Part shown: in pieces, positions 1-64,000 of the stretch
How positions within the stretch are numbered: position 1 is the first letter of the stretch
Layout: every line of letters starts with the position of its first letter
NCBI GenBank assembly: GCA_003605175.1
Contig: QWDA01000007.1
Location: forward strand, 1 to 64,000
Length of the DNA: 64,000 nucleotides
Direction: 5' to 3'
From: Paracoccaceae bacterium
Lineage (GTDB): Bacteria; Pseudomonadota; Alphaproteobacteria; Rhodobacterales; Rhodobacteraceae
Translations under genes and position numbers: made by a program
Notes under the pieces: model-generated
What the model was told of the DNA's origin: nothing
What the model saw: only the letters and a program-made list of their open reading frames with translations
Databases searched by the model: none

Positions 1-438
1 GGCAGGCTCCGGCGCCGGTGCGGGCGCCTCGACCACCGGTTCGGGCGCAGGCTCAGGCGCCGCCGCGACCTGCGGGGCCGCCTCGGCCGTGGGCGCTGGC
101 GCGGGGGCAGGCTCCGCCGCGACCTCGGCCACGGGCTCGGGCTTGGCCTCGGCGACGGGCGCCGGCCTGGCCTCGACCTTCGGCTCCGGCGCCGTCACCT
201 TCGGCGCCGGCGGCACCGCCTTCGGTCCCGGCGCCGGTTTCGCGGACGGCACCGGCGCGCTCCGCCACCTGGGCGGGCCGAACGCCCAGAACTCCGCCAT
301 CTCGCCCTCGGGCCAGAACGGGTTCACCGCGAGGATCATGTCGAGCGTCCGGCGGCTCGCCTCCACCTGCATCGCATAGACATCGCTCCAGAAACGCACC
401 GGGTTCAGCATCGCATCCGTGGGGTTCGGAATTTGCAC
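1..438 (-). CDS. Ala/Pro/Glu-rich protein in urease operon (partial)
   Basis: Starts with GTG at 438, preceded by AAAGGA 10 bases upstream, and remains open to the left edge, so the C-terminus is missing. Residues 1-55 look folded (WSDVYAMQVEASRRTL then NPFWPEGE), an aromatic, amphipathic-helix segment vaguely like the helical core of phasins. From about residue 60 it becomes low-complexity PAPEPV/EAKPEP repeats, probably an extended linker. It lies 16 bases after ureB on the same strand, where ureC would be expected, so an unrelated ORF is inserted between ureB and the presumed ureC. The function is not recognised; the phasin resemblance is only an inference. Confidence 0.6.
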   Translation of the reverse strand, partial: MQIPNPTDAMLNPVRFWSDVYAMQVEASRRTLDMILAVNPFWPEGEMAEFWAFGPPRWRSAPVPSAKPAPGPKAVPPAPKVTAPEPKVEARPAPVAEAKPEPVAEVAAEPAPAPAPTAEAAPQVAAAPEPAPEPVVEAPAPAPEPA

Positions 439-454
439 GATAGAAATCCTTTCG

Positions 455-763
455 TCAGTCGAGGCCGCCCATGACGGCCTGGTTGAAACCGATCACCACC
501 CGCGCGCCGGAAAACGGCACCAGCCGGACCTCGCGGGTCTGGCCCGGCTCGAAGCGCACGGCGGTCCCCGCCGCGATGTCGAGACGCATCCCGCGCGCCG
601 CCGCGCGGTCGAAGGAGAGCCCCGGATTGGTCTCGGCGAAATGGTAGTGGCTGCCCACCTGCACCGGCCGGTCACCGGTATTGGCGACCTCCAGCAGCAC
701 CGCCTTCCGGCCTTCGTTGAGCGTGATCTCGCCCGCGCCGGGGATCACCTCGCCGGGGATCAT
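455..763 (-). CDS. ureB: urease subunit beta
   Basis: 102 residues, the normal size for a free-standing bacterial beta subunit of the nickel urease that hydrolyses urea to ammonia and carbamate in the cytoplasm. It opens MIPGEV and carries the family-typical stretches [19 protein letters not shown] and [18 protein letters not shown], ending in [11 protein letters not shown]. Its ATG overlaps the stop of the preceding 55-residue ORF (ATGA), implying translational coupling. It is separated from ureA by two small membrane-protein genes, unlike the compact ureABC of many bacteria. Beta subunits pair with UreA and UreC in a trimer of trimers. Confidence 0.97.
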
Positions 764-927
764 TTCCGCGCCCGGATCAGCAGCAGGACGGCGCCAGCGC
801 CCGCCAGCGTGCCGGCCAGGAACGCCCAGGCCGCGTCGATCCCGTGCGGGTGCATGTGCATCCCCTGATGCGCGGCGGCGGGGCCGGCGGCGAAGAGGAT
901 CGGGGCAAGGACGGCGAAGGATCTCAT
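760..927 (-). CDS. small His-rich membrane/secreted protein in urease operon
   Basis: A 55-residue ORF starting [12 protein letters not shown]. It has an N-terminal hydrophobic signal-like segment (about 4-19), a His/Met-rich patch [10 protein letters not shown] (20-29) and a second hydrophobic segment (about 33-50) ending [14 protein letters not shown] lies 4 bases before the ATG, and the stop overlaps the ureB start, so it is very likely translated. The His/Met patch could bind Ni or Cu. Given its place in a nickel-enzyme operon, a role in metal delivery or a periplasmic tether is an inference; no family is recognised. Confidence 0.72.
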
Positions 928-936
928 GAGCATCTC

Positions 937-1233
937 CTAATCTGGATCGGGACCGTAATCGGGCGCGCCGCGCCGGGCGAAGCGGTCCATCAGCCGGGGG
1001 CCGGACACGCCGAGCGCGGCACCGAGGGTGAGCGCGACCGCCGAGCCACTGCCGAGGATCGCCGCAAGAACCGCCGCCACCACCAGGCAGGCCGCGAAGG
1101 AATAGAGCCGGAGCTCGGTCGCGCCCGGCGGCTGGCTTGCCGGCAGGACCGACGCGATCGCGCCCTTCAGATGCGGCTCGGCATAAGGCGCCCCCGCCCC
1201 CGCCGCCAGTCCGAGAATGAATGTCACAAACAT
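937..1233 (-). CDS. small two-helix membrane protein in urease operon
   Basis: 98 residues. A first hydrophobic stretch (1-13, [13 protein letters not shown]) begins at the start codon, and there is a longer one at about residues 43-76 ([18 protein letters not shown] then LTLGAALGV), followed by a polar tail [10 protein letters not shown]. It sits 12 bases downstream of ureA and about 10 bases upstream of the 55-residue His-rich ORF, so it is co-transcribed with urease. Small uncharacterised membrane ORFs between ureA and ureB occur in other Rhodobacterales as far as I recall. No recognised domain. Confidence 0.75.
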
Positions 1234-1245
1234 GCGTGCCCTCCC

Positions 1246-1548
1246 TCAGCGGATCGGATGATGGACGGTCACGAGCTTGGTGCCGTCCGGAAATGTCGCC
1301 TCGACCTGCACGTCGTGAATCATCTCGGCGATGCCCTCCATGCACTGGTCGCGGCGGACCACATGGGCGCCGGCCTCCATCAGGTCGGCCACCGAACGCC
1401 CGTCGCGCGCGCCCTCGACCACGAAATCGGTGATCAGCGCGATCGCCTCCGGGTGGTTCAGCCGGACCCCGCGTTCGAGCCGCCCGCGCGCCACCATCGC
1501 GGCGAGGCTGACCAGAAGCTTGTCCTTTTCCCGGGGCGTGAGGTTCAT
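1246..1548 (-). CDS. ureA: urease subunit gamma
   Basis: 100 residues, the exact usual size of UreA. It starts [17 protein letters not shown] and contains [28 protein letters not shown] and the C-terminal [18 protein letters not shown], all diagnostic of the gamma subunit of the heterotrimeric urease. The ATG is preceded by AAGGAGAG. It lies 21 bases after ureD. The order ureD-ureA-(two ORFs)-ureB on the minus strand points to ureC and the remaining accessory genes beyond position 1. Confidence 0.98.
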
Positions 1549-1569
1549 GGTCTCTCCTTGGTCTTCCCG

Positions 1570-2388
1570 TCAGATCTGCCAGACGCGCGGCAGCGGCCCG
1601 CGCCTCAGATGCGCCGCGACCCGCGCCACGATCCGCCGCACCGGCCGCGCATCCGCCGCCATCGCCCGGAGCACCAGCTTGCCGTCCCAGGCCGAGGCAT
1701 GGGCCACGGCGCCGGGCTCGTCCAGCAGCGCCCGGACCGGGCCCAGCGCGTCCTCGGCACCTTGGTCGAAGAGCGCCAGCGTCGCAAGCGCCCGCGCGCC
1801 GTCGAGCCCCGCCGGCCCCTCCGCGGCGAGGCTTTCGGCATCGAGCGCCAGGGGCTCGACCATGACCGGCCGCCCCTCGCGCAGAACCCGGCGCCGGTCG
1901 GTGAACGCGGCCCGCGTGACGGTCTCGCCCATCGCGGCGCGGCCCAGCACCACGGTCTCGGCCATCAGCAGGCGCGCGTCCTGGCCGAGCGAGACCGTGG
2001 TCTCCCGCATGAGCGCCGCGCCCTGAAACAGAATTGTCTCCTGCGGCAGCCAGTCGAGCGCGGCGCCCGCGCCCGCCTCCAGCTCCACCCGCATCTCCGC
2101 CACGCCCGACGCGGCGCGGTAGACCCGCTCCGCCGTCTGGGTCGTCGCCGTCGCCCGCGCATCGGGGTCGAGCGCCAGCCGGAACGCCATCCGGTCGCCG
2201 CCGGTGAGCCCGCCCGCGGTGTTCAGGAACACCACCTCCGGATCCTCCGCATCGGTGCGCGGCAGGAACGCCTTGGCCGAGCCTTCCTGCCGAAGCCCGG
2301 CGATACGCGTGACACCGCCCGCACAGGAAAGCCCCACCGAGGCCAGGCCCCTGGTGCGCTGCAAGGTGGGGGTCGCGGCGTCCAACAT
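1570..2388 (-). CDS. ureD: urease accessory protein UreD
   Basis: 272 residues, first gene of the urease operon. UreD (UreH) is the scaffold that, with UreF and UreG, docks on apo-urease to insert the nickel centre. Recognisable features are the GGLTGGDRM segment near residue 55, [11 protein letters not shown], and [12 protein letters not shown] about residue 115, all characteristic of UreD/UreH. The start is ATG at 2388. The upstream region (2389-2606) is shared with the divergent pyrC and must hold the operon promoter; no clear sigma-54 site was found in it. Confidence 0.95.
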
Positions 2389-2606
2389 GGCGCAAACCTA
2401 GCGCGCCCGGACCGGCATGCAATCGGTCGCCAGGGGTCATCCACGAATTTTTCAGGCAAATGCCAAAAAAAGTGGCAGAGGGCCGGGATCGACCCGCGTC
2501 ATCGCCCGCGGCGCGCCGTAGAGATGCGCCGAGGCGGCGAAAACGCGTGCCGCGCCGCGGGGAAATGCGCTGGAACGGGGAGGCCGATTGGGCTAGGGCA
2601 AGGCCG

Positions 2607-3644
2607 ATGACCGAGACCCTCACGATCCCGCGCCCCGACGACTGGCACCTGCATCTGCGCGACGGCGCGATGCTCCGGGCGGTCCTTCCCGAGAGCGCGC
2701 GGCATTTCGGGCGGGCGATCGTCATGCCCAATCTCGTGCCGCCGGTGGTGACCGGCGCCGAGGCCGCCGCCTATCGCGAACGGATCATGGCGGCCCTGCC
2801 CGACGGCTCCGGATTCCGGCCGCTGATGACGCTCTATCTGACCGAAGAGACCGACCCCCGCGACGTCGAGATGGCGGCGCGCACCGGCCTCGTCCAGGCG
2901 GTCAAGCTCTACCCCGCCGGCGCCACCACCAACTCGCAATCGGGCGTGCGCGATTTCGACAAGGTGACGGGCGTGCTCGAAACCATGGCCCAGATCGGCC
3001 TGCCGCTCTGCGTCCATGGCGAGGTGACCGACCCCGCGGTCGACATCTTCGACCGCGAGGCGGCGTTCATCGACCGTGTGCTCGACCCGCTCCGCCGGCG
3101 GATCCCGGGCCTGAAGGTGGTGATGGAGCACATCACCACGAAGGTCGGCGTGGATTACGTCGCCGCGGGCGGCGCCGCGATCGGCGGCACGATCACGGTC
3201 CACCACCTGGTGCTGAACCGCAACCACCTGCTCGCGGGCGGGATCCGGCCGCATTACTACTGCCTGCCGGTGGTGAAGCGCGAGGAGCACCGCCTCGCCC
3301 TGCGCAAGGCAGCGACCTCCGGCGATCCCTCCTTCTTCCTCGGCACCGATTCCGCGCCGCATACCGACCCGGCGAAGCTCCAGCCCTGCGGCTGCGCGGG
3401 CTGCTTCACCGCGACGAACGCGCTCGCGGTGCTCGCCCATGTCTTCGACGAGGACGGCGCACTCGACCGGCTCGCGGGCTTCGCCTCCGAACACGGACCG
3501 GCCTTCTACGGCCTGCCCGTGGCGGAGGAGACCATAACGCTCGAGAAGATCCCCGCCGCCTGCCCGCCCGCCATCGAGACCGGCGACGGCCCCGTCACCG
3601 TCTTCGACCCCGGCTTCGCCCCCGCCTGGCGGGTCCGCCCATGA
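2607..3644 (+). CDS. pyrC: dihydroorotase
   Basis: 345 residues, matching the short class II dihydroorotases such as E. coli PyrC (348). It catalyses reversible cyclisation of carbamoyl-aspartate to dihydroorotate in pyrimidine synthesis. Visible metal-site motifs: HLHLRD at residues 14-19, the carboxylatable Lys in AVKLYPAG near 101, the His in MEHITT, and GTDSAPH for the catalytic Asp. The start [17 protein letters not shown] was chosen over an in-frame upstream ATG at 2460 because the extra 49 residues are Arg/Pro-rich non-homologous sequence. Forms an operon with pyrE, 16 bases downstream. Confidence 0.97.
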
Positions 3645-3660
3645 GAAGGACTTGCCCGAG

Positions 3661-4335
3661 ATGATCCCCACCGGCTTCCCCCCGAAAGACGAGATCGCCC
3701 GCCTCTCCGCCGCCATGCTGCTCGAGATCGGCGCGGTGCATTTCCGCCCCGAGGAGCCCTTCACCCTCGCGTCGGGCCTGCCGTCCCCCACCTATATCGA
3801 CTGCCGCAAGCTGATCAGCTACCCGCGGATCCGCTCGGCGCTGATGGATTTCCTCGCCATCACCGTGATGCGCGAGGCCGGCTTCGAGGCCTTCACCAAC
3901 ATCGCCGGCGGCGAGACCGCGGGCATCCCCTTCGCCGCGCTGATCGCCGAGCGGCTGGCGCTGCCGATGACCTATGTGAGGAAGAAGCCCAAGGGCTACG
4001 GGCGCAACGCGCGGATCGAGGGCGTGATGGGCGAGGCGGACCGCGTGCTCCTCGTCGAGGACCTCACAACCGACGGCGGCTCGAAGATCTCCTTCGTCGA
4101 TGCGATTCGCAAGACCGGCGCCCAATGCGGCCATACCGCGGTGATCTTCTATTACGGGATCTTCCCCGAAACGACACAGGTCCTGGGCGATCACGGGGTG
4201 CACCTGCATCACCTCTGCACCTGGTGGGACGTGCTGGAAGTGGCCCGCGACAAAGGCTTTTTCGACCCCGGCACGCTCGCGGAAACCGAGCTCTTCCTCA
4301 AGGATCCGCGCGGCTGGCAGGCGGCCCGCGCCTGA
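3661..4335 (+). CDS. pyrE: orotate phosphoribosyltransferase
   Basis: 224 residues. Transfers phosphoribose from PRPP to orotate, giving OMP. The type I phosphoribosyltransferase fingerprint [13 protein letters not shown], with its adjacent acidic residues, lies at about 130-142, and an N-terminal [17 protein letters not shown] segment matches the PyrE substrate loop. A TTG at 3652 is also in frame, but the AAGGA at 3646-3650 is 10 bases from the ATG at 3661 and almost touches the TTG, so the ATG is preferred. Cotranscribed with pyrC; the two encode successive-but-one steps of the same pathway. Confidence 0.96.
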
Positions 4336-4431
4336 AACGCCAAAAATAATATTTTTAGAAAACATTTACCCCGAAACCGCAGGATCTGGTAGGCTGGCCC
4401 AGGCCAGGCACCAGTTGCGGTAGGGAGAAAG

Positions 4432-4451
4432 TTTCCCACAATCTGTCCACA
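4432..4451 (+). promoter_or_regulatory. two DnaA-box-like nonamers before dnaB
   Basis: TTTCCCACA (4432-4440) and CTGTCCACA (4443-4451) each match 7 of 9 positions of the DnaA box TTATCCACA, lie in the same orientation and are 11 bases apart. They sit in the 192-base pyrE-dnaB gap, which also holds an AT-rich palindrome, AAAAATAATATTTTT, at about 4344-4358. A link to DnaA control of dnaB is inference; the matches are imperfect. Confidence 0.3.
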
Positions 4452-4527
4452 GGATATCCAGATTGATCGGCGGCCCGCCGCGCGCCATAGGACATCGCAA
4501 CGAGCAGACAACATCAGGGAGGCATGC

Positions 4528-6015
4528 GTGAACCAGGTCGCACGGCTTGAAGCACAGTCCCAGAACGACTCCGACACGCTGCCGCACAACATCGAGGCCG
4601 AGCAGCAGCTCCTCGGCGCGATCCTCACCAATCCGGATGTCTACGACCGGGTCGCCGCGCTGATCGGGCCGCAGCATTTCTACGAGCCGGTGCATTCCCG
4701 GATCTGGGAGATCGCCGCCGCGCGGATCGCCAAGAACATGACCGCCTCGCCGGTCACCCTGAAGGCCTTCATGGAGGATGACGAGGGGCTGAAGGAGCTC
4801 GGCGGCCCCGCCTATCTCGCCCGCCTCGCCGGCGCGGCGATCTCCTCCTTCGCGGCGCGCGACTACGCCCAGATCATCTACGATCTCGCCACCCGCCGCG
4901 AGCTGATGGCGCTCGGCCGCGACATCACCGCCAAGGCCGCCCGCGTCGACGTGGAGAGCGAGCCCAGGGAACAGATCGTCGAGGCCGAACAGGCGCTCTA
5001 CAAGCTCGGCGAGCAGGGCCAGGCCAGCCAGGGCTTCCAGTCCTTCCTGCGCTCCGTCACCGAGGCGGTGCAGAACGCCAACGCCGCCTACCAGCGCGAG
5101 GGCGGGCTCGCCGGCGTCTCGACCGGGCTCACCGATCTCGACAAGAAGCTCGGCGGCCTGCACCGCTCCGACCTTCTGATCCTCGCCGGCCGCCCCTCGA
5201 TGGGGAAAACCTCGCTCGCCACCAACATCGCCTTCAACATCGCCAAGTCCTATGCCCGCGGCACCCTGCCCGACGGCTCGGTCGGCGCGGTGAACGGCGG
5301 CGTGGTTGGTTTCTTCTCGCTCGAGATGTCGGCCGAACAGCTCGCCGCGCGGATCCTCTCCGAGGCCTCCGAGGTCCCCTCCGAACAGATCCGCCGCGGC
5401 GACATGACCGAGGCCGAGTTCCGCCGCTTCGTCGAGGCCGCGAAGGCGCTCGAGGCCTGCCCGCTCTTCATCGACGACACCGCCGCGCTGCCGATCAGCC
5501 AGCTCGCCGCCCGCGCCCGCCGGCTCAAGCGCGAGCACGGGCTCGACGCGCTCTTCGTCGACTACCTGCAGCTCGTCCGGCCCGCCACCGCCAAGGACAG
5601 CCGGGTGAACGAGGTCTCCGAGATCACGCAAGGCCTGAAGGCCATCGCCAAGGAGCTCGACATCCCCGTCGTCGCGCTCTCCCAGCTCTCGCGGCAGGTC
5701 GAAAGCCGCGAGGACAAGCGCCCGCAACTCTCGGATCTCAGGGAATCAGGCTCCATCGAGCAGGATGCCGACGTGGTCATGTTCGTGTTCCGCGAAGAGT
5801 ATTACAAGGAACGCGAGAAACCCGGTGACCACGAGCTTGAGAAGATGGCCGACTGGGCCGCGGAGATGGAAAAGCTCCACGGCCGCGCCGAGGTCATCAT
5901 CGGCAAGCAGCGCCACGGACCCATCGGGTCCGTGGACCTCTCCTTCGAGGGCCGCTTCACCCGGTTCGGCAATCTCGTGAAGCCCTGGCAGCAGGAGCGC
6001 GACGGGTTCGAGTAG
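4528..6015 (+). CDS. dnaB: replicative DNA helicase
   Basis: 495 residues. Hexameric RecA-fold helicase that unwinds the replication fork. An N-terminal all-helical domain (about 20-120, starting LPHNIEAEQQLLGA) is followed by the ATPase domain with Walker A GRPSMGKTS near residue 222, Walker B ALFVDYLQL near 342, and ALSQLSRQVE plus DLRESGSIEQDAD motifs. The start is GTG at 4528 with AGGGAGG 5 bases upstream. The gene has its own 192-base leader and probably its own promoter. No intein or insertion is present. Confidence 0.97.
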   Translation: MNQVARLEAQSQNDSDTLPHNIEAEQQLLGAILTNPDVYDRVAALIGPQHFYEPVHSRIWEIAAARIAKNMTASPVTLKAFMEDDEGLKELGGPAYLARLAGAAISSFAARDYAQIIYDLATRRELMALGRDITAKAARVDVESEPREQIVEAEQALYKLGEQGQASQGFQSFLRSVTEAVQNANAAYQREGGLAGVSTGLTDLDKKLGGLHRSDLLILAGRPSMGKTSLATNIAFNIAKSYARGTLPDGSVGAVNGGVVGFFSLEMSAEQLAARILSEASEVPSEQIRRGDMTEAEFRRFVEAAKALEACPLFIDDTAALPISQLAARARRLKREHGLDALFVDYLQLVRPATAKDSRVNEVSEITQGLKAIAKELDIPVVALSQLSRQVESREDKRPQLSDLRESGSIEQDADVVMFVFREEYYKEREKPGDHELEKMADWAAEMEKLHGRAEVIIGKQRHGPIGSVDLSFEGRFTRFGNLVKPWQQERDGFE

Positions 6016-6171
6016 CGCGGCGCCGCCCCTTGAGAGACCGTGCGGCGGCCCCGCGCGCCGGAAATCCGGCCCTGCCCGCCGGAGCGGCTGTGGCCCCGGC
6101 GAAACCCTTGGCACGGAAACCTTCCTTTAAGGCACGTTGACTAGAAGGTCGCAGTCCTCAGGAGGTCCTCA

Positions 6172-9024
6172 ATGAAGTTGCGCTCCCAGATTGCCGCGAT
6201 CGTCGCAATCCCCGTACTGGGCATCCTTGCCTTCTCCGGCATCGGCCTGAAGCAGTCGCTGCAAGACCTCCGCGAAGTCGATCTCGCGCGGGATTCGGTC
6301 GAACTGACCGTCCCGCTCGCGTCGTTGGTCCACAACCTGCAGATCGAACGCGGCATGTCCGCCGGCTACATCGCGTCGTCGGGAACGGACTTCGCGAACG
6401 ACCTGCCGGCGCTGCGAAAGACGGTCGACGATGCGATCGCGCAATACGCCGCGCACCGCGACGCGCTTGCGGCGAATGATCCGGCCACGATCCGGGACCT
6501 CGATGCCGATCTGCAGGAGCTTCCGGCGATGCGCGACCGGATCTCGCGCCTCGACCTGAGCACGCCGGACATGGCCGCCTTCTATACCGACATGATCCAC
6601 GATGCGCTCGATCTGAACGGGCATCTTTACGCGCGCATCGGACAGCCCGAACTCGCCCGGGCCGGTGCGGGCCTTATCGCCCTGGCGGAAGCCAAGGAAG
6701 CCGCGGGTCGCGAGCGCGCGATGGGCGCGGCCGGATTCGGCGCCGGGGCCTTCGCGCCGCCCGTGCTGCGCGAGTTCGCGCAATACGGGATCCTGCAGGA
6801 AGCCGAGCTCGACCAGTCCGAGCTGTTTGCCGAAGCGATGGGTGAGGGCATCAACTATCAGGCGGGTCCGGAATACGACGAGGTGGTCCGGCTCCGCGGG
6901 ATCGTTCTCGGATCGGAAGGGCAGGACCTTCAGGGCGAGACCGGGCCCGGCTGGTTCGCCGCCTCGACGAAATGGATCGAGAAGCTGCGCGCCGACGAGC
7001 GGGCGTTCGACGCCGCGGCCGTGGCGCTGGCCGAGACCAAGGCCGAAGGCGCCCGAACAAACGCGATGGTCTTTGGAGGCGCGACGCTCTTCTCGCTCCT
7101 CGCCAGCCTGATCGGCGGCTATCTCATAACCCGGTCGTTCGGCCGCAAGGTCGGCCGCCTTTCCGAAGCGATGGACTCCATCGCCGACAAGGAATTCGAG
7201 GTCGAGATCGCCGGCCTGTCGGAGCGGTCCGAGATCGGCGACCTCAGCCGGTCGCTCGACAGCATGCGGAACGACCTGAAAGACGCGGATGCCCGGCTGC
7301 GGGAGGCCTTCGCCAAGAGCTTCGCCTACGAGGGCAGCGCCTCCGCCATGATGATCGTCGATCCGGACATGAATATCGTCACGATGAACGATGCGTCGCG
7401 AGACATGATGAACGAAAAGGCTCCGGACTTCCGCACGGTCTTCGAAGGCTTCGATCCGGAAGCGCTTCTCGGCTCCAGCATCGACCGGTTCCACGCCGAT
7501 CCCTCCCATCAGCGCAGGATCCTCGCCGACCCATCGAAGCTTCCCTGGCACACCGACATCACGATCGGCGACATGAAGTTCGAGATAAACGCCTCCTATA
7601 TCGAGGCCGAGGACGGCTCCTATGCGGGCAACGTCCTGGAATGGCGCGACGTCACCAAGGAACGTCTGCATTCGGGGATGATCGCGGCGATCGAGCGCGA
7701 CCAGGGGGTGGTCGAGTACACGATCGACGGGAAGATCGTGCGCGCGAACGAGAATTTCGCGAAGGCGCTCGGGGTGACGCCGACGGAGCTCGCCGGCAAG
7801 ACCCAGGGCGATATCCTGCATCCCGAGGAACCGCGCCGCGCCGACCAGTCCAGGATCTGGACCTCGCTGGCGGCCGGGAAAAGCGAGATCGCGAGGCTTC
7901 GCTTCGCCGGCAAGGGCGGTCGGTCGGTCTGGATCCGCGCGGCCTTCAATCCGGTTCTCGACGGCAACGGGAATGCGTTCAAGGTGGTGCTCTTTGCCGA
8001 GGACATCACCTCCGGGGTCGAGAACCACGCCATCCAGGAAGCGGCCAAGGCCGAGGCCGACGCGGCGCGCGAGCATGTCGTGCGGTCCCTTGCCGAGGGG
8101 CTCAACCGGATGTCCTCCGGCGATCTGTCGCACGGCATCGACGAGCGTTTCGCCGAGGAGTACGAGGGCCTCAGGATGGACTTCAACGACGCCGTGGACC
8201 GTCTCGCCGACGTGCTCGGCAATGTCTCCGACAATGTCGGCCGGCTGAAGGGCAGTGCGGGAGAATTGCAATCCTCCGCCACGAACCTTGCGAAACGCAC
8301 CGAGGCGCAGGCCGCCTCGCTGGAGGAGACGGCCGCGGCCCTCGACCAGGTGACCGCGACGGTCAAGACCACCGCGACCGGAGCGCAGGAGGCCGACGCC
8401 GCGGTGCGCGCCGCCCGCGAGGGGGCGGAGTCGGGGAGCGAAACCGTCTCGCAGGCGATTCAGGCGATGGACCAGATCGCGCAATCTTCCGAGAAGATTT
8501 CCTCGATCATCAAGGTGATCGACGACATCTCGTTCCAGACCAACCTCCTGGCGCTGAATGCGGGCGTCGAGGCGGCGCGGGCGGGCGATGCGGGACGCGG
8601 CTTCGCCGTGGTCGCCTCCGAGGTTCGCGCGCTGGCGCAGCGCGCCGCCGAAGCGGCGCGGGAGATCAACGCACTGATCTCCACCAGCCGCGATCAGGTT
8701 CAGCAGGGCGTTCAGTTCGTCGGTGGTGCCGGCGAGGTTCTGGGGGAAATCTCCGAACGGGTGATCTCCGCAAGCGAACGCGTTCAGGACATCCGCCGTG
8801 CGACCGCGGAACAGGCGAACGCGCTGCAGGAAATCAACACCGCCGTGAACTCGATGGACAGCGCGACCCAGCAGAACGCGGCCATGGTGGAGGAATCCTC
8901 GGCCCTGAGCGTCACCCTGAACGACGACGCCGACGCCTTGGCGGAGTTGGTCACCGGGTTCGCGCTGGGTTCGGGGAAGCACGCGTCGAGGAAATCGGGC
9001 GGCGCGACCGAAAGGGCGGCCTGA
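6172..9024 (+). CDS. methyl-accepting chemotaxis protein (NIT-HAMP-PAS-PAS-HAMP-MCP)
   Basis: 950 residues. Membrane-bound chemoreceptor. Order: TM1 about 7-25; periplasmic helical sensor about 30-290 whose VPLASLVHNLQIERGMSAGY segment marks a nitrate/nitrite-sensing NIT domain; TM2 about 296-318; HAMP 318-368; PAS about 378-490 and 500-615; a second HAMP-like segment about 635-680; signalling hairpin centred near 780-830 with FQTNLLALNAGVEAARAG. The C-terminus ends GGATERAA without a visible CheR-tethering pentapeptide. RBS CAGGAGG lies 8 bases before the ATG. No che genes are adjacent, so it is an orphan receptor. The NIT ligand is inferred from the domain family only. Confidence 0.93.
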   Translation: MKLRSQIAAIVAIPVLGILAFSGIGLKQSLQDLREVDLARDSVELTVPLASLVHNLQIERGMSAGYIASSGTDFANDLPALRKTVDDAIAQYAAHRDALAANDPATIRDLDADLQELPAMRDRISRLDLSTPDMAAFYTDMIHDALDLNGHLYARIGQPELARAGAGLIALAEAKEAAGRERAMGAAGFGAGAFAPPVLREFAQYGILQEAELDQSELFAEAMGEGINYQAGPEYDEVVRLRGIVLGSEGQDLQGETGPGWFAASTKWIEKLRADERAFDAAAVALAETKAEGARTNAMVFGGATLFSLLASLIGGYLITRSFGRKVGRLSEAMDSIADKEFEVEIAGLSERSEIGDLSRSLDSMRNDLKDADARLREAFAKSFAYEGSASAMMIVDPDMNIVTMNDASRDMMNEKAPDFRTVFEGFDPEALLGSSIDRFHADPSHQRRILADPSKLPWHTDITIGDMKFEINASYIEAEDGSYAGNVLEWRDVTKERLHSGMIAAIERDQGVVEYTIDGKIVRANENFAKALGVTPTELAGKTQGDILHPEEPRRADQSRIWTSLAAGKSEIARLRFAGKGGRSVWIRAAFNPVLDGNGNAFKVVLFAEDITSGVENHAIQEAAKAEADAAREHVVRSLAEGLNRMSSGDLSHGIDERFAEEYEGLRMDFNDAVDRLADVLGNVSDNVGRLKGSAGELQSSATNLAKRTEAQAASLEETAAALDQVTATVKTTATGAQEADAAVRAAREGAESGSETVSQAIQAMDQIAQSSEKISSIIKVIDDISFQTNLLALNAGVEAARAGDAGRGFAVVASEVRALAQRAAEAAREINALISTSRDQVQQGVQFVGGAGEVLGEISERVISASERVQDIRRATAEQANALQEINTAVNSMDSATQQNAAMVEESSALSVTLNDDADALAELVTGFALGSGKHASRKSGGATERAA

Positions 9025-9307
9025 CCACGGCAACCGCCGGAGGCTCGCCCATGCCCGGGCGGGCCGCCAAGCGGCGGAGGGCCGCGCTTCGCCGGGGACT
9101 CGCCCCTCCGTGATGGCGCCGCGCGCGGCGGTTCGGCCGGACGCCCGGAAAGATCGCCGCCCCCGGCAAGGCGCCCGCCGGCACCCGCCGCCACCGGGCA
9201 GCGCCCGGAGCGCTGCTCCGCGACCAGCCGCGCGGTCTGGCCGCCCGGCCCTCCCGCTCCGCGCGATGTGAGTGGACAGCGCCGCGCAGCCGGGCCAGTC
9301 TCAACCC

Positions 9308-10120
9308 ATGCGCGTGCTCCCCGGCCTTGTTCTCGTCGCGCTCGCCGCCGGGCCGGCGCCGGCCGCGGAAGCGCGGGAGGTGGATCTCGAACTCTACCTC
9401 GCGGTGGACGTGTCCCGGTCGATGGCGCCGGCGGAGCTGGAGATCCAGCGCCGCGGCTATGCCGCCGCGCTGCGCTCGGAGGCGGTGACCCGCGCGATCG
9501 GCGAGGGGCTGATCGGCACGGTGGCGCTCACCTATGTGGAATGGTCGGGCGATTACGCCCAGCGCGTGGTGATCCCCTGGACCGCGATCTCGGGCCCCGC
9601 CGAGGCCGGGGCCTTCGCCGCGCGGATCGAGGAGAACGGCCGTCCGGCGATGTGGCGGACCTCGATCTCCGGCGCGCTGACCTCGGCGCGGGCCAGCATC
9701 GACGGGAACGCCTTCGCCGGGCTCCGGCGGGTGATCGACATCTCGGGCGACGGGCCGAACAACCAGGGCGGCCCGGTCACGGCGGCCCGCGACGCGGCGG
9801 TGGCGGCGGGGATCACCATCAACGGCCTGCCCTTGATGACCCGCGACGGGATCGGCACGAACTGGCATCTCGAGGATCTCGACGAATACTACCGCCATTG
9901 CGTGATCGGCGGCCCCGGCGCCTTCACGATCCCGGTCACCGACTGGCCGAGCTTCGCCGAGGCGGTGAAACGGAAGCTCGTCCTGGAGATCGCCGGACTT
10001 CCGCCGGTAGCCGGGCAAGTGGTGCCGGCCCAGTATTTCGGCATGTCCGAAGACGGCTATGACTGCCTGATCGGCGAGCGGATCTGGCGCGAGAATCGCG
10101 GGCGGTTCACCGTGCCCTGA
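9308..10120 (+). CDS. secreted DUF1194 (VWA-like) protein
   Basis: 270 residues. The N-terminus [22 protein letters not shown] is a Sec signal peptide. The mature part opens with [21 protein letters not shown], a von Willebrand A metal-ion-dependent adhesion motif (DxSxS-like: DVSRS), and later GVRRV-type [10 protein letters not shown], which is the DUF1194 signature of a second VWA strand. An in-frame upstream ATG at 9272 would bury the signal peptide, so 9308 is chosen. DUF1194 proteins are widespread in Rhodobacterales; their function is unknown, probably periplasmic protein-protein interaction. Isolated between the chemoreceptor and alr. Confidence 0.88.
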
Positions 10121-10193
10121 CAGAGGTTCGGCGACCGGAGCGCGCCTTTGGCGCGCGCAAGACGGTTTTGCGCCGCCTCCGGCGCCGCCGTTG

Positions 10194-10216
10194 GCGAGGG
10201 GGCTCCGCCCCCTCGC
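10194..10216. terminator. GC hairpin with TCC loop downstream of DUF1194 gene
   Basis: A perfect 10-bp stem (GCGAGGGGGC / GCCCCCTCGC) with a 3-base loop, followed by CCCCGGAGTATTTTGCCAAGAAG. The stem lies 74 bases after the DUF1194 stop. There is only a short T run, so it may be an intrinsic terminator or one of the hairpin-plus-GGAGTATTT intergenic repeats common in this family. Confidence 0.5.
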
Positions 10217-10316
10217 GCTCCCCCGGAGTATTTTGCCAAGAAGAAGGGGAAGGAGGCCGGAAGGCCACCCGCCACCGGGCCGGGAGCCCCGACCGGGGGA
10301 TGGGCGAGGCGCGCTC

Positions 10317-10345
10317 TTGACCTCGCGGGCCGGCCTGTCATTAGG
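10317..10345 (+). promoter_or_regulatory. possible alr promoter close to the start codon
   Basis: TTGACC at 10317-10322 is a good -35 element. The hexamer 17 bases further on (10340-10345, ATTAGG) is a poor -10. Initiation here would begin at about 10351, which is essentially at the alr ATG (10350), implying a leaderless mRNA. Weak evidence. Confidence 0.25.
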
Positions 10346-10349
10346 AGGC

Positions 10350-11396
10350 ATGGGCACCGGGATCCTCAGCATCGATCTGGACGCGCTCGTCGCCAACTGG
10401 CGGGCGCTCGACGCATTGTCCGACGCGCGCGTCGAGACCGCCGCCGTGGTCAAGGCCGACGGCTACGGGCTCGGGTCCGGCCGCGTCGCGCGGGCGCTGG
10501 CCGGGGCCGGGGCGCGGACATTCTTCGTCGCCGTCACAGAGGAGGGCATGGCGCTCCGCGACGCGCTCGGGCCGGGCCCGCGGATCTTCGTCTTCTCGGG
10601 CCACATGCCGGGCGACGCGGAGCGGCTCCGCGATCTCGCGCTGATCCCGCTCGTCAATTCCGTCGAGCAGCTCACGCGGCAGTTCGAGGCGCTGCCCGGC
10701 CATCCGTTCGGGATCCAGCTCGACAGCGGCATGAATCGGCTCGGCATGGAGCCCGCCGAATGGGCCGCGGTGCGCGAGATCGCCCTCGCGCAGGGGCCCG
10801 ACCTGGTGATGAGCCACCTCGCCTGCGCCGACGAACCCGGCCACGCGATGAACCTGCGCCAGCTCCGCGCCTTCCGCGAGATGACCGACGGGATCGGCGT
10901 GCCCCGCTCGCTCGGCGCCACCGGCGGCATCCTGCTCGGGCCGGACTATCATTTTGACCTGACCCGCCCCGGCATCGGCCTCTATGGCGGCGAGCCGTTC
11001 GCCGAGGCGCGGCCGGTGGTGCGACTCTCGCTCCCGGTGATCCAGACCCGCGAGGTCCCGGCCGGCGAAACCGTGGGCTACGGCAACGCCTGGCTCGCGA
11101 AGAACCCCGCGCGGATCGCCACCGTCGCCGCCGGCTATGCCGACGGGCTGATCCGCGCCATGGGCGGCAGGGCCACGCTCTGGCACGGAGGCACCCCCTG
11201 CCCGCTCGCCGGCCGGGTCTCGATGGACCTCCTCACCGTCGATATTACCGCGCTTCCGGAAACGCCGGATTTCCTCGACATCCTCGGCCCCGCCCAGAGC
11301 GTCGACGCGCTGGCCCGCGCCGCCGGCACCATCGGCTACGAGATCCTGACCGCGCTCGGCCCCCGCTACGCCCGCCGCACCGGAGCCGCCGCATGA
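10350..11396 (+). CDS. alr: alanine racemase
   Basis: 348 residues. PLP enzyme making D-alanine for peptidoglycan. The PLP lysine is K35 in [10 protein letters not shown] and the second catalytic residue is the Tyr of TVGYGNAW near 244; the TIM-barrel motif [10 protein letters not shown] lies about 125. The ATG at 10350 is chosen because [11 protein letters not shown] is the family N-terminus. An AGGAGG sits only one base before it, an unusually tight spacing, and a TTG at 10317 in frame is an alternative start. Its stop overlaps mlaE (ATGA), so wall-precursor supply and lipid transport are co-transcribed. Confidence 0.96.
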
Positions 11397-12166
11397 ACCC
11401 GCTCGCCGCACTCGGCCGGGGCACGCTCGACATCCTCGCGACCATCGGGCAGATCGCGCTCTATGCCTTCGAGACGGTGAGCCACCTCCTGCGCCCGCCC
11501 TTCTACCCCAGGGAATTCCTGCACCAGCTCGTCGCCATCGGCTGGCTTTCGCTCCCGGTGGTCGGCCTGACGACCCTCTTCACCGGCGGCGCGCTCGCGC
11601 TGCAGATCTACGCCGGCGGCGCCCGGTTCAACGCCGAGACCGTGGTTCCCTCCATCGTCGCCATCGGCATCGCCCGCGAGCTCGGCCCCGTGCTGGCGGG
11701 CCTGATGGTCGCCGGCCGCGTCGCCGCCTCCATCGCCGCCGAGATCGGCACCATGAAGGTCACCGAACAGATCGACGCGCTCACCACGCTCTCGACCAAC
11801 CCGATGAAATACCTCACGGTGCCCCGCGTGCTCGCCGCCACGCTGACCATGCCGCTCCTTGTCGGCATCGGCGACGCGATCGGCATCATGGGCGGCTATC
11901 TCGTGGGCATCTGGCGGCTCGACTTCAACGCCGCCAACTACATGACCAACACGGTGCAGTTCCTCGAAACCTGGGATGTGGTCTCGGGCCTGATCAAGGC
12001 GGCCATGTTCGGCTTCATCGTCGCCACGATGGGCTGCTTTCACGGCATGAATTCCGGCCGCGGCGCCCAGGGCGTGGGCCGGGCGACGACCCAGGCGGTG
12101 GTCTCGGCCTCGATCCTGATCCTCGCCGCGAACTACGTGCTGACGGAGGTGTTCTTCGCCGCATGA
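11393..12166 (+). CDS. mlaE: MlaE-family ABC transporter permease
   Basis: 257 residues. Inner-membrane permease of the MCE/Mla-type phospholipid transport system (MlaE/DUF140/YrbE family). Family hallmarks: [11 protein letters not shown] at about 62-72, [37 protein letters not shown] at about 95-130, and about five membrane segments. The ATGA overlap with alr upstream and with mlaF downstream gives a tightly coupled operon. MlaE dimers work with MlaF ATPases and a periplasmic MlaD ring; no mlaD is present in the window. Confidence 0.93.
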
Positions 12167-12909
12167 TCGAGATGAAGAACGTCTCCAAGGCCTTCGGGCC
12201 CAAGCAGGTGCTCCGCGGCATCGACCTCACTGTCGGCACCGGCGAGAGCATGGTGATCATCGGCGGCTCGGGCACCGGCAAGTCGGTGACGATCAAGTGC
12301 ATCCTCGGCATCATCCGCCCCGACAGCGGGCAGATCCTGCTCGACGGCAAGGACGTGACCAAGGAAGACCGCGATGCCTTCCTCGCCCGCTTCGGCATGC
12401 TGTTCCAGGGCGGCGCGCTGTTCGATTCGCTCCCGGTCTGGCAGAACGTCGCCTTCCGTCTCCTGCGCGGCTCGCTCAAGAAACCCAAACCCGAGGCGCG
12501 CGAGATCGCCATCGAGAAGCTGCGCCGCGTCGGCCTCGCCCCCGACGTGGCCGACCTCTTTCCCGCCGAACTCTCGGGCGGCATGCAGAAACGCGTCGGC
12601 CTCGCCCGCGCCATCGCCGCGGAGCCCGGGATCATCTTCTTCGACGAGCCCACCACCGGGCTCGACCCGATCATGGCGGGCGTCATCAACGACCTGATCC
12701 GCGAGATTGTCACCGAGATGGGCGCCACCGCGGTGACCATCACCCATGACATGTCCTCGGTCCGCGCCATCGCCGACCACGTGGCGATGCTGCACGCCGG
12801 CAAGATCCGCTGGACCGGCCCGGTCTCCGAGATGGACAATTCGGGCGACCCCTATGTCGACCAGTTCATCCACGGCCGCGCCGAGGGCCCGATCGAGGCG
12901 GTGCGCTGA
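12163..12909 (+). CDS. mlaF: MlaF-family ABC transporter ATP-binding protein
   Basis: 248 residues. Cytoplasmic ATPase partner of MlaE for lipid transport between membranes. Walker A GGSGTGKSVT about residues 34-43, a Q-loop in FGMLFQGGALFDSLPV (the F-D-S-L-P-V signature typical of MlaF), ABC signature LSGGMQKRVGLARAI near 136, and Walker B IIFFDEPTTGLDP. Starts inside the mlaE stop (ATGA) and ends directly against the next gene. Confidence 0.95.
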   Translation: MIEMKNVSKAFGPKQVLRGIDLTVGTGESMVIIGGSGTGKSVTIKCILGIIRPDSGQILLDGKDVTKEDRDAFLARFGMLFQGGALFDSLPVWQNVAFRLLRGSLKKPKPEAREIAIEKLRRVGLAPDVADLFPAELSGGMQKRVGLARAIAAEPGIIFFDEPTTGLDPIMAGVINDLIREIVTEMGATAVTITHDMSSVRAIADHVAMLHAGKIRWTGPVSEMDNSGDPYVDQFIHGRAEGPIEAVR

Positions 12910-13371
12910 ATGGCCGGCCCCGCCGTGCCCCGCTGGGCGGTCGCCGTCAATCTCGCGCTCTTCGTTCTCTTTCCCGTCTCCTGGTTCGCGCCGCTCTTGC
13001 GCGCCGGGCTCGACCTGCCGCTGTTCGGCACCAGGGCGATCTCGGTCGTCTCGGGGCTGCAATCGCTCTGGGAAACCGACGTGTTCCTGGCCCTTGCCGT
13101 CACCTTCCTGGCAGTATTCTGCCCCATTCTGAAGACAATCGGCCTGTGCCTGATCCATTTCGGGCTCCTGCGCCGCAAGGCACTCCCGGCGCTCGAGGTG
13201 CTCGGCAAGCTCGCGATGGCCGATATCTTCCTGATCGCGCTCTATATCGTGGTCGCCAAGGGCGTCGCGCTGACCCGGATCGAAACGGGATGGGGCCTGT
13301 ATTTGTTCACCTTTTGCGTGTTGTGCTCGATCGGGGTCAGCCATTTCTCGGAGCGGCAACGCGCCGCATAG
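12910..13371 (+). CDS. paraquat-inducible protein A-like membrane protein
   Basis: 153 residues with about four membrane helices (about 10-28, 55-75, 98-115, 128-145). SLWETDVFLALAVTFLAVFCPILKT and MADIFLIALYIVVAKG match a single PqiA/YebS repeat, without the zinc-ribbon and second repeat of full PqiA. Its ATG directly follows the mlaF stop with no gap. In PqiABC/YebST systems PqiA works beside an MCE protein, so a role with MlaEF in envelope lipid handling is likely; the MCE partner is not visible here. Confidence 0.82.
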   Translation: MAGPAVPRWAVAVNLALFVLFPVSWFAPLLRAGLDLPLFGTRAISVVSGLQSLWETDVFLALAVTFLAVFCPILKTIGLCLIHFGLLRRKALPALEVLGKLAMADIFLIALYIVVAKGVALTRIETGWGLYLFTFCVLCSIGVSHFSERQRAA

Positions 13372-13517
13372 GCGGATCTCCGCCGGCGCCGATCTGTCGT
13401 TTACGCTTTGGAAACCAATATTTTCCGCCACATTCCCGCCATGAATCGCCCGTGGTTGCATTGACTCCCGGCAACCGATGAGCCAATTTTCGCCAAGGCT
13501 GAAATGGGTTTGATTAC

Positions 13518-14117
13518 ATGCGTACCACAATGATTCTTGCTGCAGCGGTCGCCTCGGCGGTCATGGCTGTCCCGGCATCGGCGCTGGTCGTGTCGCAAAG
13601 TGGCGTCATGACGGCGAGCGGCCAGAACTTTTCCTTCAATTTCTCCGGCCTCCTGCCCAGCAACGGCACCGGCGCGGTGCTCACCATCTCCTCCGGCCCG
13701 GCGACCACCGGCAGCGCGGCGGATGACGGCTTCGACATCGACGGCGTCGGCAACGGCGGGGCCAGCGAATACATGGCGGTATCGGCCGAAGGGGTCGATC
13801 TCGGCACCTATAGCTGCGGCGGCGCAATCGGCACTTCGATCCCGGGCTTCGCGATGAACGGCCCGGCCGATTGCATCTTCTCGCTCGACATCGCGCTCGA
13901 CGGCGCGAGCTTCGACTCGCTGATCGCCGATGGCGTGTTCGGCCTCTTGGTCGATTTCAGCGCGGGCGTCGGCGATTTCGGCGATGGCGACCAGCTGAAC
14001 GTCGCGCTCTCCTATACCGAGGTTGCACCGGTTCCGCTTCCGGCCGCCGGCCTGATGCTGATGGGCGGTCTCGCCGGTCTCGGCGCCCTGTCGCGCCGCC
14101 GCAAGACTCGCGTCTGA
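13518..14117 (+). CDS. VPLPA-CTERM sorting-domain protein
   Basis: 199 residues. N-terminal signal peptide (1-22, cleavage about ASA/L). The mature part is Ser/Gly/Asp-rich, probably beta-structured, with two Cys near 101 and 115. The tail APVPLPAAGLMLMGGLAGLGALSRRRKTRV is a canonical VPLPA-CTERM signal: motif, hydrophobic helix, basic end. Such tails are processed by exosortase-type enzymes and target proteins to the envelope or extracellular matrix in Rhodobacterales. Upstream 146 bases have no strong RBS. A good terminator follows. Exact function unknown. Confidence 0.88.
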   Translation: MRTTMILAAAVASAVMAVPASALVVSQSGVMTASGQNFSFNFSGLLPSNGTGAVLTISSGPATTGSAADDGFDIDGVGNGGASEYMAVSAEGVDLGTYSCGGAIGTSIPGFAMNGPADCIFSLDIALDGASFDSLIADGVFGLLVDFSAGVGDFGDGDQLNVALSYTEVAPVPLPAAGLMLMGGLAGLGALSRRRKTRV

Positions 14118-14143
14118 GCCAGGGCGCCGCGAAGTTTCCGATG

Positions 14144-14170
14144 ATGGCGGGGCCCGGCCCCGCCATTTTT
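14144..14170 (+). terminator. rho-independent terminator after VPLPA-CTERM gene
   Basis: A near-perfect palindrome, ATGGCGGGG with CCCCGCCAT closing it, followed directly by TTTTT (14166-14170), 27 bases after the stop codon. The gene upstream is therefore probably monocistronic. Confidence 0.85.
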
Positions 14171-14230
14171 CGTTTGGGCGCATTCCCAGAAGCGACGGCG
14201 CTGGAGCCTCCAGAACGGCTGCGCAGCTGC

Positions 14231-14273
14231 CCCGCCCGGAACAAGGCCCGGAACGCGCCGCCGGGCGAGCGCC
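14231..14273 (+). repeat. half copy of dispersed GCCGGGCGAGCGCC element
   Basis: Contains CCCGCCCGGAACAAGGCCCG followed by GCCGCCGGGCGAGCGCC. The same two blocks recur at 33809-33907 and, inverted, at 48577-48620. Lies in the 258-base gap between the VPLPA-CTERM gene and the next ORF. Confidence 0.6.
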
Positions 14274-14375
14274 GGAACACACGAGGACCGCACATTCCGG
14301 CCGGGGTTAGGGCTTCCTTAACCGCGCCCGCCGCAGGCTCCCGCATGGGGTGAGAGGGATCGACGGAGGTCCGCC

Positions 14376-14759
14376 TTGCCCGTGATTCCCTTCTACGCGC
14401 TGATGATCCTCGACATCACCGGCTACCTCCTGCCGATCTGGGTCGCCCAGGCCGCCTTCCGCCGCGCCCGCGCCTCCTGCGGCTTCAACCGCTGGCTCTA
14501 CGGTTACGTCGCGCTCGTCGCCGTGGTGTCGCTCGGCTTCCTCCTCGCCACGCCGCGCGCGCCGCTCCTGCTTTACCTCCTCGCCGAGAGCGGCGCCTGG
14601 GCCACGCTGCCGCTCTGGACGGTGATCCGCCTCACCGCGCACCAGACCCGCGCCGAACGGCCCGCCCCGGCCCTGCCCGCGCGCGAGCCCCTGCCGGTGC
14701 CGCCGCTCCGCGCCAGCCGGCGGCGCATCCGCATCGCCCTGCCCCGCGAGGCCGCCTGA
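14376..14759 (+). CDS. small membrane protein of unknown function
   Basis: 127 residues. Three hydrophobic segments (about 5-25, 43-60, 63-82) then a Pro/Arg-rich basic cytoplasmic tail ending RRRIRIALPREAA. TTG at 14376 is the best start because CGGAGGT ends 6 bases upstream; GTG at 14382 is the alternative. Sits 99 bases before radA, same strand. No family recognised. Confidence 0.65.
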   Translation: MPVIPFYALMILDITGYLLPIWVAQAAFRRARASCGFNRWLYGYVALVAVVSLGFLLATPRAPLLLYLLAESGAWATLPLWTVIRLTAHQTRAERPAPALPAREPLPVPPLRASRRRIRIALPREAA

Positions 14760-14858
14760 CCGCTTGCCGGCCCGCGCGCCGGCCCTGACCGGCGCCTGAC
14801 GCATTCTCGAACCGGAAAAGTCTGTCAACTTTTCCCGCAAATGCTTTAGAGACGGCGC

Positions 14859-16223
14859 ATGGGCAAATCCCCCTCCTTCACCTGCACCGAATGCGGCGCC
14901 ACCCACGCGAAATGGTCCGGCCGCTGCGACGCCTGCGGCGCCTGGAACGCGATCCAGGAAGACACGCCGCTCTCCGCCGGCCCGAAATCCAGGGGGCTCG
15001 GCGCCAGCCGCGGCGCCCAGGTCGCGCTGACCGACCTCGCCTCCTCCGAGGCGCCGCCGCCGCGCACGGCGAGCGGCCTCGACGAGCTCGACCGGGTGCT
15101 CGGCGGCGGCCTCGTCCCCGCCTCGGCGATCCTCGTCGGCGGCGACCCCGGCATCGGCAAGTCGACGCTGCTCCTCCAGGCCGCCGCCCGCTTCGCCGCC
15201 GCCGGTCTGAAATCCGTCTACATCTCCGGCGAGGAAGCCACCCAGCAGGTCCGCATGCGCGCCCGCCGCCTCGGCCTTGCCGACGCCCCCGTGCGCCTCG
15301 GCGCCGAAACCAACCTGCGCGACATCCTCACCACGCTCGACGCCGAGAAACCCGACATCGCCGTTGTCGACTCGATCCAGACCATGTGGCTCGACACCGT
15401 CGACTCGGCGCCGGGCTCGGTCTCCCAGGTCCGCGCCGCGGCCCATGAACTCGTCACCTATGCCAAGCGCCGCGGCACCGCCGTGGTGCTCGTCGGCCAC
15501 GTCACCAAGGAGGGCCAGATCGCCGGCCCCCGCGTGGTCGAGCACATGGTCGACACCGTGCTCTATTTCGAGGGCGAGCGCGGCCACCAGTTCCGCATCC
15601 TCCGCGCGGTCAAGAACCGCTTCGGCCCGGCCGACGAGATCGGCGTCTTCGAGATGACCGGCCAGGGCCTCGCCGAGGTCGCCAACCCTTCGGCCCTGTT
15701 CCTCGGCGAACGGGACGCCCCCGCCCCGGGCTCGGTGGTCTTCGCGGGCATCGAGGGCACAAGGCCGCTCCTTTGCGAGATCCAGGCCCTCGTCGCCCCC
15801 ACGCCCCAGGCCCAGCCCCGCCGCTCGGTGGTGGGCTGGGACGGCGGCCGCCTCGCGATGATCCTCGCGGTGCTCGAGGCGCGCTGCGGCATCCCCTTCG
15901 CCGGGCTCGACGTCTATCTCAACGTCGCCGGCGGCCTCCGCATCGCCGAACCCGGCGCAGACCTCGCTGTGGCCACCGCGCTACTTTCTGCACGCGAGGA
16001 TGCCGCCTTTCCGCACGACACTGTTGTTTTCGGCGAAATCAGCCTATCAGGGGCCCTGCGACCGGTGACCCAGACGGAAACGCGGCTCAAGGAGGCGCGC
16101 AAACTCGGCTTCAACGCCGCATTGGTACCGGACGGAAGCAAGACGGGGCCGGGCCTCGGGCTGAGGGTGCGCGAGATGCCCAACCTGCCCGAACTGGTCG
16201 GGGGCATTTTCGGCGCGGGTTAG
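14859..16223 (+). CDS. radA: DNA repair protein RadA
   Basis: 454 residues, normal RadA/Sms size. A RecA-like branch-migration helicase acting in recombination repair. N-terminal C4 zinc finger with Cys 9, 12, 23 and 26; RecA-fold ATPase with Walker A GGDPGIGKST at about 94-103; the RadA-specific KNRFG motif at about 252; and a Lon-protease-like C-terminal domain (about 285-450), where DLAVATALLSA and FGEISLSGALRPV are seen. Followed 22 bases later by cvpA. Confidence 0.97.
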   Translation: MGKSPSFTCTECGATHAKWSGRCDACGAWNAIQEDTPLSAGPKSRGLGASRGAQVALTDLASSEAPPPRTASGLDELDRVLGGGLVPASAILVGGDPGIGKSTLLLQAAARFAAAGLKSVYISGEEATQQVRMRARRLGLADAPVRLGAETNLRDILTTLDAEKPDIAVVDSIQTMWLDTVDSAPGSVSQVRAAAHELVTYAKRRGTAVVLVGHVTKEGQIAGPRVVEHMVDTVLYFEGERGHQFRILRAVKNRFGPADEIGVFEMTGQGLAEVANPSALFLGERDAPAPGSVVFAGIEGTRPLLCEIQALVAPTPQAQPRRSVVGWDGGRLAMILAVLEARCGIPFAGLDVYLNVAGGLRIAEPGADLAVATALLSAREDAAFPHDTVVFGEISLSGALRPVTQTETRLKEARKLGFNAALVPDGSKTGPGLGLRVREMPNLPELVGGIFGAG

Positions 16224-16245
16224 CCCCGCGACACGGAGCGAGCAT

Positions 16246-16908
16246 ATGGAAGGTTTCACCATCGTCGACGCTGTCGTCGCCGTTGTCATCCTGGTCTCGG
16301 CGATCCTGGCCTATTCCCGCGGCCTGGTCCGCGAGATCCTGGCCATCGTCGGCTGGGTCGCCGCCGCGGTAGCGGCCTATTATCTCACGCCCATGGCCGA
16401 GCCCCTGGTGCAGGAGATCCCGGTCATCAACGAGATCCTGTCCGACAGTTGCGAACTGTCGGTGATCACCGCCTTCGTGGGCGTCTTCGTCCTGGCCCTG
16501 ATCGTGCTGGCGATCCTGATCCCGCTCCTCTCGGGCACGGTCCAGCGCTCCTCCGTCTCGGGCGTCGACCAGGCGCTCGGCTTCCTGTTCGGCGTGCTCC
16601 GGGGCGCGCTGCTCGTGGTCGTGGGCCTGATCGTCTACGATTCCGTGCTGGTCAGCGACCCGGTCGCCGCGGTGGACAACAGCCGCACCGTGGCGATCTT
16701 CGGCGAGGTGCAGGAGGCGCTCGCCGCGCAGATCCCGAACGAGGCGCCCGACTGGATCGTCAACCGCTACGAAGACCTCGTCGGCCATTGCGGCAGCCCG
16801 GCCTCGACGGCCCCGGACGTGCCGGCCCCGGCCCCGGCGGCGCCGGCCCCGGCGGCGCCGGAACCCTCTTCCGCACCGACCCTCGTGGTCCCCGGCTCCG
16901 ACGGCTGA
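16246..16908 (+). CDS. cvpA: CvpA family membrane protein
   Basis: 220 residues. Four hydrophobic segments (about 5-22, 27-45, 72-92, 112-132) with the CvpA signature YSRGLVREILAIVGWVAA near 22-40 and GVDQALGFLFGVLRGALLV near 105-123. The C-terminus is a low-complexity PAPAAPAPAAPEP tail. E. coli CvpA is needed for colicin V production and envelope stress resistance. In many proteobacteria cvpA precedes purF, but here the next genes are NTF2-like, so that link is broken. Confidence 0.92.
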   Translation: MEGFTIVDAVVAVVILVSAILAYSRGLVREILAIVGWVAAAVAAYYLTPMAEPLVQEIPVINEILSDSCELSVITAFVGVFVLALIVLAILIPLLSGTVQRSSVSGVDQALGFLFGVLRGALLVVVGLIVYDSVLVSDPVAAVDNSRTVAIFGEVQEALAAQIPNEAPDWIVNRYEDLVGHCGSPASTAPDVPAPAPAAPAPAAPEPSSAPTLVVPGSDG

Positions 16909-17116
16909 AACAAGCCGTCGGCCCCCCTTCCGGCCAAAGTGACGCCGCGTCACCTCACGAACCCGCGCGCTCTGTGAGGCGTTTCACAGTCTCCGGACTA
17001 CGCGTTCCGGTATCGAGGGTGCAGATCGGGGCACACATCTCCCCGAGCCACATTCGCACCAAGTCACGCATCCGCCCCGCCACGGCTGGCGCGGGCGCCA
17101 GATCCGGAATTTGCCC

Positions 17117-17536
17117 ATGTCAACGCTCGAAGAAACCTTCACCTCCATCGCCAAGAACTTCATCGCCGGAGATTTCGACGCCGTTGCCGCGCAATTCGAC
17201 ACACCGATCGCGATCTATGCCGGCGAGCGCGTGGTTATCTGCCCGAGCCACGCGCGCTTCATCGAAACCATGCGCCGCTACCACGCGCTCCTGACCGATG
17301 CCGGCATCACCGACGTCTCGGTCAATGTCATCGCCCTGCCGATGATGCGCGGCACCACCGGGACGGTCTGGGTGGAAAAGACCTATTACGACGCCAAGGG
17401 CGCGCGGGTCGATTCCTGCCAGGTCCGCTACTTCTTCCGCCGCATCTACGGCCAGACCCTGGTCTGCATGCTGGAATACGTCACCCGGCCCGCCGCGGTA
17501 GAGGACGCCGAATTCGGATATTTCAGCGCGGCCTAG
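17117..17536 (+). CDS. NTF2-like (SnoaL-fold) protein, paralogue 1
   Basis: 139 residues, cytoplasmic. The layout (helical N-terminus FTSIAKNFIAGDFDAVAAQF, then IYAGERVVICPSHARF and RGTTGTVWVEKTYYD, then RYFFRR) suggests an NTF2/SnoaL alpha+beta fold, a cone that often binds small ligands. A TTG at 17111 is in frame, but the ATG at 17117 is the natural start. Shares its core with the next gene: IYAG, CP, GTVW.E, RYF and a final M.E....PA. Function unknown. A hairpin follows immediately. Confidence 0.78.
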   Translation: MSTLEETFTSIAKNFIAGDFDAVAAQFDTPIAIYAGERVVICPSHARFIETMRRYHALLTDAGITDVSVNVIALPMMRGTTGTVWVEKTYYDAKGARVDSCQVRYFFRRIYGQTLVCMLEYVTRPAAVEDAEFGYFSAA

Positions 17537-17559
17537 CGGCTGGGCGTCAGCCCAGCCGC
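17536..17559 (+). terminator. hairpin terminator after NTF2-like gene 1
   Basis: A perfect 10-bp stem (GCGGCTGGGC / GCCCAGCCGC) with GTCA loop begins at the last base of the stop codon. No long T run follows. The 262-base gap to the next gene also holds two CCTAGG sites (17668, 17684), two GCTTGCAC copies 28 bases apart (17645, 17673) and a TAGAAT hexamer (17690), suggesting separate transcription of gene 2. Confidence 0.6.
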
Positions 17560-17798
17560 GCTTCCGGCCCGCGCCGGTCCCACCGGACAGCTTCTCCTCG
17601 CCTTCGGCGCATATTGGCCGATGCATGGCGAGAGCACAGTATCCGCTTGCACGATTGGCGGGTTCTTCCTAGGCTTGCACAACCCTAGGTAGAATGTCCG
17701 GCCTCGATGGCCGCATGGTTCCCGGCGATCCCTGAGGTCAGGTTCGCCGCCGCGCCGGCCAGCAACCCGGTGTTCCCTCATAACGGAGGTTCCTGTCC

Positions 17799-18293
17799 AT
17801 GACGGACCTTTCTGAGATCGAGCATTGCCGGATGCCGACGCTCCTGATGTGCGGAGCGCACCGTCCCCTTGCCCGCCTGTTCGAGCTGCCGGTCGGGATC
17901 TACGCGGGCAGCGCAAAGATCGTCTGCCCCGACGAGCCACGGTTGCTCGGGATGCTGGATGCGTTTCGCCGCATGTTCACCCGCGCCGGGGTGGCGACGG
18001 TCGAGCTGAACACCCTGGCGCAGCCACTCAAGACGAGGCCCCGCGGCACGGTCTGGGCCGAGATGACCTGTTTCGACATCGAGGGCGCCGTGCTGGAACG
18101 CACAAACCTGCGCTATTTCCTCCAGACCAGCGAGGGGCGCAGGCGGATCCGCATGATCGAGTTCATGAAGGCGCCCGCCATGCTCGACCTCGACTGGCTC
18201 GCCGAGATCGTCGGCCGCGTCCCCGCCTCAGGGGAGCCCGACGCCTCTCCGGCCCGCCAGATCCGTTACGTACTGCCAGGCGACGCGACCTGA
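17799..18293 (+). CDS. NTF2-like (SnoaL-fold) protein, paralogue 2
   Basis: 164 residues. Diverged tandem copy of the preceding gene: FELPVGIYAGSAKIVCP, RPRGTVWAEMTCFDIEG and LRYFLQ line up with FDTPIAIYAGERVVICP, GTTGTVWVEKTYYDAKG and VRYFFR. It is extended at the C-terminus (about 26 extra residues). RBS GGAGG lies 11 bases before the ATG. Its last 66 bases overlap, on the opposite strand, the end of the XRE-DUF815 gene, so the two converge. Function unknown. Confidence 0.78.
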   Translation: MTDLSEIEHCRMPTLLMCGAHRPLARLFELPVGIYAGSAKIVCPDEPRLLGMLDAFRRMFTRAGVATVELNTLAQPLKTRPRGTVWAEMTCFDIEGAVLERTNLRYFLQTSEGRRRIRMIEFMKAPAMLDLDWLAEIVGRVPASGEPDASPARQIRYVLPGDAT

Positions 18294-19409
18294 ACGCGCG
18301 CCCCGCGTCGCCTGCCACTCGATCGCCTCGGCCCGTAGCGCCGCGTCGTCGATGTCGATGCCGAACGCCGCGCAATAGCCGCGGATCATTGCCAGGTACT
18401 CGTCCTGGCTGCACGGGTGGAACCCGAGCCAGAGCCCGAACCGGTCCGAAAGCGAGACCTTCTCCTCGGTCGCCTCCGACGGCGAAATCGCCGTGGAACG
18501 CTCGTTCTCGATCATGTCGCGCGGCATCAGGTGCCGCCGGTTCGAGGTGGCATAGAGCACCACGTTCTCCGGCCGCCCCTCGACGCCGCCGTCCAGCACC
18601 GCCTTGAGCGACTTGTAATGCTCGTCGTCATGGCTGAACGACAGGTCGTCACAGAACAGCAGGAACCGCTCCGACGCGCCCCGGAGATAGGACAGAAGCC
18701 GCCCGATCGACGGCAGGTCCTCGCGCTGCACCTCGACGATCTTCAGCGCATGGCCCTCGGCCACCACTTCCGCATGGATCGCCTTCACCAGCGAGGATTT
18801 CCCCATTCCCCGCGCACCCCAGAGCAGCGCGTTGTTGGCCGGCAGCCCCTTCGCGAATTGCCGCGTATTGGCCAGGAGCGTGTCCCGCGACCGGTCGATG
18901 CCCACCAGCAGCGGCAGCGCCACCCGGTTCACCTTGCCCACCGGCTGGATCCGGTCAGGCCGCGTGTGCCAGACAAATGCATCGGCCGCCCCGAATTCCG
19001 GCGCCGCCATCGGCGGCGGCGACATCCGCTCCAGCGCCTCGGCGATCCGGATCACGGCCATAGCGTCGCCATTTTGCTCCGAGGGCAACCCCCGGCCGCG
19101 GGCGGGGGAAAAGCCCCCGCCCGGGGGGGCGGTCGGGGGCTGCCCGGCGGTTCCCACCGGGCGGTCCGTATTCGCCAACCTGTGCCCGAAAAAATCTCCG
19201 TGGAACATCTGGGATGGCTCGACGTTCAGGGCTTCGCAGATGCTACGAAGCGTCTTCTCGTTCAGCGGCCTGGTCCCTTTCTCGAGCTCGCAATAGTAGG
19301 ATTGCGAAATCCCTGCGCGTTCCGCCACCTGATGTTGCGAGAGGCGCCGTTCCTTTCGGACCGCTTTCAATTGAACCCTGGAACCGATGGGTTCCCAGGT
19401 GCTGCTCAT
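18228..19409 (-). CDS. XRE HTH domain joined in frame to DUF815 AAA+ ATPase
   Basis: 393-codon frame. Residues 1-72 are an XRE-type helix-turn-helix (RLSQHQVAERAGISQSYYCELEKGTRPLNEKTL). Residues 73-116 are Gly/Pro-rich and cover a 10-bp hairpin (19099-19123). From M117 (19061; AVIRIAEALERM) on is a normal-length 277-residue DUF815 ATPase with Walker A GARGMGKSS near 200 and Walker B FLLFCDDLSF. The first ATG overlaps the tatC stop (ATGA). Read either as a true fusion or as two genes, the HTH gene having lost its stop, with DUF815 translated from 19061 (CGGAG upstream). DUF815 function is unknown. Confidence 0.72.
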   Translation of the reverse strand: MSSTWEPIGSRVQLKAVRKERRLSQHQVAERAGISQSYYCELEKGTRPLNEKTLRSICEALNVEPSQMFHGDFFGHRLANTDRPVGTAGQPPTAPPGGGFSPARGRGLPSEQNGDAMAVIRIAEALERMSPPPMAAPEFGAADAFVWHTRPDRIQPVGKVNRVALPLLVGIDRSRDTLLANTRQFAKGLPANNALLWGARGMGKSSLVKAIHAEVVAEGHALKIVEVQREDLPSIGRLLSYLRGASERFLLFCDDLSFSHDDEHYKSLKAVLDGGVEGRPENVVLYATSNRRHLMPRDMIENERSTAISPSEATEEKVSLSDRFGLWLGFHPCSQDEYLAMIRGYCAAFGIDIDDAALRAEAIEWQATRGARSGRVAWQYVTDLAGRRGVGLP

Positions 19410-20332
19410 GCCTCGGGCTCCTCCGCCTCGTCGGTATCGCCGTAGAGATCCTCGTCCTCGCCCAGCACGCCCTCGCGCCGCAGCTCCTCCACCCGCTTCT
19501 TCTCGACCCGTTTCACGAGCTGGATCGAGATCTCGTAAAGCCCGTAGACCACGGTGAACAGGATCAGCTGGGTGATCACGTCGGGCGGCGTCACCACCGC
19601 GGCCAGGACCAGGATGCCCACCACCGCGTATTTGCGCATCTCGCCCAGGCCGCGCGCCGAGACCAGCCCCGCCTTGCCCATCAGCGTGAGCAGCACCGGC
19701 AACTGGAAGCACAGCCCGAAGGCGATGATGAATTTCAGCGTGATGTCGAGCGACTCGTTCACCTTGCCGAAGAAGGTGACCCGGATCCCGTCGCTGGTCT
19801 CGGGCACCACCACGCTCGCGCTGTCCGGCAGCCCCGAGCCGTTCATCAGGTTCGCGAAGACCGAGCTGACATCGACGAAGCCCAGGAAGAACCGCATCGC
19901 CAGCGGCGTCACCACGAACTGCGCGAAACTCGCGCCAAGCAGGAACATCACCGGCGAGGCGATCAGGAAGGGCAGGAACGCGTTCTTCTCCGACCGGTAG
20001 AGCCCCGGCGCCACGAAGCGCCACATCTGATGCGCGATCACCGGGAAGGCGAGGCCGAAGCCGAACACCATCGAGATCCGGAACAGCGTGAACAGGTATT
20101 CCTGCGGGCTGGTGTATTGCAGCGTCGGCGACGGGTCGCCCAGGTCGCGCAGGGTGGATTCGATCGGCACCAGCAGGAATTGCAGGATCGGCTCGGCCAC
20201 CGTGAAGGCCAGCACCATCCCCACCACGAAGGCAAGCACCGAGCGGATGATCCGCGTCCGGAGCTCCGCCAGATGCTCGATCAGCGGTGCCGAGCTGTCC
20301 TCGATCGGATCGTTGTCGTCTTCCACGGCCAT
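19406..20332 (-). CDS. tatC: Sec-independent translocase subunit TatC
   Basis: 308 residues. Six-helix inner-membrane receptor for twin-arginine signal peptides. The N-terminal PLIEHLAELRTRIIRS is the classic TatC signature; FVAPGLYRSEKNAFLPFLI and VVTPPDVITQLILFTVVYGLYEISIQLV are later conserved blocks. The C-terminal cytoplasmic tail is extended and acidic (GEDEDLYGDTDEAEEPEA). Starts with ATG directly after the tatB stop; its own stop overlaps the next ORF. Operon tatA-tatB-tatC. Confidence 0.97.
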   Translation of the reverse strand: MAVEDDNDPIEDSSAPLIEHLAELRTRIIRSVLAFVVGMVLAFTVAEPILQFLLVPIESTLRDLGDPSPTLQYTSPQEYLFTLFRISMVFGFGLAFPVIAHQMWRFVAPGLYRSEKNAFLPFLIASPVMFLLGASFAQFVVTPLAMRFFLGFVDVSSVFANLMNGSGLPDSASVVVPETSDGIRVTFFGKVNESLDITLKFIIAFGLCFQLPVLLTLMGKAGLVSARGLGEMRKYAVVGILVLAAVVTPPDVITQLILFTVVYGLYEISIQLVKRVEKKRVEELRREGVLGEDEDLYGDTDEAEEPEA

Positions 20333-20827
20333 CTAGCGGCCCTTCTTCTTCACCGGCCGCGGCGGCAGTTGCGGCCCCGTGCCGAGCGCCGCCCGGCTCC
20401 GCGAGGCCGGACCCCGCACCGGCTCGTGCGGCGGCACCACCTTCTTCGGCGCGGGCGGCGTCCAGGCCGGCTTCGGCGTGGCCGCCTGCCCCGCCTTGAT
20501 CGCCTCGGCCGCATTCTGCGGCACCTTCTTCGCCGGTTTCGCGGCCTTCGCCGGATCCCATTTCTCGAAGCTGTCCGCCGCCTTGTTCAGCGTGTCGAGG
20601 CCGAGCGACTTCGTGCTGGTCGCGGATTTGAGACCGCTCGCGGCCTCCTTCATCCCCGACTCGTCGGCGGCATCGTTCATCGCCTGCTTGAACTCGCGCG
20701 CCATGCCGCGTGCCCGCGCCGTGAAGCGCCCGAGCGTGCGGAACATGTCGGGCAGGTCCTTCGGCCCCACCACGATCAGCGCGACGACACCGATGACCAG
20801 AAGCTCGGTCCAGCCGATATCCAGCAT
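20333..20827 (-). CDS. tatB: Sec-independent translocase subunit TatB
   Basis: 164 residues. A single N-terminal helix, [35 protein letters not shown], with the conserved Glu8 and GPKDLP hinge, then an amphipathic helix ([16 protein letters not shown]) and a long Pro/Lys-rich tail ending KKKGR. TatB forms the signal-recognition complex with TatC. 15 bases after tatA and abutting tatC. Confidence 0.96.
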
Positions 20828-20842
20828 GTCAGCCCCTTCGGA

Positions 20843-21055
20843 TCAGACCTTGGTCTTGTCTTCCTCGGGCGTCACGTCACGGGCGTTCTCGGCGCTGTCC
20901 TCGAGCTCCTTCTGCCCGTCCGACACGCCCTTCTTGAAGGCGGTGATACCCTTGCCGACCTCGCCCATGAGCGACGAGATCTTGCCGCGCCCGAACAGCA
21001 CCAGGACGACGACGGCGATCAGAAGAAGGCCCGGAAGGCCGATATTGTTCAGCAT
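20843..21055 (-). CDS. tatA: Sec-independent translocase subunit TatA
   Basis: 70 residues. One hydrophobic helix ([21 protein letters not shown]), the FGRGKI hinge, then an amphipathic helix ([18 protein letters not shown]) and an acidic tail. TatA assembles the transport pore. A GGGAGACAC sequence precedes the ATG. First gene of tatABC; LolA in this window has an RR motif in its leader and is a possible substrate. Confidence 0.95.
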
Positions 21056-21207
21056 GTGTGTCTCCCAAACGGGCGAAGCGCCCCGGCGCTTCGCGTCGCG
21101 ATGTCATCCGGCGTTCTAGGCCCGCCCCGCGCCGGGCGAAAGGGCCGGCGCGGGCGGAGGCGCGGATCGGGGCGCATTTCGGCCCCCGGCAGGGGGGATG
21201 CGCCACG

Positions 21208-21233
21208 ACAACTGACAGGTTACTGTCAGTTGT
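21208..21233. promoter_or_regulatory. perfect palindromic operator before WYL regulator
   Basis: ACAACTGACAG and CTGTCAGTTGT are exact inverted 11-mers separated by GTTA. The centre lies about 42 bases before the regulator start at 21263, the right place for an autoregulatory site. It is AT-rich compared with its surroundings, which argues against chance. Confidence 0.8.
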
Positions 21234-21262
21234 GAACCGCTCCGCAAGGCCCGCCGAATCAG

Positions 21263-21922
21263 ATGCCCCGCACCGACCGCCTCCAGTCCCTGCTCGCCCG
21301 GCTCCGCGACGGGCGGCTGCACCGCGCCGAGGATCTGGCCCGCGCCTTCGGCGTCTCGAAACGCACGATCTACCGCGATGTCGAAACGCTCCAGGCCTCG
21401 GGCCTGCCGGTCGCGGGCACCAGGGGCGCGGGCTACCGGATGACCGCGCCGGTGGCGCTGCCGCCTCTCGACCTCACGCTCGCCGAGCTTGAAGCCTTGC
21501 ATCTCGGCCTCGCCGTCGTCGCCGAGGCCGCCGATCCGGAGCTGAAAGCCGCCGCCACCCGCCTCGCCGACCGGATCGACGCCGCGCTGCCTGCAGAGAC
21601 CGGCGGCCCCGCGCCCGCCTGGCCCGGCCTCGCCACGCATCCGCTCGCCGCGCCCGGCGGCAGCGGCATCGGCCACCTCCCCGCGCTCCGCGCCGCGATC
21701 CGCACCCGCCAGAAGCTCCGCCTCCGCGACGGCACCGGCGCCGACACGCTCCGCCCACTCGCGCTCGACTATCGCGGCCGGCTCTGGTGGCTCACCGCCT
21801 GGTCCGAGGAGCAGGGTACCTTCCGCACCATCCGCCTCGACCGCGTCACCGCGCTCGACCTCCTGCCCGAGCTTTTCGTCGACGAGCCGGGCAAGAGCCT
21901 CGACGATCTTCACGGCTGCTGA
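21263..21922 (+). CDS. YafY-like HTH/WYL transcriptional regulator
   Basis: 219 residues. N-terminal DeoR-like winged helix (RLQSLLARLRDGRLHRAEDLARAFGVSKRTIYRDVETL, about 5-45) followed by a WYL domain (about 130-205: LRPLALDYRGRLWWLTAWSEE, then FRTIRLDRV). WYL domains sense nucleic-acid or small-molecule ligands. Starts with ATG at 21263. The palindrome at 21208-21233 is its likely own operator. Divergent from tatABC, with no obvious partner gene downstream. Regulated genes are unknown. Confidence 0.88.
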   Translation: MPRTDRLQSLLARLRDGRLHRAEDLARAFGVSKRTIYRDVETLQASGLPVAGTRGAGYRMTAPVALPPLDLTLAELEALHLGLAVVAEAADPELKAAATRLADRIDAALPAETGGPAPAWPGLATHPLAAPGGSGIGHLPALRAAIRTRQKLRLRDGTGADTLRPLALDYRGRLWWLTAWSEEQGTFRTIRLDRVTALDLLPELFVDEPGKSLDDLHGC

Positions 21923-22044
21923 GACCCTCCCCCAACGACACGCCACCCTCCCCCTCGATCCCCCTCCCGGCGGGAGAAGGGAGGGGGGAGAGGGCGGCCC
22001 CGAAAGCGAGGCGTTGCCCTGCCCCGCCCGAAATGCGCCGAAGG

Positions 22045-22184
22045 CGCCGGGCGAGCGCCTGCCCGCCCCGCCGGGCTGGCGCTCTGGGGACGTTCCGCGC
22101 AGAACGGTTGTACGGCGGGCTGGCGAAACAAAGCGCGGCGCACAACCCTCGCGGCGCCATCCCAAGGGCTGGCGCTCGCCCGGC
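22045..22184. repeat. dispersed element with inverted GCCGGGCGAGCGCC arms
   Basis: The 330-base gap 21923-22252 holds no convincing gene. It contains GCCGGGCGAGCGCC at 22046-22059 and its complement GGCGCTCGCCCGGC at 22171-22184, with a CCCGCCCG block just left of the first arm. Further left, a CCCTCCCCCTCGATCCCCCTC stretch (about 21948) recurs in inverse at about 27932-27957. Confidence 0.6.
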
Positions 22185-22252
22185 TTGCGCTTCAGGGCAT
22201 CGCAAGGTGAACTCAACGGAAACCGAGCGTTCCCGCCGGAACGCATCCTGCT

Positions 22253-22957
22253 CTAGCCGAGCCCCATCTGCGCGTGAATCTGCTTCCGGTCCGTCTCCGA
22301 CAGCCCCAGGGCCGCCGCCAGCCCGTCGAGATAGGAGACCTCCGATTGCGTATCCACCCGGATCGCCATCGCCGACATCGTGTAGACCTGCGCCTTGGCC
22401 TGCTGCCCGGTCTCCATGGCGAGCCCGTTCACGTCGATCGGCTTCGCCAGCTCAGCCTCGACAAAGGCCTTCTCCTCGGCATCCAGATCGCCCAGATAGC
22501 CCAGGATCCGCCCCTTCTCGTCCGCGTCGATCTCGCCGTCGGCCTTCGCCGCCTGGATCATCGCGCGGATCATCAGCTTGGCATTCTCCTCCATCGCGCC
22601 GGTGGCCACCTTCTTGCCGGTCAGCGTGTCGATCATCTGCCCCGCCTGCTCGGTCCCGGTCGCCGCCGCGCCGCCCAGGGCCGCCATCAGCCCGCCCAGC
22701 CCCGCCATCGCGCTCTCGCTCGCCTGGCCGGCCGCGCCCGTCCACTGCGACGCCATCTCGGAAAAGCCCTTGGCGCCGCCCGGAACGCCCATCTTCTCCA
22801 TCATTTCGCCCATCTGCGCCTGCATGTTGGCGAGCGCCGGGTTGTCGGCCATCGCCTTCTGCACCCCGGCCATGCCGCCCATCTTCCTGAACTGATCGTA
22901 GCCCTTCGCCGCCGCGAAACCGGCAGCCAGCGTGGCCAAAGTGCGCACGAAACTCAT
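22253..22957 (-). CDS. DUF533 / TerB-like tellurite-resistance-type protein
   Basis: 234 residues. N-terminal hydrophobic segment SFVRTLATLAAGFAAAKG and a Gly/Ala/Met-rich middle. A C-terminal helical domain starts MIRAMIQAAKADGEIDADEKGRIL (about 118-140), with acidic metal-binding-like residues as in YebE/TerB proteins, and runs to IHAQMGLG. The start is fixed by GAGGAGGAA, 7 bases before the ATG. It is downstream of rnpB on the same strand. DUF533 function is unclear; likely membrane-associated. Confidence 0.85.
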   Translation of the reverse strand: MSFVRTLATLAAGFAAAKGYDQFRKMGGMAGVQKAMADNPALANMQAQMGEMMEKMGVPGGAKGFSEMASQWTGAAGQASESAMAGLGGLMAALGGAAATGTEQAGQMIDTLTGKKVATGAMEENAKLMIRAMIQAAKADGEIDADEKGRILGYLGDLDAEEKAFVEAELAKPIDVNGLAMETGQQAKAQVYTMSAMAIRVDTQSEVSYLDGLAAALGLSETDRKQIHAQMGLG

Positions 22958-23185
22958 TGCGAAATTCCTCCTCGAATCCGGAGCCGGCCGGCCCCCCGCG
23001 GGAACTATAACAAGGATGCAACGGAGATGTCCCGGAGGATGCGGGCCCCGCAATCGCCGGGCGCGGCCACCGGAGCATGCGCCTCGCCGGCCCGCCGAAC
23101 GGAGCGCTCTCGGGAAGAACCGACAGACCGGGAAACCGAGGCCCATCGGGCGCCTCACCGACCACCCGAAAGGATTTGCGGCCCA

Positions 23186-23556
23186 AATGCGCGGAGGGCC
23201 TGTAAGCCGGATTCTGTCAGGGGCCGAAACCCCCGGATGACCATTCCTCTCGGCCCCGGATCGCTCCGGGGCTCCAGCTGCCGACCCGGGATCCGGGCCG
23301 AAGCAGCCCATGCGGATCCCCTATTTGGCATTGCTCCCGGTGGGGCTTGCCGTGCCGGTCCGGTTGCCCGTCCCGCGGTGGGCTCTTACCCCACCGTTTC
23401 ACCCTTGCCGCTCGAAAGCGGCGGTCTGTTCTCTGTGGCGCTTTCCCTCGGGTTGCCCCGGCCGGGCGTTACCCGGCACCGTCGCTTCGTGGAGTCCGGA
23501 CTTTCCTCGTGCCCCGGAGATGATCCGGGGCCCGCGGCCATCCGGCCCTCCGCGCG
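23186..23556 (-). ncRNA. rnpB: RNase P RNA, bacterial type A
   Basis: Ribozyme that removes tRNA 5' leaders. Reading the minus strand: P1 5' strand GCGCGGAGGGCC (23544-23555) pairs with GGCCCTCCGCGC (23189-23200). Universally conserved cores are present: GAGGAAAGTCCGGACTCC near 23500, GGTAACGCC, AGAGAACAGACCGCC, GGGTAAGAG, GGCAAGCCCCACC, CAAATAGGGG, and the 3' ACAGAATCCGGCTTA. Ends are placed by P1 and are approximate to a few bases. Its 5' end lies about 10 bases after the upstream amidase stop, so its promoter must be inside that gene. Confidence 0.97.
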
Positions 23557-23565
23557 AGACCGCAG

Positions 23566-24255
23566 TTAGGCGCTCGGCCCCGTCCGGTCAACGGGAAACC
23601 GCCGCGCCAGCTCCGCGGCCAGACCGGCATCCGTGGCATCGGCGGGCCCGTCTGCCCCGGGGCGGAACCGCGCGCGGAACGCCGCAAGCACCGCCTCCGC
23701 ACCGGCCTCGCACGGATAACCGAGGCGCCCGGCCATCGAGAGAAACGCCGCCGGGTCCTCGCGTTCCCCGCCCTCCGGCCAGACCGCGCGCCCGCCCAGC
23801 GCCAGCCGCCGCCAGTCGAACCGCACCCCCGGATCCGCCTTCCGCGAGGGCGCCATGTCCTGATGCCCGATCACGCCCGCCGGCCCGGTCCCCCAACGCC
23901 CCATGATCCCGTCGAGCAAGCCCTCCAGGGCCACCATCTGCGCCTCGGGAAAGGGCGAGACCCCGTCATTGTCGAGCTCGATCCCGATCGAGGCCGAGTT
24001 CACATCGGTACAACCGCCCCAGCACCCGGCCCCGGCATGCCAGGCCCGCATTTCCTCCGCCACCAGCGAACAGACGCTGCCATCCGCCCCCACCAGCCAA
24101 TGGCACGAAACCTCCGCCGCCGGATCGCGAAGCCGCGCCAGCGCCGCGCCCATATCCGCCATCGCCGTGTAATGCAGCACGATCAGATGCGGCCGCGCCC
24201 CGCCCCGCCGCTCGCCGAAATTCGGCGACGGATGGCTGAGCGCCGCGCTCACCAC
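23566..24255 (-). CDS. N-acetylmuramoyl-L-alanine amidase, AmpD-like
   Basis: 229 residues, cytoplasmic (no signal peptide). Zinc amidase that removes the stem peptide from anhydro-muropeptides. Zn ligands are expected at His28 (IVLHYTAM), the His of VIGHQDMAPSRKADPG, and the Asp of KADPG. WLVGADGSVCSLV and WHAG also fit AmpD (amidase_2). The start is ambiguous: GTG codons at 24255 and 24252. A 7-bp hairpin (24273-24289) lies upstream. The gene ends about 10 bases before rnpB. Confidence 0.9.
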   Translation of the reverse strand: MVSAALSHPSPNFGERRGGARPHLIVLHYTAMADMGAALARLRDPAAEVSCHWLVGADGSVCSLVAEEMRAWHAGAGCWGGCTDVNSASIGIELDNDGVSPFPEAQMVALEGLLDGIMGRWGTGPAGVIGHQDMAPSRKADPGVRFDWRRLALGGRAVWPEGGEREDPAAFLSMAGRLGYPCEAGAEAVLAAFRARFRPGADGPADATDAGLAAELARRFPVDRTGPSA

Positions 24256-24339
24256 AAGCGCCCGCCCGAGGAAGCGGCCAAAGGCCGCTGACGAGAGGAA
24301 AGGAACGCGCCGCAGGCGCTCATTTCAACAGGAAACGGC

Positions 24340-25026
24340 TCAGCGCCGGACCGTGCGGAACGGCGCCGGATCCCACTTGCAGGCAAAGCCGTCGCCATCG
24401 GGGTCCATCCCCTTGCGGTCGTTCTCCGGCCCGCCCATCTCGAGGAAGGCCTCCTGCGCCAGGTCGTCCGAGCTGTACTGCCCGCAGGCCCGCTCGTAAC
24501 GCGCCTCGGCATTGACCGGCGACCGCTTGTAGAGCTTCTGCCCCACCCTGTTCGACGTCGACAGCGCGTATTCCACGATATTCGGCCCGGAATCGTTCGG
24601 CCGGGTCGGCAGCGCGCCGGGCTTCACTTCCACATAGGCCGCCCGCTGCCGCTCGAGCCGCTCCTTGTCGCTCTCGATGGTCTCGCGCTCGGTCACCGCC
24701 TCGAAGCTCTGCTCGTCCGAGATCCCGGGATTGTTCGTCGCCACCCGTCCGCCACCGCCGCCGCCCGCCGGAACATCCGTCGGCGTCGCCGGCTCCAGCG
24801 CGGCCATGTCCACCGACCCGGCCGGGACGCTGCCGGTCCGCTCGCTCGAGATCACCGGCCCCACATCCAGCGAGCGCCCCTCGAGCGCCGCCTTCCGCCG
24901 CACGGCGTCGTCGGAATAGTCGCTCGGGCTGCCGAACCCCACGCCGCGCTGCGAGGCCGAGTTCGGCACCTCGGGGGAACAGGCCGCCAGGCCCAGAACC
25001 AGGGCGGGGATCAGCACAGACTTCAT
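24340..25026 (-). CDS. lipoprotein with C-terminal excalibur-like domain
   Basis: 228 residues. MKSVLIPALVLGLAAC is a lipoprotein signal with Cys16 as the lipidated residue. A Gly/Ser/Pro-rich middle includes a coiled-coil-prone stretch (TERETIESDKERLERQRAAY). The end, DPDGDGFACKWDPAPFR, is the Ca2+-binding excalibur motif; an ARYERACGQYS segment before it supplies a second Cys. The longer frame from 25092 would bury the signal, so 25026 is used. Envelope protein of unknown role. Confidence 0.82.
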   Translation of the reverse strand: MKSVLIPALVLGLAACSPEVPNSASQRGVGFGSPSDYSDDAVRRKAALEGRSLDVGPVISSERTGSVPAGSVDMAALEPATPTDVPAGGGGGGRVATNNPGISDEQSFEAVTERETIESDKERLERQRAAYVEVKPGALPTRPNDSGPNIVEYALSTSNRVGQKLYKRSPVNAEARYERACGQYSSDDLAQEAFLEMGGPENDRKGMDPDGDGFACKWDPAPFRTVRR

Positions 25027-25063
25027 CGCTTGTCGCCTCGACTTCTCATTATTTCGCGGGACC

Positions 25064-26554
25064 CTACCACCATTTCCCGGGCTTGGAAACAAAGCCCGCC
25101 GCGCCCTCCAGCGCGTAGGCGGTGTTGAGAAGATCGGCCTCTTCCCAGGGCCGCCCGATCAGTTGCAGCCCCAAGGGCAGCCCCTCCCGGTCGCGCCCCG
25201 CCGGCACCGCGATGCCCGGCAGCCCGGCGAGGTTCACCGTCACCGTGAACACGTCGTTGAGATACATCTGCACCGGGTCGGCATCGGCCATCTCGCCCAG
25301 CCCGAAGGCGGCGGACGGCGTCGCCGGCGTCAGGATCGCGTCCACGCCCGCCGCGAAGGCCTCGTCGAAATCGCGCTTGATCAGCGCCCTGACCCGCCGC
25401 GCGCGGTTGTAATAGGCATCGTAGAACCCCGCCGACAGCACATAGGTCCCGATCATCACCCGCCGCTGCACCTCGGCGCCGAACCCCTCGGCCCGGGTCT
25501 TCTCGTACATCTCGGTGATGCCGTCGCCCTGCGCGAGCGTCGCCCGGTGCCCGTAGCGCACCCCGTCATAACGCGCGAGGTTCGACGAGGCCTCGGCCGG
25601 CGCGATCACGTAGTAGGCGGGCAGGGCGTATTTCGTGTGCGGCAGCGAGATATCGACGATCTTCGCGCCCGCATCGGCCAGCATCGCCCGGCCCTCGGCC
25701 CAGAGCGCCTCGACCTCCTCGGGCATGCCCTCCATCCGGTATTCCTTCGGAATCCCGATCACTTTGCCGCGAATGTCGCCGGTCAGCGCCGCCTCGAAAT
25801 CCGGCACCGGAAGGTCCGCAGAGGTCGAATCCATCGGATCGTGCCCCGCCATCGCGCCCAGCATGATCGCGCAGTCGCGCACCGATTTCGCCATCGGCCC
25901 CGCCTGGTCGAGCGAGGAGGCAAAGGCGATGATCCCCCAGCGCGACACCCGCCCATAGGTCGGCTTCAGCCCGGTAATGCCGACGAAAGCCGCCGGCTGC
26001 CGGATCGAGCCGCCGGTATCGGTCCCGGTCGCCGCAAGGCACAGATCCGCCGCCACCGCGCTCGCCGAGCCGCCCGAAGAGCCGCCCGGCGTCAGCGCCG
26101 TCGCGTCATTGCCGCGCCGCCAGGGGTTCACCGCATTGCCGTAGCACGAGGTCTCGTTCGACGAGCCCATCGCGAACTCGTCCATGTTCAGCTTGCCCAG
26201 CATCACCGCGCCGGCCCCGAAAAGCTGCCGCGTGACGGTCGACTCGTATTCCGGCCTGAACCCTTTCAGGATGTTCGACGCGGCCTGCGACGGCACCCCC
26301 TCGGTGCAGAACAGGTCCTTGATCCCCAGGGGAATCCCGCACATCGACGGCGCTTCCCCGCCCACGATCCGCGCATCCGCCGCCCGCGCCTGTTCCAGCG
26401 CCTGTTCCGGCGTGTGATGCACAAAGGCATTGAGCGCTCCCGCGCCCTCGATCGCCGCCAGGCAGGCCTCGGTCAGTTCGACCGAGGTCACCGCGCCCGC
26501 CCGCAGCCGGTCGCGCGCCTCGGCGATGGTCAGTTCGTTCAACGCGCCGGTCAT
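25064..26554 (-). CDS. gatA: Asp/Glu-tRNA amidotransferase subunit A
   Basis: 496 residues. Amidase-signature subunit of GatCAB, which converts Glu-tRNAGln (and Asp-tRNAAsn) to the cognate amide. Catalytic triad visible: Lys79 (GIKDLF), cis-Ser159 (PGGSSGGS) and nucleophile Ser183 (GTDTGGSIR), with the 24-residue Ser spacing normal for the family. ATGA overlap with gatC. gatB is not in the window. Confidence 0.96.
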
Positions 26555-26844
26555 TCCACCACCTTCGGAACCGCGAAGAACCCTTCCCGCGCATCGGGCG
26601 CGTTCGACAGGATCTTCTCCGGCGTCCCGCCCGCCGTCACCTCGTCATCGCGCCGCTTCAGGCGCATCGGCGTGACCGAGGTCATCGGCTCGACGCCGTC
26701 CACATCCACCTCGTTCAGCTGCTCGATGAAGCCGAGGATCGCGTTGAACTCCGACGCCAGCGCCGGCAGGTCGCCCTCCTCGACCCGGATCCGGGCAAGA
26801 TGCGCGACACGGCGCGCGGTTTCGATGTCGATCGACATGGGCAA
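26551..26844 (-). CDS. gatC: Asp/Glu-tRNA amidotransferase subunit C
   Basis: 97 residues, typical GatC length. Starts [26 protein letters not shown], the GatC signature; ends with a proline- and glycine-rich tail. GatC stabilises GatA. Shares an ATGA overlap with gatA. Divergent from the AEC transporter gene, with about 100 bases between for both promoters. Confidence 0.96.
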
Positions 26845-26946
26845 GGCTCCCGGGTTTGCGGAACGGACCCGCGTTTAGCGCGGGCGGGGGGCACCTTCAA
26901 GCGGCCGCTCTGGCAATCGCCGCGACTTTCCCCGATGGTCGCGCCG

Positions 26947-27852
26947 ATGAGCCTCTTCCTGACCATTCTCCCCATCGCCATCGCCATCGCGATGGGCTGG
27001 GCCGCCCGCGCCACCGGCCTCGTCCGCGACCAGGACTGGCCGGGGATCGAGGCGCTGAGCTTCCGCGTGCTGATCCCGGTGATCCTGATCCACGCCATCG
27101 CCGGGGCCGACCTCTCGCTCAGCCGCGTCAGTGGCTTTGGCGCGGCGCTCCTGCTCACCGTGGCGGCGCTGGGCCTCGCGGCGCTGGCGCTGGGCCGGCT
27201 CCTGCCCGGCCTGTCATCCGCCACCGCCTCGACGCTGTTCCAGACCGCGACCCGGTTCCACGGCTTCATCGCGCTCGCCGCCGCCGACCTGCTCCTCGGC
27301 CTGGAGGGGCTCGAGCTCCTCGCGGTCGCCATGGCGCTCCTGGTCCCGGTGATCAACGTCGCCAACATCGCCGCCCTGGCGGTGCTGCTTTCCGGCGCGG
27401 CAACGCCGGGCAGGGTCGTCCGCGCCGTCGCGAGCAATCCGCTGGTGATCGGCTGCGCGCTCGGCCTCGCCGCCAATGCCGCGGGCGGCCTGCCGCCCGG
27501 GTTCGGCGACGCCATTGACATCGTCGGCCGCGCCGCGCTCGGCGTGGGTCTCCTCGCCGTCGGCGCCGGCATCCGCCCCGCCCGGCTCCTGCACCTCTCC
27601 GCCCCGGTCGTCGCCGGCGCCGCCCTGCGGCCCGTGCTCGCCCCCGCCCTCTTCCTCGCGCTCGCGGCGCTCTTCGGCCTGCCGCCCGCCCAGACCCTCG
27701 CCGGCCTCCTCGTCTTCGCCGTCCCCGCCGCCGCCAACGGCTATATCGTCGCCAAGGCGATGGGTGGCGACGCCGATCTCTATGCCGACCTCATGGCCTG
27801 GCAGACGCTGCTTTCGATGGCCGCGATCCCCGCCTATGCCGCGCTGATCTGA
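26947..27852 (+). CDS. AEC family (auxin efflux carrier-like) transporter
   Basis: 301 residues, about nine to ten membrane helices. LSFRVLIPVILIHAIAGADLSLS and NPLVIGCALGLAANAAGG, with GVGLLAVGAGIRPARL and AVPAAANGYIVAKAMGGD near the end, match the AEC (PF03547) permease family. Substrate unknown (malate, malonate and auxin are known for relatives). ATG at 26947 is chosen, avoiding a 49-residue non-homologous extension. Downstream come G-rich tandem repeats rather than a gene. Confidence 0.88.
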   Translation: MSLFLTILPIAIAIAMGWAARATGLVRDQDWPGIEALSFRVLIPVILIHAIAGADLSLSRVSGFGAALLLTVAALGLAALALGRLLPGLSSATASTLFQTATRFHGFIALAAADLLLGLEGLELLAVAMALLVPVINVANIAALAVLLSGAATPGRVVRAVASNPLVIGCALGLAANAAGGLPPGFGDAIDIVGRAALGVGLLAVGAGIRPARLLHLSAPVVAGAALRPVLAPALFLALAALFGLPPAQTLAGLLVFAVPAAANGYIVAKAMGGDADLYADLMAWQTLLSMAAIPAYAALI

Positions 27853-27924
27853 CCGCGACCCCTCTCCCCCATCCCCTCTCCCGCCGGGAGAGGGGAGGCG
27901 CTGGCGGTGACGGTACCGCCTCCC

Positions 27925-27990
27925 CCTCCCGGCGGGAGGGGGATCGAGGGGGAGGGTAGCACGGCGAGGGGGAGGGTAGCACAGCGAGGG
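27925..27990 (+). repeat. G-rich inverted and tandem repeats
   Basis: CTCCCGGCGGGAG is followed by two and a half copies of a 20-base unit, GAGGGGGAGGGTAGCACRGC (27945-27984). The unit's right neighbour is the complement of a C-rich stretch at about 21948-21981. Lies in the 239-base gap 27853-28091; no gene there. Confidence 0.7.
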
Positions 27991-28091
27991 AGTGGGCGGC
28001 GCCCGGCCCAGGTCCCGGAATTGCGTTCGACACGCCCCTGTCCCGCCCCTACCTTCACCCAAGACATCGGCAATCGGAGGGAAGGAAGAAC

Positions 28092-28787
28092 ATGCAAATC
28101 ATCTGGCTCGGCCATTCCGGCTTCCGGATCGAAATCGAGGACCAGGTGCTCCTGGTCGACCCGTGGCTCGCCGGGAACCCGATGTTCCCCGAAGACCGCC
28201 GCGCGGAGGCGCTTCGGGGCGCCACCCATATCCTCCTGACCCACGGCCATGGCGACCACGCCGCGAACGCCGTGGCGATCGCCCGCGAAACCGGCGCGCC
28301 CATCGCCTGCATCCACGAACTGTCCGACCTCCTCGGCGCCGAAGAGGGCATCGAGGCCATCGGCTTCGGCAAGGGCGGCACCATCGCCCTGGGCGGCGCC
28401 TCGGTCTCCATGGTCAATGCCTGCCACTCCTCCTCGATCGACTACACGGGCCAAGGGCTCGGCGTCGCGGGCTCCGAAGCCGGGTTCATGATCGCGGGCG
28501 AAGGCCACACGATCTACGTCTCGGGCGACACCGCGATCATGGCCGACATGGGCTGGATGGGCGAATACTACGCCCCCGATATCGGCATCCTCTGCGCCGG
28601 CGGACATTACACGATGGACATGAAGGGCGCCGCCTGGGCCGCGAAGAAATTCTTCGATTTCAAGACCGTGATTCCCTGCCACTACAGGACCTTCCCGATC
28701 CTCGCGCAGGACGCCGAAGCGCTGAAGGCCGGCCTCCCGGGCATCGCGGTGATCGAACCCGAGGTGCTGAAACCCATCGTGCTCTGA
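28092..28787 (+). CDS. UPF0173 metal-dependent hydrolase
   Basis: 231 residues, metallo-beta-lactamase fold. Begins MQIIWLGHSGFRIE; HGHGDHAANA gives the HxHxDH metal motif and YVSGDTAIMADM the second-site Asp, and FKTVIPCHYRTFP the last His, all typical of the UPF0173 (YtkL-like) group. The substrate is unknown. RBS AAGGAAGAAC precedes the ATG. TGATG overlap with the acetyltransferase downstream suggests an operon. Confidence 0.9.
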   Translation: MQIIWLGHSGFRIEIEDQVLLVDPWLAGNPMFPEDRRAEALRGATHILLTHGHGDHAANAVAIARETGAPIACIHELSDLLGAEEGIEAIGFGKGGTIALGGASVSMVNACHSSSIDYTGQGLGVAGSEAGFMIAGEGHTIYVSGDTAIMADMGWMGEYYAPDIGILCAGGHYTMDMKGAAWAAKKFFDFKTVIPCHYRTFPILAQDAEALKAGLPGIAVIEPEVLKPIVL

Positions 28788-29335
28788 TGCCCAGCGAGCG
28801 CGAGAAGATGCTCCGGGGCGCGCTCTACCGCCCCGGCGACCCCGAACTCGCCGCCCTGCGCCGCGCCGCGCAGGAGCGGATGCGCGCCTACAACGCCACC
28901 ATCGTCGGCGACGACCGGACGGCACTCCTCGCCGCGCTTTTCGGCAGCGTCGGTACGGGCGCGGCGATCCGCGCCCCGGTCCATGTGGATTACGGCATCC
29001 ACATCCATTTCGGCCGCGACGTGTTCCTGAACTACGGCTGCACGCTGCTCGATGTCTGCGAGATCCGGATCGGCGACAAAACCCAGATCGGTCCCTTCAC
29101 CCAGATCCTCGCCGCCGACCATCCCCGCGACCCGGCCACCCGCGATGCCGGGCTCGAGAACGGCAAGCCCGTCACCATCGGTCGCAATGTCTGGATCGGC
29201 GGCGGCGCGCTGATCCTGCCCGGCGTGACCGTGGGCGACGACGCCATCGTCGGCGCCGGCGCGGTGGTGACGAAGGACGTGCCACCCGGCGCGACCGTGG
29301 TGGGCAACCCGGCACGGCAGATTGCAAGCCATTGA
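28787..29335 (+). CDS. sugar O-acetyltransferase (maltose/galactoside type)
   Basis: 182 residues. Left-handed beta-helix hexapeptide repeats from about residue 55 (FGRDVFLNYGCTLLD, IGDKTQIGPF, IGRNVWIGGGALILPGVTVGDDAIVGAGAVVTKDVPPG). The N-terminus MPSEREKMLRGALYRPGDPEL is typical of maltose/galactoside O-acetyltransferases (Mac/LacA/NodL). The ATG overlaps the hydrolase stop by one base. Transfers acetyl from CoA to a sugar hydroxyl; the acceptor is unknown. Confidence 0.93.
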   Translation: MPSEREKMLRGALYRPGDPELAALRRAAQERMRAYNATIVGDDRTALLAALFGSVGTGAAIRAPVHVDYGIHIHFGRDVFLNYGCTLLDVCEIRIGDKTQIGPFTQILAADHPRDPATRDAGLENGKPVTIGRNVWIGGGALILPGVTVGDDAIVGAGAVVTKDVPPGATVVGNPARQIASH

Positions 29336-29350
29336 GCTTGCTAATGCAAA

Positions 29351-29398
29351 ATGCAAGGCAATTTACTTGTCAAATGGAAATGCAGGCGATATTACTTG
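29351..29398 (+). promoter_or_regulatory. AT-rich leader with direct repeats before SatD-like gene
   Basis: ATGCAAGGCAATTTACTTG (29351-29369) and ATGCAGGCGATATTACTTG (29380-29398) match at 14 of 19 positions, 29 bases apart; GCAATTTACTTG and GCGATATTACTTG are the best-kept cores. The 67-base stretch 29336-29402 is far more AT-rich than its neighbours, so it may hold the promoter and paired operator sites. Confidence 0.45.
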
Positions 29399-29402
29399 CA
29401 TC

Positions 29403-30041
29403 ATGCGCCGCGACACTCAAATAGCCGTGCTTACCGGGGACCTGGTCGGTTCATCCGAGCTTGACGCGAGCACCATCAAGGACATCTTCCGTGCGCTCGG
29501 TCGCGCATCAGGAGAGCAGGCCAACTGGCAGGAGGGGGGAGCGACACTGACCCGGCACCGTGTGGCCCAGCACCGTGGTGACGGTTGGCAAAGATATCTC
29601 GTACAGCCCGAATATGCCCTTCGCGCGGCCCTGCTCTTCCGGGCGGCGGTCCGCTCGAAAGGACGGCATTTCGACACCAGAATCGCCATCGCAATAGGCG
29701 ACGCCGGAGAAGAGAACATCACGGATCCCAACAAAGCGACCGGCCCCGCCTTCGTCGCATCCGGTCGCGCGCTCGACGCCATGCGCGGCGACGTCCGGAT
29801 GGTTCATGCCTCTGGCGGAGCGCTGGGCGCCGCCACACGGCTGGCCGACCAGATTTGCCAAGGCTGGACGGCAGCGCAGGCAACCGCAGTGTTCCATGCG
29901 CTACATCCGGCAAGGTCTACGCGCGAGGAGATTGCCAAGCGTATCGGCAAATCCCGCCAGGCCGTCGACCAGGCCCTCGCCGCCGCCGGCTTCCGTGCCC
30001 TCGACGACGCGCTCGAGATGATCGAGGCGGCGGAGGCTTGA
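29403..30041 (+). CDS. SatD-like protein with C-terminal HTH
   Basis: 212 residues. The start [15 protein letters not shown], with [10 protein letters not shown] and RIAIAIGDA, resembles SatD family proteins (named in a Streptococcus acid-tolerance locus) and recalls a nucleotidyl-cyclase-like fold. C-terminal [25 protein letters not shown] (about 165-190) is a helix-turn-helix. The start ATG at 29403 was chosen over a TTG at 29322 lying in the preceding gene. Codon third positions are less GC-biased than around it, suggesting transfer. The next gene is DUF3307, a recurrent partner as far as I recall. Confidence 0.78.
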
Positions 30042-30114
30042 TCGCGCGCCCGCGCCCGGCCACAACCGTCAGACGCCGCCCCGTCCCGGCGCGGCCCCCA
30101 GAGGTTGCCGCCCC

Positions 30115-30879
30115 ATGACCCCTGTCCTCGCCACCGCCGCCGGCCTCGCGCTTGCCCATGCGATCGCCGATTTCCACCTCCAGCCCGACCGCTGGATCGC
30201 CACCAAGTCGCAACCGCTCACGCTCCTGAAACACGCCGCCGTGGTGCTCGCCCTCAGCCTCGCCCTCCTGGGCACGCTGCACTGGGCCGTCTTCGCGCTG
30301 GCGCTCGCGCATCTGGCCATCGACGCTGCCAAGGCGCATCTGGGCGGCGACGGCCCTGCGCCCTTCCTCCTCGACCAGGCCGCCCACGCCGCCACCATCG
30401 CCACCGTCGCGCTGGCCTTCCCCGCCCTTTGGGCCGCCGGGCTCTGGCCGGCGCTCCTCCCCGCCGAAATCGCCGAAGCCGCGCCCAGATTCTTCCTCGG
30501 CCTCGCCGGCTTCATCGCCACCACCCAGGCGGGCGGATACGCCGTCGGCCTCCTGATGAAACCCTATCGCGGCCCCGGCATCGGCCTGCCCGACGGGCTG
30601 CCCGAGGCCGGCCGCACCATCGGCTGGCTCGAACGCGCGCTGATCTTCCTGATGGTGATGATGGGCCAACCCACCGCCATCGGCTTCCTGATCGCGGCGA
30701 AGTCGATCCTGCGCTTCGACGTGGCCAGCAAGGGCCGCGACGGCGACGCCGCCGAGCGCGCGCGCAGCCAGGGGGCCGGCGAATACGTCATCATCGGCAC
30801 CCTCGCCTCCTTCGGCTGGGCGCTCGCCGCCTCCTACGCGACGCTCCGCCTCCTTGAGATCGCCGCGGCGACCCCCTAG
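30115..30879 (+). CDS. DUF3307 membrane protein
   Basis: 254 residues, about six membrane helices. [19 protein letters not shown] near 13-33 is the DUF3307 signature (a HxxxDF-LQ motif); [15 protein letters not shown] near 62-75 is the second conserved helix (HxxID). The C-terminal half ([30 protein letters not shown]) is also family-typical. 73 bases after the SatD-like gene; the pair may act together at the membrane, but this is inference. Confidence 0.85.
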
Positions 30880-30906
30880 ATTGAGCCTGTAACAGGAGTT
30901 CGCCCG

Positions 30907-31284
30907 ATGTTCGGCATTCCCGGCAAGCAGGCCGTGACCATGACCCCCCGCGCCGCGACGCAGATCGCGAAGCTGATGGCCCGCGACGGCCACCAGGGCC
31001 TCCGGATCGGGGTCAAGAAGGGCGGCTGCGCGGGCATGGAATACACCATGGACTACGCCGCCGAGATCGACCCGATGGACGAGATCGTGGAACAGGACGG
31101 CGCCCGCGTGATGATCGCGCCGATGGCGCAGATGTTCCTGTTCGGCACCGAGATCGACTACGAGGTCTCGCTCCTGGAATCCGGGTTCAAGTTCCGCAAC
31201 CCGAACGTGGCCGATGCCTGCGGCTGCGGCGAGTCGATCAAGTTCAAGGATATCGACGCGCTCTCCGCCCAGCGCGACGGCTGA
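30907..31284 (+). CDS. IscA/SufA/HesB-type iron-sulfur carrier
   Basis: 125 residues. A-type carrier that transfers Fe-S clusters. The three conserved Cys are C41 (KKGGCAGM), C105 and C107 (ACGCG). [14 protein letters not shown] is the family N-terminal block. Which carrier (IscA, SufA or ErpA) cannot be decided from motifs. Precedes tpiA by 79 bases, same strand. Confidence 0.94.
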
Positions 31285-31363
31285 CCCGCGCGCCCGAAGC
31301 CGCCTTGACCTCGGGGGCGGCGCTTGCGAGAGAAATCCCGACCGGAACCGAGGGGTATGGCAG

Positions 31364-32119
31364 ATGCGGCGCGGATTGGCGGCTGGGAACTGGAAGATGA
31401 ACGGGCTCGCCGCGAGCCTCGCCGAGATCGACGCGCTCACCGAAGCCTTCCCCGCGCCGGGCTGCGATATCCTGATCTGCCCGCCCGCGACGCTGATCGC
31501 GCAGATGAACTGGAAGAAGGGCCAGCACCCGCTCGCCCTCGGCGGCCAGGATTGCCACGCCGGCGCCTCGGGCGCCCATACCGGCGACATCGCCGCCGAG
31601 ATGCTCAAGGACGCCGGCGCGACATACGTCATCCTCGGCCATTCCGAGCGCCGCGCCGACCATGGCGAGACCGACGCCGCGGTGCGCGCCAAGACCGAGG
31701 CCGCCTGGCGCGCCGGGCTCACCGCCATCGTCTGCATCGGCGAGACCCTCGAGGAACGCGAAACCGGCCGGACCCTCGACGTGGTCGGCACCCAGCTCGC
31801 CGGCTCGATCCCGAACGGCGCCACGCCGGAGCGCCTCGTCGTCGCCTATGAACCGGTCTGGGCGATCGGCACCGGCAAGGTCCCGACGCTGGAACAGATC
31901 GGCGAGGTCCACGCCGCGATCCGCTCCGCCCTCAACGCCCGCTTCGGCGCGGCGGCGGGCGGCGGCGTGCGGATCCTCTACGGCGGCTCGGTGAAACCCT
32001 CCAACGCCGCCGAGATCTTCGCCGTCGCCGATGTGGACGGCGCGCTGGTGGGCGGCGCCTCGCTCAAGGCGACCGATTTCGGCGGCATCATCGCCGCACT
32101 CGAAGGGGCCCGTGGCTGA
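31364..32119 (+). CDS. tpiA: triosephosphate isomerase
   Basis: 251 residues. TIM-barrel enzyme converting DHAP to glyceraldehyde 3-phosphate. Catalytic Lys11 in AAGNWKMNG, His in ILGHSERR, and catalytic Glu in [13 protein letters not shown]; phosphate-binding YGGSVKPSN near the end. ATG at 31364 with GAGGGG 8 bases upstream. The longer frame upstream starts inside the IscA-like gene and is not real. The stop overlaps the next gene by 8 bases. Confidence 0.98.
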
Positions 32120-33800
32120 CATCGCCCTGCCCCGCCCGGCCCGCGCCGGCCGGGTCCCCGGCCTGTTCCGCGCCGGCGCGCTGATCGCGGCCTGCGCCTG
32201 CCTCCTGCCGATGGTCGCGGTGGTGGTGGGCGCGCTGATGGGCGGCACCGGCACGCTCTCGCATCTCGCCGCCACCGTGCTGCCGCGCTACACCGCATCC
32301 ACCCTCGCCCTCGTCGCGCTGGTGTCCACCGGCACCATCCTGATCGGCACCGGCGCCGCCTGGCTCGTGACCATGGCCCGCTTCCCCGGCGTGCGCGTCT
32401 TCGAGATCGCCCTCGCCCTGCCGCTCGCCTTCCCGGCCTATGTCCTCGCCTATGCCTATACCGACCTTCTCGACCATCCGGGCCTGGTCCAGTCCAGCTT
32501 GCGCGCCGTCACCGGCTGGGGCCCGCGCGACTACTGGTTCCCCGAGGTCCGCAGCCTCCCCGGTGCCGCCGCGATGCTGATCCTCGTGCTCTACCCCTAT
32601 GTCTACCTGCTCGCCCGCGCCGCCTTCCTGCAGCAATCGGCCACCGCCTATCTCGCCGCGCGCTCGCTCGGCCAGACGCCCTGGGGCGCCTTCCTGCGCG
32701 TCAGCCTGCCGATGGCGCGGCCGACCATCGCCGCCGGCGCGCTGCTGGCGATCATGGAGACCATCGCGGATTACGGCACGGTTTCCTATTTCGGCGTCCA
32801 GACCTACGCGACCGGGATCTACACCGCCTGGTTCGCCATGGCCGACCGCGCTGCGGCGGCGCAGCTCGCCACCGGCCTCCTCGCCTTCGCGCTCCTGATC
32901 GCCACGCTGGAGCGGATGAGCCGCGGCGCCGCCCGCCACCACGGCACGGGCTCGCGCTTCGAGACCCTGCCCCCCGCCGAGCTCCGCGGCATCCGCGCCC
33001 TCGGCGCGATCCTGCTCTGCGCGCTGCCGGTCCTGTTCGGCTTCGTCCTGCCGGTGGTGATCCTCGCCTCGATGGCCGCGGGCTCGGGGCAGGACCTGCT
33101 CTCGCCGCGCTATCTCGGCTTCATCTGCAACTCCGTCACCCTCGCCAGTGCCGCGGCGCTGCTCACCGTCGCCGCCGCCGTGCTGATCGGCTTCCACCAG
33201 CGGCTCTCCCCCGGGCGCCTCTCCTCCTGGACCGCCCATGTCGCCCGCATCGGCTATGCCGTGCCCGGCGGCGTGATCGCGGTCGGCCTCCTCGTGCCCT
33301 TCGCCGCCTTCGACAACGCGCTCGACGCCGCGATGCGCGCCTGGTTCGGGATCTCCACCGGGCTCCTCGTCACCGGCTCGATCTGGCTGCTCGTCACCGC
33401 CTATGTGGTGCGCTTCATCGCCGCCGCGCTCGGCGCCTATGATGGCGGGCTCGCGACGATCCACAGCAATGTCGACGCGGTGGCCCGCACCCTCGGCCAC
33501 GGGCCGGGCGCGATGCTGGCGCGGATCCACCTGCCGATCCTGAGACCCTCCGTGATGACCGCCGCGCTGATCGTCTTCGTCGACGTGATGAAGGAGCTCC
33601 CGGCGACCCTGATCATGCGGCCGTTCAATTTCGACACGCTCGCGGTGCAGGCCCACCGGCTCGCCGCCGACGAACGCCTGAACGGCGCCGCCGTGCCGTC
33701 CCTGGTGATCGCCGCCATGGGCCTCCTGCCGGTGATCCTGGTCTGCCGCAACCTGCGCGGCGGCGGCTCCGACGGCGACGGCTTCGCGCCGGAGACGTGA
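32112..33800 (+). CDS. iron(III)-type ABC transporter permease (double-length)
   Basis: 562 residues, about twelve helices in two similar halves, the layout of FbpB/AfuB ferric-ion permeases. EAA-like loops occur in both halves ([23 protein letters not shown] near 208; [23 protein letters not shown] near 462). GTG start at 32112 with AAGGGG, overlapping tpiA by 8 bases. No fbpA or fbpC neighbours, so its ATPase and binding protein must lie elsewhere; the iron specificity is by family resemblance. Confidence 0.88.
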
Positions 33801-33808
33801 GACGTCTT

Positions 33809-33907
33809 CCCCGCCCGGAACGAGGCCCGCACAATGCCCCCGCCCGCATAGCGGCGAAGCCGCCGGGCGAGCGCCTGCCCGTCCCCACGGGCAGGCGCTC
33901 GCCCGGC
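33809..33907. repeat. dispersed element; perfect 20-bp hairpin at 33862-33907
   Basis: CCCGCCCGGAACGAGGCCCG on the left, then an exact inverted repeat: a 20-base arm 33862-33881 beginning GCCGGGCGAGCGCC, a TCCCCA loop, and the exact complement 33888-33907. No mismatch in the stem. Lies 62 bases after the permease stop, so it may also stop transcription. Confidence 0.8.
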
Positions 33908-33969
33908 TCCGCGTTTCTCCACAGGTCCTTCCGACCTGCGGAATTCCCCGGACCGCAAACTCCGCCACG

Positions 33970-33997
33970 TTGACCCGCCCCCCCGCAATCGCTAGGA
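33970..33997 (+). promoter_or_regulatory. possible truB promoter
   Basis: TTGACC (33970-33975) and CTAGGA (33992-33997) with a 16-base spacer, 29 bases before the truB ATG; the layout fits alphaproteobacterial -35/-10 elements, though the -10 is GC-rich. Confidence 0.35.
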
Positions 33998-34026
33998 CCC
34001 GCGGCCTGAAGCATGCGGGGGAAACC

Positions 34027-34929
34027 ATGGGCAAGCGCAAGGGCCGCGACATCTCGGGCTGGATCGTCATAGACAAGCCGGCGGGGCCCACCTCGACCGC
34101 GGTGGTGAACAAGGTCCGCTGGGCCTTCGACGCGAAGAAGGCCGGCCATGCCGGCACGCTCGACCCGGCCGCGACCGGCGTCCTCGCCGTGGCCCTCGGC
34201 GAGGCGACGAAAACCGTGCCCTATGTCACCGACGCGCTGAAATGCTACGAGTTCACCGTGCGCTTCGGCGCCGCCACCAATACAGACGACGCCGAGGGCG
34301 AGGTGACGGCCACCTCCGACACAAGGCCCTCCGACGCCGAGATCCTCGCCGCGCTCCGGGCCTTCACCGGCGAGATCCTGCAGGTCCCGCCCGCCTTCTC
34401 GGCAGTCAAGATCGACGGCGAGCGGGCCTATGCCATGGCCCGCGCCGGCGAAGAGGTGGAGCTTGCCGCGCGGCCGCTCTGGGTCGAGGAACTCGCCCTC
34501 GTCGCCCGCCCCGATCCCGACAGCGCTGTGCTGTCGATGACCTGCGGCAAGGGCGGCTATGTCCGCGCCATCGCCCGCGATCTCGGCCAGAAACTCGGCT
34601 GCCTCGGCCATGTGGAGACCCTGCGCCGCACATGGTCCGGCCCGTTCGACGCCGCCGAGGGCGTGAGCCTCGCGAAGATCGAGGAACTCGCCCGCACCGA
34701 GGCGCTCGACGCCCTGCTGCTGCCGCTCGAAACCGGCCTCGCCGACCTCCCCGAGGCGCGCTGCACCCAGATCGCCGCCGAGCGCCTGCGCCACGGCAAC
34801 CCGGCCGAGGTCATCGCCACCGAGGCCGAATTCGGCGACGAGGCCTGGGCCTCGCACCAGGGCCGCGCCGTCGCCATCGGCACCTACCGCGCGGGCATGC
34901 TGCACCCGACCCGCGTGATCAACGGGTGA
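34027..34929 (+). CDS. truB: tRNA pseudouridine-55 synthase
   Basis: 300 residues. Makes pseudouridine 55 in the T-loop of tRNA. Catalytic Asp46 in [14 protein letters not shown], plus [12 protein letters not shown] (15-26), [15 protein letters not shown] and [17 protein letters not shown]. The C-terminus has a short PUA-like segment. ATG at 34027 has GGGGGAAACC upstream. GTGA overlap with the next gene. Confidence 0.97.
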
Positions 34930-35441
34930 TCCTGCGCCGGCACGACGAAGGCGGCACCGCCAGCGCGGCGCTGTTCTCCCCCTGCGGCGCCTACCGCTAC
35001 CGGCTCAGCCGCACCTGGGACCCCGCCGGCCCCACCACGCTGTTCGTCATGCTGAACCCCTCCACCGCCGACGAGACGCGGAACGACCCCACCGTCGGCC
35101 GCTGCGAAACCCGCGCCCGCCGCGCCGGCCATGGCGGCTTCACCGTCTGCAACCTCTTCGCCTACCGCGCCACGCGCCCCGCCGACCTCTTCCGCGCCGA
35201 AGACCCCACCGGCCCGGCGAACGACGCGATCCTCGCCGAGGAAGCCCGGAAAGCCGATCTCACCCTCTGCGCCTGGGGCATCCACGGCGCCCGTCGTGGC
35301 CGCGGCACGGCCGTCACCCGCCTCCTCGCCGCCACCGGCGCCAGGCTCTTTCACCTCGGCCTCACCCGCGACGGCCACCCGCGCCACCCGCTCTACCTCT
35401 CCTATTCCACCCTGCCCGAACCCTGGCAGCCGGAAGCCTGA
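34926..35441 (+). CDS. DUF1643 protein
   Basis: 171 residues. DUF1643 motifs: [36 protein letters not shown] and [18 protein letters not shown], then [19 protein letters not shown] start overlaps the truB stop (GTGA), so it is translationally coupled. The function of DUF1643 is unknown; the NPSTAD block suggests a catalytic pocket. Confidence 0.9.
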
Positions 35442-35482
35442 CGCGTCTGGCCCTCGGCCCGGATTGCCCTATTGTCACGCGA

Positions 35483-35893
35483 ATGATGACCCGCAAACCC
35501 GAAACCCCGCCCGAGTTGCCGCCCGCCGATCTCCCGACCGAGATCCGGGCGCTCCGGATGTCCGTCGACAAGCTGAACGGCCAGGCCTGGATGCGGGTGG
35601 AGAACTCGCTCCCCCGGCTCCTGTGGCGGCAGCTTCTCAAGGGGCTGGTGCTGGGGCTGGGCACGGTGATGGGGGCGTCGGTCCTGGTGTCGATCGTGGT
35701 GTATTTCCTGACCCGGATCGACTTCATCCCGATCATCGGGGAGTGGGGCAAGGAGATCGCCGATGTGATCGAGTCCGAGGTGAACGCCCGCCGCACGCCG
35801 AACGGCATCGGCGAGGCCAATGACGACGGCAGCATCGAACCGACACCCGGCCCCGCATCCCCGCCCGCGCCGGAGCCGGAGCCGGGCCGGTAG
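35483..35893 (+). CDS. DUF5665 membrane protein
   Basis: 136 residues. One helix at about 52-77 (LVLGLGTVMGASVLVSIVVYFL) with an IEIR-type cytoplasmic N-terminus and an acidic Pro-rich tail. The WMRVENSLPRLLWRQLLKGLVLGLGTVMG core matches DUF5665, common between truB and rpsO in Rhodobacterales as far as I recall. ATG at 35483; a second ATG follows directly. Function unknown. Confidence 0.8.
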   Translation: MMTRKPETPPELPPADLPTEIRALRMSVDKLNGQAWMRVENSLPRLLWRQLLKGLVLGLGTVMGASVLVSIVVYFLTRIDFIPIIGEWGKEIADVIESEVNARRTPNGIGEANDDGSIEPTPGPASPPAPEPEPGR

Positions 35894-36031
35894 AGCGGCG
35901 CCGAAAGGGGCTTCCCAAACCCTCCGCGATCCCCTATAGCGCGGCTTCCCGTGCTCCAGGGCACGGCTCCACGGGCCCGAGCTGGACGACATCCCGGCCG
36001 GCGCCATAACCCTCTGACCAAGGAGACCCCG

Positions 36032-36301
36032 ATGTCGATCACCGCCGAAGACAAGCAGCGGATCATGAAGGAATACGCCACCAAGGACGGCGATACCGGT
36101 TCGCCGGAAGTCCAGGTCGCAATCCTTTCCAGCCGCATCGCCACCCTGACCGAGCATTTCAAGACCCACGCGAAGGACAACCATTCGCGCCGCGGCCTCC
36201 TGAAGCTCGTCGCCCAGCGCCGGAAGCTCCTCGACTACGTCAAGGCGAAGGACGTGAGCCGCTACCAGTCGCTGATCGAACGGCTCGGCCTGCGCCGCTA
36301 G
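36032..36301 (+). CDS. rpsO: 30S ribosomal protein S15
   Basis: 89 residues, exact S15 length. [36 protein letters not shown] and the [22 protein letters not shown] block are unmistakable. CAAGGAGA is 6 bases before the ATG. A terminator follows, so pnp is separated from rpsO by the methyltransferase and a terminator, unlike E. coli rpsO-pnp. Confidence 0.99.
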
Positions 36302-36325
36302 TCCGCCGCATCGAGGCGAAATCCG

Positions 36326-36357
36326 AAGGGGCTGCCCGCGCAGCCCCTTTTTCTTTG
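36326..36357 (+). terminator. rho-independent terminator after rpsO
   Basis: AAGGGGCTG / CAGCCCCTT 9-bp stem with CCCGCG loop, then TTTCTTT. 24 bases after the rpsO stop codon. Confidence 0.9.
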
Positions 36358-36482
36358 CGATCGGTAGCCGGGCAGGATCCCTCGCTCGTCCGGCGGCCTT
36401 TCGGGCCTCGCTCCCGGCGGGCAGCTTCGCCAGGGATGACTCGGCGCTTCCGGCCCCGGCGAAACTCTCCTAGACCCTCCCC

Positions 36483-37586
36483 ATGACCGCCCCACTGGAA
36501 ATCTTCGCCGTCGCCGCCCCCGGCCTCGCTCCCGCCCTCGCCGCCGAGATCCGCGAGGCGGGCTTCGCCTCCGTCGTGGAAAGCCCTGCGGGCGTCACCT
36601 TCCGCGGCGGCTGGCCCGAGATCTGGCGCGCCAATCTCACCCTGCGCGGCGCGACCCGGATCCTCGTCCGCCTCGCCGCCTTCCGGGCGATGCACCCCGC
36701 CCAGCTCGACAAGCGCGCCACGAAGCTGCTCTGGCGCGACTGGCTGCGCCCCGACATCCCGGTTCGGGTCGAGGCCACCTGCCGCAAGTCGCGCATCTAC
36801 CATGCCGGTGCCGCCACCCAGCGGATCGAGGGCGCGCTCACCGCCGCCGGCATCCCGCTCTCGCCCGAGGCCGAGCTGGTGCTGAAGGTGCGGATCGAGG
36901 ACGATCTCTGCACGATCAGCATCGACACCTCCGGCGCCGCGCTGCACAAGCGCGGCCTCAAGACCGAGCTGAACCGCGCGCCGATGCGCGAAAGCCTCGC
37001 CGCGCTGTTCCTCCGCGCGGCCGGGTTCACCGGCACCGAGCCGCTCTGCGATCCGATGTGCGGCTCCGGCACCTTCCCGATCGAGGCCGCCGAGATCGCC
37101 ACGGGCCTCTTCCCCGGCCGCGCCCGCAGCTTCGCCTTCGAACAGCTCGCGAGCTTCGATCCCGAGGCCTGGGAGACCCTCCGCCAGCCGCCGCCCCCGC
37201 GCGCGACGCCGCACCGCTTCACCGGCTCCGACCGCGACCAGGGCGCCGTCGCCATGAGCCGCGCCAATGCCGAGCGCGCCGGCGTCGCCGCCCTGACCGG
37301 CTTCGAGCTTCGCCCGGTCTCCGAGGCCATGCCGCCCGAGGGCAAGCCCGGGCTCGTCATCGCGAACCCGCCCTATGGCGGCCGGATCGGCAACAAGAAG
37401 GCGCTCGCCGGGCTCTACGCCGCCTTCGGCCAGCGCATGAAGTCCGGTTTCCCGGGCTGGCGCGTCGCGCTGATCACCACCGATGCCGGCCTCGCCCGCG
37501 CCACCGGCCTGCCCTTCGGCCCGCCGGGCCCGGTCGTCGACCATGGCGGCACCAAGATCCGGCTCTGGCAGACCCCGAGGCTCTGA
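36483..37586 (+). CDS. THUMP-domain RNA (guanine-N2) methyltransferase, RlmL/RlmK N-terminal-like
   Basis: 367 residues. N-terminal ferredoxin/THUMP part (1-160, ending RIEDDLCTISIDTSGAALHKRG) followed by a Rossmann methyltransferase with LCDPMCGSGTFPIEAAEIA near 184 and the NPPYGGRI catalytic motif near 297. This is the YpsC/RlmL-N type, which methylates 23S rRNA G2445. Only about half of E. coli RlmKL, so the RlmK part is missing. Starts ATG, 182 bases after rpsO. Confidence 0.9.
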   Translation: MTAPLEIFAVAAPGLAPALAAEIREAGFASVVESPAGVTFRGGWPEIWRANLTLRGATRILVRLAAFRAMHPAQLDKRATKLLWRDWLRPDIPVRVEATCRKSRIYHAGAATQRIEGALTAAGIPLSPEAELVLKVRIEDDLCTISIDTSGAALHKRGLKTELNRAPMRESLAALFLRAAGFTGTEPLCDPMCGSGTFPIEAAEIATGLFPGRARSFAFEQLASFDPEAWETLRQPPPPRATPHRFTGSDRDQGAVAMSRANAERAGVAALTGFELRPVSEAMPPEGKPGLVIANPPYGGRIGNKKALAGLYAAFGQRMKSGFPGWRVALITTDAGLARATGLPFGPPGPVVDHGGTKIRLWQTPRL

Positions 37587-37945
37587 CCGCGCCACCGTGA
37601 ACCGCTCATGTCTTGTTAGGAAATCCGGACCCGCCGGGCGGCCAGCGCGCGCCCCGTTACCAGGCCTTCGGCCGTTTCGCCGGTGTACGGGTTGTGTACG
37701 GGCTGTGTACGGGTTGTGCCCCCCGGATTCCGGCGAATCCCCGGACGTTAACCTCCGATTCGCCAAGCACCACGCTCGGCCGCCGCTTCCCGCTTTCCAA
37801 TCCGCGCGATCTCCTGTATGGCGCCGCCACCTGAGACGAAACGCTCTGACCCCGGCGCTAGGAAACGGGAAGGGGTCGGCGGCAATGGGGCCGCCATCAG
37901 AAAAGGGCACTCGGACCGCCGAGATTGGCCCAGACAGGAAACGAA
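37587..37945 (+). other. 359-base gap before pnp with three tandem GTGTACGGGYT units
   Basis: Holds no convincing gene. Three head-to-tail 11-mers, GTGTACGGGTT, GTGTACGGGCT, GTGTACGGGTT (37683-37715), then GTGCCCC. The 11-base period equals about one helix turn. A CGCTAGGAAAC stretch at about 37855 could be a -10. The leader is likely to matter for pnp control. Confidence 0.6.
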
Positions 37946-40090
<2,145 letters not shown>

Positions 40091-40116
40091 CCCCGCCCCT
40101 CTGTTGGTGAACGATC

Positions 40117-40150
40117 ACGCCCCGGGCCCCGCGCCCGGGGCGTTTTGTTT
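40117..40150 (+). terminator. rho-independent terminator after pnp
   Basis: A perfect 11-bp stem (ACGCCCCGGGC / GCCCGGGGCGT) with CCCGC loop, followed by TTTTGTTT. 26 bases after the stop. Confidence 0.92.
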
Positions 40151-40281
40151 CGCGAATGGAAACTATCCGCTGCAATCAGGAGCTTCCCTCGCGGCATCGA
40201 CCGGCGGTTGCACCTGAAAAAAGGGAGACAATCATCCGAATTTCTATATGATCGTCCCGAGGAGCGGCGGGAGGTTCACGG

Positions 40282-41250
40282 ATGAAGGCAGCGATCTCGG
40301 CCACTTGCGCCCTTGTGCTCAGTGCGGGCATCTCGGCGGCAGGCACCCTTGGCGACTATTTCGATGGCTACTTCGCCCTGGGCGACTCGCTCAGCGATCC
40401 CGGCAATCTCTATGCCGCCTCGGGCGATGCTTTCCCGCCCGCGCCCTATGTCGACGGCCATTTCTCGAACGGCCCCACCTTCACCGAATATCTTGCCGCC
40501 GGGTTCGATCCGGCCCGGGTGCGCAACTATGCCTACGGCTTCGCCGAGGCGATCAATCCCGGCGCCGAGCCGCTGCCCGCCGCGCTCGCGCTCCATCTCG
40601 ACGAACAGCTCTCCCTCTTCCTGAACGACGCAGCAGGCGGCGGCGCCGCGGGCTCGCTCGTCACCCTCTGGTTCGGCGCGAACGACATCTTCGAGGAGCT
40701 CGACGTGATCGCCGGCGCGCCGCCCGCGAACCCGTTCCCGCAGCTCTTCAACACCGCCTCCGCCGCGGCGCTCGCCGTCGCCTCGGCCGTCTCGATGATC
40801 GTCGATACCGGCCCGGCGCAGGTCGTCGTCCTGAACCTGCCCGATCTCGGCGTCACGCCCGGCTATTCCGGCACGCCGCTCGCGCCGCTCGCGAGCTACG
40901 CCGCGGGGGTGTTCAACGCCGCCATCGCGGGTGTTGCCGGCCCTGACGTCTCGGTGTTCGACATCGCCGCCCTGTTCTCGAGCGCGCAGGCGAACCCGGC
41001 CGCCTACGGCCTGGACCCGGCCCTGGCGGCGACCGCCTGTTTCGAGGCCGGCGCCGCGCCGGATTGCACGGGCTACCTCTTCGCCGACCTGGCCCACCCG
41101 ACCACCGCGGCGCATGAACAGATCGCCAGCGCCGTCGCCGACAGCTTCAAGGACACGGCGCCCGCACCCGTCCCGCTGCCGGCGAGCCTGCCACTTCTTC
41201 TCGGAGGGCTTGGCGTCCTCGCCCTCGCGCGCCGCCGCCGCGCGGCCTGA
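40282..41250 (+). CDS. SGNH/GDSL hydrolase with VPLPA-CTERM signal
   Basis: 322 residues. Signal peptide about 1-20. Secreted GDSL esterase: block I YFALGDSLSDPGN with nucleophile Ser35 or so, block III WFGANDIFEEL, and the catalytic Asp/His in LFADLAHPTTAAHEQ near 275. C-terminal PVPLPASLPLLLGGLGVLALARRRRAA is a sorting signal like that of the protein at 13518. RBS GGGAGG lies 7 bases upstream of the ATG. Acts on an ester at the cell surface; substrate unknown. Confidence 0.9.
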   Translation: MKAAISATCALVLSAGISAAGTLGDYFDGYFALGDSLSDPGNLYAASGDAFPPAPYVDGHFSNGPTFTEYLAAGFDPARVRNYAYGFAEAINPGAEPLPAALALHLDEQLSLFLNDAAGGGAAGSLVTLWFGANDIFEELDVIAGAPPANPFPQLFNTASAAALAVASAVSMIVDTGPAQVVVLNLPDLGVTPGYSGTPLAPLASYAAGVFNAAIAGVAGPDVSVFDIAALFSSAQANPAAYGLDPALAATACFEAGAAPDCTGYLFADLAHPTTAAHEQIASAVADSFKDTAPAPVPLPASLPLLLGGLGVLALARRRRAA

Positions 41251-41291
41251 CCGGGTCCGGTACGGGGCACCGCCCGCGCCCCTTTCTTCTT

Positions 41292-41936
41292 TCAGAATGG
41301 CACCTTGGCCGAAAAGGTCATGCCCACGCCGCCGTCCGGATGCCGGATTCTCAGCGACTCGGCATGCAGCATCAGCCGCGGATGCGCCAGCGCCGCGCCC
41401 ACCGCATAGAACGGATCGCCGAGGATCGGGTGGCCGATCTCGCGCATATGGACACGGAGCTGGTGCGACCGGCCGGTTTGCGGGAACAGCCGCACCCGCG
41501 TCTCGCCGCCACCCTTCCGCACCACGCGCCATTCGGTCAGCGCCGGCTTGCCGGTCTCGTGGCACACCTTCTGCAGGGGCCGGTTCGGCCAGTCGACGAT
41601 CAGCGGCAGTTCGACGCTCCCGGTCTTCTCGGCGATCTCGCCAGCGACCCGCGCGACATAGACCTTGCGCACGTGCCGCCGCTCGAATTGCAGGCCCAGG
41701 TGCCGCTGCGCATGGGCGGTCAGCGCGAAGATCATCACCCCCGAAGTATCCCGGTCGAGCCGGTGAACGAGCAGCGCCTCGGGAAAGGCCGCCTGCGCGC
41801 GCGACAGCAGGCAATCGGCCAGGTGCTCGCCCTTGCCCGGCACCGAGAGGAGCCCGGTCGGCTTGTTCAGCACCAGGATCTCGTGGTCGGCATGCAGCAC
41901 GTCGAGAGGCGTGTCGGGCGGATCGTAATCGGTCAC
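41292..41936 (-). CDS. RluA-family pseudouridine synthase
   Basis: 214 residues. VLNKPTGLLSVPG, catalytic Asp61 in LVHRLDRDTSGVMIFA, and GRSHQLRVHMREIGHPILGDPFYA show an RluA-type enzyme that modifies rRNA or tRNA. No S4 domain, so RluA-like rather than RluC/D-like. GTG start overlaps the GFA gene (GTGA). RNA target unknown. Confidence 0.93.
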   Translation of the reverse strand: MTDYDPPDTPLDVLHADHEILVLNKPTGLLSVPGKGEHLADCLLSRAQAAFPEALLVHRLDRDTSGVMIFALTAHAQRHLGLQFERRHVRKVYVARVAGEIAEKTGSVELPLIVDWPNRPLQKVCHETGKPALTEWRVVRKGGGETRVRLFPQTGRSHQLRVHMREIGHPILGDPFYAVGAALAHPRLMLHAESLRIRHPDGGVGMTFSAKVPF

Positions 41937-42301
41937 GGTTTCTGCGGGACCCCGTCGGCGATCTCGTAATAATCGCCCTTGGAGCGAGTGAAGATGTGCT
42001 TCTCCAGGGTCAGTTCCGTCGGCCCGTCGATGGCGCCGAGCGCGAAGGACATCGTGTCCTCATCGTCACGTTTCCAGAACAGGAACGATCCGCAGACCGG
42101 GCAGAACCCGCGCCGCGCCTCGGGAGAAGATGCGTACCAGCGCACTTCGCCCGAGATCCGCACCTCCGTTTCAGGCGCAAAGGCCGAGGACCAGACATGG
42201 CCGGACTGCTTGCGGCACTGGCCGCAATGGCAGACGCTCGCGCCCTTCGCATCGTCCGGCGCCTCGAACGTGACGGCACCGCAAAGGCAGCTTCCCCTCA
42301 T
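41933..42301 (-). CDS. GFA family (glutathione-dependent formaldehyde-activating-like) protein
   Basis: 122 residues. Zinc Cys sets CLCGAVTF (near 5), CHCGQCR (near 25) and CPVCGSF (near 68) define the GFA/CENP-V fold. The WSSAFAPETEVRISGEVRWYASS and LTLEKHIFTRSKGDYYEI blocks fit. Whether it acts on S-hydroxymethylglutathione is not certain; many members do not. ATGA overlap with lysE upstream and GTGA with rluA downstream. Confidence 0.92.
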   Translation of the reverse strand: MRGSCLCGAVTFEAPDDAKGASVCHCGQCRKQSGHVWSSAFAPETEVRISGEVRWYASSPEARRGFCPVCGSFLFWKRDDEDTMSFALGAIDGPTELTLEKHIFTRSKGDYYEIADGVPQKP

Positions 42302-42921
42302 GCCGGTCTCCCCATCAGGCCAGCGCCGCCCAGAAGCGCGCCGTAGACCACGAAACATAGGCCCATCGCGCGCCGGATCCAGGCATTCGCCACCGCGCCC
42401 AGCGCGGCCTTCCCCAGCCCCGCCCCGATCGCCGTGTAGCCGGAATAGCTCAGCGCCGTGATCGTCAGTGCGGTGGGCACGATCAGCGCCATCTGCGACC
42501 AGACCGGCACGTCGGGCCGGATCACCTGTGTGAAGGCCGCCAGATACCCAGCGACGGATTTCGCGTTGATCGTGGCGATCAGGAAAGCGCGCCCATAGAT
42601 CGTCCGTGCCGTCCCGTGCCCCGGCACGACCGGGTGGCCGGCCCGCAGGATCGCCCGGAGGCCGAGCCCGATCAGCACGGCCGCGCCGGCAAGCTTCATC
42701 GCGGTGAAGAGCCCGGGCGCGGCCGCGAGCGCGGCCGCCACGCCGGCGGCGGAGAGGAACAGGAACAGCGTCGCCTGGGTCAGGATCGCCGCCACGCCCC
42801 AGAGCGCGCGGGCAAAGCCGTGTTGCATGCCGTTTCGGATGCAGTTCACCGCGTTCGGCCCGGGCGTGGTCACGAACAGCAGCCAGAACCCCGCGAAGAG
42901 CGCCCAGTTCTCGAGGCTCAT
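42298..42921 (-). CDS. LysE/RhtB family exporter
   Basis: 207 residues, about six membrane helices. FVTTPGPNAVNCIRNGMQHG (about 17-37) is the LysE/RhtB signature, and VPTALTITALSYSGYTAIGAG and the C-terminal helix fit. Exports amino acids or related metabolites; substrate unknown. First gene of the lysE-gfa-rluA operon, with ATGA overlap. Confidence 0.9.
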   Translation of the reverse strand: MSLENWALFAGFWLLFVTTPGPNAVNCIRNGMQHGFARALWGVAAILTQATLFLFLSAAGVAAALAAAPGLFTAMKLAGAAVLIGLGLRAILRAGHPVVPGHGTARTIYGRAFLIATINAKSVAGYLAAFTQVIRPDVPVWSQMALIVPTALTITALSYSGYTAIGAGLGKAALGAVANAWIRRAMGLCFVVYGALLGGAGLMGRPA

Positions 42922-43342
42922 CGCCGTCCCTCGGCGCGACCCTCACGGCACCCCGCCCGGCACGGCGCGGCCGGACCGATGTCTCGCAGCGTCCGGCAGG
43001 CCGCCTCGTCGTTCATCGCCTCGTCCCCAGCAACCTCATCGCCGGCCCGAGCCGTCGCAGGCTTCGCCGCCCGGGTCAAGCGCGGGACGCGCCAGGCCGA
43101 CGGCCCCGTCGTTTCCGGAATGCGCGCCGCCGCGACACATCGCCCCGGCCCTCGGACATGTCTGCGGGCTCCGCCTGCGGAGGCCCCGCCCTCGGCCGGT
43201 CGCCCGCGGTTCCGCGGCGCCGGGAGCGGCCGGCGAAGGCATCCGGGCCGCGCCATCGCGGACATGGCCCTTGAATCGGGAACCGGCCCGCCTTCCGGGC
43301 CAGACCGCCGCGATGCCGGAGCACCCGGCCGACCCGGACGGA
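42922..43342. other. 421-base gap without a recognised gene
   Basis: Between the lysE operon start and the RsbW-like gene end. Frames here translate to Arg/Ala/Pro-rich sequence typical of GC-rich noncoding DNA. Some GC-rich inverted stretches, but no clear terminator or repeat copy. Confidence 0.5.
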
Positions 43343-43843
43343 TCAGAGCGCCACGTCGCTCTCCCAGTGCCGCTCCGACCCGAGCCGGATGCGGAAGCTC
43401 AACTGGTTGTGGTGCCCTTCCCGCGAATAGCGCAGCTTCCTCGCAAGTTGCCGGATCATGTAGAGCCCGTAGCCGCCCTCGTCCTGCTCGAAATCCTCGA
43501 GCTCGGCATCGGCAGCGCTGCCCCGCGGCAGGCGTCCGTTCGGCATCGGCCTCCCGGAATCGAGAATCCGGAAATGGATGTCCGGCGCCTGGTTGTCGAC
43601 CCGGATCTCCATGTCGCCTTCGACGGTGCCGTCATAGGCGTGTTCGACAACGTTGTTCAGCACCTCGGCCAGCGCCAGTTCGATCGCGGTGAGATCGTCC
43701 TCGGAGGCGCCGAAATCCCGGATCAGCCGGCTGACATTCATCACGCCGGTCCGAACGCCCTCGTTGGTCGCGGGAAGCTGGAACACCACCTCGCCTTCCG
43801 GGACGCGGGCCACGATGCCCGGAACTCTGGCTTCGCTTGCCAT
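43343..43843 (-). CDS. RsbW-like anti-sigma/serine-kinase (GHKL ATPase)
   Basis: 166 residues. GHKL fold: N-box IELALAEVLNNVVEHAYDG (about 52-70), G1 box IHFRILDSGRPMP, and G2/G3-like DEGGYGLYMIRQLARKLRY. These histidine-kinase-like ATPases phosphorylate STAS antagonists or bind sigma factors. ATG at 43843 with GAGGAGCC 7 bases upstream. 11 bases after the STAS gene, so partner-switch operon. No sigma or phosphatase gene is adjacent. Confidence 0.9.
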   Translation of the reverse strand: MASEARVPGIVARVPEGEVVFQLPATNEGVRTGVMNVSRLIRDFGASEDDLTAIELALAEVLNNVVEHAYDGTVEGDMEIRVDNQAPDIHFRILDSGRPMPNGRLPRGSAADAELEDFEQDEGGYGLYMIRQLARKLRYSREGHHNQLSFRIRLGSERHWESDVAL

Positions 43844-43854
43844 GACGTGGCTCC

Positions 43855-44190
43855 TCAGGATGCGTGCGGCAGCGGGCTCAGCGCGTCTTCGAGAGCGTTG
43901 TGAATCGTCACGACGGCATCCATCCGCGTCAGCCGGAACACCGTCTTGACCTTGTTGGAGAGGGCGCACAGCTCGAGCTTCCGATCCGGGCCGATCATCT
44001 TCATGATCGCCACGATGGCTCCCAGACCGCTCGAGTCGATGCTGTCGACATCGCCCAGATCCAGCACCACACGGCCCGGCCCGTCCTCGACCATCCCCCG
44101 CATGCTGTCCTTGAATTCGACAGCCGCCGCCGCGTCGATCCTGGGTTCGGCGACTTTAATGATCAGGCAATCCCCTTGAGTGTCCGACAT
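43855..44190 (-). CDS. STAS anti-sigma-factor antagonist
   Basis: 111 residues. SpoIIAA-like STAS domain: VAEPRIDAAAAVEFKDSMRGMVEDG, then VVLDLGDVDSIDSSGLGAIVAIMKMIG, with Ser54 the predicted phosphorylation site. The final NALEDALSPLPHAS is short. ATG at 44190; a TTG at 44199 preceded by AAGGAG is the alternative. Partner of the RsbW-like kinase downstream. Confidence 0.9.
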   Translation of the reverse strand: MSDTQGDCLIIKVAEPRIDAAAAVEFKDSMRGMVEDGPGRVVLDLGDVDSIDSSGLGAIVAIMKMIGPDRKLELCALSNKVKTVFRLTRMDAVVTIHNALEDALSPLPHAS

Positions 44191-44287
44191 CAGGTTCAAG
44201 GCGCGGCTCCTTCTCTGAAACACCCCGGCGAAGATAGACCGCATGTGTTACCAAGAGGTAAGGAGGGACAGGAAGAGGAGTACCCCC

Positions 44288-45460
44288 ATGCAAGACGTTC
44301 TGATCGCCGGCGCAGCGCGAACCCCGATGGGCGGGTTCCAGGGCGCGCTCTCGGGCGCGAGCGCCCCCGACCTGGGCAGCGTGGCCCTCCGCGCGGCGAT
44401 CGAAGGCGCCGGCGCGCAACGGATCGACGAGGTGATCATGGGCTGCGTCCTCCCCGCCGGCCAGGGCCAGGCCCCGGCGCGGCAGGCGCTCTTCGCGGCC
44501 GGTCTCGGCGAGGAGGTCCCCGCCACCACGCTCAACAAGATGTGCGGCTCGGGCATGAAGGCCGCGATGATCGCCTTCGACCAGATCGCGCTCGGCCAGT
44601 CCCGGGTGGTCGCGGCGGGCGGCATGGAGAGCATGACCAACGCCCCCTATCTGTTGCCCAAGATGCGCGGCGGCGCCCGGCTCGGCCATGGCCAGGTGAT
44701 CGACCACATGTTTCTCGACGGGCTCGAGGACGCCTATGACAAGGGACGGCTGATGGGCACATTCGCGGAGGATTGCGCCGAGGCCTACCAGTTCACCCGC
44801 GAGGACCAGGACGCCTTCGCCATCGGCTCGCTCGAAAACGCGCTGCGAGCGCAACAGGAAGGCGCTTTCGCCGCCGAGATCGCGCCGGTCGCGGTCGCCA
44901 ACCGCCGCGGCGACACGCTCGTCGCCGAGGACGAACAGCCGAAGACCGCGCGACCCGAGAAGATCCCGCATCTGAAACCCGCCTTCCGCGAGGGCGGCAC
45001 CGTGACCGCGGCCAATTCCTCCTCGATCTCCGACGGCGCCGCCGCGCTGGTCCTCGCCTCGCGCGCGGCCGCCGACGCGAACGGCCTCGCCCCCCGCGCC
45101 CGCATCCTCGGCCACGCCTCGCATGCCCAGGCCCCGGGCCTCTTCACCACCGCCCCGGTCCCGGCGGCCCGAAAACTCCTCGAACGGATCGGCTGGACCA
45201 CCGCCGATGTGGATCTCTGGGAAGTCAACGAGGCCTTCGCCGTCGTCCCGATGGCCTTCATGCGCGAGATGGGCCTCCCCCGCGACATCGTGAATGTCAA
45301 CGGCGGCGCCTGCGCACTCGGCCACCCGATTGGCGCAAGCGGAGCGCGCATCGTGGTCACCCTCCTCCACGCCCTCGAGGCAAGGGGCCTGAAACGCGGC
45401 GTCGCGGCGATCTGCATCGGCGGCGGCGAGGGCACGGCCATCGCCATCGAGCGGACCTAG
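44288..45460 (+). CDS. acetyl-CoA C-acetyltransferase (thiolase)
   Basis: 390 residues. Type II thiolase. Active Cys86 in TTLNKMCGSGMKAAM, then NVNGGACALGHPIGASGARI (His) and CIGGGEGTAIAIE (second Cys). Condenses or cleaves acetoacetyl-CoA, in PHB synthesis (PhaA-like) or fatty-acid and ketone-body breakdown; no phaB/C neighbours. RBS AGAGGAG precedes the ATG at 44288. Confidence 0.95.
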   Translation: MQDVLIAGAARTPMGGFQGALSGASAPDLGSVALRAAIEGAGAQRIDEVIMGCVLPAGQGQAPARQALFAAGLGEEVPATTLNKMCGSGMKAAMIAFDQIALGQSRVVAAGGMESMTNAPYLLPKMRGGARLGHGQVIDHMFLDGLEDAYDKGRLMGTFAEDCAEAYQFTREDQDAFAIGSLENALRAQQEGAFAAEIAPVAVANRRGDTLVAEDEQPKTARPEKIPHLKPAFREGGTVTAANSSSISDGAAALVLASRAAADANGLAPRARILGHASHAQAPGLFTTAPVPAARKLLERIGWTTADVDLWEVNEAFAVVPMAFMREMGLPRDIVNVNGGACALGHPIGASGARIVVTLLHALEARGLKRGVAAICIGGGEGTAIAIERT

Positions 45461-45492
45461 TTCCGCTTCTTTGGGTCGGGAAATCCCGGGGT

Positions 45493-45509
45493 CCGGGGCA
45501 GAGCCCCGG
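45493..45509 (+). terminator. small hairpin after thiolase
   Basis: CCGGGGC / GCCCCGG, 7-bp stem with AGA loop, 33 bases after the stop; no T run. A weak terminator or part of the common GGGGCAGAGCCCC intergenic motif. Confidence 0.4.
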
Positions 45510-45631
45510 GCGCGGGCGCCAGCCCGCAAAAGGATCGCGTGCGCCGCAGGCGCGCATTTCGGCAGACGGCCCGAATTGCATCCCCCCGGTTTCCTCCTAT
45601 GCTCCCGGCGAAAAGCGGGGGAGGACAGGAC

Positions 45632-47215
45632 ATGCGGGACTTTCACCGGCCGGGGCGCTCCGCCGTCTTCGCCACCAACGGGATATGCGCCACCTCGCAT
45701 CCGCTGGCCGCCGCCACCGCGATCGACATCCTGAAAGCGGGCGGCAACGCCGTCGACGCGGCCATCGCGGCCGCCGTGCTGCTCGGGATCTGCGAGCCGC
45801 AGATGACCGGGATCGGCGGCGATTGCTTCGTGCTCCTCACGCACCCCGGCGAAGACCGGGTGATCGCGCTCAACGGTTCGGGCCGCGCGCCGAAAGGGCT
45901 CGATGCCGCCCGGCTCCGGGCCGAGGGCCACGCGGCGATGCCGCTCACGGGCGCCCAGGCGGTCACTATCCCCGGCGCGGTCGACGCCTTCTGCCGCCTC
46001 GCCGCCGACTGGGGCAGGCTCGGGCTCGACCGCCTCCTCGCCCCGGCGATCCGCTACGCCGAGGAGGGCGTGCCGGTCGCCCCCCGGGTCGGTTTCGACT
46101 GGGCAAGCGACGCCGGGGTGCTCACCGGCAGCGCCCGCGAGCGCTTCCTGATCGACGGCAGGCCCGGCCAGGTCGGCCAGATCTTCCGCGCGCCCGGCCA
46201 GGCCGAGGTGCTGCGCCGCATCGCCGCCGAGGGCCGCGCCGGCTTCTACGAGGGCGAGGTGGCCGAAGACATGGTCGCCGCGCTCCGGGCCGATGGCGGC
46301 AGCCACACGCTCGAGGATTTCGCCGCCACCGCCTGCGACTACGGCGCGCCGGTCCGCGGCCCCTATCGCGCGGCCGAGATCGTCGAGCATCCGCCCAACG
46401 GCCAGGGCGCCACCGCGATCCTGCTCGCCGGGATCCTGTCGCAGTTCGACCTCGCCGCGCTCGACCCTTTCGGGCCCGAGCGGATCCATCTGGAGGCCGA
46501 GGCCACCAAGCTCGCCTATGACGCGCGCAACCGCTTCATCGCTGACCCGGCCCATATGGGCAGGGGGCTCGACCGCATGCTCGATCCCGCCACCGCTCGC
46601 GCGCTCGCCGCATTGATCGACCCGGCCCGCGCCATGGCCGCGCCCGCGCCGCTCTCCGAGGCGGTCCACAAGGACACGATCTACCTCACCGTGGTCGACC
46701 GCGACTTGATGAAGGTCTCGCTGATCTACTCGATCTTTTCCGGCTTCGGCTCGGGCATCGCCTCCGACCGCTTCGGCATCCTGTTCCAGAACCGCGGCGC
46801 CGGGTTCACCCTGGCCGAGGGTCACCCGAACGAGGCCGGGCCGGGCAAGCGGCCGCTCCACACCATCATCCCGGGCATGCTGGCCGAGGGCGGGCGGATC
46901 ATCGCGCCCTTCGGCGTCATGGGCGGCGCCTACCAGGCGGCCGGGCACGCGCGCTTCGTCTCGAACCTGCTGGATTTCGGCATGGATCCGCAGGCGGCCA
47001 TCGACGCGCCCCGGAGCTTCGCCTACGAAGGCGATCTGCGCCTCGAACGCGGGCACGGCGACGCCACCGCCGCCGCGCTGGCCGCGATGGGCCACAAGGT
47101 GGTCACGCCAGAGACGCCCATCGGCGGCGCCCAGACGATCCGGATCGACCATGGCACGGGCATCCTGGAAGGCGCCTCCGACCCCAGGAAGGACGGCTGC
47201 GCCATCGGCTACTGA
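45632..47215 (+). CDS. gamma-glutamyltransferase family protein
   Basis: 527 residues. Ntn hydrolase that cleaves glutathione or gamma-glutamyl amides. GGNAVDAAIAAAVLLGICEPQMTGIGGDCF near 36-66 is the GGT signature. The nucleophilic Thr is expected at HKDTIYLTVVDRD (about residue 350). No obvious signal peptide, so cytoplasmic or leaderless, unlike typical periplasmic GGT. RBS GGGGGAGGACAGG precedes the ATG. The next gene is convergent. Confidence 0.9.
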   Translation: MRDFHRPGRSAVFATNGICATSHPLAAATAIDILKAGGNAVDAAIAAAVLLGICEPQMTGIGGDCFVLLTHPGEDRVIALNGSGRAPKGLDAARLRAEGHAAMPLTGAQAVTIPGAVDAFCRLAADWGRLGLDRLLAPAIRYAEEGVPVAPRVGFDWASDAGVLTGSARERFLIDGRPGQVGQIFRAPGQAEVLRRIAAEGRAGFYEGEVAEDMVAALRADGGSHTLEDFAATACDYGAPVRGPYRAAEIVEHPPNGQGATAILLAGILSQFDLAALDPFGPERIHLEAEATKLAYDARNRFIADPAHMGRGLDRMLDPATARALAALIDPARAMAAPAPLSEAVHKDTIYLTVVDRDLMKVSLIYSIFSGFGSGIASDRFGILFQNRGAGFTLAEGHPNEAGPGKRPLHTIIPGMLAEGGRIIAPFGVMGGAYQAAGHARFVSNLLDFGMDPQAAIDAPRSFAYEGDLRLERGHGDATAAALAAMGHKVVTPETPIGGAQTIRIDHGTGILEGASDPRKDGCAIGY

Positions 47216-47230
47216 CGCCCCGCCCGCGGC

Positions 47231-47557
47231 TCAGTTCAGGGCGAAATGCAGGGGATAGTGGCCGTCGGTGAAATCGCCGAACAGATCCGGAATGTCCGGA
47301 TGCGTGACCGGCTCGCCAGAATAGTCGGCGATCAGGTTCTGCTCCGAGACATAGGCCACATAGTAGCTCTGATCGTTCTCGGCGAGCAGGTGATAGAACG
47401 GCTGCGCCTTCGAGGGACGGCTCTCCTCGGGAATCGCGTCATACCATTCGTCGGTGTTGTTGAACTCGGGGTCCACATCGAACACGACCCCCCGGAACGG
47501 GTGCTTCCGATGGCGGACGATCTGTCCCAGATGATACTTCGCACGCGTCTTGAGCAT
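47231..47557 (-). CDS. hspQ: heat shock protein HspQ
   Basis: 108 residues. KYHLGQIVRHRKHPFRGVVFDVDPEF and PFYHLLAENDQSYYVAYVSEQNL are diagnostic of HspQ (YccV), which binds hemimethylated DNA or acts as a Lon-protease specificity enhancer in Enterobacteria. MLKTRAKYH at 47557 chosen; MLGVVMLK at 47572 is an in-frame alternative. Convergent with the GGT gene, only 15 bases apart. Confidence 0.92.
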   Translation of the reverse strand: MLKTRAKYHLGQIVRHRKHPFRGVVFDVDPEFNNTDEWYDAIPEESRPSKAQPFYHLLAENDQSYYVAYVSEQNLIADYSGEPVTHPDIPDLFGDFTDGHYPLHFALN

Positions 47558-47772
47558 AACAACCCCCAGCACGCCCTTGGTAGACGAGGCGCGGGCTCCT
47601 GTCCATCGGACTGGCCCGAATCATGGGAAACAGAGTGTGAACGCCGCCCCGACAGTGCCGCCCGATGATGCGGCCGGCCGATCCGCGCGGCGCGGTGCGG
47701 ATGCGCGCGAGGCTTCCCCGACGCGCCCGGATCGGTTAATGTGCCGAAAAAAGACGAACACGCGAGAGGCAG

Positions 47773-48357
47773 ATGAGCAGACTCCTTCGCGCTCTGGTAT
47801 TGCTGGTCTTCGTGGCCTCCTGCGGCAGCTCGGAATATTCCGCGCCGCGGAACCTCGACGACGCCTGCAGTATCGTGAGCCAGAGACCGAAATACCTCAA
47901 GGCGATGCAGCGGACCGAACAGCGCTGGGGCGTGCCGGTGCCGGTGCAGATGGCGACGATCTACCAGGAATCGAAATTCGTCGGCAACGCGCGGACACCT
48001 CGGCAATTCGCGCTCGGGGTGATCCCGATGGGGCGGCAGAGCTCGGCCTATGGCTACAGCCAGGCACTCGACGGCACCTGGGACGAGTACCGGGTCGAAA
48101 CCGGCAGGCGCGGCGCAAAGCGCGACGATATCGAGGACGCCACCGATTTCATGGGCTGGTACATGCACGGCACCACGCTGAAACTCGGGATCTCGAAGGG
48201 CGACGCAAGGGGCCAGTACCTCGCCTATCACGAAGGCCGCGCCGGCTATGCCCGCGGCAGCCACAACCGCAAGGCCTGGCTGATTCGCGTCGCCGGCGAG
48301 GTCGCCCAGCGCGCAGTGGTCTACGAAGCGCAGCTCGTCGCCTGCGGCCGGCGCTGA
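47773..48357 (+). CDS. SLT-domain lytic transglycosylase lipoprotein
   Basis: 194 residues. MSRLLRALVLLVFVASC is a lipoprotein signal, Cys17. The catalytic domain has Glu in ATIYQESKF near 66, and AYGYSQALDGTWDEY is an SLT-like substrate motif; WYMHGTTLKLGI follows. Attached to the envelope; cleaves glycan strands of peptidoglycan. Unlike its neighbours it stands alone on the plus strand. Confidence 0.88.
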   Translation: MSRLLRALVLLVFVASCGSSEYSAPRNLDDACSIVSQRPKYLKAMQRTEQRWGVPVPVQMATIYQESKFVGNARTPRQFALGVIPMGRQSSAYGYSQALDGTWDEYRVETGRRGAKRDDIEDATDFMGWYMHGTTLKLGISKGDARGQYLAYHEGRAGYARGSHNRKAWLIRVAGEVAQRAVVYEAQLVACGRR

Positions 48358-48427
48358 CGTGGCGCCGGCGAAACTCCGGGAGACGTTTCGAGGGACAAAC
48401 GGGCGGAGCCCGCTGCAACGGCGCAGA

Positions 48428-48620
48428 GCCGGGCGAGCGCCTGCACGTGGGAAGGCGCCGCAACGGTTGAGCGGCGCGGTTTATGGTGCCAGTGCCTCCG
48501 GCCCCGAAGGTCCGCGCCAACGGCATAACAGCGCCAGCCCGGTCGTGCCGGAGGCACGCCTCTGGCGTGACGCGGACAGGCGCTCGCCCGGCGGCCCTCC
48601 GGGCCTTGTCCCGGGCGGGA
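48428..48620. repeat. dispersed element with inverted arms
   Basis: GCCGGGCGAGCGCCTGC at 48428-48444 and its complement CAGGCGCTCGCCCGGCGGC at 48577-48595, followed by CCTTGTCCCGGGCGGGA, the inverse of the CCCGCCCGGAACAAGG block. Fills the 270-base gap between the transglycosylase and lolA. Confidence 0.7.
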
Positions 48621-48627
48621 AGAAGCC

Positions 48628-49239
48628 CTACCGCGACCGCGATTCCTGCTCCTGCGGGATGTTGAACAGCCGCGCCGAGAGCGCGCCGCCGAGCCGGATC
48701 TTGCTCAGCTGCACCCGCGTCCGCGCGCCGGTGCCATCGATCACCGTCCAGCCCGCGAGCGTCAGCGGGTCGTTCTGGAACAACAGCTCCACCCGCCCGT
48801 TCTGCGGCTCGTCCGGATCCTGCGCCACTAGCGTCGTGGTCTTCGCATCGCCGAAATGACCCACAACCATGTTGCGGCGGTTGAGGTCCACATTGCGCTC
48901 GAGCACCAGCCACAAGGGCGTGCGCTTCAGCGGGTACTGCTCGGGCGTCGATGCATTCGATCGGCCGTCGAAGATCGCCACCTGGCCGCCGCCCGCCAGC
49001 ACCAGCGATTTTTCCGGCGGGTCGTACTCGAACCGCGCCCGCCCCGGCCGCTTCATGTAGAGCGTGCCCGCCGAGCGGCTGCCGTCATCGTTGAACTGCA
49101 CGAAATCGGCCTCAAGCGTGCGGATCCCGTTGAAATAGGCCGAGAGCCGGTCGAGCGGCACCTCCGCCATGGCCGGCGCCCCGAGAAGCCCCAGCATGGC
49201 CAGCGCCGTGCCCTGGGCGAGAAGATCCCTGCGGTGCAT
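48628..49239 (-). CDS. lolA: outer-membrane lipoprotein carrier protein LolA-like
   Basis: 203 residues. MHRRDLLAQGTALAMLGLLGAPAMA is an export signal with twin Arg (RRDLL), possibly a Tat signal. ADFVQFNDDGSRSAGTLYMKRPGRARFEY and the DPLTLAGW block fit LolA, which carries lipoproteins from LolCDE to the outer membrane. Start at 49239 chosen because the upstream extension is not signal-like. Sits downstream of ftsK with a 42-residue ORF between. Confidence 0.9.
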   Translation of the reverse strand: MHRRDLLAQGTALAMLGLLGAPAMAEVPLDRLSAYFNGIRTLEADFVQFNDDGSRSAGTLYMKRPGRARFEYDPPEKSLVLAGGGQVAIFDGRSNASTPEQYPLKRTPLWLVLERNVDLNRRNMVVGHFGDAKTTTLVAQDPDEPQNGRVELLFQNDPLTLAGWTVIDGTGARTRVQLSKIRLGGALSARLFNIPQEQESRSR

Positions 49240-49311
49240 GTCACGCACTCCGTTGCTGCTCCGTTTGATGAGATAGGCATCCGCCCCCGCCATCGCCAGC
49301 GTCAGGCGTTC

Positions 49312-49440
49312 CTAGCGGTGGTTCATCGCCGTCTGGTAGCTGACCGGCCGCTCCGCCGGCCGCTCCGCGACGCCCGCGAGCCCCAGACCGAACAGCACCA
49401 GCCCCGCCAGTGCCGTCACCAGAATGTCCTTGCCGCGCAT
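49312..49440 (-). CDS. 42-residue membrane peptide between ftsK and lolA
   Basis: MRGKDILVTALAGLVLFGLGLAG then a short polar tail. One membrane helix. GGAGGG lies 5 bases before the ATG, a good spacing. 84 bases after ftsK and 72 before lolA, on the same strand. No family recognised; small membrane ORFs at this place occur in relatives as far as I recall. Confidence 0.6.
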   Translation of the reverse strand: MRGKDILVTALAGLVLFGLGLAGVAERPAERPVSYQTAMNHR

Positions 49441-49524
49441 CGCGCCCTCCGATCTGCCCGTCCTCATTGGGTCCGAGGTGCCCCGGAGCCCCTTGCTAGG
49501 CAATAACGCGGCGCGGAAAGGCGA

Positions 49525-52224
49525 TTACGCCTGCTCCGGCACCAGGATCTCGCGCTTGCCCACATGGTTCGCTGGGCTCACAACGCCCTCGTCCTCCATC
49601 TGTTCCACCAGGCGCGCCGCCTTGTTGTAGCCGATGGCGAGCTTCCGCTGGATATAGGAGGTCGAGCACTTGCGGTCCTTGATGACGATCGCCACCGCCT
49701 GGTCGTAGAGCGCGTCCTCGCTGTCGGTATTGCCGCCGAGCCCCAGAACAAGGTCGATATCCGACCCCCGGTCCTCGTCCGGCCCGTCCTGCACGCCGCC
49801 CACATAGTCCGGCTCGCCATAGGCCTTGAGGTGGTTGACGATCTCCTCGACCTCCTCGTCCGAGACGAAGGGCCCGTGGACGCGGGTGATCTTGGCACCA
49901 CCGGCCATGAACAGCATGTCGCCCATGCCGAGAAGCTGCTCGGCCCCCTGCTCGCCGAGGATGGTCCGGCTGTCGATCTTCGAGGTGACCTGGAACGAGA
50001 TCCGGGTCGGGAAGTTCGCCTTGATCGTGCCGGTGATGACATCGACCGAGGGCCGCTGCGTCGCCATGATCAGGTGGATGCCCGATGCCCGCGCCATCTG
50101 CGCCAGCCGCTGGATGCAGGCCTCGATCTCCTTGCCCGCGACCATCATCAGGTCGGCCATCTCGTCGACGATCACGACGATATAGGGCAGCTTCTCGGGC
50201 TTGAACTCCTCGGTCTCGAACACCGGCTCGCCGGTCTCGTCGTCGAACCCGGTCTGAACGGTGCGCGAGAACATCTCGTTCTTGCGGAGTGCCTCCTCGA
50301 CGCGGCCGTTGAAGCCCTCGATGTTCCGCACGCCCATCTTGGACATCTTGCGGTACCGCTCTTCCATCTCGCCCACGACCCATTTGAGCGCGACCACCGC
50401 CTTCTTCGGGTCGGTCACCACGGGCGAGAGCAGATGCGGGATCCCGTCATAGACGGAAAGCTCCAGCATCTTCGGGTCGATCATGATCAGCCGGCAATCC
50501 GCCGGGGTCAGCTTGTAAAGGAGCGACAGGATCATCGTGTTGATCGCCACCGATTTCCCCGAGCCGGTGGTCCCGGCGATCAGGAGGTGCGGCATCTTCG
50601 CGAGGTTCGCCACCACCGGCTCGCCGCCGATGGTCTTGCCGAGCGCCAAGGGCAGGCGCTGGCTGCCGTCGCCATAGTCGCGGCCCGCCAGGATCTCGCG
50701 CAGCACAACCTTCTCGCGCTTCTCGTTCGGCAGCTCGATGCCGATCACCGAGCGGCCCGGCACGGTGGAAACCCGCGCGGACAAAGCCGACATCGACCGG
50801 GCGATATCGTCGGCAAGCCCGATCACGCGCGACGCCTTCAGCCCCGGCGCCGGCTCCAGCTCGTACATGGTCACGACCGGGCCCGGACGGACCGAGACGA
50901 TCTCGCCCTTCACGCCGTAATCGTCCAGCACCGCCTCCAGCATCCGGGCGTTCTCTTCGAGCGCCTCGTTCGACAGGTGATGGCGCACGATGGTCTCGGG
51001 GCTGGTCAACAGGCTGAGCGGCGGCAGTTCGTAATCGTCCTCGGCCTCGTCAAAGCGCAGTTGCGGCTCGCTTTCGGCCCGGGCGCGGCTCGACGGCGCC
51101 ACCGGCTTCTTCGCCGGGTGCTGCACCAGGGGCTCCGGCGCCCGGTGAGAGAACACCGGCACCCGCGGCCGCTCGACCGGGAGCGGTTCGTCGACCAGCT
51201 CCATCGGCGGCAGGTCGCGCTCGACCTCGATCTGCCGGGCGCCCCCGGTCACCGGCGGCTCGGGGCGAACGCGGCCATGGGCGGGCTCGCCGCCGCGGTT
51301 CCGGATCACGTCGGCGATCCGCGCCTTGATCCGGTCGCCCTCCTCGCCACCGGTCATCGGCGGCTCGTCGTAAAGGATCTGCGTGTCCGCATCCTCGGCA
51401 CGGCCGCGGAACAGCCGGCCCAGCCCGAACAGCCCGCCCCGCGCGGCGGTCTCCGAGCCCCGCGCCGCCGGCGCCGCCTCGAGCGCGTGGAACGCCTCCT
51501 CTTCCTCGCCGCGGCGCATGGCCCGCCGCTCCTGCGCATTCCGCGCCGCCGTCACACCCGCCGTCACGCCCGTCGCGAAGCCCCGCGCCAGCGCCGCCAG
51601 CAGCATCGCATAGACCATCACCGAGCCGCGCAGCAGGAACCGCCAGAACGCCCTCAGCTCCATCCGCGTCGCGCCGAGGACAAAGAGCCCCATCGCCAGC
51701 GTCGCCACGCCCATCAGTGCCGAGAGGACCTTGAGCCCCAGCGTCGCCTTGATCGGCAGGACGCCCAGAAGCGCGCCCAGCACCGTGTCGCCGAACAGCC
51801 CGCCGAGCCCGAAGGAATGGGTCCAGCCCGGCATCGGCAGGTGGGTCGAGGCATAGACCGAGGCGAGCGCCACCGCGATCGGCGCAAAGATCAGCCGGCC
51901 CAGCGCCCGGTCGGTGCCGACATGGAGGCAGAACCGCAGGCCCCAGGCCATGCCCAGCCCGACCAGCCCCCAGGAGCCGAAGCCCGCGATCACGAAGAGC
52001 GGTGAGGCGATGGAGGCGCCGAACTTGCCCAGCAGGTTCCGCGCCGGTTCGTCCGTGGCCGAGAGGAAGGAGGGATCGTCGGGCGAATAGGTGCCCAGGA
52101 TCATGGCGATCAGCACGGCCCCGCACATCAGGATCAGCCCCACCAGCTCGCGCGCCCGCCGCTCCAGAACGGCCTGCGTCTCGCTGTCGAAAAGCGGATC
52201 CCTCGTCCGTGCCTGATACGCCAT
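49525..52224 (-). CDS. ftsK: DNA translocase FtsK
   Basis: 899 residues. Septal DNA pump for chromosome dimer resolution. Four to five N-terminal helices (about 28-180), a charged linker with [15 protein letters not shown] and Pro-rich parts, then the motor with Walker [15 protein letters not shown] near 549 and [13 protein letters not shown]-terminal gamma winged helix ([29 protein letters not shown]) reads KOPS. ATG at 52224 chosen; the extension to 52359 has no homology. dapC-like gene lies 22 bases upstream. Confidence 0.97.
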
Positions 52225-52246
52225 TACCTGCCCTCTTCGTTCTTCT

Positions 52247-53428
52247 TCATACGTACAAACTGTCACGAAGCGCGGTAATCCCGGCCTCGAATTCGTCTTC
52301 CCGCGCGGCCACCATGGCGACGCGCACATAGCCCGCGCCCGGATTGCCGCCCCCCGCATCGCGCGCGAGATAGGCCCCGGGGAGGATCTTCACGCCCGTT
52401 TCCCGCCAGGCCCTGACCGTGGCCGCCTCGCCATCCTCGACCGGCAGCCACAGGAAGAACCCCGCCTCGGGCGCCCCGCAGCCCTGCACGCCCGAGAGCA
52501 CCCGGTCGGCAATCTCGTACTTGCGCCGATACCGCGCCCGGCTTTCCGTCACATGCGCCTCGTCGGCCCAGAGCCGTTCCGCCACCCGTTGCAGCGGCAG
52601 CGGCAGGGGCGCCCCCGCATAGGCCCGAAGCTGCCTGAGCCGCACCATCGCCTCCGGACCCGCCACCACGAAGCCCGACCTGAGCCCCGGCATCGACGAC
52701 CGTTTCGACAACGAATGGAACGCCAAGACCCGCTCCGGATCCGCGCCCCGCGCCGCGGCCACTTCCAGGATGCCCGGCGGCGGATCGCCCCGGTAGATCT
52801 CGGAATAGCACTCGTCCGCATGGATCCGGAAATCGTGCCGCTCGGCGAGGTCGAGAAGATCGGCAAGGTAATCTCGCGGCGCCACCGCGCCCTGCGGGTT
52901 CGACGGCGAACAGATGAAGGCCGCCACCGCCCGGTCGAGCACCTCGGCGGGAAGCGCCCCGAAATCCGGCAAGAACCCCGTCGCCGCCGTCGCCGGCACG
53001 TAGACCGGCTCGCAGCCCACCGCCAGTGCCGCCACCGCGTAGACCTGGTAGAACGGGTTCGGCACCAGCACCACCGGCTTGCCGCCGGCCTTGACCTCCG
53101 GTGCCAGGGCAACGACCGCGTTGAACAGCCCCTCGCGGGTGCCGTTCAGCGCCAGGATTCGCTCCTTCGGCACCGCCACGCCATAGCGCCGCCCGATCCA
53201 GCCCGAGATCGCCGCCAGCAGTTCCGGCGATCCGTCATTCGGCGGATAGAGCCCGAAACCGTCCACATTCTCGGCCAGCACCGCGCCCACCCAGTCCGGA
53301 AAGGGGTGCTTCGGCTCGCCGATCGACATGGCACGCTCCGGCCCGCCGGGCGGCACGCCGTCCAGCAAGCGCCTGAGGCGCGGAAACGCGTATTCCGGTA
53401 GGTTCGAGAACCGCTCGGGGAAATCCAT
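52247..53428 (-). CDS. class I/II aminotransferase, DapC-like
   Basis: 393 residues. PLP enzyme: Lys in [14 protein letters not shown] near 242, NPFYQVY near 124, [10 protein letters not shown] near 171 and [10 protein letters not shown]. Together with its place before ftsK this suggests succinyldiaminopimelate aminotransferase (lysine and meso-DAP pathway); other substrates are possible. ATG at 53428. The first gene of the dapC-ftsK-lolA block. Confidence 0.9.
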
Positions 53429-53546
53429 GTCTGCCTCTGGTCCGGGATCGTGCTGTCCCGTTTGGCCGCGACGATAGCCCGCCCGCCCCCGCGAGGTCCA
53501 GAGAAACCCGGGCCTCTCAGCCGGTTAACCAAATATTTTGTGGCAT

Positions 53547-54875
53547 TTAGGACAGCGCCCTTTCCGCCGCCGCGCCGATCTGCAGGAGCCGCTCGTCCGT
53601 GCCCGGAAGTGTCAGGAACATGATCCCCGTCGATGGGATTCCGGTCGGCAGCGTCAGCGACGCGAGGCCCATCATGTTGCCGATCCGCGTATTCCTCAGC
53701 GCCATCAGGTTCTCGGCCGCGAAATGGCCCGGCTCCGCTTCGAGCCGCGCCTTGTCGGGCGGCAGGATCGGGCAGGTCGGCAGGATCACCGCGTCGAAGC
53801 CCGCCGCAAACTCGGCCCAAGCCTTGCGGTGCCGCTCCAGCGCCTGCCAGGCGGCCACGTACTCGGCGCCCGACACGTCGCGCCCGGCCCGGAACCGCTC
53901 GCGCACCTCGGCGAACATCTTCTCCGGCGCCGCCTCTATCTCCTCGCCCCAGGTGCCATAGGCCTCGGTAGTGTATATCACCCGCGCGAGTTCCATCGCC
54001 GCCTCGAGCCCCGGCATTCCACTGCGCTCGACCACCGCCCCCGCCGCCGCCAGCCGCGCGGCGGCCGCCTCGAACCCGGCGCGCGGCGCTTCGCGGATAT
54101 CGTCGAAGGCGACATTCTCCAACACCAGGAACCGCATCGCCGAAAGCTCTGCTTCGGCCGGATCCCCGGCCATGCGCCCCTCCAGCGCCGCCACCAGGAG
54201 CGCCGCATCCTCGACACTGCGGCACAAGGGCCCCACCGTGTCGAAACGCGGACACAGGGGCACCACGCCCTCGAGCGAGAGCCGGCCATGAGTCGGCTTG
54301 AAGCCCACGAGGTCGTTCCAGGCCGAAGGGATCCGCACCGAGCCGCCGGTATCCGAGCCGATCCCCGCCGCCGCCAGCCCGAACGCCACCGAGGTCGCCG
54401 CGCCCGAGGACGAACCGCCGGCCACCGCCGCATGGTCGTTCACGCAGGGCGGCGACGCGGTGCTCGGGTTCAGCCCCAGCCCGGAAAAGGCAAGCTCGGT
54501 CATGTGGGTCTTGCCGAGGCAGACCAGCCCAATCGCGGTCGCGGTCCTGAGGACCTCGGCATCCGCCGCGGGCACCCGCCCCTCCAGGAGTGCCGAACCC
54601 GCCTCGGTCGCAACGCCCGCGCTGTCGAAGAGATCCTTCCAGGACACCGGCACCCCGTCGAGCGGCGAGCGCCGCAGTCCCGCCCGCGCCCGCGCCCGCG
54701 CCGCCCTGGCCTCCGCCCGCGCCCGCTCTGGCGTGACCCTCGCATAGATCCGTTCGGCAAAAGGATGCGCCGCGATGGCCGAAAGGTAAGCCTCGGTGAT
54801 CTCGAGAGGATCCGCCGCCCCGGCCTCGATCCGCCGCCCGAGATCCGCGGCCCGCGCGGTGAGCCAGTCGCCCAT
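53547..54875 (-). CDS. amidase-signature hydrolase
   Basis: 442 residues. Catalytic triad Lys80 (VSWKDLF), Ser155 (AGGSSSGAAT) and Ser179 (SDTGGSVRIP), 24 residues apart. About 35% the look of gatA but shorter and without GatB/C neighbours, so a stand-alone amidase of unknown substrate. ATG at 54875 has GGGAGAG 7 bases upstream; MLGESSM at 54893 is an alternative. 118 bases before the aminotransferase, same strand. Confidence 0.92.
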   Translation of the reverse strand: MGDWLTARAADLGRRIEAGAADPLEITEAYLSAIAAHPFAERIYARVTPERARAEARAARARARAGLRRSPLDGVPVSWKDLFDSAGVATEAGSALLEGRVPAADAEVLRTATAIGLVCLGKTHMTELAFSGLGLNPSTASPPCVNDHAAVAGGSSSGAATSVAFGLAAAGIGSDTGGSVRIPSAWNDLVGFKPTHGRLSLEGVVPLCPRFDTVGPLCRSVEDAALLVAALEGRMAGDPAEAELSAMRFLVLENVAFDDIREAPRAGFEAAAARLAAAGAVVERSGMPGLEAAMELARVIYTTEAYGTWGEEIEAAPEKMFAEVRERFRAGRDVSGAEYVAAWQALERHRKAWAEFAAGFDAVILPTCPILPPDKARLEAEPGHFAAENLMALRNTRIGNMMGLASLTLPTGIPSTGIMFLTLPGTDERLLQIGAAAERALS

Positions 54876-54962
54876 CGAAGACTCTCCCAACATATCCAAT
54901 GACCTGACGGTAGCGGCAGGCCGTCCCATGGACAACGCCCGCGAGAGCGCCATAGTGCGCCC

Positions 54963-56192
54963 ATGACGACGGACACCGATATCGTGATCGCGGGCGGCGG
55001 GCTGAACGGCTCGACCCTCGCCCTGGCACTGGCCTCCGCGGGCTTCCGCGTGACGCTGGCCGAACCGCAATCCAACGCGGCGCTCTCCGACGCGGCGTTC
55101 GACGGTCGCGGCTATGCGCTCGCGCTCTCCTCGGTGCAGGTTCTGAAGGCGCTCGGCCTCTGGGCCGCGATCGCGCCCGAGGCGCAGCCGATCCTCGACA
55201 TCCGCATCAGCGACGGCAAGGCGGGCGCCGCGCCCTCGCCCTTCGTGCTCGAATTCGACCATGCCGAGATCGAGGAAGGCCCGATGGGCCAGATGGTCGA
55301 AGACCGCCACCTTCGCCGCGCGCTCCTCGCCGCGCTCGCCGAGGCGCCCCGTGTCACTCACCTCCCCGGCCTCTCGGTCAGCGGCCACGTCGGCGACACC
55401 GCCGGCGTCAGCGTCACCCTTTCCGACGGCCAGACCCTCACTGCCGCCCTCCTGGTCGGCTGCGACGGTGGGACGAGCCCCACCGCCCAGCGCGCCGGCA
55501 TCCGCCGCCAGGGCTGGCGCTACGGCCAGACCGCGCTCGTCTGCGCCATCGCCCATGAGAAGCCGCACAGCGGCTGCGCGCACCAGTATTTCATGCCGCC
55601 AGGGCCCCTCGCGATCCTGCCGCTCACCGGCAACCGCTCCTCCATCGTCTGGACCGAAACCGACGCCGCGGCGGCCGCCATCTCGGCCCTGGACGGCCAG
55701 GGTTATCTCGACACGCTCCGCCCCCGCTTCGGCGGTTTCCTCGGCGAGATTTCTCTCGCCGGCGCGCGCTTCTCCTACCCGCTCACCCTCTCCCTCACCG
55801 ACCGCCTGGTGGCCGACCGCATCGCCCTCGTCGGCGACGCCGCGCACAAGCTGCACCCGATCGCCGGTCAGGGCCTCAATGCCGGGCTCAAGGACGTCGC
55901 CGCCCTCGCCGAGGTGCTCGCCGAGGCCCGCCGCCGCGGCGAGGATATCGGCCGCGCCGACGTGCTCGCCCGCTACCAGAGCTGGCGGCGCTTCGACATC
56001 GCCACGCTGGCGCTCGCAACCGATGCCTTCAACCGCCTGTTCTCGAACGACAACCTGCTCCTCCGCCTGGGCCGCGACCTGGGCCTCGGCCTCCTCGGCA
56101 AGCTCCCCGCCCTGCGCCGCGGGCTGATCCGCGAGGCCGCCGGCCTCACCGGCGACCTCCCCCGCCTCAGCCGCGGCCTCCCGCTGGCATAG
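54963..56192 (+). CDS. UbiH/UbiF/VisC-type FAD monooxygenase
   Basis: 409 residues. FAD-binding IVIAGGGLNGSTLALALASAG at 8-28, the DG block (LVGCDGGTSPTAQR near 175) and GDAAHKLHPIAGQGLNAGLKDVAALAEVL near 295 show a ubiquinone-biosynthesis hydroxylase (C-5, C-6 or C-1; position not decidable). Divergent from the amidase with 87 bases between. No RBS evident before the ATG, so a short leader is possible. Confidence 0.92.
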   Translation: MTTDTDIVIAGGGLNGSTLALALASAGFRVTLAEPQSNAALSDAAFDGRGYALALSSVQVLKALGLWAAIAPEAQPILDIRISDGKAGAAPSPFVLEFDHAEIEEGPMGQMVEDRHLRRALLAALAEAPRVTHLPGLSVSGHVGDTAGVSVTLSDGQTLTAALLVGCDGGTSPTAQRAGIRRQGWRYGQTALVCAIAHEKPHSGCAHQYFMPPGPLAILPLTGNRSSIVWTETDAAAAAISALDGQGYLDTLRPRFGGFLGEISLAGARFSYPLTLSLTDRLVADRIALVGDAAHKLHPIAGQGLNAGLKDVAALAEVLAEARRRGEDIGRADVLARYQSWRRFDIATLALATDAFNRLFSNDNLLLRLGRDLGLGLLGKLPALRRGLIREAAGLTGDLPRLSRGLPLA

Positions 56193-56281
56193 CCGCCCAA
56201 TCCCGCCTCGCGTCAGGCAGAGGCAGCCCGCTCCCTCTTCATCTGGACATGAATACTCTGGGGGAAGCGCGAGCCGTCCCC

Positions 56282-56464
56282 TCAGTCCTCCAGCTTCCGC
56301 GCCTCGTCCACCAGCATGATCGGAATCCCGTTCCGGATCGGAAAGGCAAGATGCGCCGCCTTGGAGATCAACTCCTGCGCTTCCGCGTCGTAGCGCAACG
56401 GCGCCCGCGTCTCCGGGCAGACCAGCGCCTCCAGCATCCGCCGGTCGAACTTCGCCGCACTCAT
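56282..56464 (-). CDS. Trm112 family protein
   Basis: 60 residues. [17 protein letters not shown] then [21 protein letters not shown] is the Trm112/UPF0434 family: a zinc-ribbon-like activator of methyltransferases; only one of the usual Cys pairs is seen. Starts inside the LON-domain stop (ATGA). Confidence 0.92.
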
Positions 56465-57105
56465 TGCATCACGTCCTCGCCGACCCCGCCCCGGAGCGCG
56501 AATTCCATCAGCGTCACCAGCGTCTCGCGCCTGTGCCCGAGGTCGGGGGCCTCCAGGAGCGCCTGCTTGTCCTCCGGCTCGAACGGGCAGAGCATCGAGA
56601 TCGAGTTGATCAGGAGTTCGTCCTCCGCCTCCTCCAGCGCGCCCCAGTCGGTCGAAAGGTTGCGCTCCGCGAAATAGCGTCCGAGCAGATCGAGGAACGA
56701 TTTCCGGTCGAACCCGCCATCGTCCTCGGTCGCCCCGCGATCGCGCCGGAAATCCTCCCAGCCCACCCGGCAGCGGCGATAAGGCTGAAACCCCTCCTCC
56801 TCGTCGTCGACGCGAAACCGCGACACGCCCGAAAGCGTGATCAGGTAGCGCCCGTCCTCGGTTTCGGAAAACGCCGTCAGCCGCCCGGCACAGCCGATCG
56901 CCTGCAGCCTCGGCACGCCCGGGCCCTTGCTAGCGCGCGGCTGGATCATCCCGATCAGCCGGTGCGCGGTCTTCATCGTGTCGTCGAGCATCGCCAGGTA
57001 GCGCGGCTCGAAGATGTGCAGGGGAAGCCGCGCCCGGGGCAACAAAAGCGCACCCGGCAGCGGGAAGACCGGGATGGTGTCGGGAAGATCCGGAACCCGT
57101 TTCAT
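56461..57105 (-). CDS. LON peptidase substrate-binding-domain protein
   Basis: 214 residues. [34 protein letters not shown] at 11-44 is the Lon N-terminal domain; no AAA or protease domain follows, so a stand-alone LON-N protein. Role not established, perhaps protein quality control. 27 bases after the CnoX-like gene, coupled to Trm112 by ATGA. Confidence 0.92.
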
Positions 57106-57132
57106 GTCCGGAAACCTAGCCCGACACGATGC

Positions 57133-58035
57133 TCAGGCAAATATCATCGACGACAGCCGGCGGCGTCCGGTCAGCGCGATCGGGTCCTGCGGCTTCAGCG
57201 CGTCGAAGATCTTGAAAAGCTGCTTCTTCGCCGCCTCGTCGTTCCACGCCCGGTCGCGGCGGAACAGCTCGAGAAGCTCGTCCACGGCCGCCTCGACATC
57301 GCCCGCGGCGTGGAGCGCCTGGGCGAGATCGAACCGCGCCTGGTGGTTCTTCGGATCCGCCTCGACCTCGGCGCGAAGCTCCGCCACCGGGCCCGCCTTC
57401 TCGGCCTGCCGCGCCAGCTCGAGCTGCGCCCGCGCCGCGTCGATCTCGGGCTTGCCGTCCATCTCGGCCGGCACCGCGTTCAGGAGCGCCTCGGCCTGGT
57501 CCAACTGGCCGGCCGCCAGTTGCGCCCGCACCAGCCCGCCGAACGCCGCCGCGTTGCCGGACTCCTCCTGCAGGATCGCCGCGAAGGTCTGCGCCGCATC
57601 CGCCGCCGCACCCTCTGCGAGCATCTGCTCGGCCGCCTCCAGCGCCTCGCCCAGCCCGCCATCGCCGGCCATCCCCGAAAGCCGCTCGACGAAGGCCTTG
57701 ATCTCCGAGCCCTGCACCGGGCCCTGGAACCCGTCCACCGGCTGGCCCTGCCAGAACGCGTAGACCGTCGGGATCGACTGGACCCGGAGCTGCCCCGCGA
57801 TCCCCTGGTTCTCGTCCACGTTGACCTTGACCATCCGGACCTTACCGCCCGCCGCCTGCACCGCGGCTTCGAGCATCGGCCCGAGCGTCTTGCAGGGGCC
57901 GCACCAGGGCGCCCAGAAATCGACGATGACCGGCACTTCGCGGCTGGCCTCGACGACATCGGCCATGAATGTCGCTTCCGTGCTGTCCTTGATCAGGTCC
58001 GGCGCCGGTTTGGGCTGCGGGTTCAGTTCGAGCAT
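57133..58035 (-). CDS. thioredoxin-TPR co-chaperone (CnoX-like)
   Basis: 300 residues. N-terminal thioredoxin domain with WAPWCGPCKT (Cys45, Cys48) and VQSIPTVYAFWQG; C-terminal alpha-helical TPR-like region (about 130-290). Same architecture as E. coli CnoX (YbbN), which holds unfolded proteins for GroEL; here the WCGPC pair is intact, so it may keep thioredoxin redox activity, while E. coli CnoX does not. ATG at 58035. Confidence 0.93.
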   Translation of the reverse strand: MLELNPQPKPAPDLIKDSTEATFMADVVEASREVPVIVDFWAPWCGPCKTLGPMLEAAVQAAGGKVRMVKVNVDENQGIAGQLRVQSIPTVYAFWQGQPVDGFQGPVQGSEIKAFVERLSGMAGDGGLGEALEAAEQMLAEGAAADAAQTFAAILQEESGNAAAFGGLVRAQLAAGQLDQAEALLNAVPAEMDGKPEIDAARAQLELARQAEKAGPVAELRAEVEADPKNHQARFDLAQALHAAGDVEAAVDELLELFRRDRAWNDEAAKKQLFKIFDALKPQDPIALTGRRRLSSMIFA

Positions 58036-58163
58036 GTCAGACCCCTCTATCGCGGTTGACCTCTATATGCGCTTTCCGGCGTGAGAGACAACGTGTCGTA
58101 ACGGACAAATTCCCCTTTGGAGCGAGTGTGCGTTCCCGTGGAGCCGGTAGCTTCGGGCACGCA

Positions 58164-58200
58164 CCGCTCGCCTGGCGCCTTCGGCGCGACCCGGGCGGGG
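58164..58200 (-). repeat. dispersed element, diverged inverted half copy
   Basis: CCGCTCGCCTGGCGCC then GACCCGGGCGGGG, resembling the inverse of the GGCGCC...CCCGCCCG arrangement found at 22031. Lies in the 217-base gap between CnoX-like and xth genes, which otherwise shows nothing. Confidence 0.5.
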
Positions 58201-58252
58201 GAGCGCGGAAACGTCCGGGATCCCTCCGGTTCGCCCGGACTCCCTTCCCGGC

Positions 58253-59041
58253 CTAAAGATCGAAACTGGCGAAGACCGGCGCGTGGTCCGAGGGCTGCTC
58301 CCAGCCCCGCACCGCGCGCAGGATCCGCGAGCCATGTGCCGCGCCCGCGATATCGGCCGAGGCCCAGATGTGGTCGAGCCGCCGGCCCTTGTCCGCCGCG
58401 TCCCAGTCGCGCGCCCGGTAGGACCACCAGGAATAGAGCTGCCCCTGAGGAATGTCGGCCCGGGTGACATCGGTCCAGCCGCCCGCCTCCTGCGCCGCGC
58501 CGAAGGCCTCGACCTCGATGGGCGTGTGGCTCACCACCTTCAGGAGCTGCTTGTGCGACCACACGTCGTCCTCGCGCGGGGCGATGTTGAGATCTCCCAC
58601 CAGGATCGCCCGCACGGGCCGGCTGTCGCGGAATTGGTCGCGCATATGGGCGACGAAATCCAGCTTCTGGCCGAACTTCTCGTTCTTTGCGCGGTCGGGC
58701 ACGTCACCGCCCGCCGGCACATAGACATTGTGGATGACCACCCCGTTCTCCAGCCGCGCCGCCACGTGGCGGGCCTGGCCAAGCCCGGCGAAATCGATCT
58801 CGCCCAGATCCTCGATCGGCCGCTTCGACAGGATCGCGACGCCGTTATACCCCTTCTGCCCCCGTGCCACGACATGGCCGTAGCCCAGCGCGCGGAACGC
58901 CTCGAGCGGCATCTTCTCGACCGGCGACTTGCATTCCTGCAGGCACAGCACGTCGGGCGCCTCCTCGGAGAGGAGCTTTCCGACCAGCGCCTCGCGCAGG
59001 CGGACCGAGTTGATGTTCCAGGTGGCAAGCGTGAAGGGCAT
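58253..59041 (-). CDS. xth: exodeoxyribonuclease III
   Basis: 262 residues. AP endonuclease and 3'-5' exonuclease of base-excision repair. Catalytic motifs: TWNINSVRLRE at 7-17, CLQECKS near 35, VGDLNIAPREDDVW near 148, GRRLDHIWAS, and QPSDHAPVFA near the end. Lies downstream of the lower-GC island. ATG at 59041. Confidence 0.97.
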   Translation of the reverse strand: MPFTLATWNINSVRLREALVGKLLSEEAPDVLCLQECKSPVEKMPLEAFRALGYGHVVARGQKGYNGVAILSKRPIEDLGEIDFAGLGQARHVAARLENGVVIHNVYVPAGGDVPDRAKNEKFGQKLDFVAHMRDQFRDSRPVRAILVGDLNIAPREDDVWSHKQLLKVVSHTPIEVEAFGAAQEAGGWTDVTRADIPQGQLYSWWSYRARDWDAADKGRRLDHIWASADIAGAAHGSRILRAVRGWEQPSDHAPVFASFDL

Positions 59042-59580
59042 GACGGTCTCCGGGCTCGTGGCCGCGCGACCCTATCGCGCACCCCGTGCGGCCTCAACCG
59101 CCCGAACGCAGGTCGGGGTGCCCCGGCCGGTTGCGTGCAGATCAGCGCAGACCGGAGCGGCTTCCCTGGACAGAACGGCCGGGCGACGAATATGCAGACA
59201 AAGCCGATATTCACCTTCCATGAATTGGTGTCCGCTTTCGGAACGCAAGCGCCCGAAAGCGGCGTCTCCGGTGCATATCCGGCGCAAACCACAGTATTCG
59301 GCGCGGTCACCAACCGTTCCGGATCCGAGCAATTGTCAAAGGGCTATTGCCCCGCCTTGACAACATCCATCCGTTCCATCGTTGAAACTCCGCATCTCAA
59401 ATACCTGCCTCGCAGTACAGGAAACAGTGCGGCCAGCTCATCCGCCAACGAGGGCGGCAATGGGGCGCGGATTGCAGTTCCGAAGCCCCCTCACAATCAA
59501 ATGCATTGCATTCGGTAGTGCCGATGCGTCAGTTTCGGATTTCCACGTCCCTTGGCGCCCCTCATTCGAGACACTCCCAT
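59042..59580. other. 539-base lower-GC gap without a gene
   Basis: Distinctly less GC-rich than the window average, with no frame that looks protein-coding on either strand. It may be decayed DNA from the same insertion as the next two genes. An inverted CTTTCGG...CCGAAAG pair (near 59233-59260) is the only structure noted. Confidence 0.5.
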
Positions 59581-60204
59581 TCAAGGACAGGCCGCGCCTC
59601 GGCATTCAAACTCACTCGCCCTGACGCGAATTTCGCCCATCACCCGATCATCCAGGATGAAAATGCCGTCGTCAAAGCCCAGCAGGTTTCCTTGCAAAGT
59701 GACTTCACCGTTGGTCAGTTCAACAGAAGGGTCGGCCGGTGGGCTTTCAGGCACCGCAATACACCCCTCGCCTTTGCAATCGACCCGGTCCACCGCAATC
59801 CGCTGTTCACCAAACGCCGTTGCAAGCAGGTATTCACCATCGACGATCTCGATGAGGTCGCCGCTAATTGATGCACTGCCGTCCTTGGAGGTCAGAACGA
59901 CACCGGCGTTCTCAATCTCCAGGCGGGTTTCCTCGGGGCACGCGTTACCAATGCAAGACACACCGTCCACCGGAATGGCAACAAGTCCGATCGTGGCGTC
60001 TAAGAAGAACTTGCCATCCCTGAAATCGGTGAGCGTCCCGGAGATGCTGTCCTGACCATTCGCGAAACGCAGCGTGACATCGTTCACGTCCTGCCCGAAT
60101 GCAAGGGATGGCGCCACGAGCAACGTTAGGACCGATGCGGCAAGTCGGGCGCGAGTTCGTTTCGAACTGCTCGCTAAGGCATTGATGGCATGTCGGCTCT
60201 GCAT
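59581..60204 (-). CDS. secreted protein of three 47-residue repeats
   Basis: 207 residues. Signal peptide to about 38 (SLAFGQ). Three modules at 43-90, 102-149 and 161-207. Each opens V(T/V/E)LT/R..NG then ISG.L, DG.F.L and ends in a Cys pair five apart (C84/C89, C143/C148, C201/C206). Likely small beta-barrels with one disulfide each. AAGG is 7 bases before the ATG at 60204; a start at 60258 would lengthen it. Resembles, as far as I recall, N-terminal modules of Rhodobacterales OmpA/PBP fusion proteins. Confidence 0.8.
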   Translation of the reverse strand: MQSRHAINALASSSKRTRARLAASVLTLLVAPSLAFGQDVNDVTLRFANGQDSISGTLTDFRDGKFFLDATIGLVAIPVDGVSCIGNACPEETRLEIENAGVVLTSKDGSASISGDLIEIVDGEYLLATAFGEQRIAVDRVDCKGEGCIAVPESPPADPSVELTNGEVTLQGNLLGFDDGIFILDDRVMGEIRVRASEFECRGAACP

Positions 60205-60315
60205 ATCTAACCTTCGTAGACGAGATGAGAGGATGGCCTCGGACTGTACCGCCGGCATGTCTCATTGTGAGAAATGGTCCCGGCGAGGTGCAGCGCACCC
60301 CACCGGGCCAAGCGC

Positions 60316-61422
60316 CTAGTTCTCGACAGTCTCAAGGATACCCGCACGTACGATTTCAAACCATTCGCCGGAAAGGCGGAGTTGTTCAAGACCCGCGTTG
60401 ATGATCGGCAAGGCCGCATTTGCGAAAGCGTTGTCCTTTGAGACAAAGACATGCATCGTTTGCTTCGAGGCGAGCGCGCTGATGTTGGCAACCTGGTCGG
60501 CCAGGCCCAGTTCGCGGTAATCCTCCTCTGCGGGAAGCGCATCGAGCGTCACGACGTCGACCTTGCCGTCCAGCAGCAGCTGCCAGCAGCCGTCTTGCGC
60601 GACGGGCTGGATCAGTTCCACATTCGGCGGCATCAATTGCTCTGCTTCCAGGTCGAAGGTGAACCAGGCCTCGGGCCGGCACAGTCTGGCGCCCTGCAGT
60701 TCTGCGTAGGTTGTAGCATTTGCGTATTCGCTGCCGTTCAGCGTGTAATACCCGACAAGCGCATCATACAGCGGTGCAGAATGGTTGAATGCCGTGCAGC
60801 GATAGGCGCTGGCCGGCGCCAGGAATTCAACCTTCGAACAATCCGGCTTGTACCAGGGGAACGCCATGTCCATGGCGCCGGTTGGCAGCAGGCTGTCGAG
60901 ATGCGAACCCCAATCGTTGACAAAGACGATGCTGAATTCCTGATCCGGATCGCCAAGGGAGATGGCGCGATTGACCATCATGGTCAACGCCCCGCCACCC
61001 TCGAGGCTTTCATCCGTAAAGGGAGCATAACCACTTGCGGTGACAACGCGCAGCGCACGATCCGAGCTTGCCTTGACCGGGGCCGGCTCCGCAACCGCGG
61101 GCGCCGCACTGTCAGTATCAGAGGCCGCGCTGGCCAATGATCCGTCGGCGCAGGGAATCTGCAATACCTGACCGATCTCGACGACATTGGGGCTTGTCAG
61201 AACGTTCGAATTCGCGCTGAACAGGGCCTGAAAGCCACCGCGCACGTCGGCGCGATCCGCAATCTGACTCAGGGTATCACCGCGAACTACCGTGTATGAC
61301 GAACATAGCTCCTGCGCATCTACCGCGGCCGCGCCAATGAGCCCAAAAGACAAGGCTGCCCCACCCAAGAGTTGCGTGTGGACCATTGTCTTACGTGATT
61401 TCCGTTCACAGTGTGTCTGCAC
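60316..61422 (-). CDS. LysM domain fused to type-3 solute-binding protein
   Basis: 368 residues. Signal region to about 36 (AAAVDAQ). LysM domain 43-91 (YTVVRGDTLSQIADRADV, then VEIGQVLQIPC), which binds peptidoglycan; Ala/Ser/Pro linker 92-118; a periplasmic SBP_bac_3 fold 122-368 (RALRVVTASGYAPFTDESLEGGG, FVNDWGSHLDSL, AMDMAFPWYKPDC). GTG at 61422 has GAGGA 10 bases upstream; ATG at 61386 is an alternative. Upstream of, and probably co-transcribed with, the triple-repeat gene. No ABC permease adjacent, so probably a sensor or wall-anchored binder. Confidence 0.85.
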   Translation of the reverse strand: MQTHCERKSRKTMVHTQLLGGAALSFGLIGAAAVDAQELCSSYTVVRGDTLSQIADRADVRGGFQALFSANSNVLTSPNVVEIGQVLQIPCADGSLASAASDTDSAAPAVAEPAPVKASSDRALRVVTASGYAPFTDESLEGGGALTMMVNRAISLGDPDQEFSIVFVNDWGSHLDSLLPTGAMDMAFPWYKPDCSKVEFLAPASAYRCTAFNHSAPLYDALVGYYTLNGSEYANATTYAELQGARLCRPEAWFTFDLEAEQLMPPNVELIQPVAQDGCWQLLLDGKVDVVTLDALPAEEDYRELGLADQVANISALASKQTMHVFVSKDNAFANAALPIINAGLEQLRLSGEWFEIVRAGILETVEN

Positions 61423-61600
61423 GATCTAGGTGTCCTCAAGATTTGGTTGTTCCACCGCGTGATGAACTCCATGAAAGTGTCGGAAATTTGTCCATTGACG
61501 GGATTTTTACCGGCCCGTACGCTGCCCGCCCTTCTTGTGCTATGCAGTTGAGAAGCGGCGTTGCATCGAAATGCGTTCCGGTTCCGGGGCCAGTCGGAAC

Positions 61601-62266
61601 TCACCGGCCGCCAGAATGCCCTGCCTGTGCCTTCAGCTCGATCTTGCTGACATGGGGGAAGTCGCCCGCCGCGATATAGGCCTCCTCCGCCGCCGAAGAG
61701 ACCCGGCCCAGGATCGGGTTGCGGTGCGGATGCCGGCCGAAGCGCTCGATGATCCCGGTGACGCGGGCGCATTGCGACAAAGTCCGCTCGACGAAGGCGC
61801 CCAGGTGCGGCAGTGCGATTTCCGCCTGCTCATGGGCAAGCTCGGTAGCGAGCGCCATCCGCGCAAGATGATCGGGCCCCTCGCAATGGCCGAGGTTGAT
61901 GATGTAGAAATTCCGCTCCCAGCTATGCGGCAGCGCCCGGTAATGACCATTGTCGAGCGCCTCGAGCACCAACCGCGTGGCCTTGATATCCTGCCCGTAA
62001 GCGGCGGGCGTATCGCGCCAGAGCGAGCGCGGGAACTGGTCGAGCGCGATCACCAGCGCCAGCCGCCCGCGCGGGGTCTCGGCCCAGTGATCCAGTTCCG
62101 AGCGCGCCGCGGCAGTGGTCAGCGGCCCGAACCGCTCGCAGATCACCGCGTCCATGCCGCCGCGCATCCGGGTCGCCCAGAATTCCGCGTGGCGTTCCTC
62201 GTTCTCCCAATGCCCGTCCTCCGGAAACCAGAGGTCGAGCACGTCTTCGGGTCGAAACTCCGTCAT
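61601..62266 (-). CDS. DUF924 family protein
   Basis: 221 residues, mostly helical. PEDVLDLWFPEDGHWEN (near 6-22), ALVIALDQFPRSLWRDTPAAY and GHCEGPDHLARMALATELAHEQ match DUF924, a TPR-like fold. AAAGGGG lies 6 bases before the ATG at 62266, while an ATG at 62272 sits right on it. Function unknown. Separated from the LysM gene by about 180 bases. Confidence 0.92.
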   Translation of the reverse strand: MTEFRPEDVLDLWFPEDGHWENEERHAEFWATRMRGGMDAVICERFGPLTTAAARSELDHWAETPRGRLALVIALDQFPRSLWRDTPAAYGQDIKATRLVLEALDNGHYRALPHSWERNFYIINLGHCEGPDHLARMALATELAHEQAEIALPHLGAFVERTLSQCARVTGIIERFGRHPHRNPILGRVSSAAEEAYIAAGDFPHVSKIELKAQAGHSGGR

Positions 62267-62378
62267 CGTCATCCCCTTTCGCCCGGCCGAGGCTACCAGC
62301 AAGGACGGCGCGCGGGAAAGCCGGAGGTGACGCAGGGCACGCACAGGCGCCCTGCGCTGACGAGAGGATCGCCGCGTC

Positions 62379-63164
62379 TCAGAAGGTCGGCAGCACCGGC
62401 AGCGGCTGGCCCAGCCATTTGAGGCTGATCTCGTTCAGCTCACCGCCCAGCTTCTTGTGCAGGATGAAGACGTTCACCCACTGGAGCAGATCGTAATTGC
62501 CCTTTTTCACGCCGATGAAGGCGGGACTGTCCTTGAGGATGAACTTCCGCTCGAGACCGATATCCGGGTTCTTCTCGCCGATCTCGGCGGCGAGCGTGTT
62601 GCCGGAGACCAGAACGTCGACCTGACCCGAGACGAAGGCCGACATGGTGGCCGCGTTGTCGCCGAAGCGGATGATCTCCACGTCGTCGCCCGCGATCTTG
62701 GTCAGCTCCAGATCTTCGAGCGTGCCGCCGGTGAGGCCCACCTTCTTGCCGGCGAGGTCGCCGACCGTGCCAACCTCGACCGAGGCCGGCGCGAAGGCGC
62801 CCGAGTAGAACGGCGCATAGGCGGCCGAGAACCAGATCGACTTCGCCCGCTCCGGGTTCGCGCCCATGGTCGCGATCACCAGGTCCACCCGGTTGGTTTC
62901 GAGGAACGGAATCCGCTGCTTCGAGGTAACCGGCACCAGCTCCAGCTCGACGCCCAGATTCTCGGCGATCAGCTTGGCCACGTCCACGTCATAGCCCACC
63001 TGCTCGCCCTCGTCGCCGAGCGAGCCGAAGGGCGGAAAGCTCTCGGGCACAGCGATCTTGATCGTGCCGGCCGCCAGGATGTCCGACAGGTCGGCCAGCG
63101 CCGCTCCGGTGGTCCCCGCCAGGATCGCCACGGCCGCCAGGCAATTGCGCAAAGTTTTCTTCAT
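62379..63164 (-). CDS. polar amino-acid ABC transporter substrate-binding protein
   Basis: 261 residues. Signal MKKTLRNCLAAVAILAGTTGAALA. SBP_bac_3 core: IKIAVPESFPPFGSLGDEGEQVGYDVDVAKLIAENLGVELEL, then VDLVIATMGANPERAKSIWFSAAYAPF. Binds a polar amino acid in the periplasm. RBS GGGAGACC upstream of the ATG. With the permeases upstream it forms one transporter. Confidence 0.94.
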   Translation of the reverse strand: MKKTLRNCLAAVAILAGTTGAALADLSDILAAGTIKIAVPESFPPFGSLGDEGEQVGYDVDVAKLIAENLGVELELVPVTSKQRIPFLETNRVDLVIATMGANPERAKSIWFSAAYAPFYSGAFAPASVEVGTVGDLAGKKVGLTGGTLEDLELTKIAGDDVEIIRFGDNAATMSAFVSGQVDVLVSGNTLAAEIGEKNPDIGLERKFILKDSPAFIGVKKGNYDLLQWVNVFILHKKLGGELNEISLKWLGQPLPVLPTF

Positions 63165-63166
63165 GT

Positions 63167-63208
63167 CCTTGGTCTCCCTCTTGGACTGTTTCTTGGACTG
63201 GGTCTTGG
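63167..63208 (-). repeat. 12-base-periodic CCAAGR repeats before the SBP gene
   Basis: On the minus strand CCAAGR occurs at four exactly 12-base-spaced positions (plus-strand 63167, 63179, 63191, 63203); the intervening hexamers are CCCAGT, AACAGT, GGGAGA. It includes the SBP Shine-Dalgarno. Fills the 52-base permease-SBP gap. Confidence 0.6.
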
Positions 63209-63216
63209 AAACGGGG

Positions 63217-63921
63217 TCAGCCCGCCGCCACGGGTCGTTTCGAGACCGCGCCGAGCCGCGCCTCCAGCCGCCGCGCCCAGACCGAGAGCGGGAAGCAGAG
63301 GCAGAAATAGATCAGCGCCATCACCGGAAAGATGATGAAGGGCTCGGTCCCATCGACCGGCGCATTGGCCCAGCGCTTGCCGATCGTCATGAGGTCGTGG
63401 AACCCGATGATATAGGCGAGCGAAGTGCCCTTGATGATCTGCACCATGAACCCCACCGTCGGCGCCAGCGCGAGCCGGAGCGCCTGGGGCAGGATCACCA
63501 GCCGCAGCGTCGAGAGGAAATGCAGCCCCAAGGACCGCGCGCCCTCCCACTGGCCGGCGGGGATCGCCTCGATGGCGCCGCGCCAGACATCAGCCAGATA
63601 GGCGCTCGAGTAGAAGGTCAGCGCGGCCGAAGCGGCGATCCACGGGTTGACGTCCTGGCCGAGAAGCCGCGGCACCCCAAGCCCGGCGATGAAGAGAAGC
63701 ATCAGGAGCGGCGCCGACTCGAACAGCCAGATATAGGCGATCGCCACCCGCTTGGCCCAGCGGACGGGCGAGGTGCGCAAGACGGTGATGCCCGCCCCCA
63801 CCAGACCGCCGCCGAGAAAGGCGATCAGCGACAGATAGATCGTGTATTGCGTCGCCTCGAGGAGCTGGAACAGCACGATCCCGCCCGGCTTGCCGAGGAT
63901 CGCGACCAGGAAATCGCTCAC
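63217..63921 (-). CDS. polar amino-acid ABC transporter permease
   Basis: 234 residues, about five helices. HisM/GlnP family: the EAA-type loop VWRGAIEAIPAGQWEGARSLGLHFLSTLRLVILPQALRLALAP lies at about 110-155. GTG start at 63921 overlaps the preceding permease (GTGA), showing translational coupling. Second permease subunit of the transporter. Confidence 0.93.
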   Translation of the reverse strand: MSDFLVAILGKPGGIVLFQLLEATQYTIYLSLIAFLGGGLVGAGITVLRTSPVRWAKRVAIAYIWLFESAPLLMLLFIAGLGVPRLLGQDVNPWIAASAALTFYSSAYLADVWRGAIEAIPAGQWEGARSLGLHFLSTLRLVILPQALRLALAPTVGFMVQIIKGTSLAYIIGFHDLMTIGKRWANAPVDGTEPFIIFPVMALIYFCLCFPLSVWARRLEARLGAVSKRPVAAG

Positions 63922-64000
63922 CGCGCCGCCCTCCGCCAGGGGAACAGCCGCGGATAGGCCAGCGCCAGCGCCGTCTTGAAGACGAGCGAGACGAGGATGT
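63918..64000 (-). CDS. ABC transporter permease, C-terminal end (partial)
   Basis: Only the last 26 residues are visible (ILVSLVFKTALALAYPRLFPWRRAAR then stop). The GTGA overlap with the following permease and the position suggest the first permease of a two-permease amino-acid transporter. Ends at the window edge. Confidence 0.6.
   Translation of the reverse strand, partial: ILVSLVFKTALALAYPRLFPWRRAAR

Follow-up and report, generated by a model that had tools for sequence, protein, structure and literature searches.

The gene for a short WYL-domain regulator is preceded by a perfect inverted repeat, and the locus raises the question of whether this repeat is the regulator's operator and, if so, which promoter it controls and with which sign. 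The following features surround it in the window, by which we mean the whole 64-kb stretch of DNA analysed:

19406–20332, minus strand: tatC (Pfam TatC)
20333–20827, minus strand: tatB (Pfam TatA_B_E; assigned as B by position and length)
20843–21055, minus strand: tatA, divergent neighbour of the regulator (Pfam TatA_B_E; synteny)
21113–21118, minus strand: candidate tatA −10, TAGAAC, about 100 bp from the operator centre (from sequence and conservation profile)
21208–21233, no strand: perfect inverted repeat, the putative operator with both outer arms, ACAACTGACAG-GTTA-CTGTCAGTTGT (11-base arms, 4-base loop)
21213–21228, no strand: operator core TGACA-N6-TGTCA, the conserved part, with half-sites 21213–21217 and 21224–21228
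21263–21922, plus strand: regulator of 219 aa with winged HTH (HTH_11) and WYL domains, the proposed operator-binding protein (Pfam, AlphaFold2, Foldseek)

The inverted repeat and the adjacent regulator

Both arms of the repeat are exact and enclose a GTTA loop as read from the sequence, in agreement with the initial annotation, which had described a perfect 11-bp inverted repeat about 30 bases before the start codon; the measured distance to the regulator's ATG at 21263 is 29 bases. The repeat lies upstream of the regulator's own transcription unit. The window contains four perfect inverted repeats with arms of at least 11 bases and loops of 3–8 bases, and 30 first-order Markov simulations gave a chance expectation of 0.57 per window on average, or 0.03 for loops of exactly four bases. 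By itself, the length of the repeat is mildly unusual and suggestive at most. That the repeat is not a product of chance follows from its conservation upstream of homologues rather than from its arm length, and this conservation covers TGACA-N6-TGTCA and preferred outer bases, not the whole 11-base palindrome.

The regulator carries an N-terminal winged helix (HTH_11, E = 6.9e-14, 51.9 bits against a cut-off of 25) and a WYL domain (E = 1.8e-7, 31.5 bits against a cut-off of 21.8) as assessed with Pfam, and its structural model matches WYL proteins of the PDB in Foldseek. We take it to belong to the HTH-WYL transcription regulators, a class often named YafY/DeoR-like. The protein lacks the WCX domain, the C-terminal extension of most but not all HTH-WYL members, and ends at residue 219, which leaves no room for it. 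Its closest solved relatives are PafBC and DriD by sequence profile and PafBC, DriD, CapW and BrxR by fold (Foldseek); the profile alignment with the PafBC and DriD chains stops at about residue 202–206, and those chains run about 100 residues further. The AlphaFold2 model has a mean pLDDT of 86 and a pTM of 0.55, with a low-confidence linker and low TM-scores against whole chains. In the HTH recognition region, R34, T35, Y37, R38, and D39 are nearly constant among homologues, which fits a constant operator core. Arg191 is conserved as well.

Conservation and spread of the putative operator core

Upstream regions of 142 homologues were compared. The own genome, its genus, and the family scan supplied 131 of them, and named relatives, including Ruegeria, Tritonibacter, and Leisingera, the other 11. 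The set was split into 103 window-like proteins and 39 others, which form a second subfamily. In an unbiased ranking of dyads (1024 five-base arms × 13 spacers of 0–12 bases) within the last 700 bp upstream, TGACA-N6-TGTCA came first among the window-like homologues (65/103) and also in the second subfamily (32/39), there sharing first place with CTGAC-N8-GTCAG, which is this site shifted by one base. Over the full 1.2–1.5 kb upstream, the core was present in 67 of the 103 window-like regions and 32 of the 39 others, with 0 and 0 for the reversed-pattern control.

The divergent tatA adjoins the regulator in 100 of 103 window-like loci. The initial annotation had named missing conservation upstream of orthologues as the finding that would speak against an operator; the opposite was found. 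Between tatA and the regulator, 67 of the 100 tatA-linked orthologues have the exact core and 96 have it with at most one mismatch, and control arms composed of the same letters (n = 120) gave a median of 0 at these loci. The next-best control arm, TGTCA, is one base from TGACA and gave 2 exact matches and 22 with at most one mismatch. The core is absent within one mismatch from four of the 100 tatA-linked orthologues, and it is absent upstream of all three window-like homologues without adjoining tatA (3/103). Although about 0.6 perfect repeats of such size are expected per 64 kb in the Markov simulation, the presence of the core, exact or with one mismatch, in 96 of the 100 syntenic orthologues, against almost none for the controls, refutes a chance palindrome, to which we give virtually no credence.

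A genome-wide search blind to genes recovered the extended pattern CTGACA-N6-TGTCAG in 86 of 150 family genomes, compared with 7 of 150 for the reversed control. At 30 site loci chosen regardless of genes, a WYL homologue lay beside the site in 23, and no WYL match was found within the stretch examined at the other seven. The outer bases vary by subfamily: AAC/GTT prevails in the window-like group, and the second subfamily has TCC/GGA or TGC/GCA. In the window-like group, a further site recurs at a distance of 18 bp (16 cases over 69 cores at no more than two mismatches, a count that pools upstream and downstream shifts and enters tandem exact pairs twice). Tandem operators 18 bp apart with two exact cores each occur at loci L049, L115, and L211. 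The 18-bp tandem arrangement hints at two dimers that might sit side by side.

The core was present at 26 of 30 loci of the class scan, and at 23 of 26 after exclusion of the four loci of the own family, that is, in other alphaproteobacterial families. In other classes of the phylum it was found at 14 of 24 loci (the exact core is lacking in 10), and class or family loci first met in the phylum scan had it in 19 of 22 cases. Among 36 actinobacterial loci, the exact core occurred once, upstream of a close homologue, and 35 lack it; the actinobacterial homologues (L286–L321) favour CGGAC-N7-GTCCG upstream (6/36), which has a DriD-like spacing. The predicted operator accompanies the regulator through differing neighbours, at tatA-linked and VOC-linked loci and in other families and classes.

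Further copies had been expected to reveal the regulon, and the genome was searched with TGACA-N6-TGTCA. Its 4.09 Mb hold three exact copies and none of the reversed pattern; about 0.8 copies per genome are expected by chance from the base composition of the window. Besides the copy in the window, one is on contig C30, where the perfect palindrome around it measures 13 bp. It immediately precedes a gene of the VOC superfamily, after which comes the gene of a WYL paralogue (36% identity to the 219-aa regulator over the full length); both WYL proteins of the subfamily in this genome have the exact core upstream. The predicted regulon is tiny and would comprise two conserved units, the regulator itself and the VOC-WYL operon. 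The remaining exact copy is located about 46 bp before a PPK2 gene (locus L001; Pfam). The core was absent in 17 PPK2 homologues with 73–80% identity, and among all 30 PPK2 loci examined it was seen only at this one and at one other, at −702. The site being unconserved and about 0.8 chance copies being expected, PPK2 was rejected as a regulon member and its copy treated as chance. A third HTH-WYL-like regulator of the genome (L007; C33:159176–159790, minus strand; 31% identity) lacks TGACA-N6-TGTCA and has a different small palindrome upstream, GGTGCCA-N5-TGGCACC.

Neighbouring genes and promoter geometry

In relatives, the operon that begins with the site contains the gene for a small ABM-like or VOC (glyoxalase/bleomycin-resistance superfamily) enzyme and then the regulator gene; in the window, no enzyme gene lies beside the regulator. 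In 26 of the 100 tatA-linked loci, tatA and the regulator are separated by an ABM-like gene, whose product resembles ABM only weakly (Pfam ABM matches 10 of the 26 proteins scanned at E 0.05, the best at 0.00036). In the second subfamily and the class and phylum loci, the position is mostly taken by a VOC gene; Pfam Glyoxalase matched 41 of the 46 proteins scanned. Of the 92 intervening frames picked, 72 were aligned for Pfam (26 + 46), the rest being wrong frames, near-copies, and a few left out. No ABM-like gene was detected elsewhere in the genome at E 0.01 in a search run without a positive control. In the regulator tree, in which many forks are weak, the 26 ABM rows are scattered over the two halves and intermingled with rows that lack ABM; the window regulator falls in a 46-row group without ABM. 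Outside the family, too, ABM-like genes occupy this position (L195, L198, L199, L201, and L208). Because of this scatter and of these outside occurrences, repeated loss is the favoured and simplest reading of the missing enzyme gene, the weakly resolved tree notwithstanding.

A TA or CA step follows 28 bases after the first core base in 24 of 25 ABM operons and 17 of 24 VOC-type operons, and likewise at 28 of the 38 distal loci from class and phylum; all eight direct loci of the second subfamily have TA at 27. Read as −12/−11 of an (extended) −10, this step would let the core span about −40 to −25 and hence lie over the −35, and the bases in the −35 place of the enzyme operons are those of the operator's own spacer. 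In the direct type to which the window belongs, the 28-base geometry is kept in only 5 of 42 loci. The operator centre is at most 31 bp from the start codon in 11 of these 42 direct orthologues, and at L084, L116, and L126 the right operator arm overlaps a Shine-Dalgarno-like GGAG with the start codon close by. With the operator this close to the start codon, the promoter must be upstream of or inside it. A consensus scan returned no sigma-70-like site, and the promoter of the window regulator was not recognised.

Two further elements of the window were noted. An RNase P RNA of bacterial class A (23187–23553, minus strand; Rfam RF00010, 300 bits) lies upstream of a DUF533 gene, which is also on the minus strand. 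The GC-rich repeat GGGCGAGCGCCTGCCCG is dispersed over the window, at 22049–22065, 22165–22181, 33862–33907, 41816–41832, 48431–48447, and 48573–48589 (seven matches at no more than two mismatches in the window compared with 0.27 expected); at 33862–33907 it makes a perfect 21-bp inverted repeat. It resembles REP-type elements.

Proposed mechanism and alternative readings

The earlier proposal of an autoregulatory operator is borne out by the conservation upstream of orthologues, and we consider it very probable as a prediction from sequence. We read 21208–21233 as the operator of the WYL regulator encoded at 21263–21922, which would bind as a dimer and most likely repress its own promoter (probability about 0.82). 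A regulator homodimer would set one winged helix-turn-helix on each half-site, TGACA and TGTCA, which are 11 bp or about one helical turn apart, and might make further contacts to the outer AAC/GTT bases. Once bound, it would control the promoter that transcribes the regulator itself, probably by negative autoregulation, and binding of a signal to the WYL domain would lift or alter the repression. As the ABM-like gene is absent here, the site would control the regulator alone, the only other conserved copy heading the operon of the VOC gene and the WYL paralogue. The data show the site, how it is conserved, its link with this regulator family, and its low copy number; from these we infer the dimeric binding, the sign of regulation, the signal, and the loss of the ABM-like gene.

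Four described WYL systems can be compared with this one. DriD of Caulobacter crescentus is a WYL activator with the site ATACGAC(X)7GTCGTAT (PMC12340889). It resembles the present system as an HTH and WYL protein with GAC/GTC half-sites (GACAG...CTGTC in a DriD test oligo) and a site over the −35 (PMC12340889), and the DriD-DNA complex matches the regulator model in Foldseek with E = 9e-9. However, the GAC-to-GTC spacer is 7 in DriD (PMC12340889) and 8 here, the outer bases are unlike, the DriD targets described are DNA-damage genes, and the solved DriD chains have 331–347 aa compared with 219 aa. SiwR of Mycobacterium smegmatis is likewise a WYL regulator; its gene has genes for small putative enzymes as neighbours, which in some genomes are glyoxalase-like, and it activates via a palindrome in the promoter of its neighbour, beside putative metalloenzymes. 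Its palindrome, in contrast, is imperfect, 19 bp long, and contains a GGA triplet, and it regulates DinB-like genes (PMC10693628). For DriD and SiwR, short ssDNA has been tested as a ligand of the WYL domain. PafBC of mycobacteria is among the closest solved relatives by profile (6sj9, 7p5x) and by fold (9fnd), and the half-site TGTCAG is common to the first part of its site, tTGTCRgtg - 8 nt - TannnT (PMC5656591). It differs in being a heterodimer or fused protein with WCX domains and a non-palindromic site that activates DNA-damage genes (PMC6789036), whereas the site here is palindromic and, by eye, has no TannnT at the right distance after the right half-site. BrxR, another WYL regulator, represses through an 11-bp inverted repeat upstream of the gene that encodes it; this repeat has a 5-bp spacer and imperfect arms, BrxR controls phage-defence islands (PMC9122601), and in the profile search the WYL stretch alone aligns with the regulator.

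The sign of regulation is the point on which a competing reading has most to offer. With the same operator and regulator, the dimer could sit on the −35 and recruit or reprogram RNA polymerase once the WYL signal is loaded, and the fixed distance from operator to −10 and the coverage of the −35 in enzyme operons fit activation at least as well as repression. DriD sites overlap the −35 in the same way at one distance to the −10 (PMC12340889), and SiwR activates from a palindrome between −35 and −10 (PMC10693628). However, only 5 of 42 loci in the group of the window have this geometry, 11 of 42 sites are too near the start codon, some of them overlapping GGAG, and BrxR with its 11-bp repeat is a repressor (PMC9122601). 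The near-start positions support repression, and the mixed geometry as a whole favours it for the type to which the window belongs; DriD-like activation is possible, if clearly the less probable sign, and would be a serious rival chiefly in enzyme operons.

The site might instead serve tatABC, the regulator and its operator controlling the divergent twin-arginine translocon and being held next to tatA for that purpose. The adjacency in 100 of 103 window-like loci, a distance of 113–183 bp between the tatA start and the operator centre at each of the 67 loci with the exact core, and the retention of the regulator in many genera that have no ABM gene next to it are consistent with such a role. 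We consider it unlikely, however, as the core also accompanies VOC operons and, in further families and classes, regulators of other subfamilies. The likely −35 and −10 of tatA are, moreover, about 80–100 bp off the operator (a T-rich, mildly conserved −35-like stretch lies 86–88 bases off its edge), far from the normal position of a repressor or class II activator. A broader scenario, which we offer as speculation with low odds, is that short WYL regulators of Pseudomonadota may form a large unstudied group with TGACA-N6-TGTCA as shared operator, acting DriD-like from the −35 of one-enzyme (VOC or ABM-like) operons; in the lineage of the window the enzyme would have been lost, and the regulator, which with its operator stays locked to tatABC, would have been co-opted to adjust Tat export in response to a nucleic-acid or small-molecule signal at the WYL domain. 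Finally, the repeat could function at the RNA level, in termination, attenuation, or a structured leader, and the strand does fold better than shuffles (z = −3.75). However, the interval 21030–21300 has no terminator-like site, that is, no hairpin followed by a T-run, and the only Rfam match over 20800–24000 is the RNase P RNA, with none at the repeat. In relatives the outer arms often fail to pair, as when a left TCC faces a right GTT, and in 31 of the 69 window-like cores perfect pairing stops after 5–6 pairs; what is conserved is therefore not base pairing. A terminator or RNA element was accordingly rejected and is very improbable.

Predicted negative autoregulation through a WYL-bound operator is a known kind of system. 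Neither the operator with its spread nor a site of a short WYL regulator beside VOC or ABM genes was found in the open literature searched; in a text search of this literature, spellings of the present motif gave no match, and the PafBC motif string did. GAC/GTC half-sites with a spacer of 7 or 8 suggest a shared recognition rule that would link DriD, PafBC-like, and short WYL regulators. Few of the very common WYL regulators have a known site, and here one core spans classes of a phylum. Because the core is tied to the regulator gene, the regulons of this subgroup would be predictable by plain pattern search, and the sign of regulation is directly testable.

Follow-up and report, generated by a model that had tools for sequence, protein, structure and literature searches.

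The locus studied here raises the question of what a secreted protein joining a LysM domain to a solute-binding fold does together with the secreted repeat protein encoded beside it, and whether the two take part in uptake or in signalling. The window, a stretch of 64,000 nucleotides from a Paracoccaceae bacterium, holds both genes, referred to as A and B.

The two secreted proteins

The features of the pair were the following:

60316..61422, minus strand: gene A, secreted LysM plus SBP_bac_3-like protein of 368 aa (ORF, Pfam, AF2, Foldseek)
61312..61422, minus strand: putative signal peptide of A, residues 1-37, cleavage after DAQ (by eye from the sequence)
61153..61296, minus strand: LysM domain of A, residues 43-90 (Pfam PF01476)
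60337..61062, minus strand: type-II periplasmic-binding (SBP_bac_3-like) domain of A, with four invariant Cys and pocket residues R171 and D257
60275..60310, minus strand: hairpin directly 3' of the A stop, present in the window, L061 and L062 (z -4.8, -3.2 and -2.1)
59581..60204, minus strand: gene B, encoding a secreted triple-repeat protein (207 aa counted from the likely ATG)
59935..60081, minus strand: repeat 1 of B, ending in CIGNAC
59761..59907, minus strand: repeat 2 of B, ending in CKGEGC
59587..59727, minus strand: repeat 3 of B, ending in CRGAAC

Gene A starts with GTG, with GAGGA upstream, and its product corresponds to the 368-residue LysM protein described in the sequence-only reading; the LysM domain matched PF01476 with E 2.4e-9 (37.4 bits vs. 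a curated cut-off of 20.9) and was followed by a low-confidence linker leading to the binding fold. The A protein alone did not match Pfam SBP_bac_3 (PF00497) at E<=1, so that independent proof of the type-3 fold proposed in that reading was required. The Pfam model was matched by 31 of the 68 relatives of A, the profile of the A family retrieved amino-acid SBPs of solved structure (best 4.2e-12), and the AF2 model (pLDDT 91.3) matched amino-acid SBPs of the PDB in Foldseek (4.3e-13). The predicted structure, its Foldseek matches and the family profile confirmed a two-lobed, complete type-II binding fold in the model of A.

Residue numbers of the binding domain refer to the 331-residue mature protein. 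W153, P156, C158, C172, C211, C242 and D252 were invariant in the 68 relatives. A loss of the canonical pocket Arg was our first thought, and was ruled out when profile alignment of the A family with the ordinary SBP encoded next door placed R171 at that position. D257 lies at what we take to be the canonical spacing of the pocket Asp, as in HisJ, and both residues were kept in all 14 members of the clade of A. A is thus predicted to retain the Arg and Asp that bind alpha-amino acids in such pockets. The strong hairpin after A perhaps sets unequal expression of A and B.

The start of B is probably the ATG at 60204, which is preceded by GAAGG, and not the position proposed earlier (60258), which gives a protein 18 residues longer. 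A signal peptide was recognised in the product, along with three CxGxxC(P) repeats. These are about 50 residues long and have CxGxxC at their end, in agreement with the secreted protein of three Cys-pair repeats first described. No match was obtained for B in direct searches of Pfam and NCBIfam, PBP_like_2 and OmpA domains being absent according to Pfam, nor in a profile search of the PDB. Its AlphaFold model (pLDDT 78.8) displayed five strands in each repeat and, in at least two repeats, a short turn ahead of the final strand; Foldseek gave nothing with E<0.001, the top matches being KOW, Tudor and PilZ barrels, and weak matches to LSM and RimP-SH3 profiles were obtained in relatives. The strand order of the model and the weak profile matches in relatives suggest that each repeat may form a five-strand Sm/SH3-like barrel.

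Surroundings and origin of the pair

Upstream of A, the following features were found:

61601..62344, minus strand: DUF924 gene, upstream neighbour of A, outside the conserved unit
62379..63164, minus strand: ordinary SBP_bac_3 of an ABC system, outside the conserved unit
63217..63921, minus strand: HEQRo-type ABC permease, outside the conserved unit
63918..64610, minus strand: second permease-like gene (permease match), running past the window end
59052..64000: in-window part of a 5.7-kb block (in full 59052-64783) that has no counterpart in the sister species (G141)

The absence of permease and ATPase genes claimed for these surroundings held for the ATPase, of which no gene adjoined the upstream SBP and the two permeases, and failed for the permeases, since the latter lie upstream of A on the same strand together with their SBP. 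These ATPase-less ABC genes, of polar-amino-acid type (62379 to about 64610), had native codon use, yet they fall in the block missing from the sister species.

In the sister species, the only other species of the genus sampled, the exoIII-syntenic and the response-regulator-syntenic blocks lie 83 bp apart in the alignment and nothing of 59052-64783 is present. This 5.7-kb difference is either an insertion here or a deletion in the sister species, and the alignment alone proves neither. Codon use of A and B departed from a reference of 92 gene calls covering about 140 kb of the genome, made with a simple caller that may include wrong ORFs (GC3 z -2.2 and -2.9, CAI z -2.3 and -3.0 for A and B, respectively). 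DUF924, the SBP and the first permease had ordinary codon use, so that foreign codon use within the block, and with it the lower GC noted earlier, was confined to A and B. Elsewhere in its genome, the sister species has a LysM-SBP pair that is distantly related (around 40% identity), which indicated that the A of the window is not the genus's own copy; for DUF924 it has just a 29% relative and no ortholog. No convincing boundary repeats flanked A-B, and Rfam and tRNA scans gave no match. A plasmid search had no match with B, and with A it yielded homologs of at most 38% identity among seven long matches, on plasmids of Ruegeria, Leisingera and Phaeobacter. Foreign codon use together with absence from the sister species supported a recent acquisition of A and B, in line with the earlier suspicion that the pair may be mobile.

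Relatives of the pair and their gene neighbourhoods

A followed by an adjacent B on the same strand was found in three further genomes (L061, L062 and L191), and the two genes therefore co-occur elsewhere, as the module idea of the sequence-only reading demanded. B lies directly downstream of A both in an uncultured Rhodobacteraceae MAG (L061; 77% identity for A and 55% for B) and in Jannaschia pohangensis DSM 19073 (L062; 73 and 49%, respectively), and the neighbourhoods are unrelated. The A genes of these two loci and of the window formed one clade (support 99; 100/99 in a second tree), and its sister clade (Yoonia, Loktanella and others; 57-69%) had no B. The fourth pair (L191, genome G313; 31% for A and 41% for B) is alike in order and strand and its A belongs to a different, distant clade (100/100); the B tree was too weak to decide if the two lineages of B are sister to each other. 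At L191, a resolvase-family recombinase gene (4995-5609) about 3 kb from the pair fits a mobile setting, and a peptide-type ABC cluster lies nearby on the opposite strand. The known B loci number four and most LysM-SBPs lack B. No gene for a wall enzyme was conserved next to the A-B pair.

LysM-SBPs are common in the Rhodobacteraceae (129 genes in the tree), and in a class-wide sample outside the family matches did not extend beyond either the SBP part or LysM. A same-strand ABC-permease match within 6 kb occurred at 2 of 84 LysM-SBP loci (the window and L126), as counted with one permease query that distant permease types could escape. Ordinary ABC permeases, whose presence beside LysM-SBPs was to tell against a module, are thus rare neighbours, and the ABC neighbourhood was absent from L061, L062 and other relatives.

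A different association appeared in one LysM-SBP clade, with tandem copies located after a Ser/Thr kinase gene at all nine loci with enough upstream sequence. FHA and PP2C genes stand between the kinase and the LysM-SBPs in L114, L117 and L119, and a PP2C gene is part of the locus in L111 and L118. A tenth kinase locus (G288) presented the order kinase, repeat-PBP-OmpA, DctP, LysM-SBP. The genomes checked (12) have 1-5 kinases each, which makes chance adjacency unlikely, although the loci of the clade are homologous and not independent. In a simple hydropathy scan, all 16 kinases had one predicted TM helix with a C-terminal part beyond it. This linkage of SBP and kinase genes, seen at 10 loci of relatives, was absent at the window and the other three A-B loci, where no kinase gene adjoins the pair.

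Other arrangements were observed in the family. A large separate clade (L078-L085, Tateyamaria, and L123-L155) contains tandem LysM-SBP pairs of two paralog lineages, the pair being kept at some 27 loci with neither a kinase nor a permease as neighbour. Divergent LysM-SBP genes share the strand of a Band-7 (SPFH) gene in L100, L101, L104, L142, L147, L148 and L156; ClpB and an OmpA-type protein are often close by. In L063, L066 and L071, two LysM-SBP genes stand head to head and belong to different clades, and those of L063 adjoin a pair made up of a LuxR-type response regulator and a Cache-domain histidine kinase.

The profile of B matched in 257 of 397 genomes of the family. Apart from B, repeats of this type constitute the N-terminal domain of PBP_like_2-OmpA proteins (PF12849 plus PF00691), with which B aligns. 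Repeat, solute-binding domain and peptidoglycan-binding domain are therefore either fused in one chain or split over two genes, A carrying LysM and SBP and B the repeats in the split version; by this Rosetta-stone argument, B would work with A. Genes for repeat-PBP_like_2-OmpA proteins adjoin LysM-SBP genes in G288 and G022. In L106 (G063:C23, about 6460-9150), a frameshifted repeat-PBP gene is followed by a frameshifted LysM-SBP gene, representing a decayed linkage. The genome of the window has two repeat-PBP_like_2-OmpA genes in Ser/Thr kinase operons, one with kinase, PP2C, repeat-PBP_like_2-OmpA and a PilJ-domain protein (L150, G000:C2:98001-117000, 6662-12902) and the other with kinase, repeat-PBP_like_2-OmpA and a PilJ-domain protein (L149, G000:C35:152001-171000, 6813-12313); both operons combine extracytoplasmic sensor-like proteins with a kinase.

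Possible functions and comparison with known systems

We tentatively favor, at somewhat under an even chance, a model with A-B as the extracytoplasmic half of a ligand sensor that is anchored to peptidoglycan and modulates a Ser/Thr kinase, B being the partner of A. A would be exported, held at the wall via LysM, and would close on its ligand, a small molecule that is probably amino-acid-like. B, the other exported product of this small gene unit, would act as the dedicated partner of A, its three disulfide-stapled Sm/SH3-like barrels holding A or relaying its ligand state. The pair would then modulate a transmembrane Ser/Thr kinase with a periplasmic C-terminal domain, as encoded in relatives; in the genome of the window, the pair would have to act in trans, on one of the five kinases of that genome. 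We infer the contact between A and B, the ligand class and the kinase as receiver, and likewise the coupling to a kinase of the window pair, which has no adjoining kinase gene. The kinase/FHA/PP2C operons of relatives lend support to signalling rather than uptake, as had been proposed for the pair, and the missing kinase gene next to A-B detracts from it. The ATPase-less ABC system upstream and the presence of B in just four loci were also counted against the sensor. Adjacency of SBP and kinase genes need not mean a functional link, a point made for histidine kinases (PMC11113362). For Ser/Thr kinases, control by SBPs is listed as a general possibility (PMC9602780) and is established for GlnH-GlnX-PknG (PMC6069109).

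An accessory role in uptake, with A as a wall-tethered amino-acid scavenger feeding the upstream ABC system and B as a periplasmic helper, agrees with the close spacing on one strand of permeases, SBP, DUF924, A and B and with the amino-acid pocket residues that A appears to keep. We consider it quite unlikely, given that the ABC system has its own SBP, that codon use sets A-B apart from the ABC genes, that L061, L062 and other relatives have no ABC neighbourhood, and that the peptide-type cluster of L191 is on the other strand. A role in wall homeostasis is also improbable, if slightly less so: A would bind peptidoglycan through LysM, and through the SBP a fragment of the wall (a muropeptide or a D-amino acid), and would regulate envelope enzymes with B and no kinase. 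The LysM anchor itself and the location of other LysM-SBP clades beside Band-7 genes or other envelope-like neighbours speak for this role, which leaves the kinase operons unexplained and finds no conserved wall-enzyme neighbour at the A-B pair.

The pair might finally be passing cargo, a recently imported remnant at present functionless in this genome. Its foreign codon use, its absence from the sister species and the decayed LysM-SBP and repeat-PBP genes of G063 would all be expected of such a remnant; nevertheless, neither ORF is disrupted, the invariant cysteines and pocket residues are in place, and the pair stays together in four genomes with identities of A down to 31%, so we regard this as very unlikely.

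Among known systems, the sensor proposed for A-B resembles GlnH-GlnX-PknG of Actinobacteria, in which an amino-acid-type SBP is encoded with a Ser/Thr kinase and a nutrient signal instead of transport is proposed (PMC6069109, PMC9769921). That system uses a lipoprotein as SBP and GlnX for the membrane step, and its kinase, PknG, does not span the membrane, whereas here the binder is LysM-anchored, the kinase of relatives has its own TM helix and no kinase gene adjoins the window pair. The repeat-PBP_like_2-OmpA proteins are like A-B in having B-type repeats, a solute-binding domain and a peptidoglycan-binding domain, but they consist of one chain instead of two, with OmpA in place of LysM and another SBP family. 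Ordinary SBP_bac_3 binding proteins of amino-acid ABC systems have fold and pocket residues in common with A, which differs from them in its LysM anchor, two extra conserved cysteine pairs and the lack of a conserved permease or ATPase. The kinase/FHA/PP2C trio found in three relatives of A also occurs in the type VI secretion PpkA-Fha-PppA pathway (PMC3953482, PMC5995506); in contrast, the operons of relatives hold extracytoplasmic wall-anchored binders, and an unsystematic look recognised no secretion genes in their flanks.

No description of LysM-SBP fusions or of their kinase operons was found in the literature searched, which lay mostly outside subscription journals. The mode of working would be one already known. 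For this family, the architecture, the repeat partner and the neighbourhoods with a kinase seem not to have been described before. In a broader and more doubtful proposal, A-B would belong to an undescribed class of wall-anchored co-receptors combining barrel repeat, solute binder and peptidoglycan anchor, in one chain or split, which would feed extracellular ligand signals to transmembrane Ser/Thr kinase/FHA/PP2C circuits, the window pair being a horizontally moving split version. The repeat domain, with no confident Pfam match, occurs in most sampled genomes of the family, and the proteins annotated here as "transporter substrate-binding" seldom adjoin transporter genes. The question of what bacterial Ser/Thr kinases sense is regarded as open (PMC6069109). 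If wall-anchored solute binders are the kinase input in this abundant family, the signal sensed would become testable.
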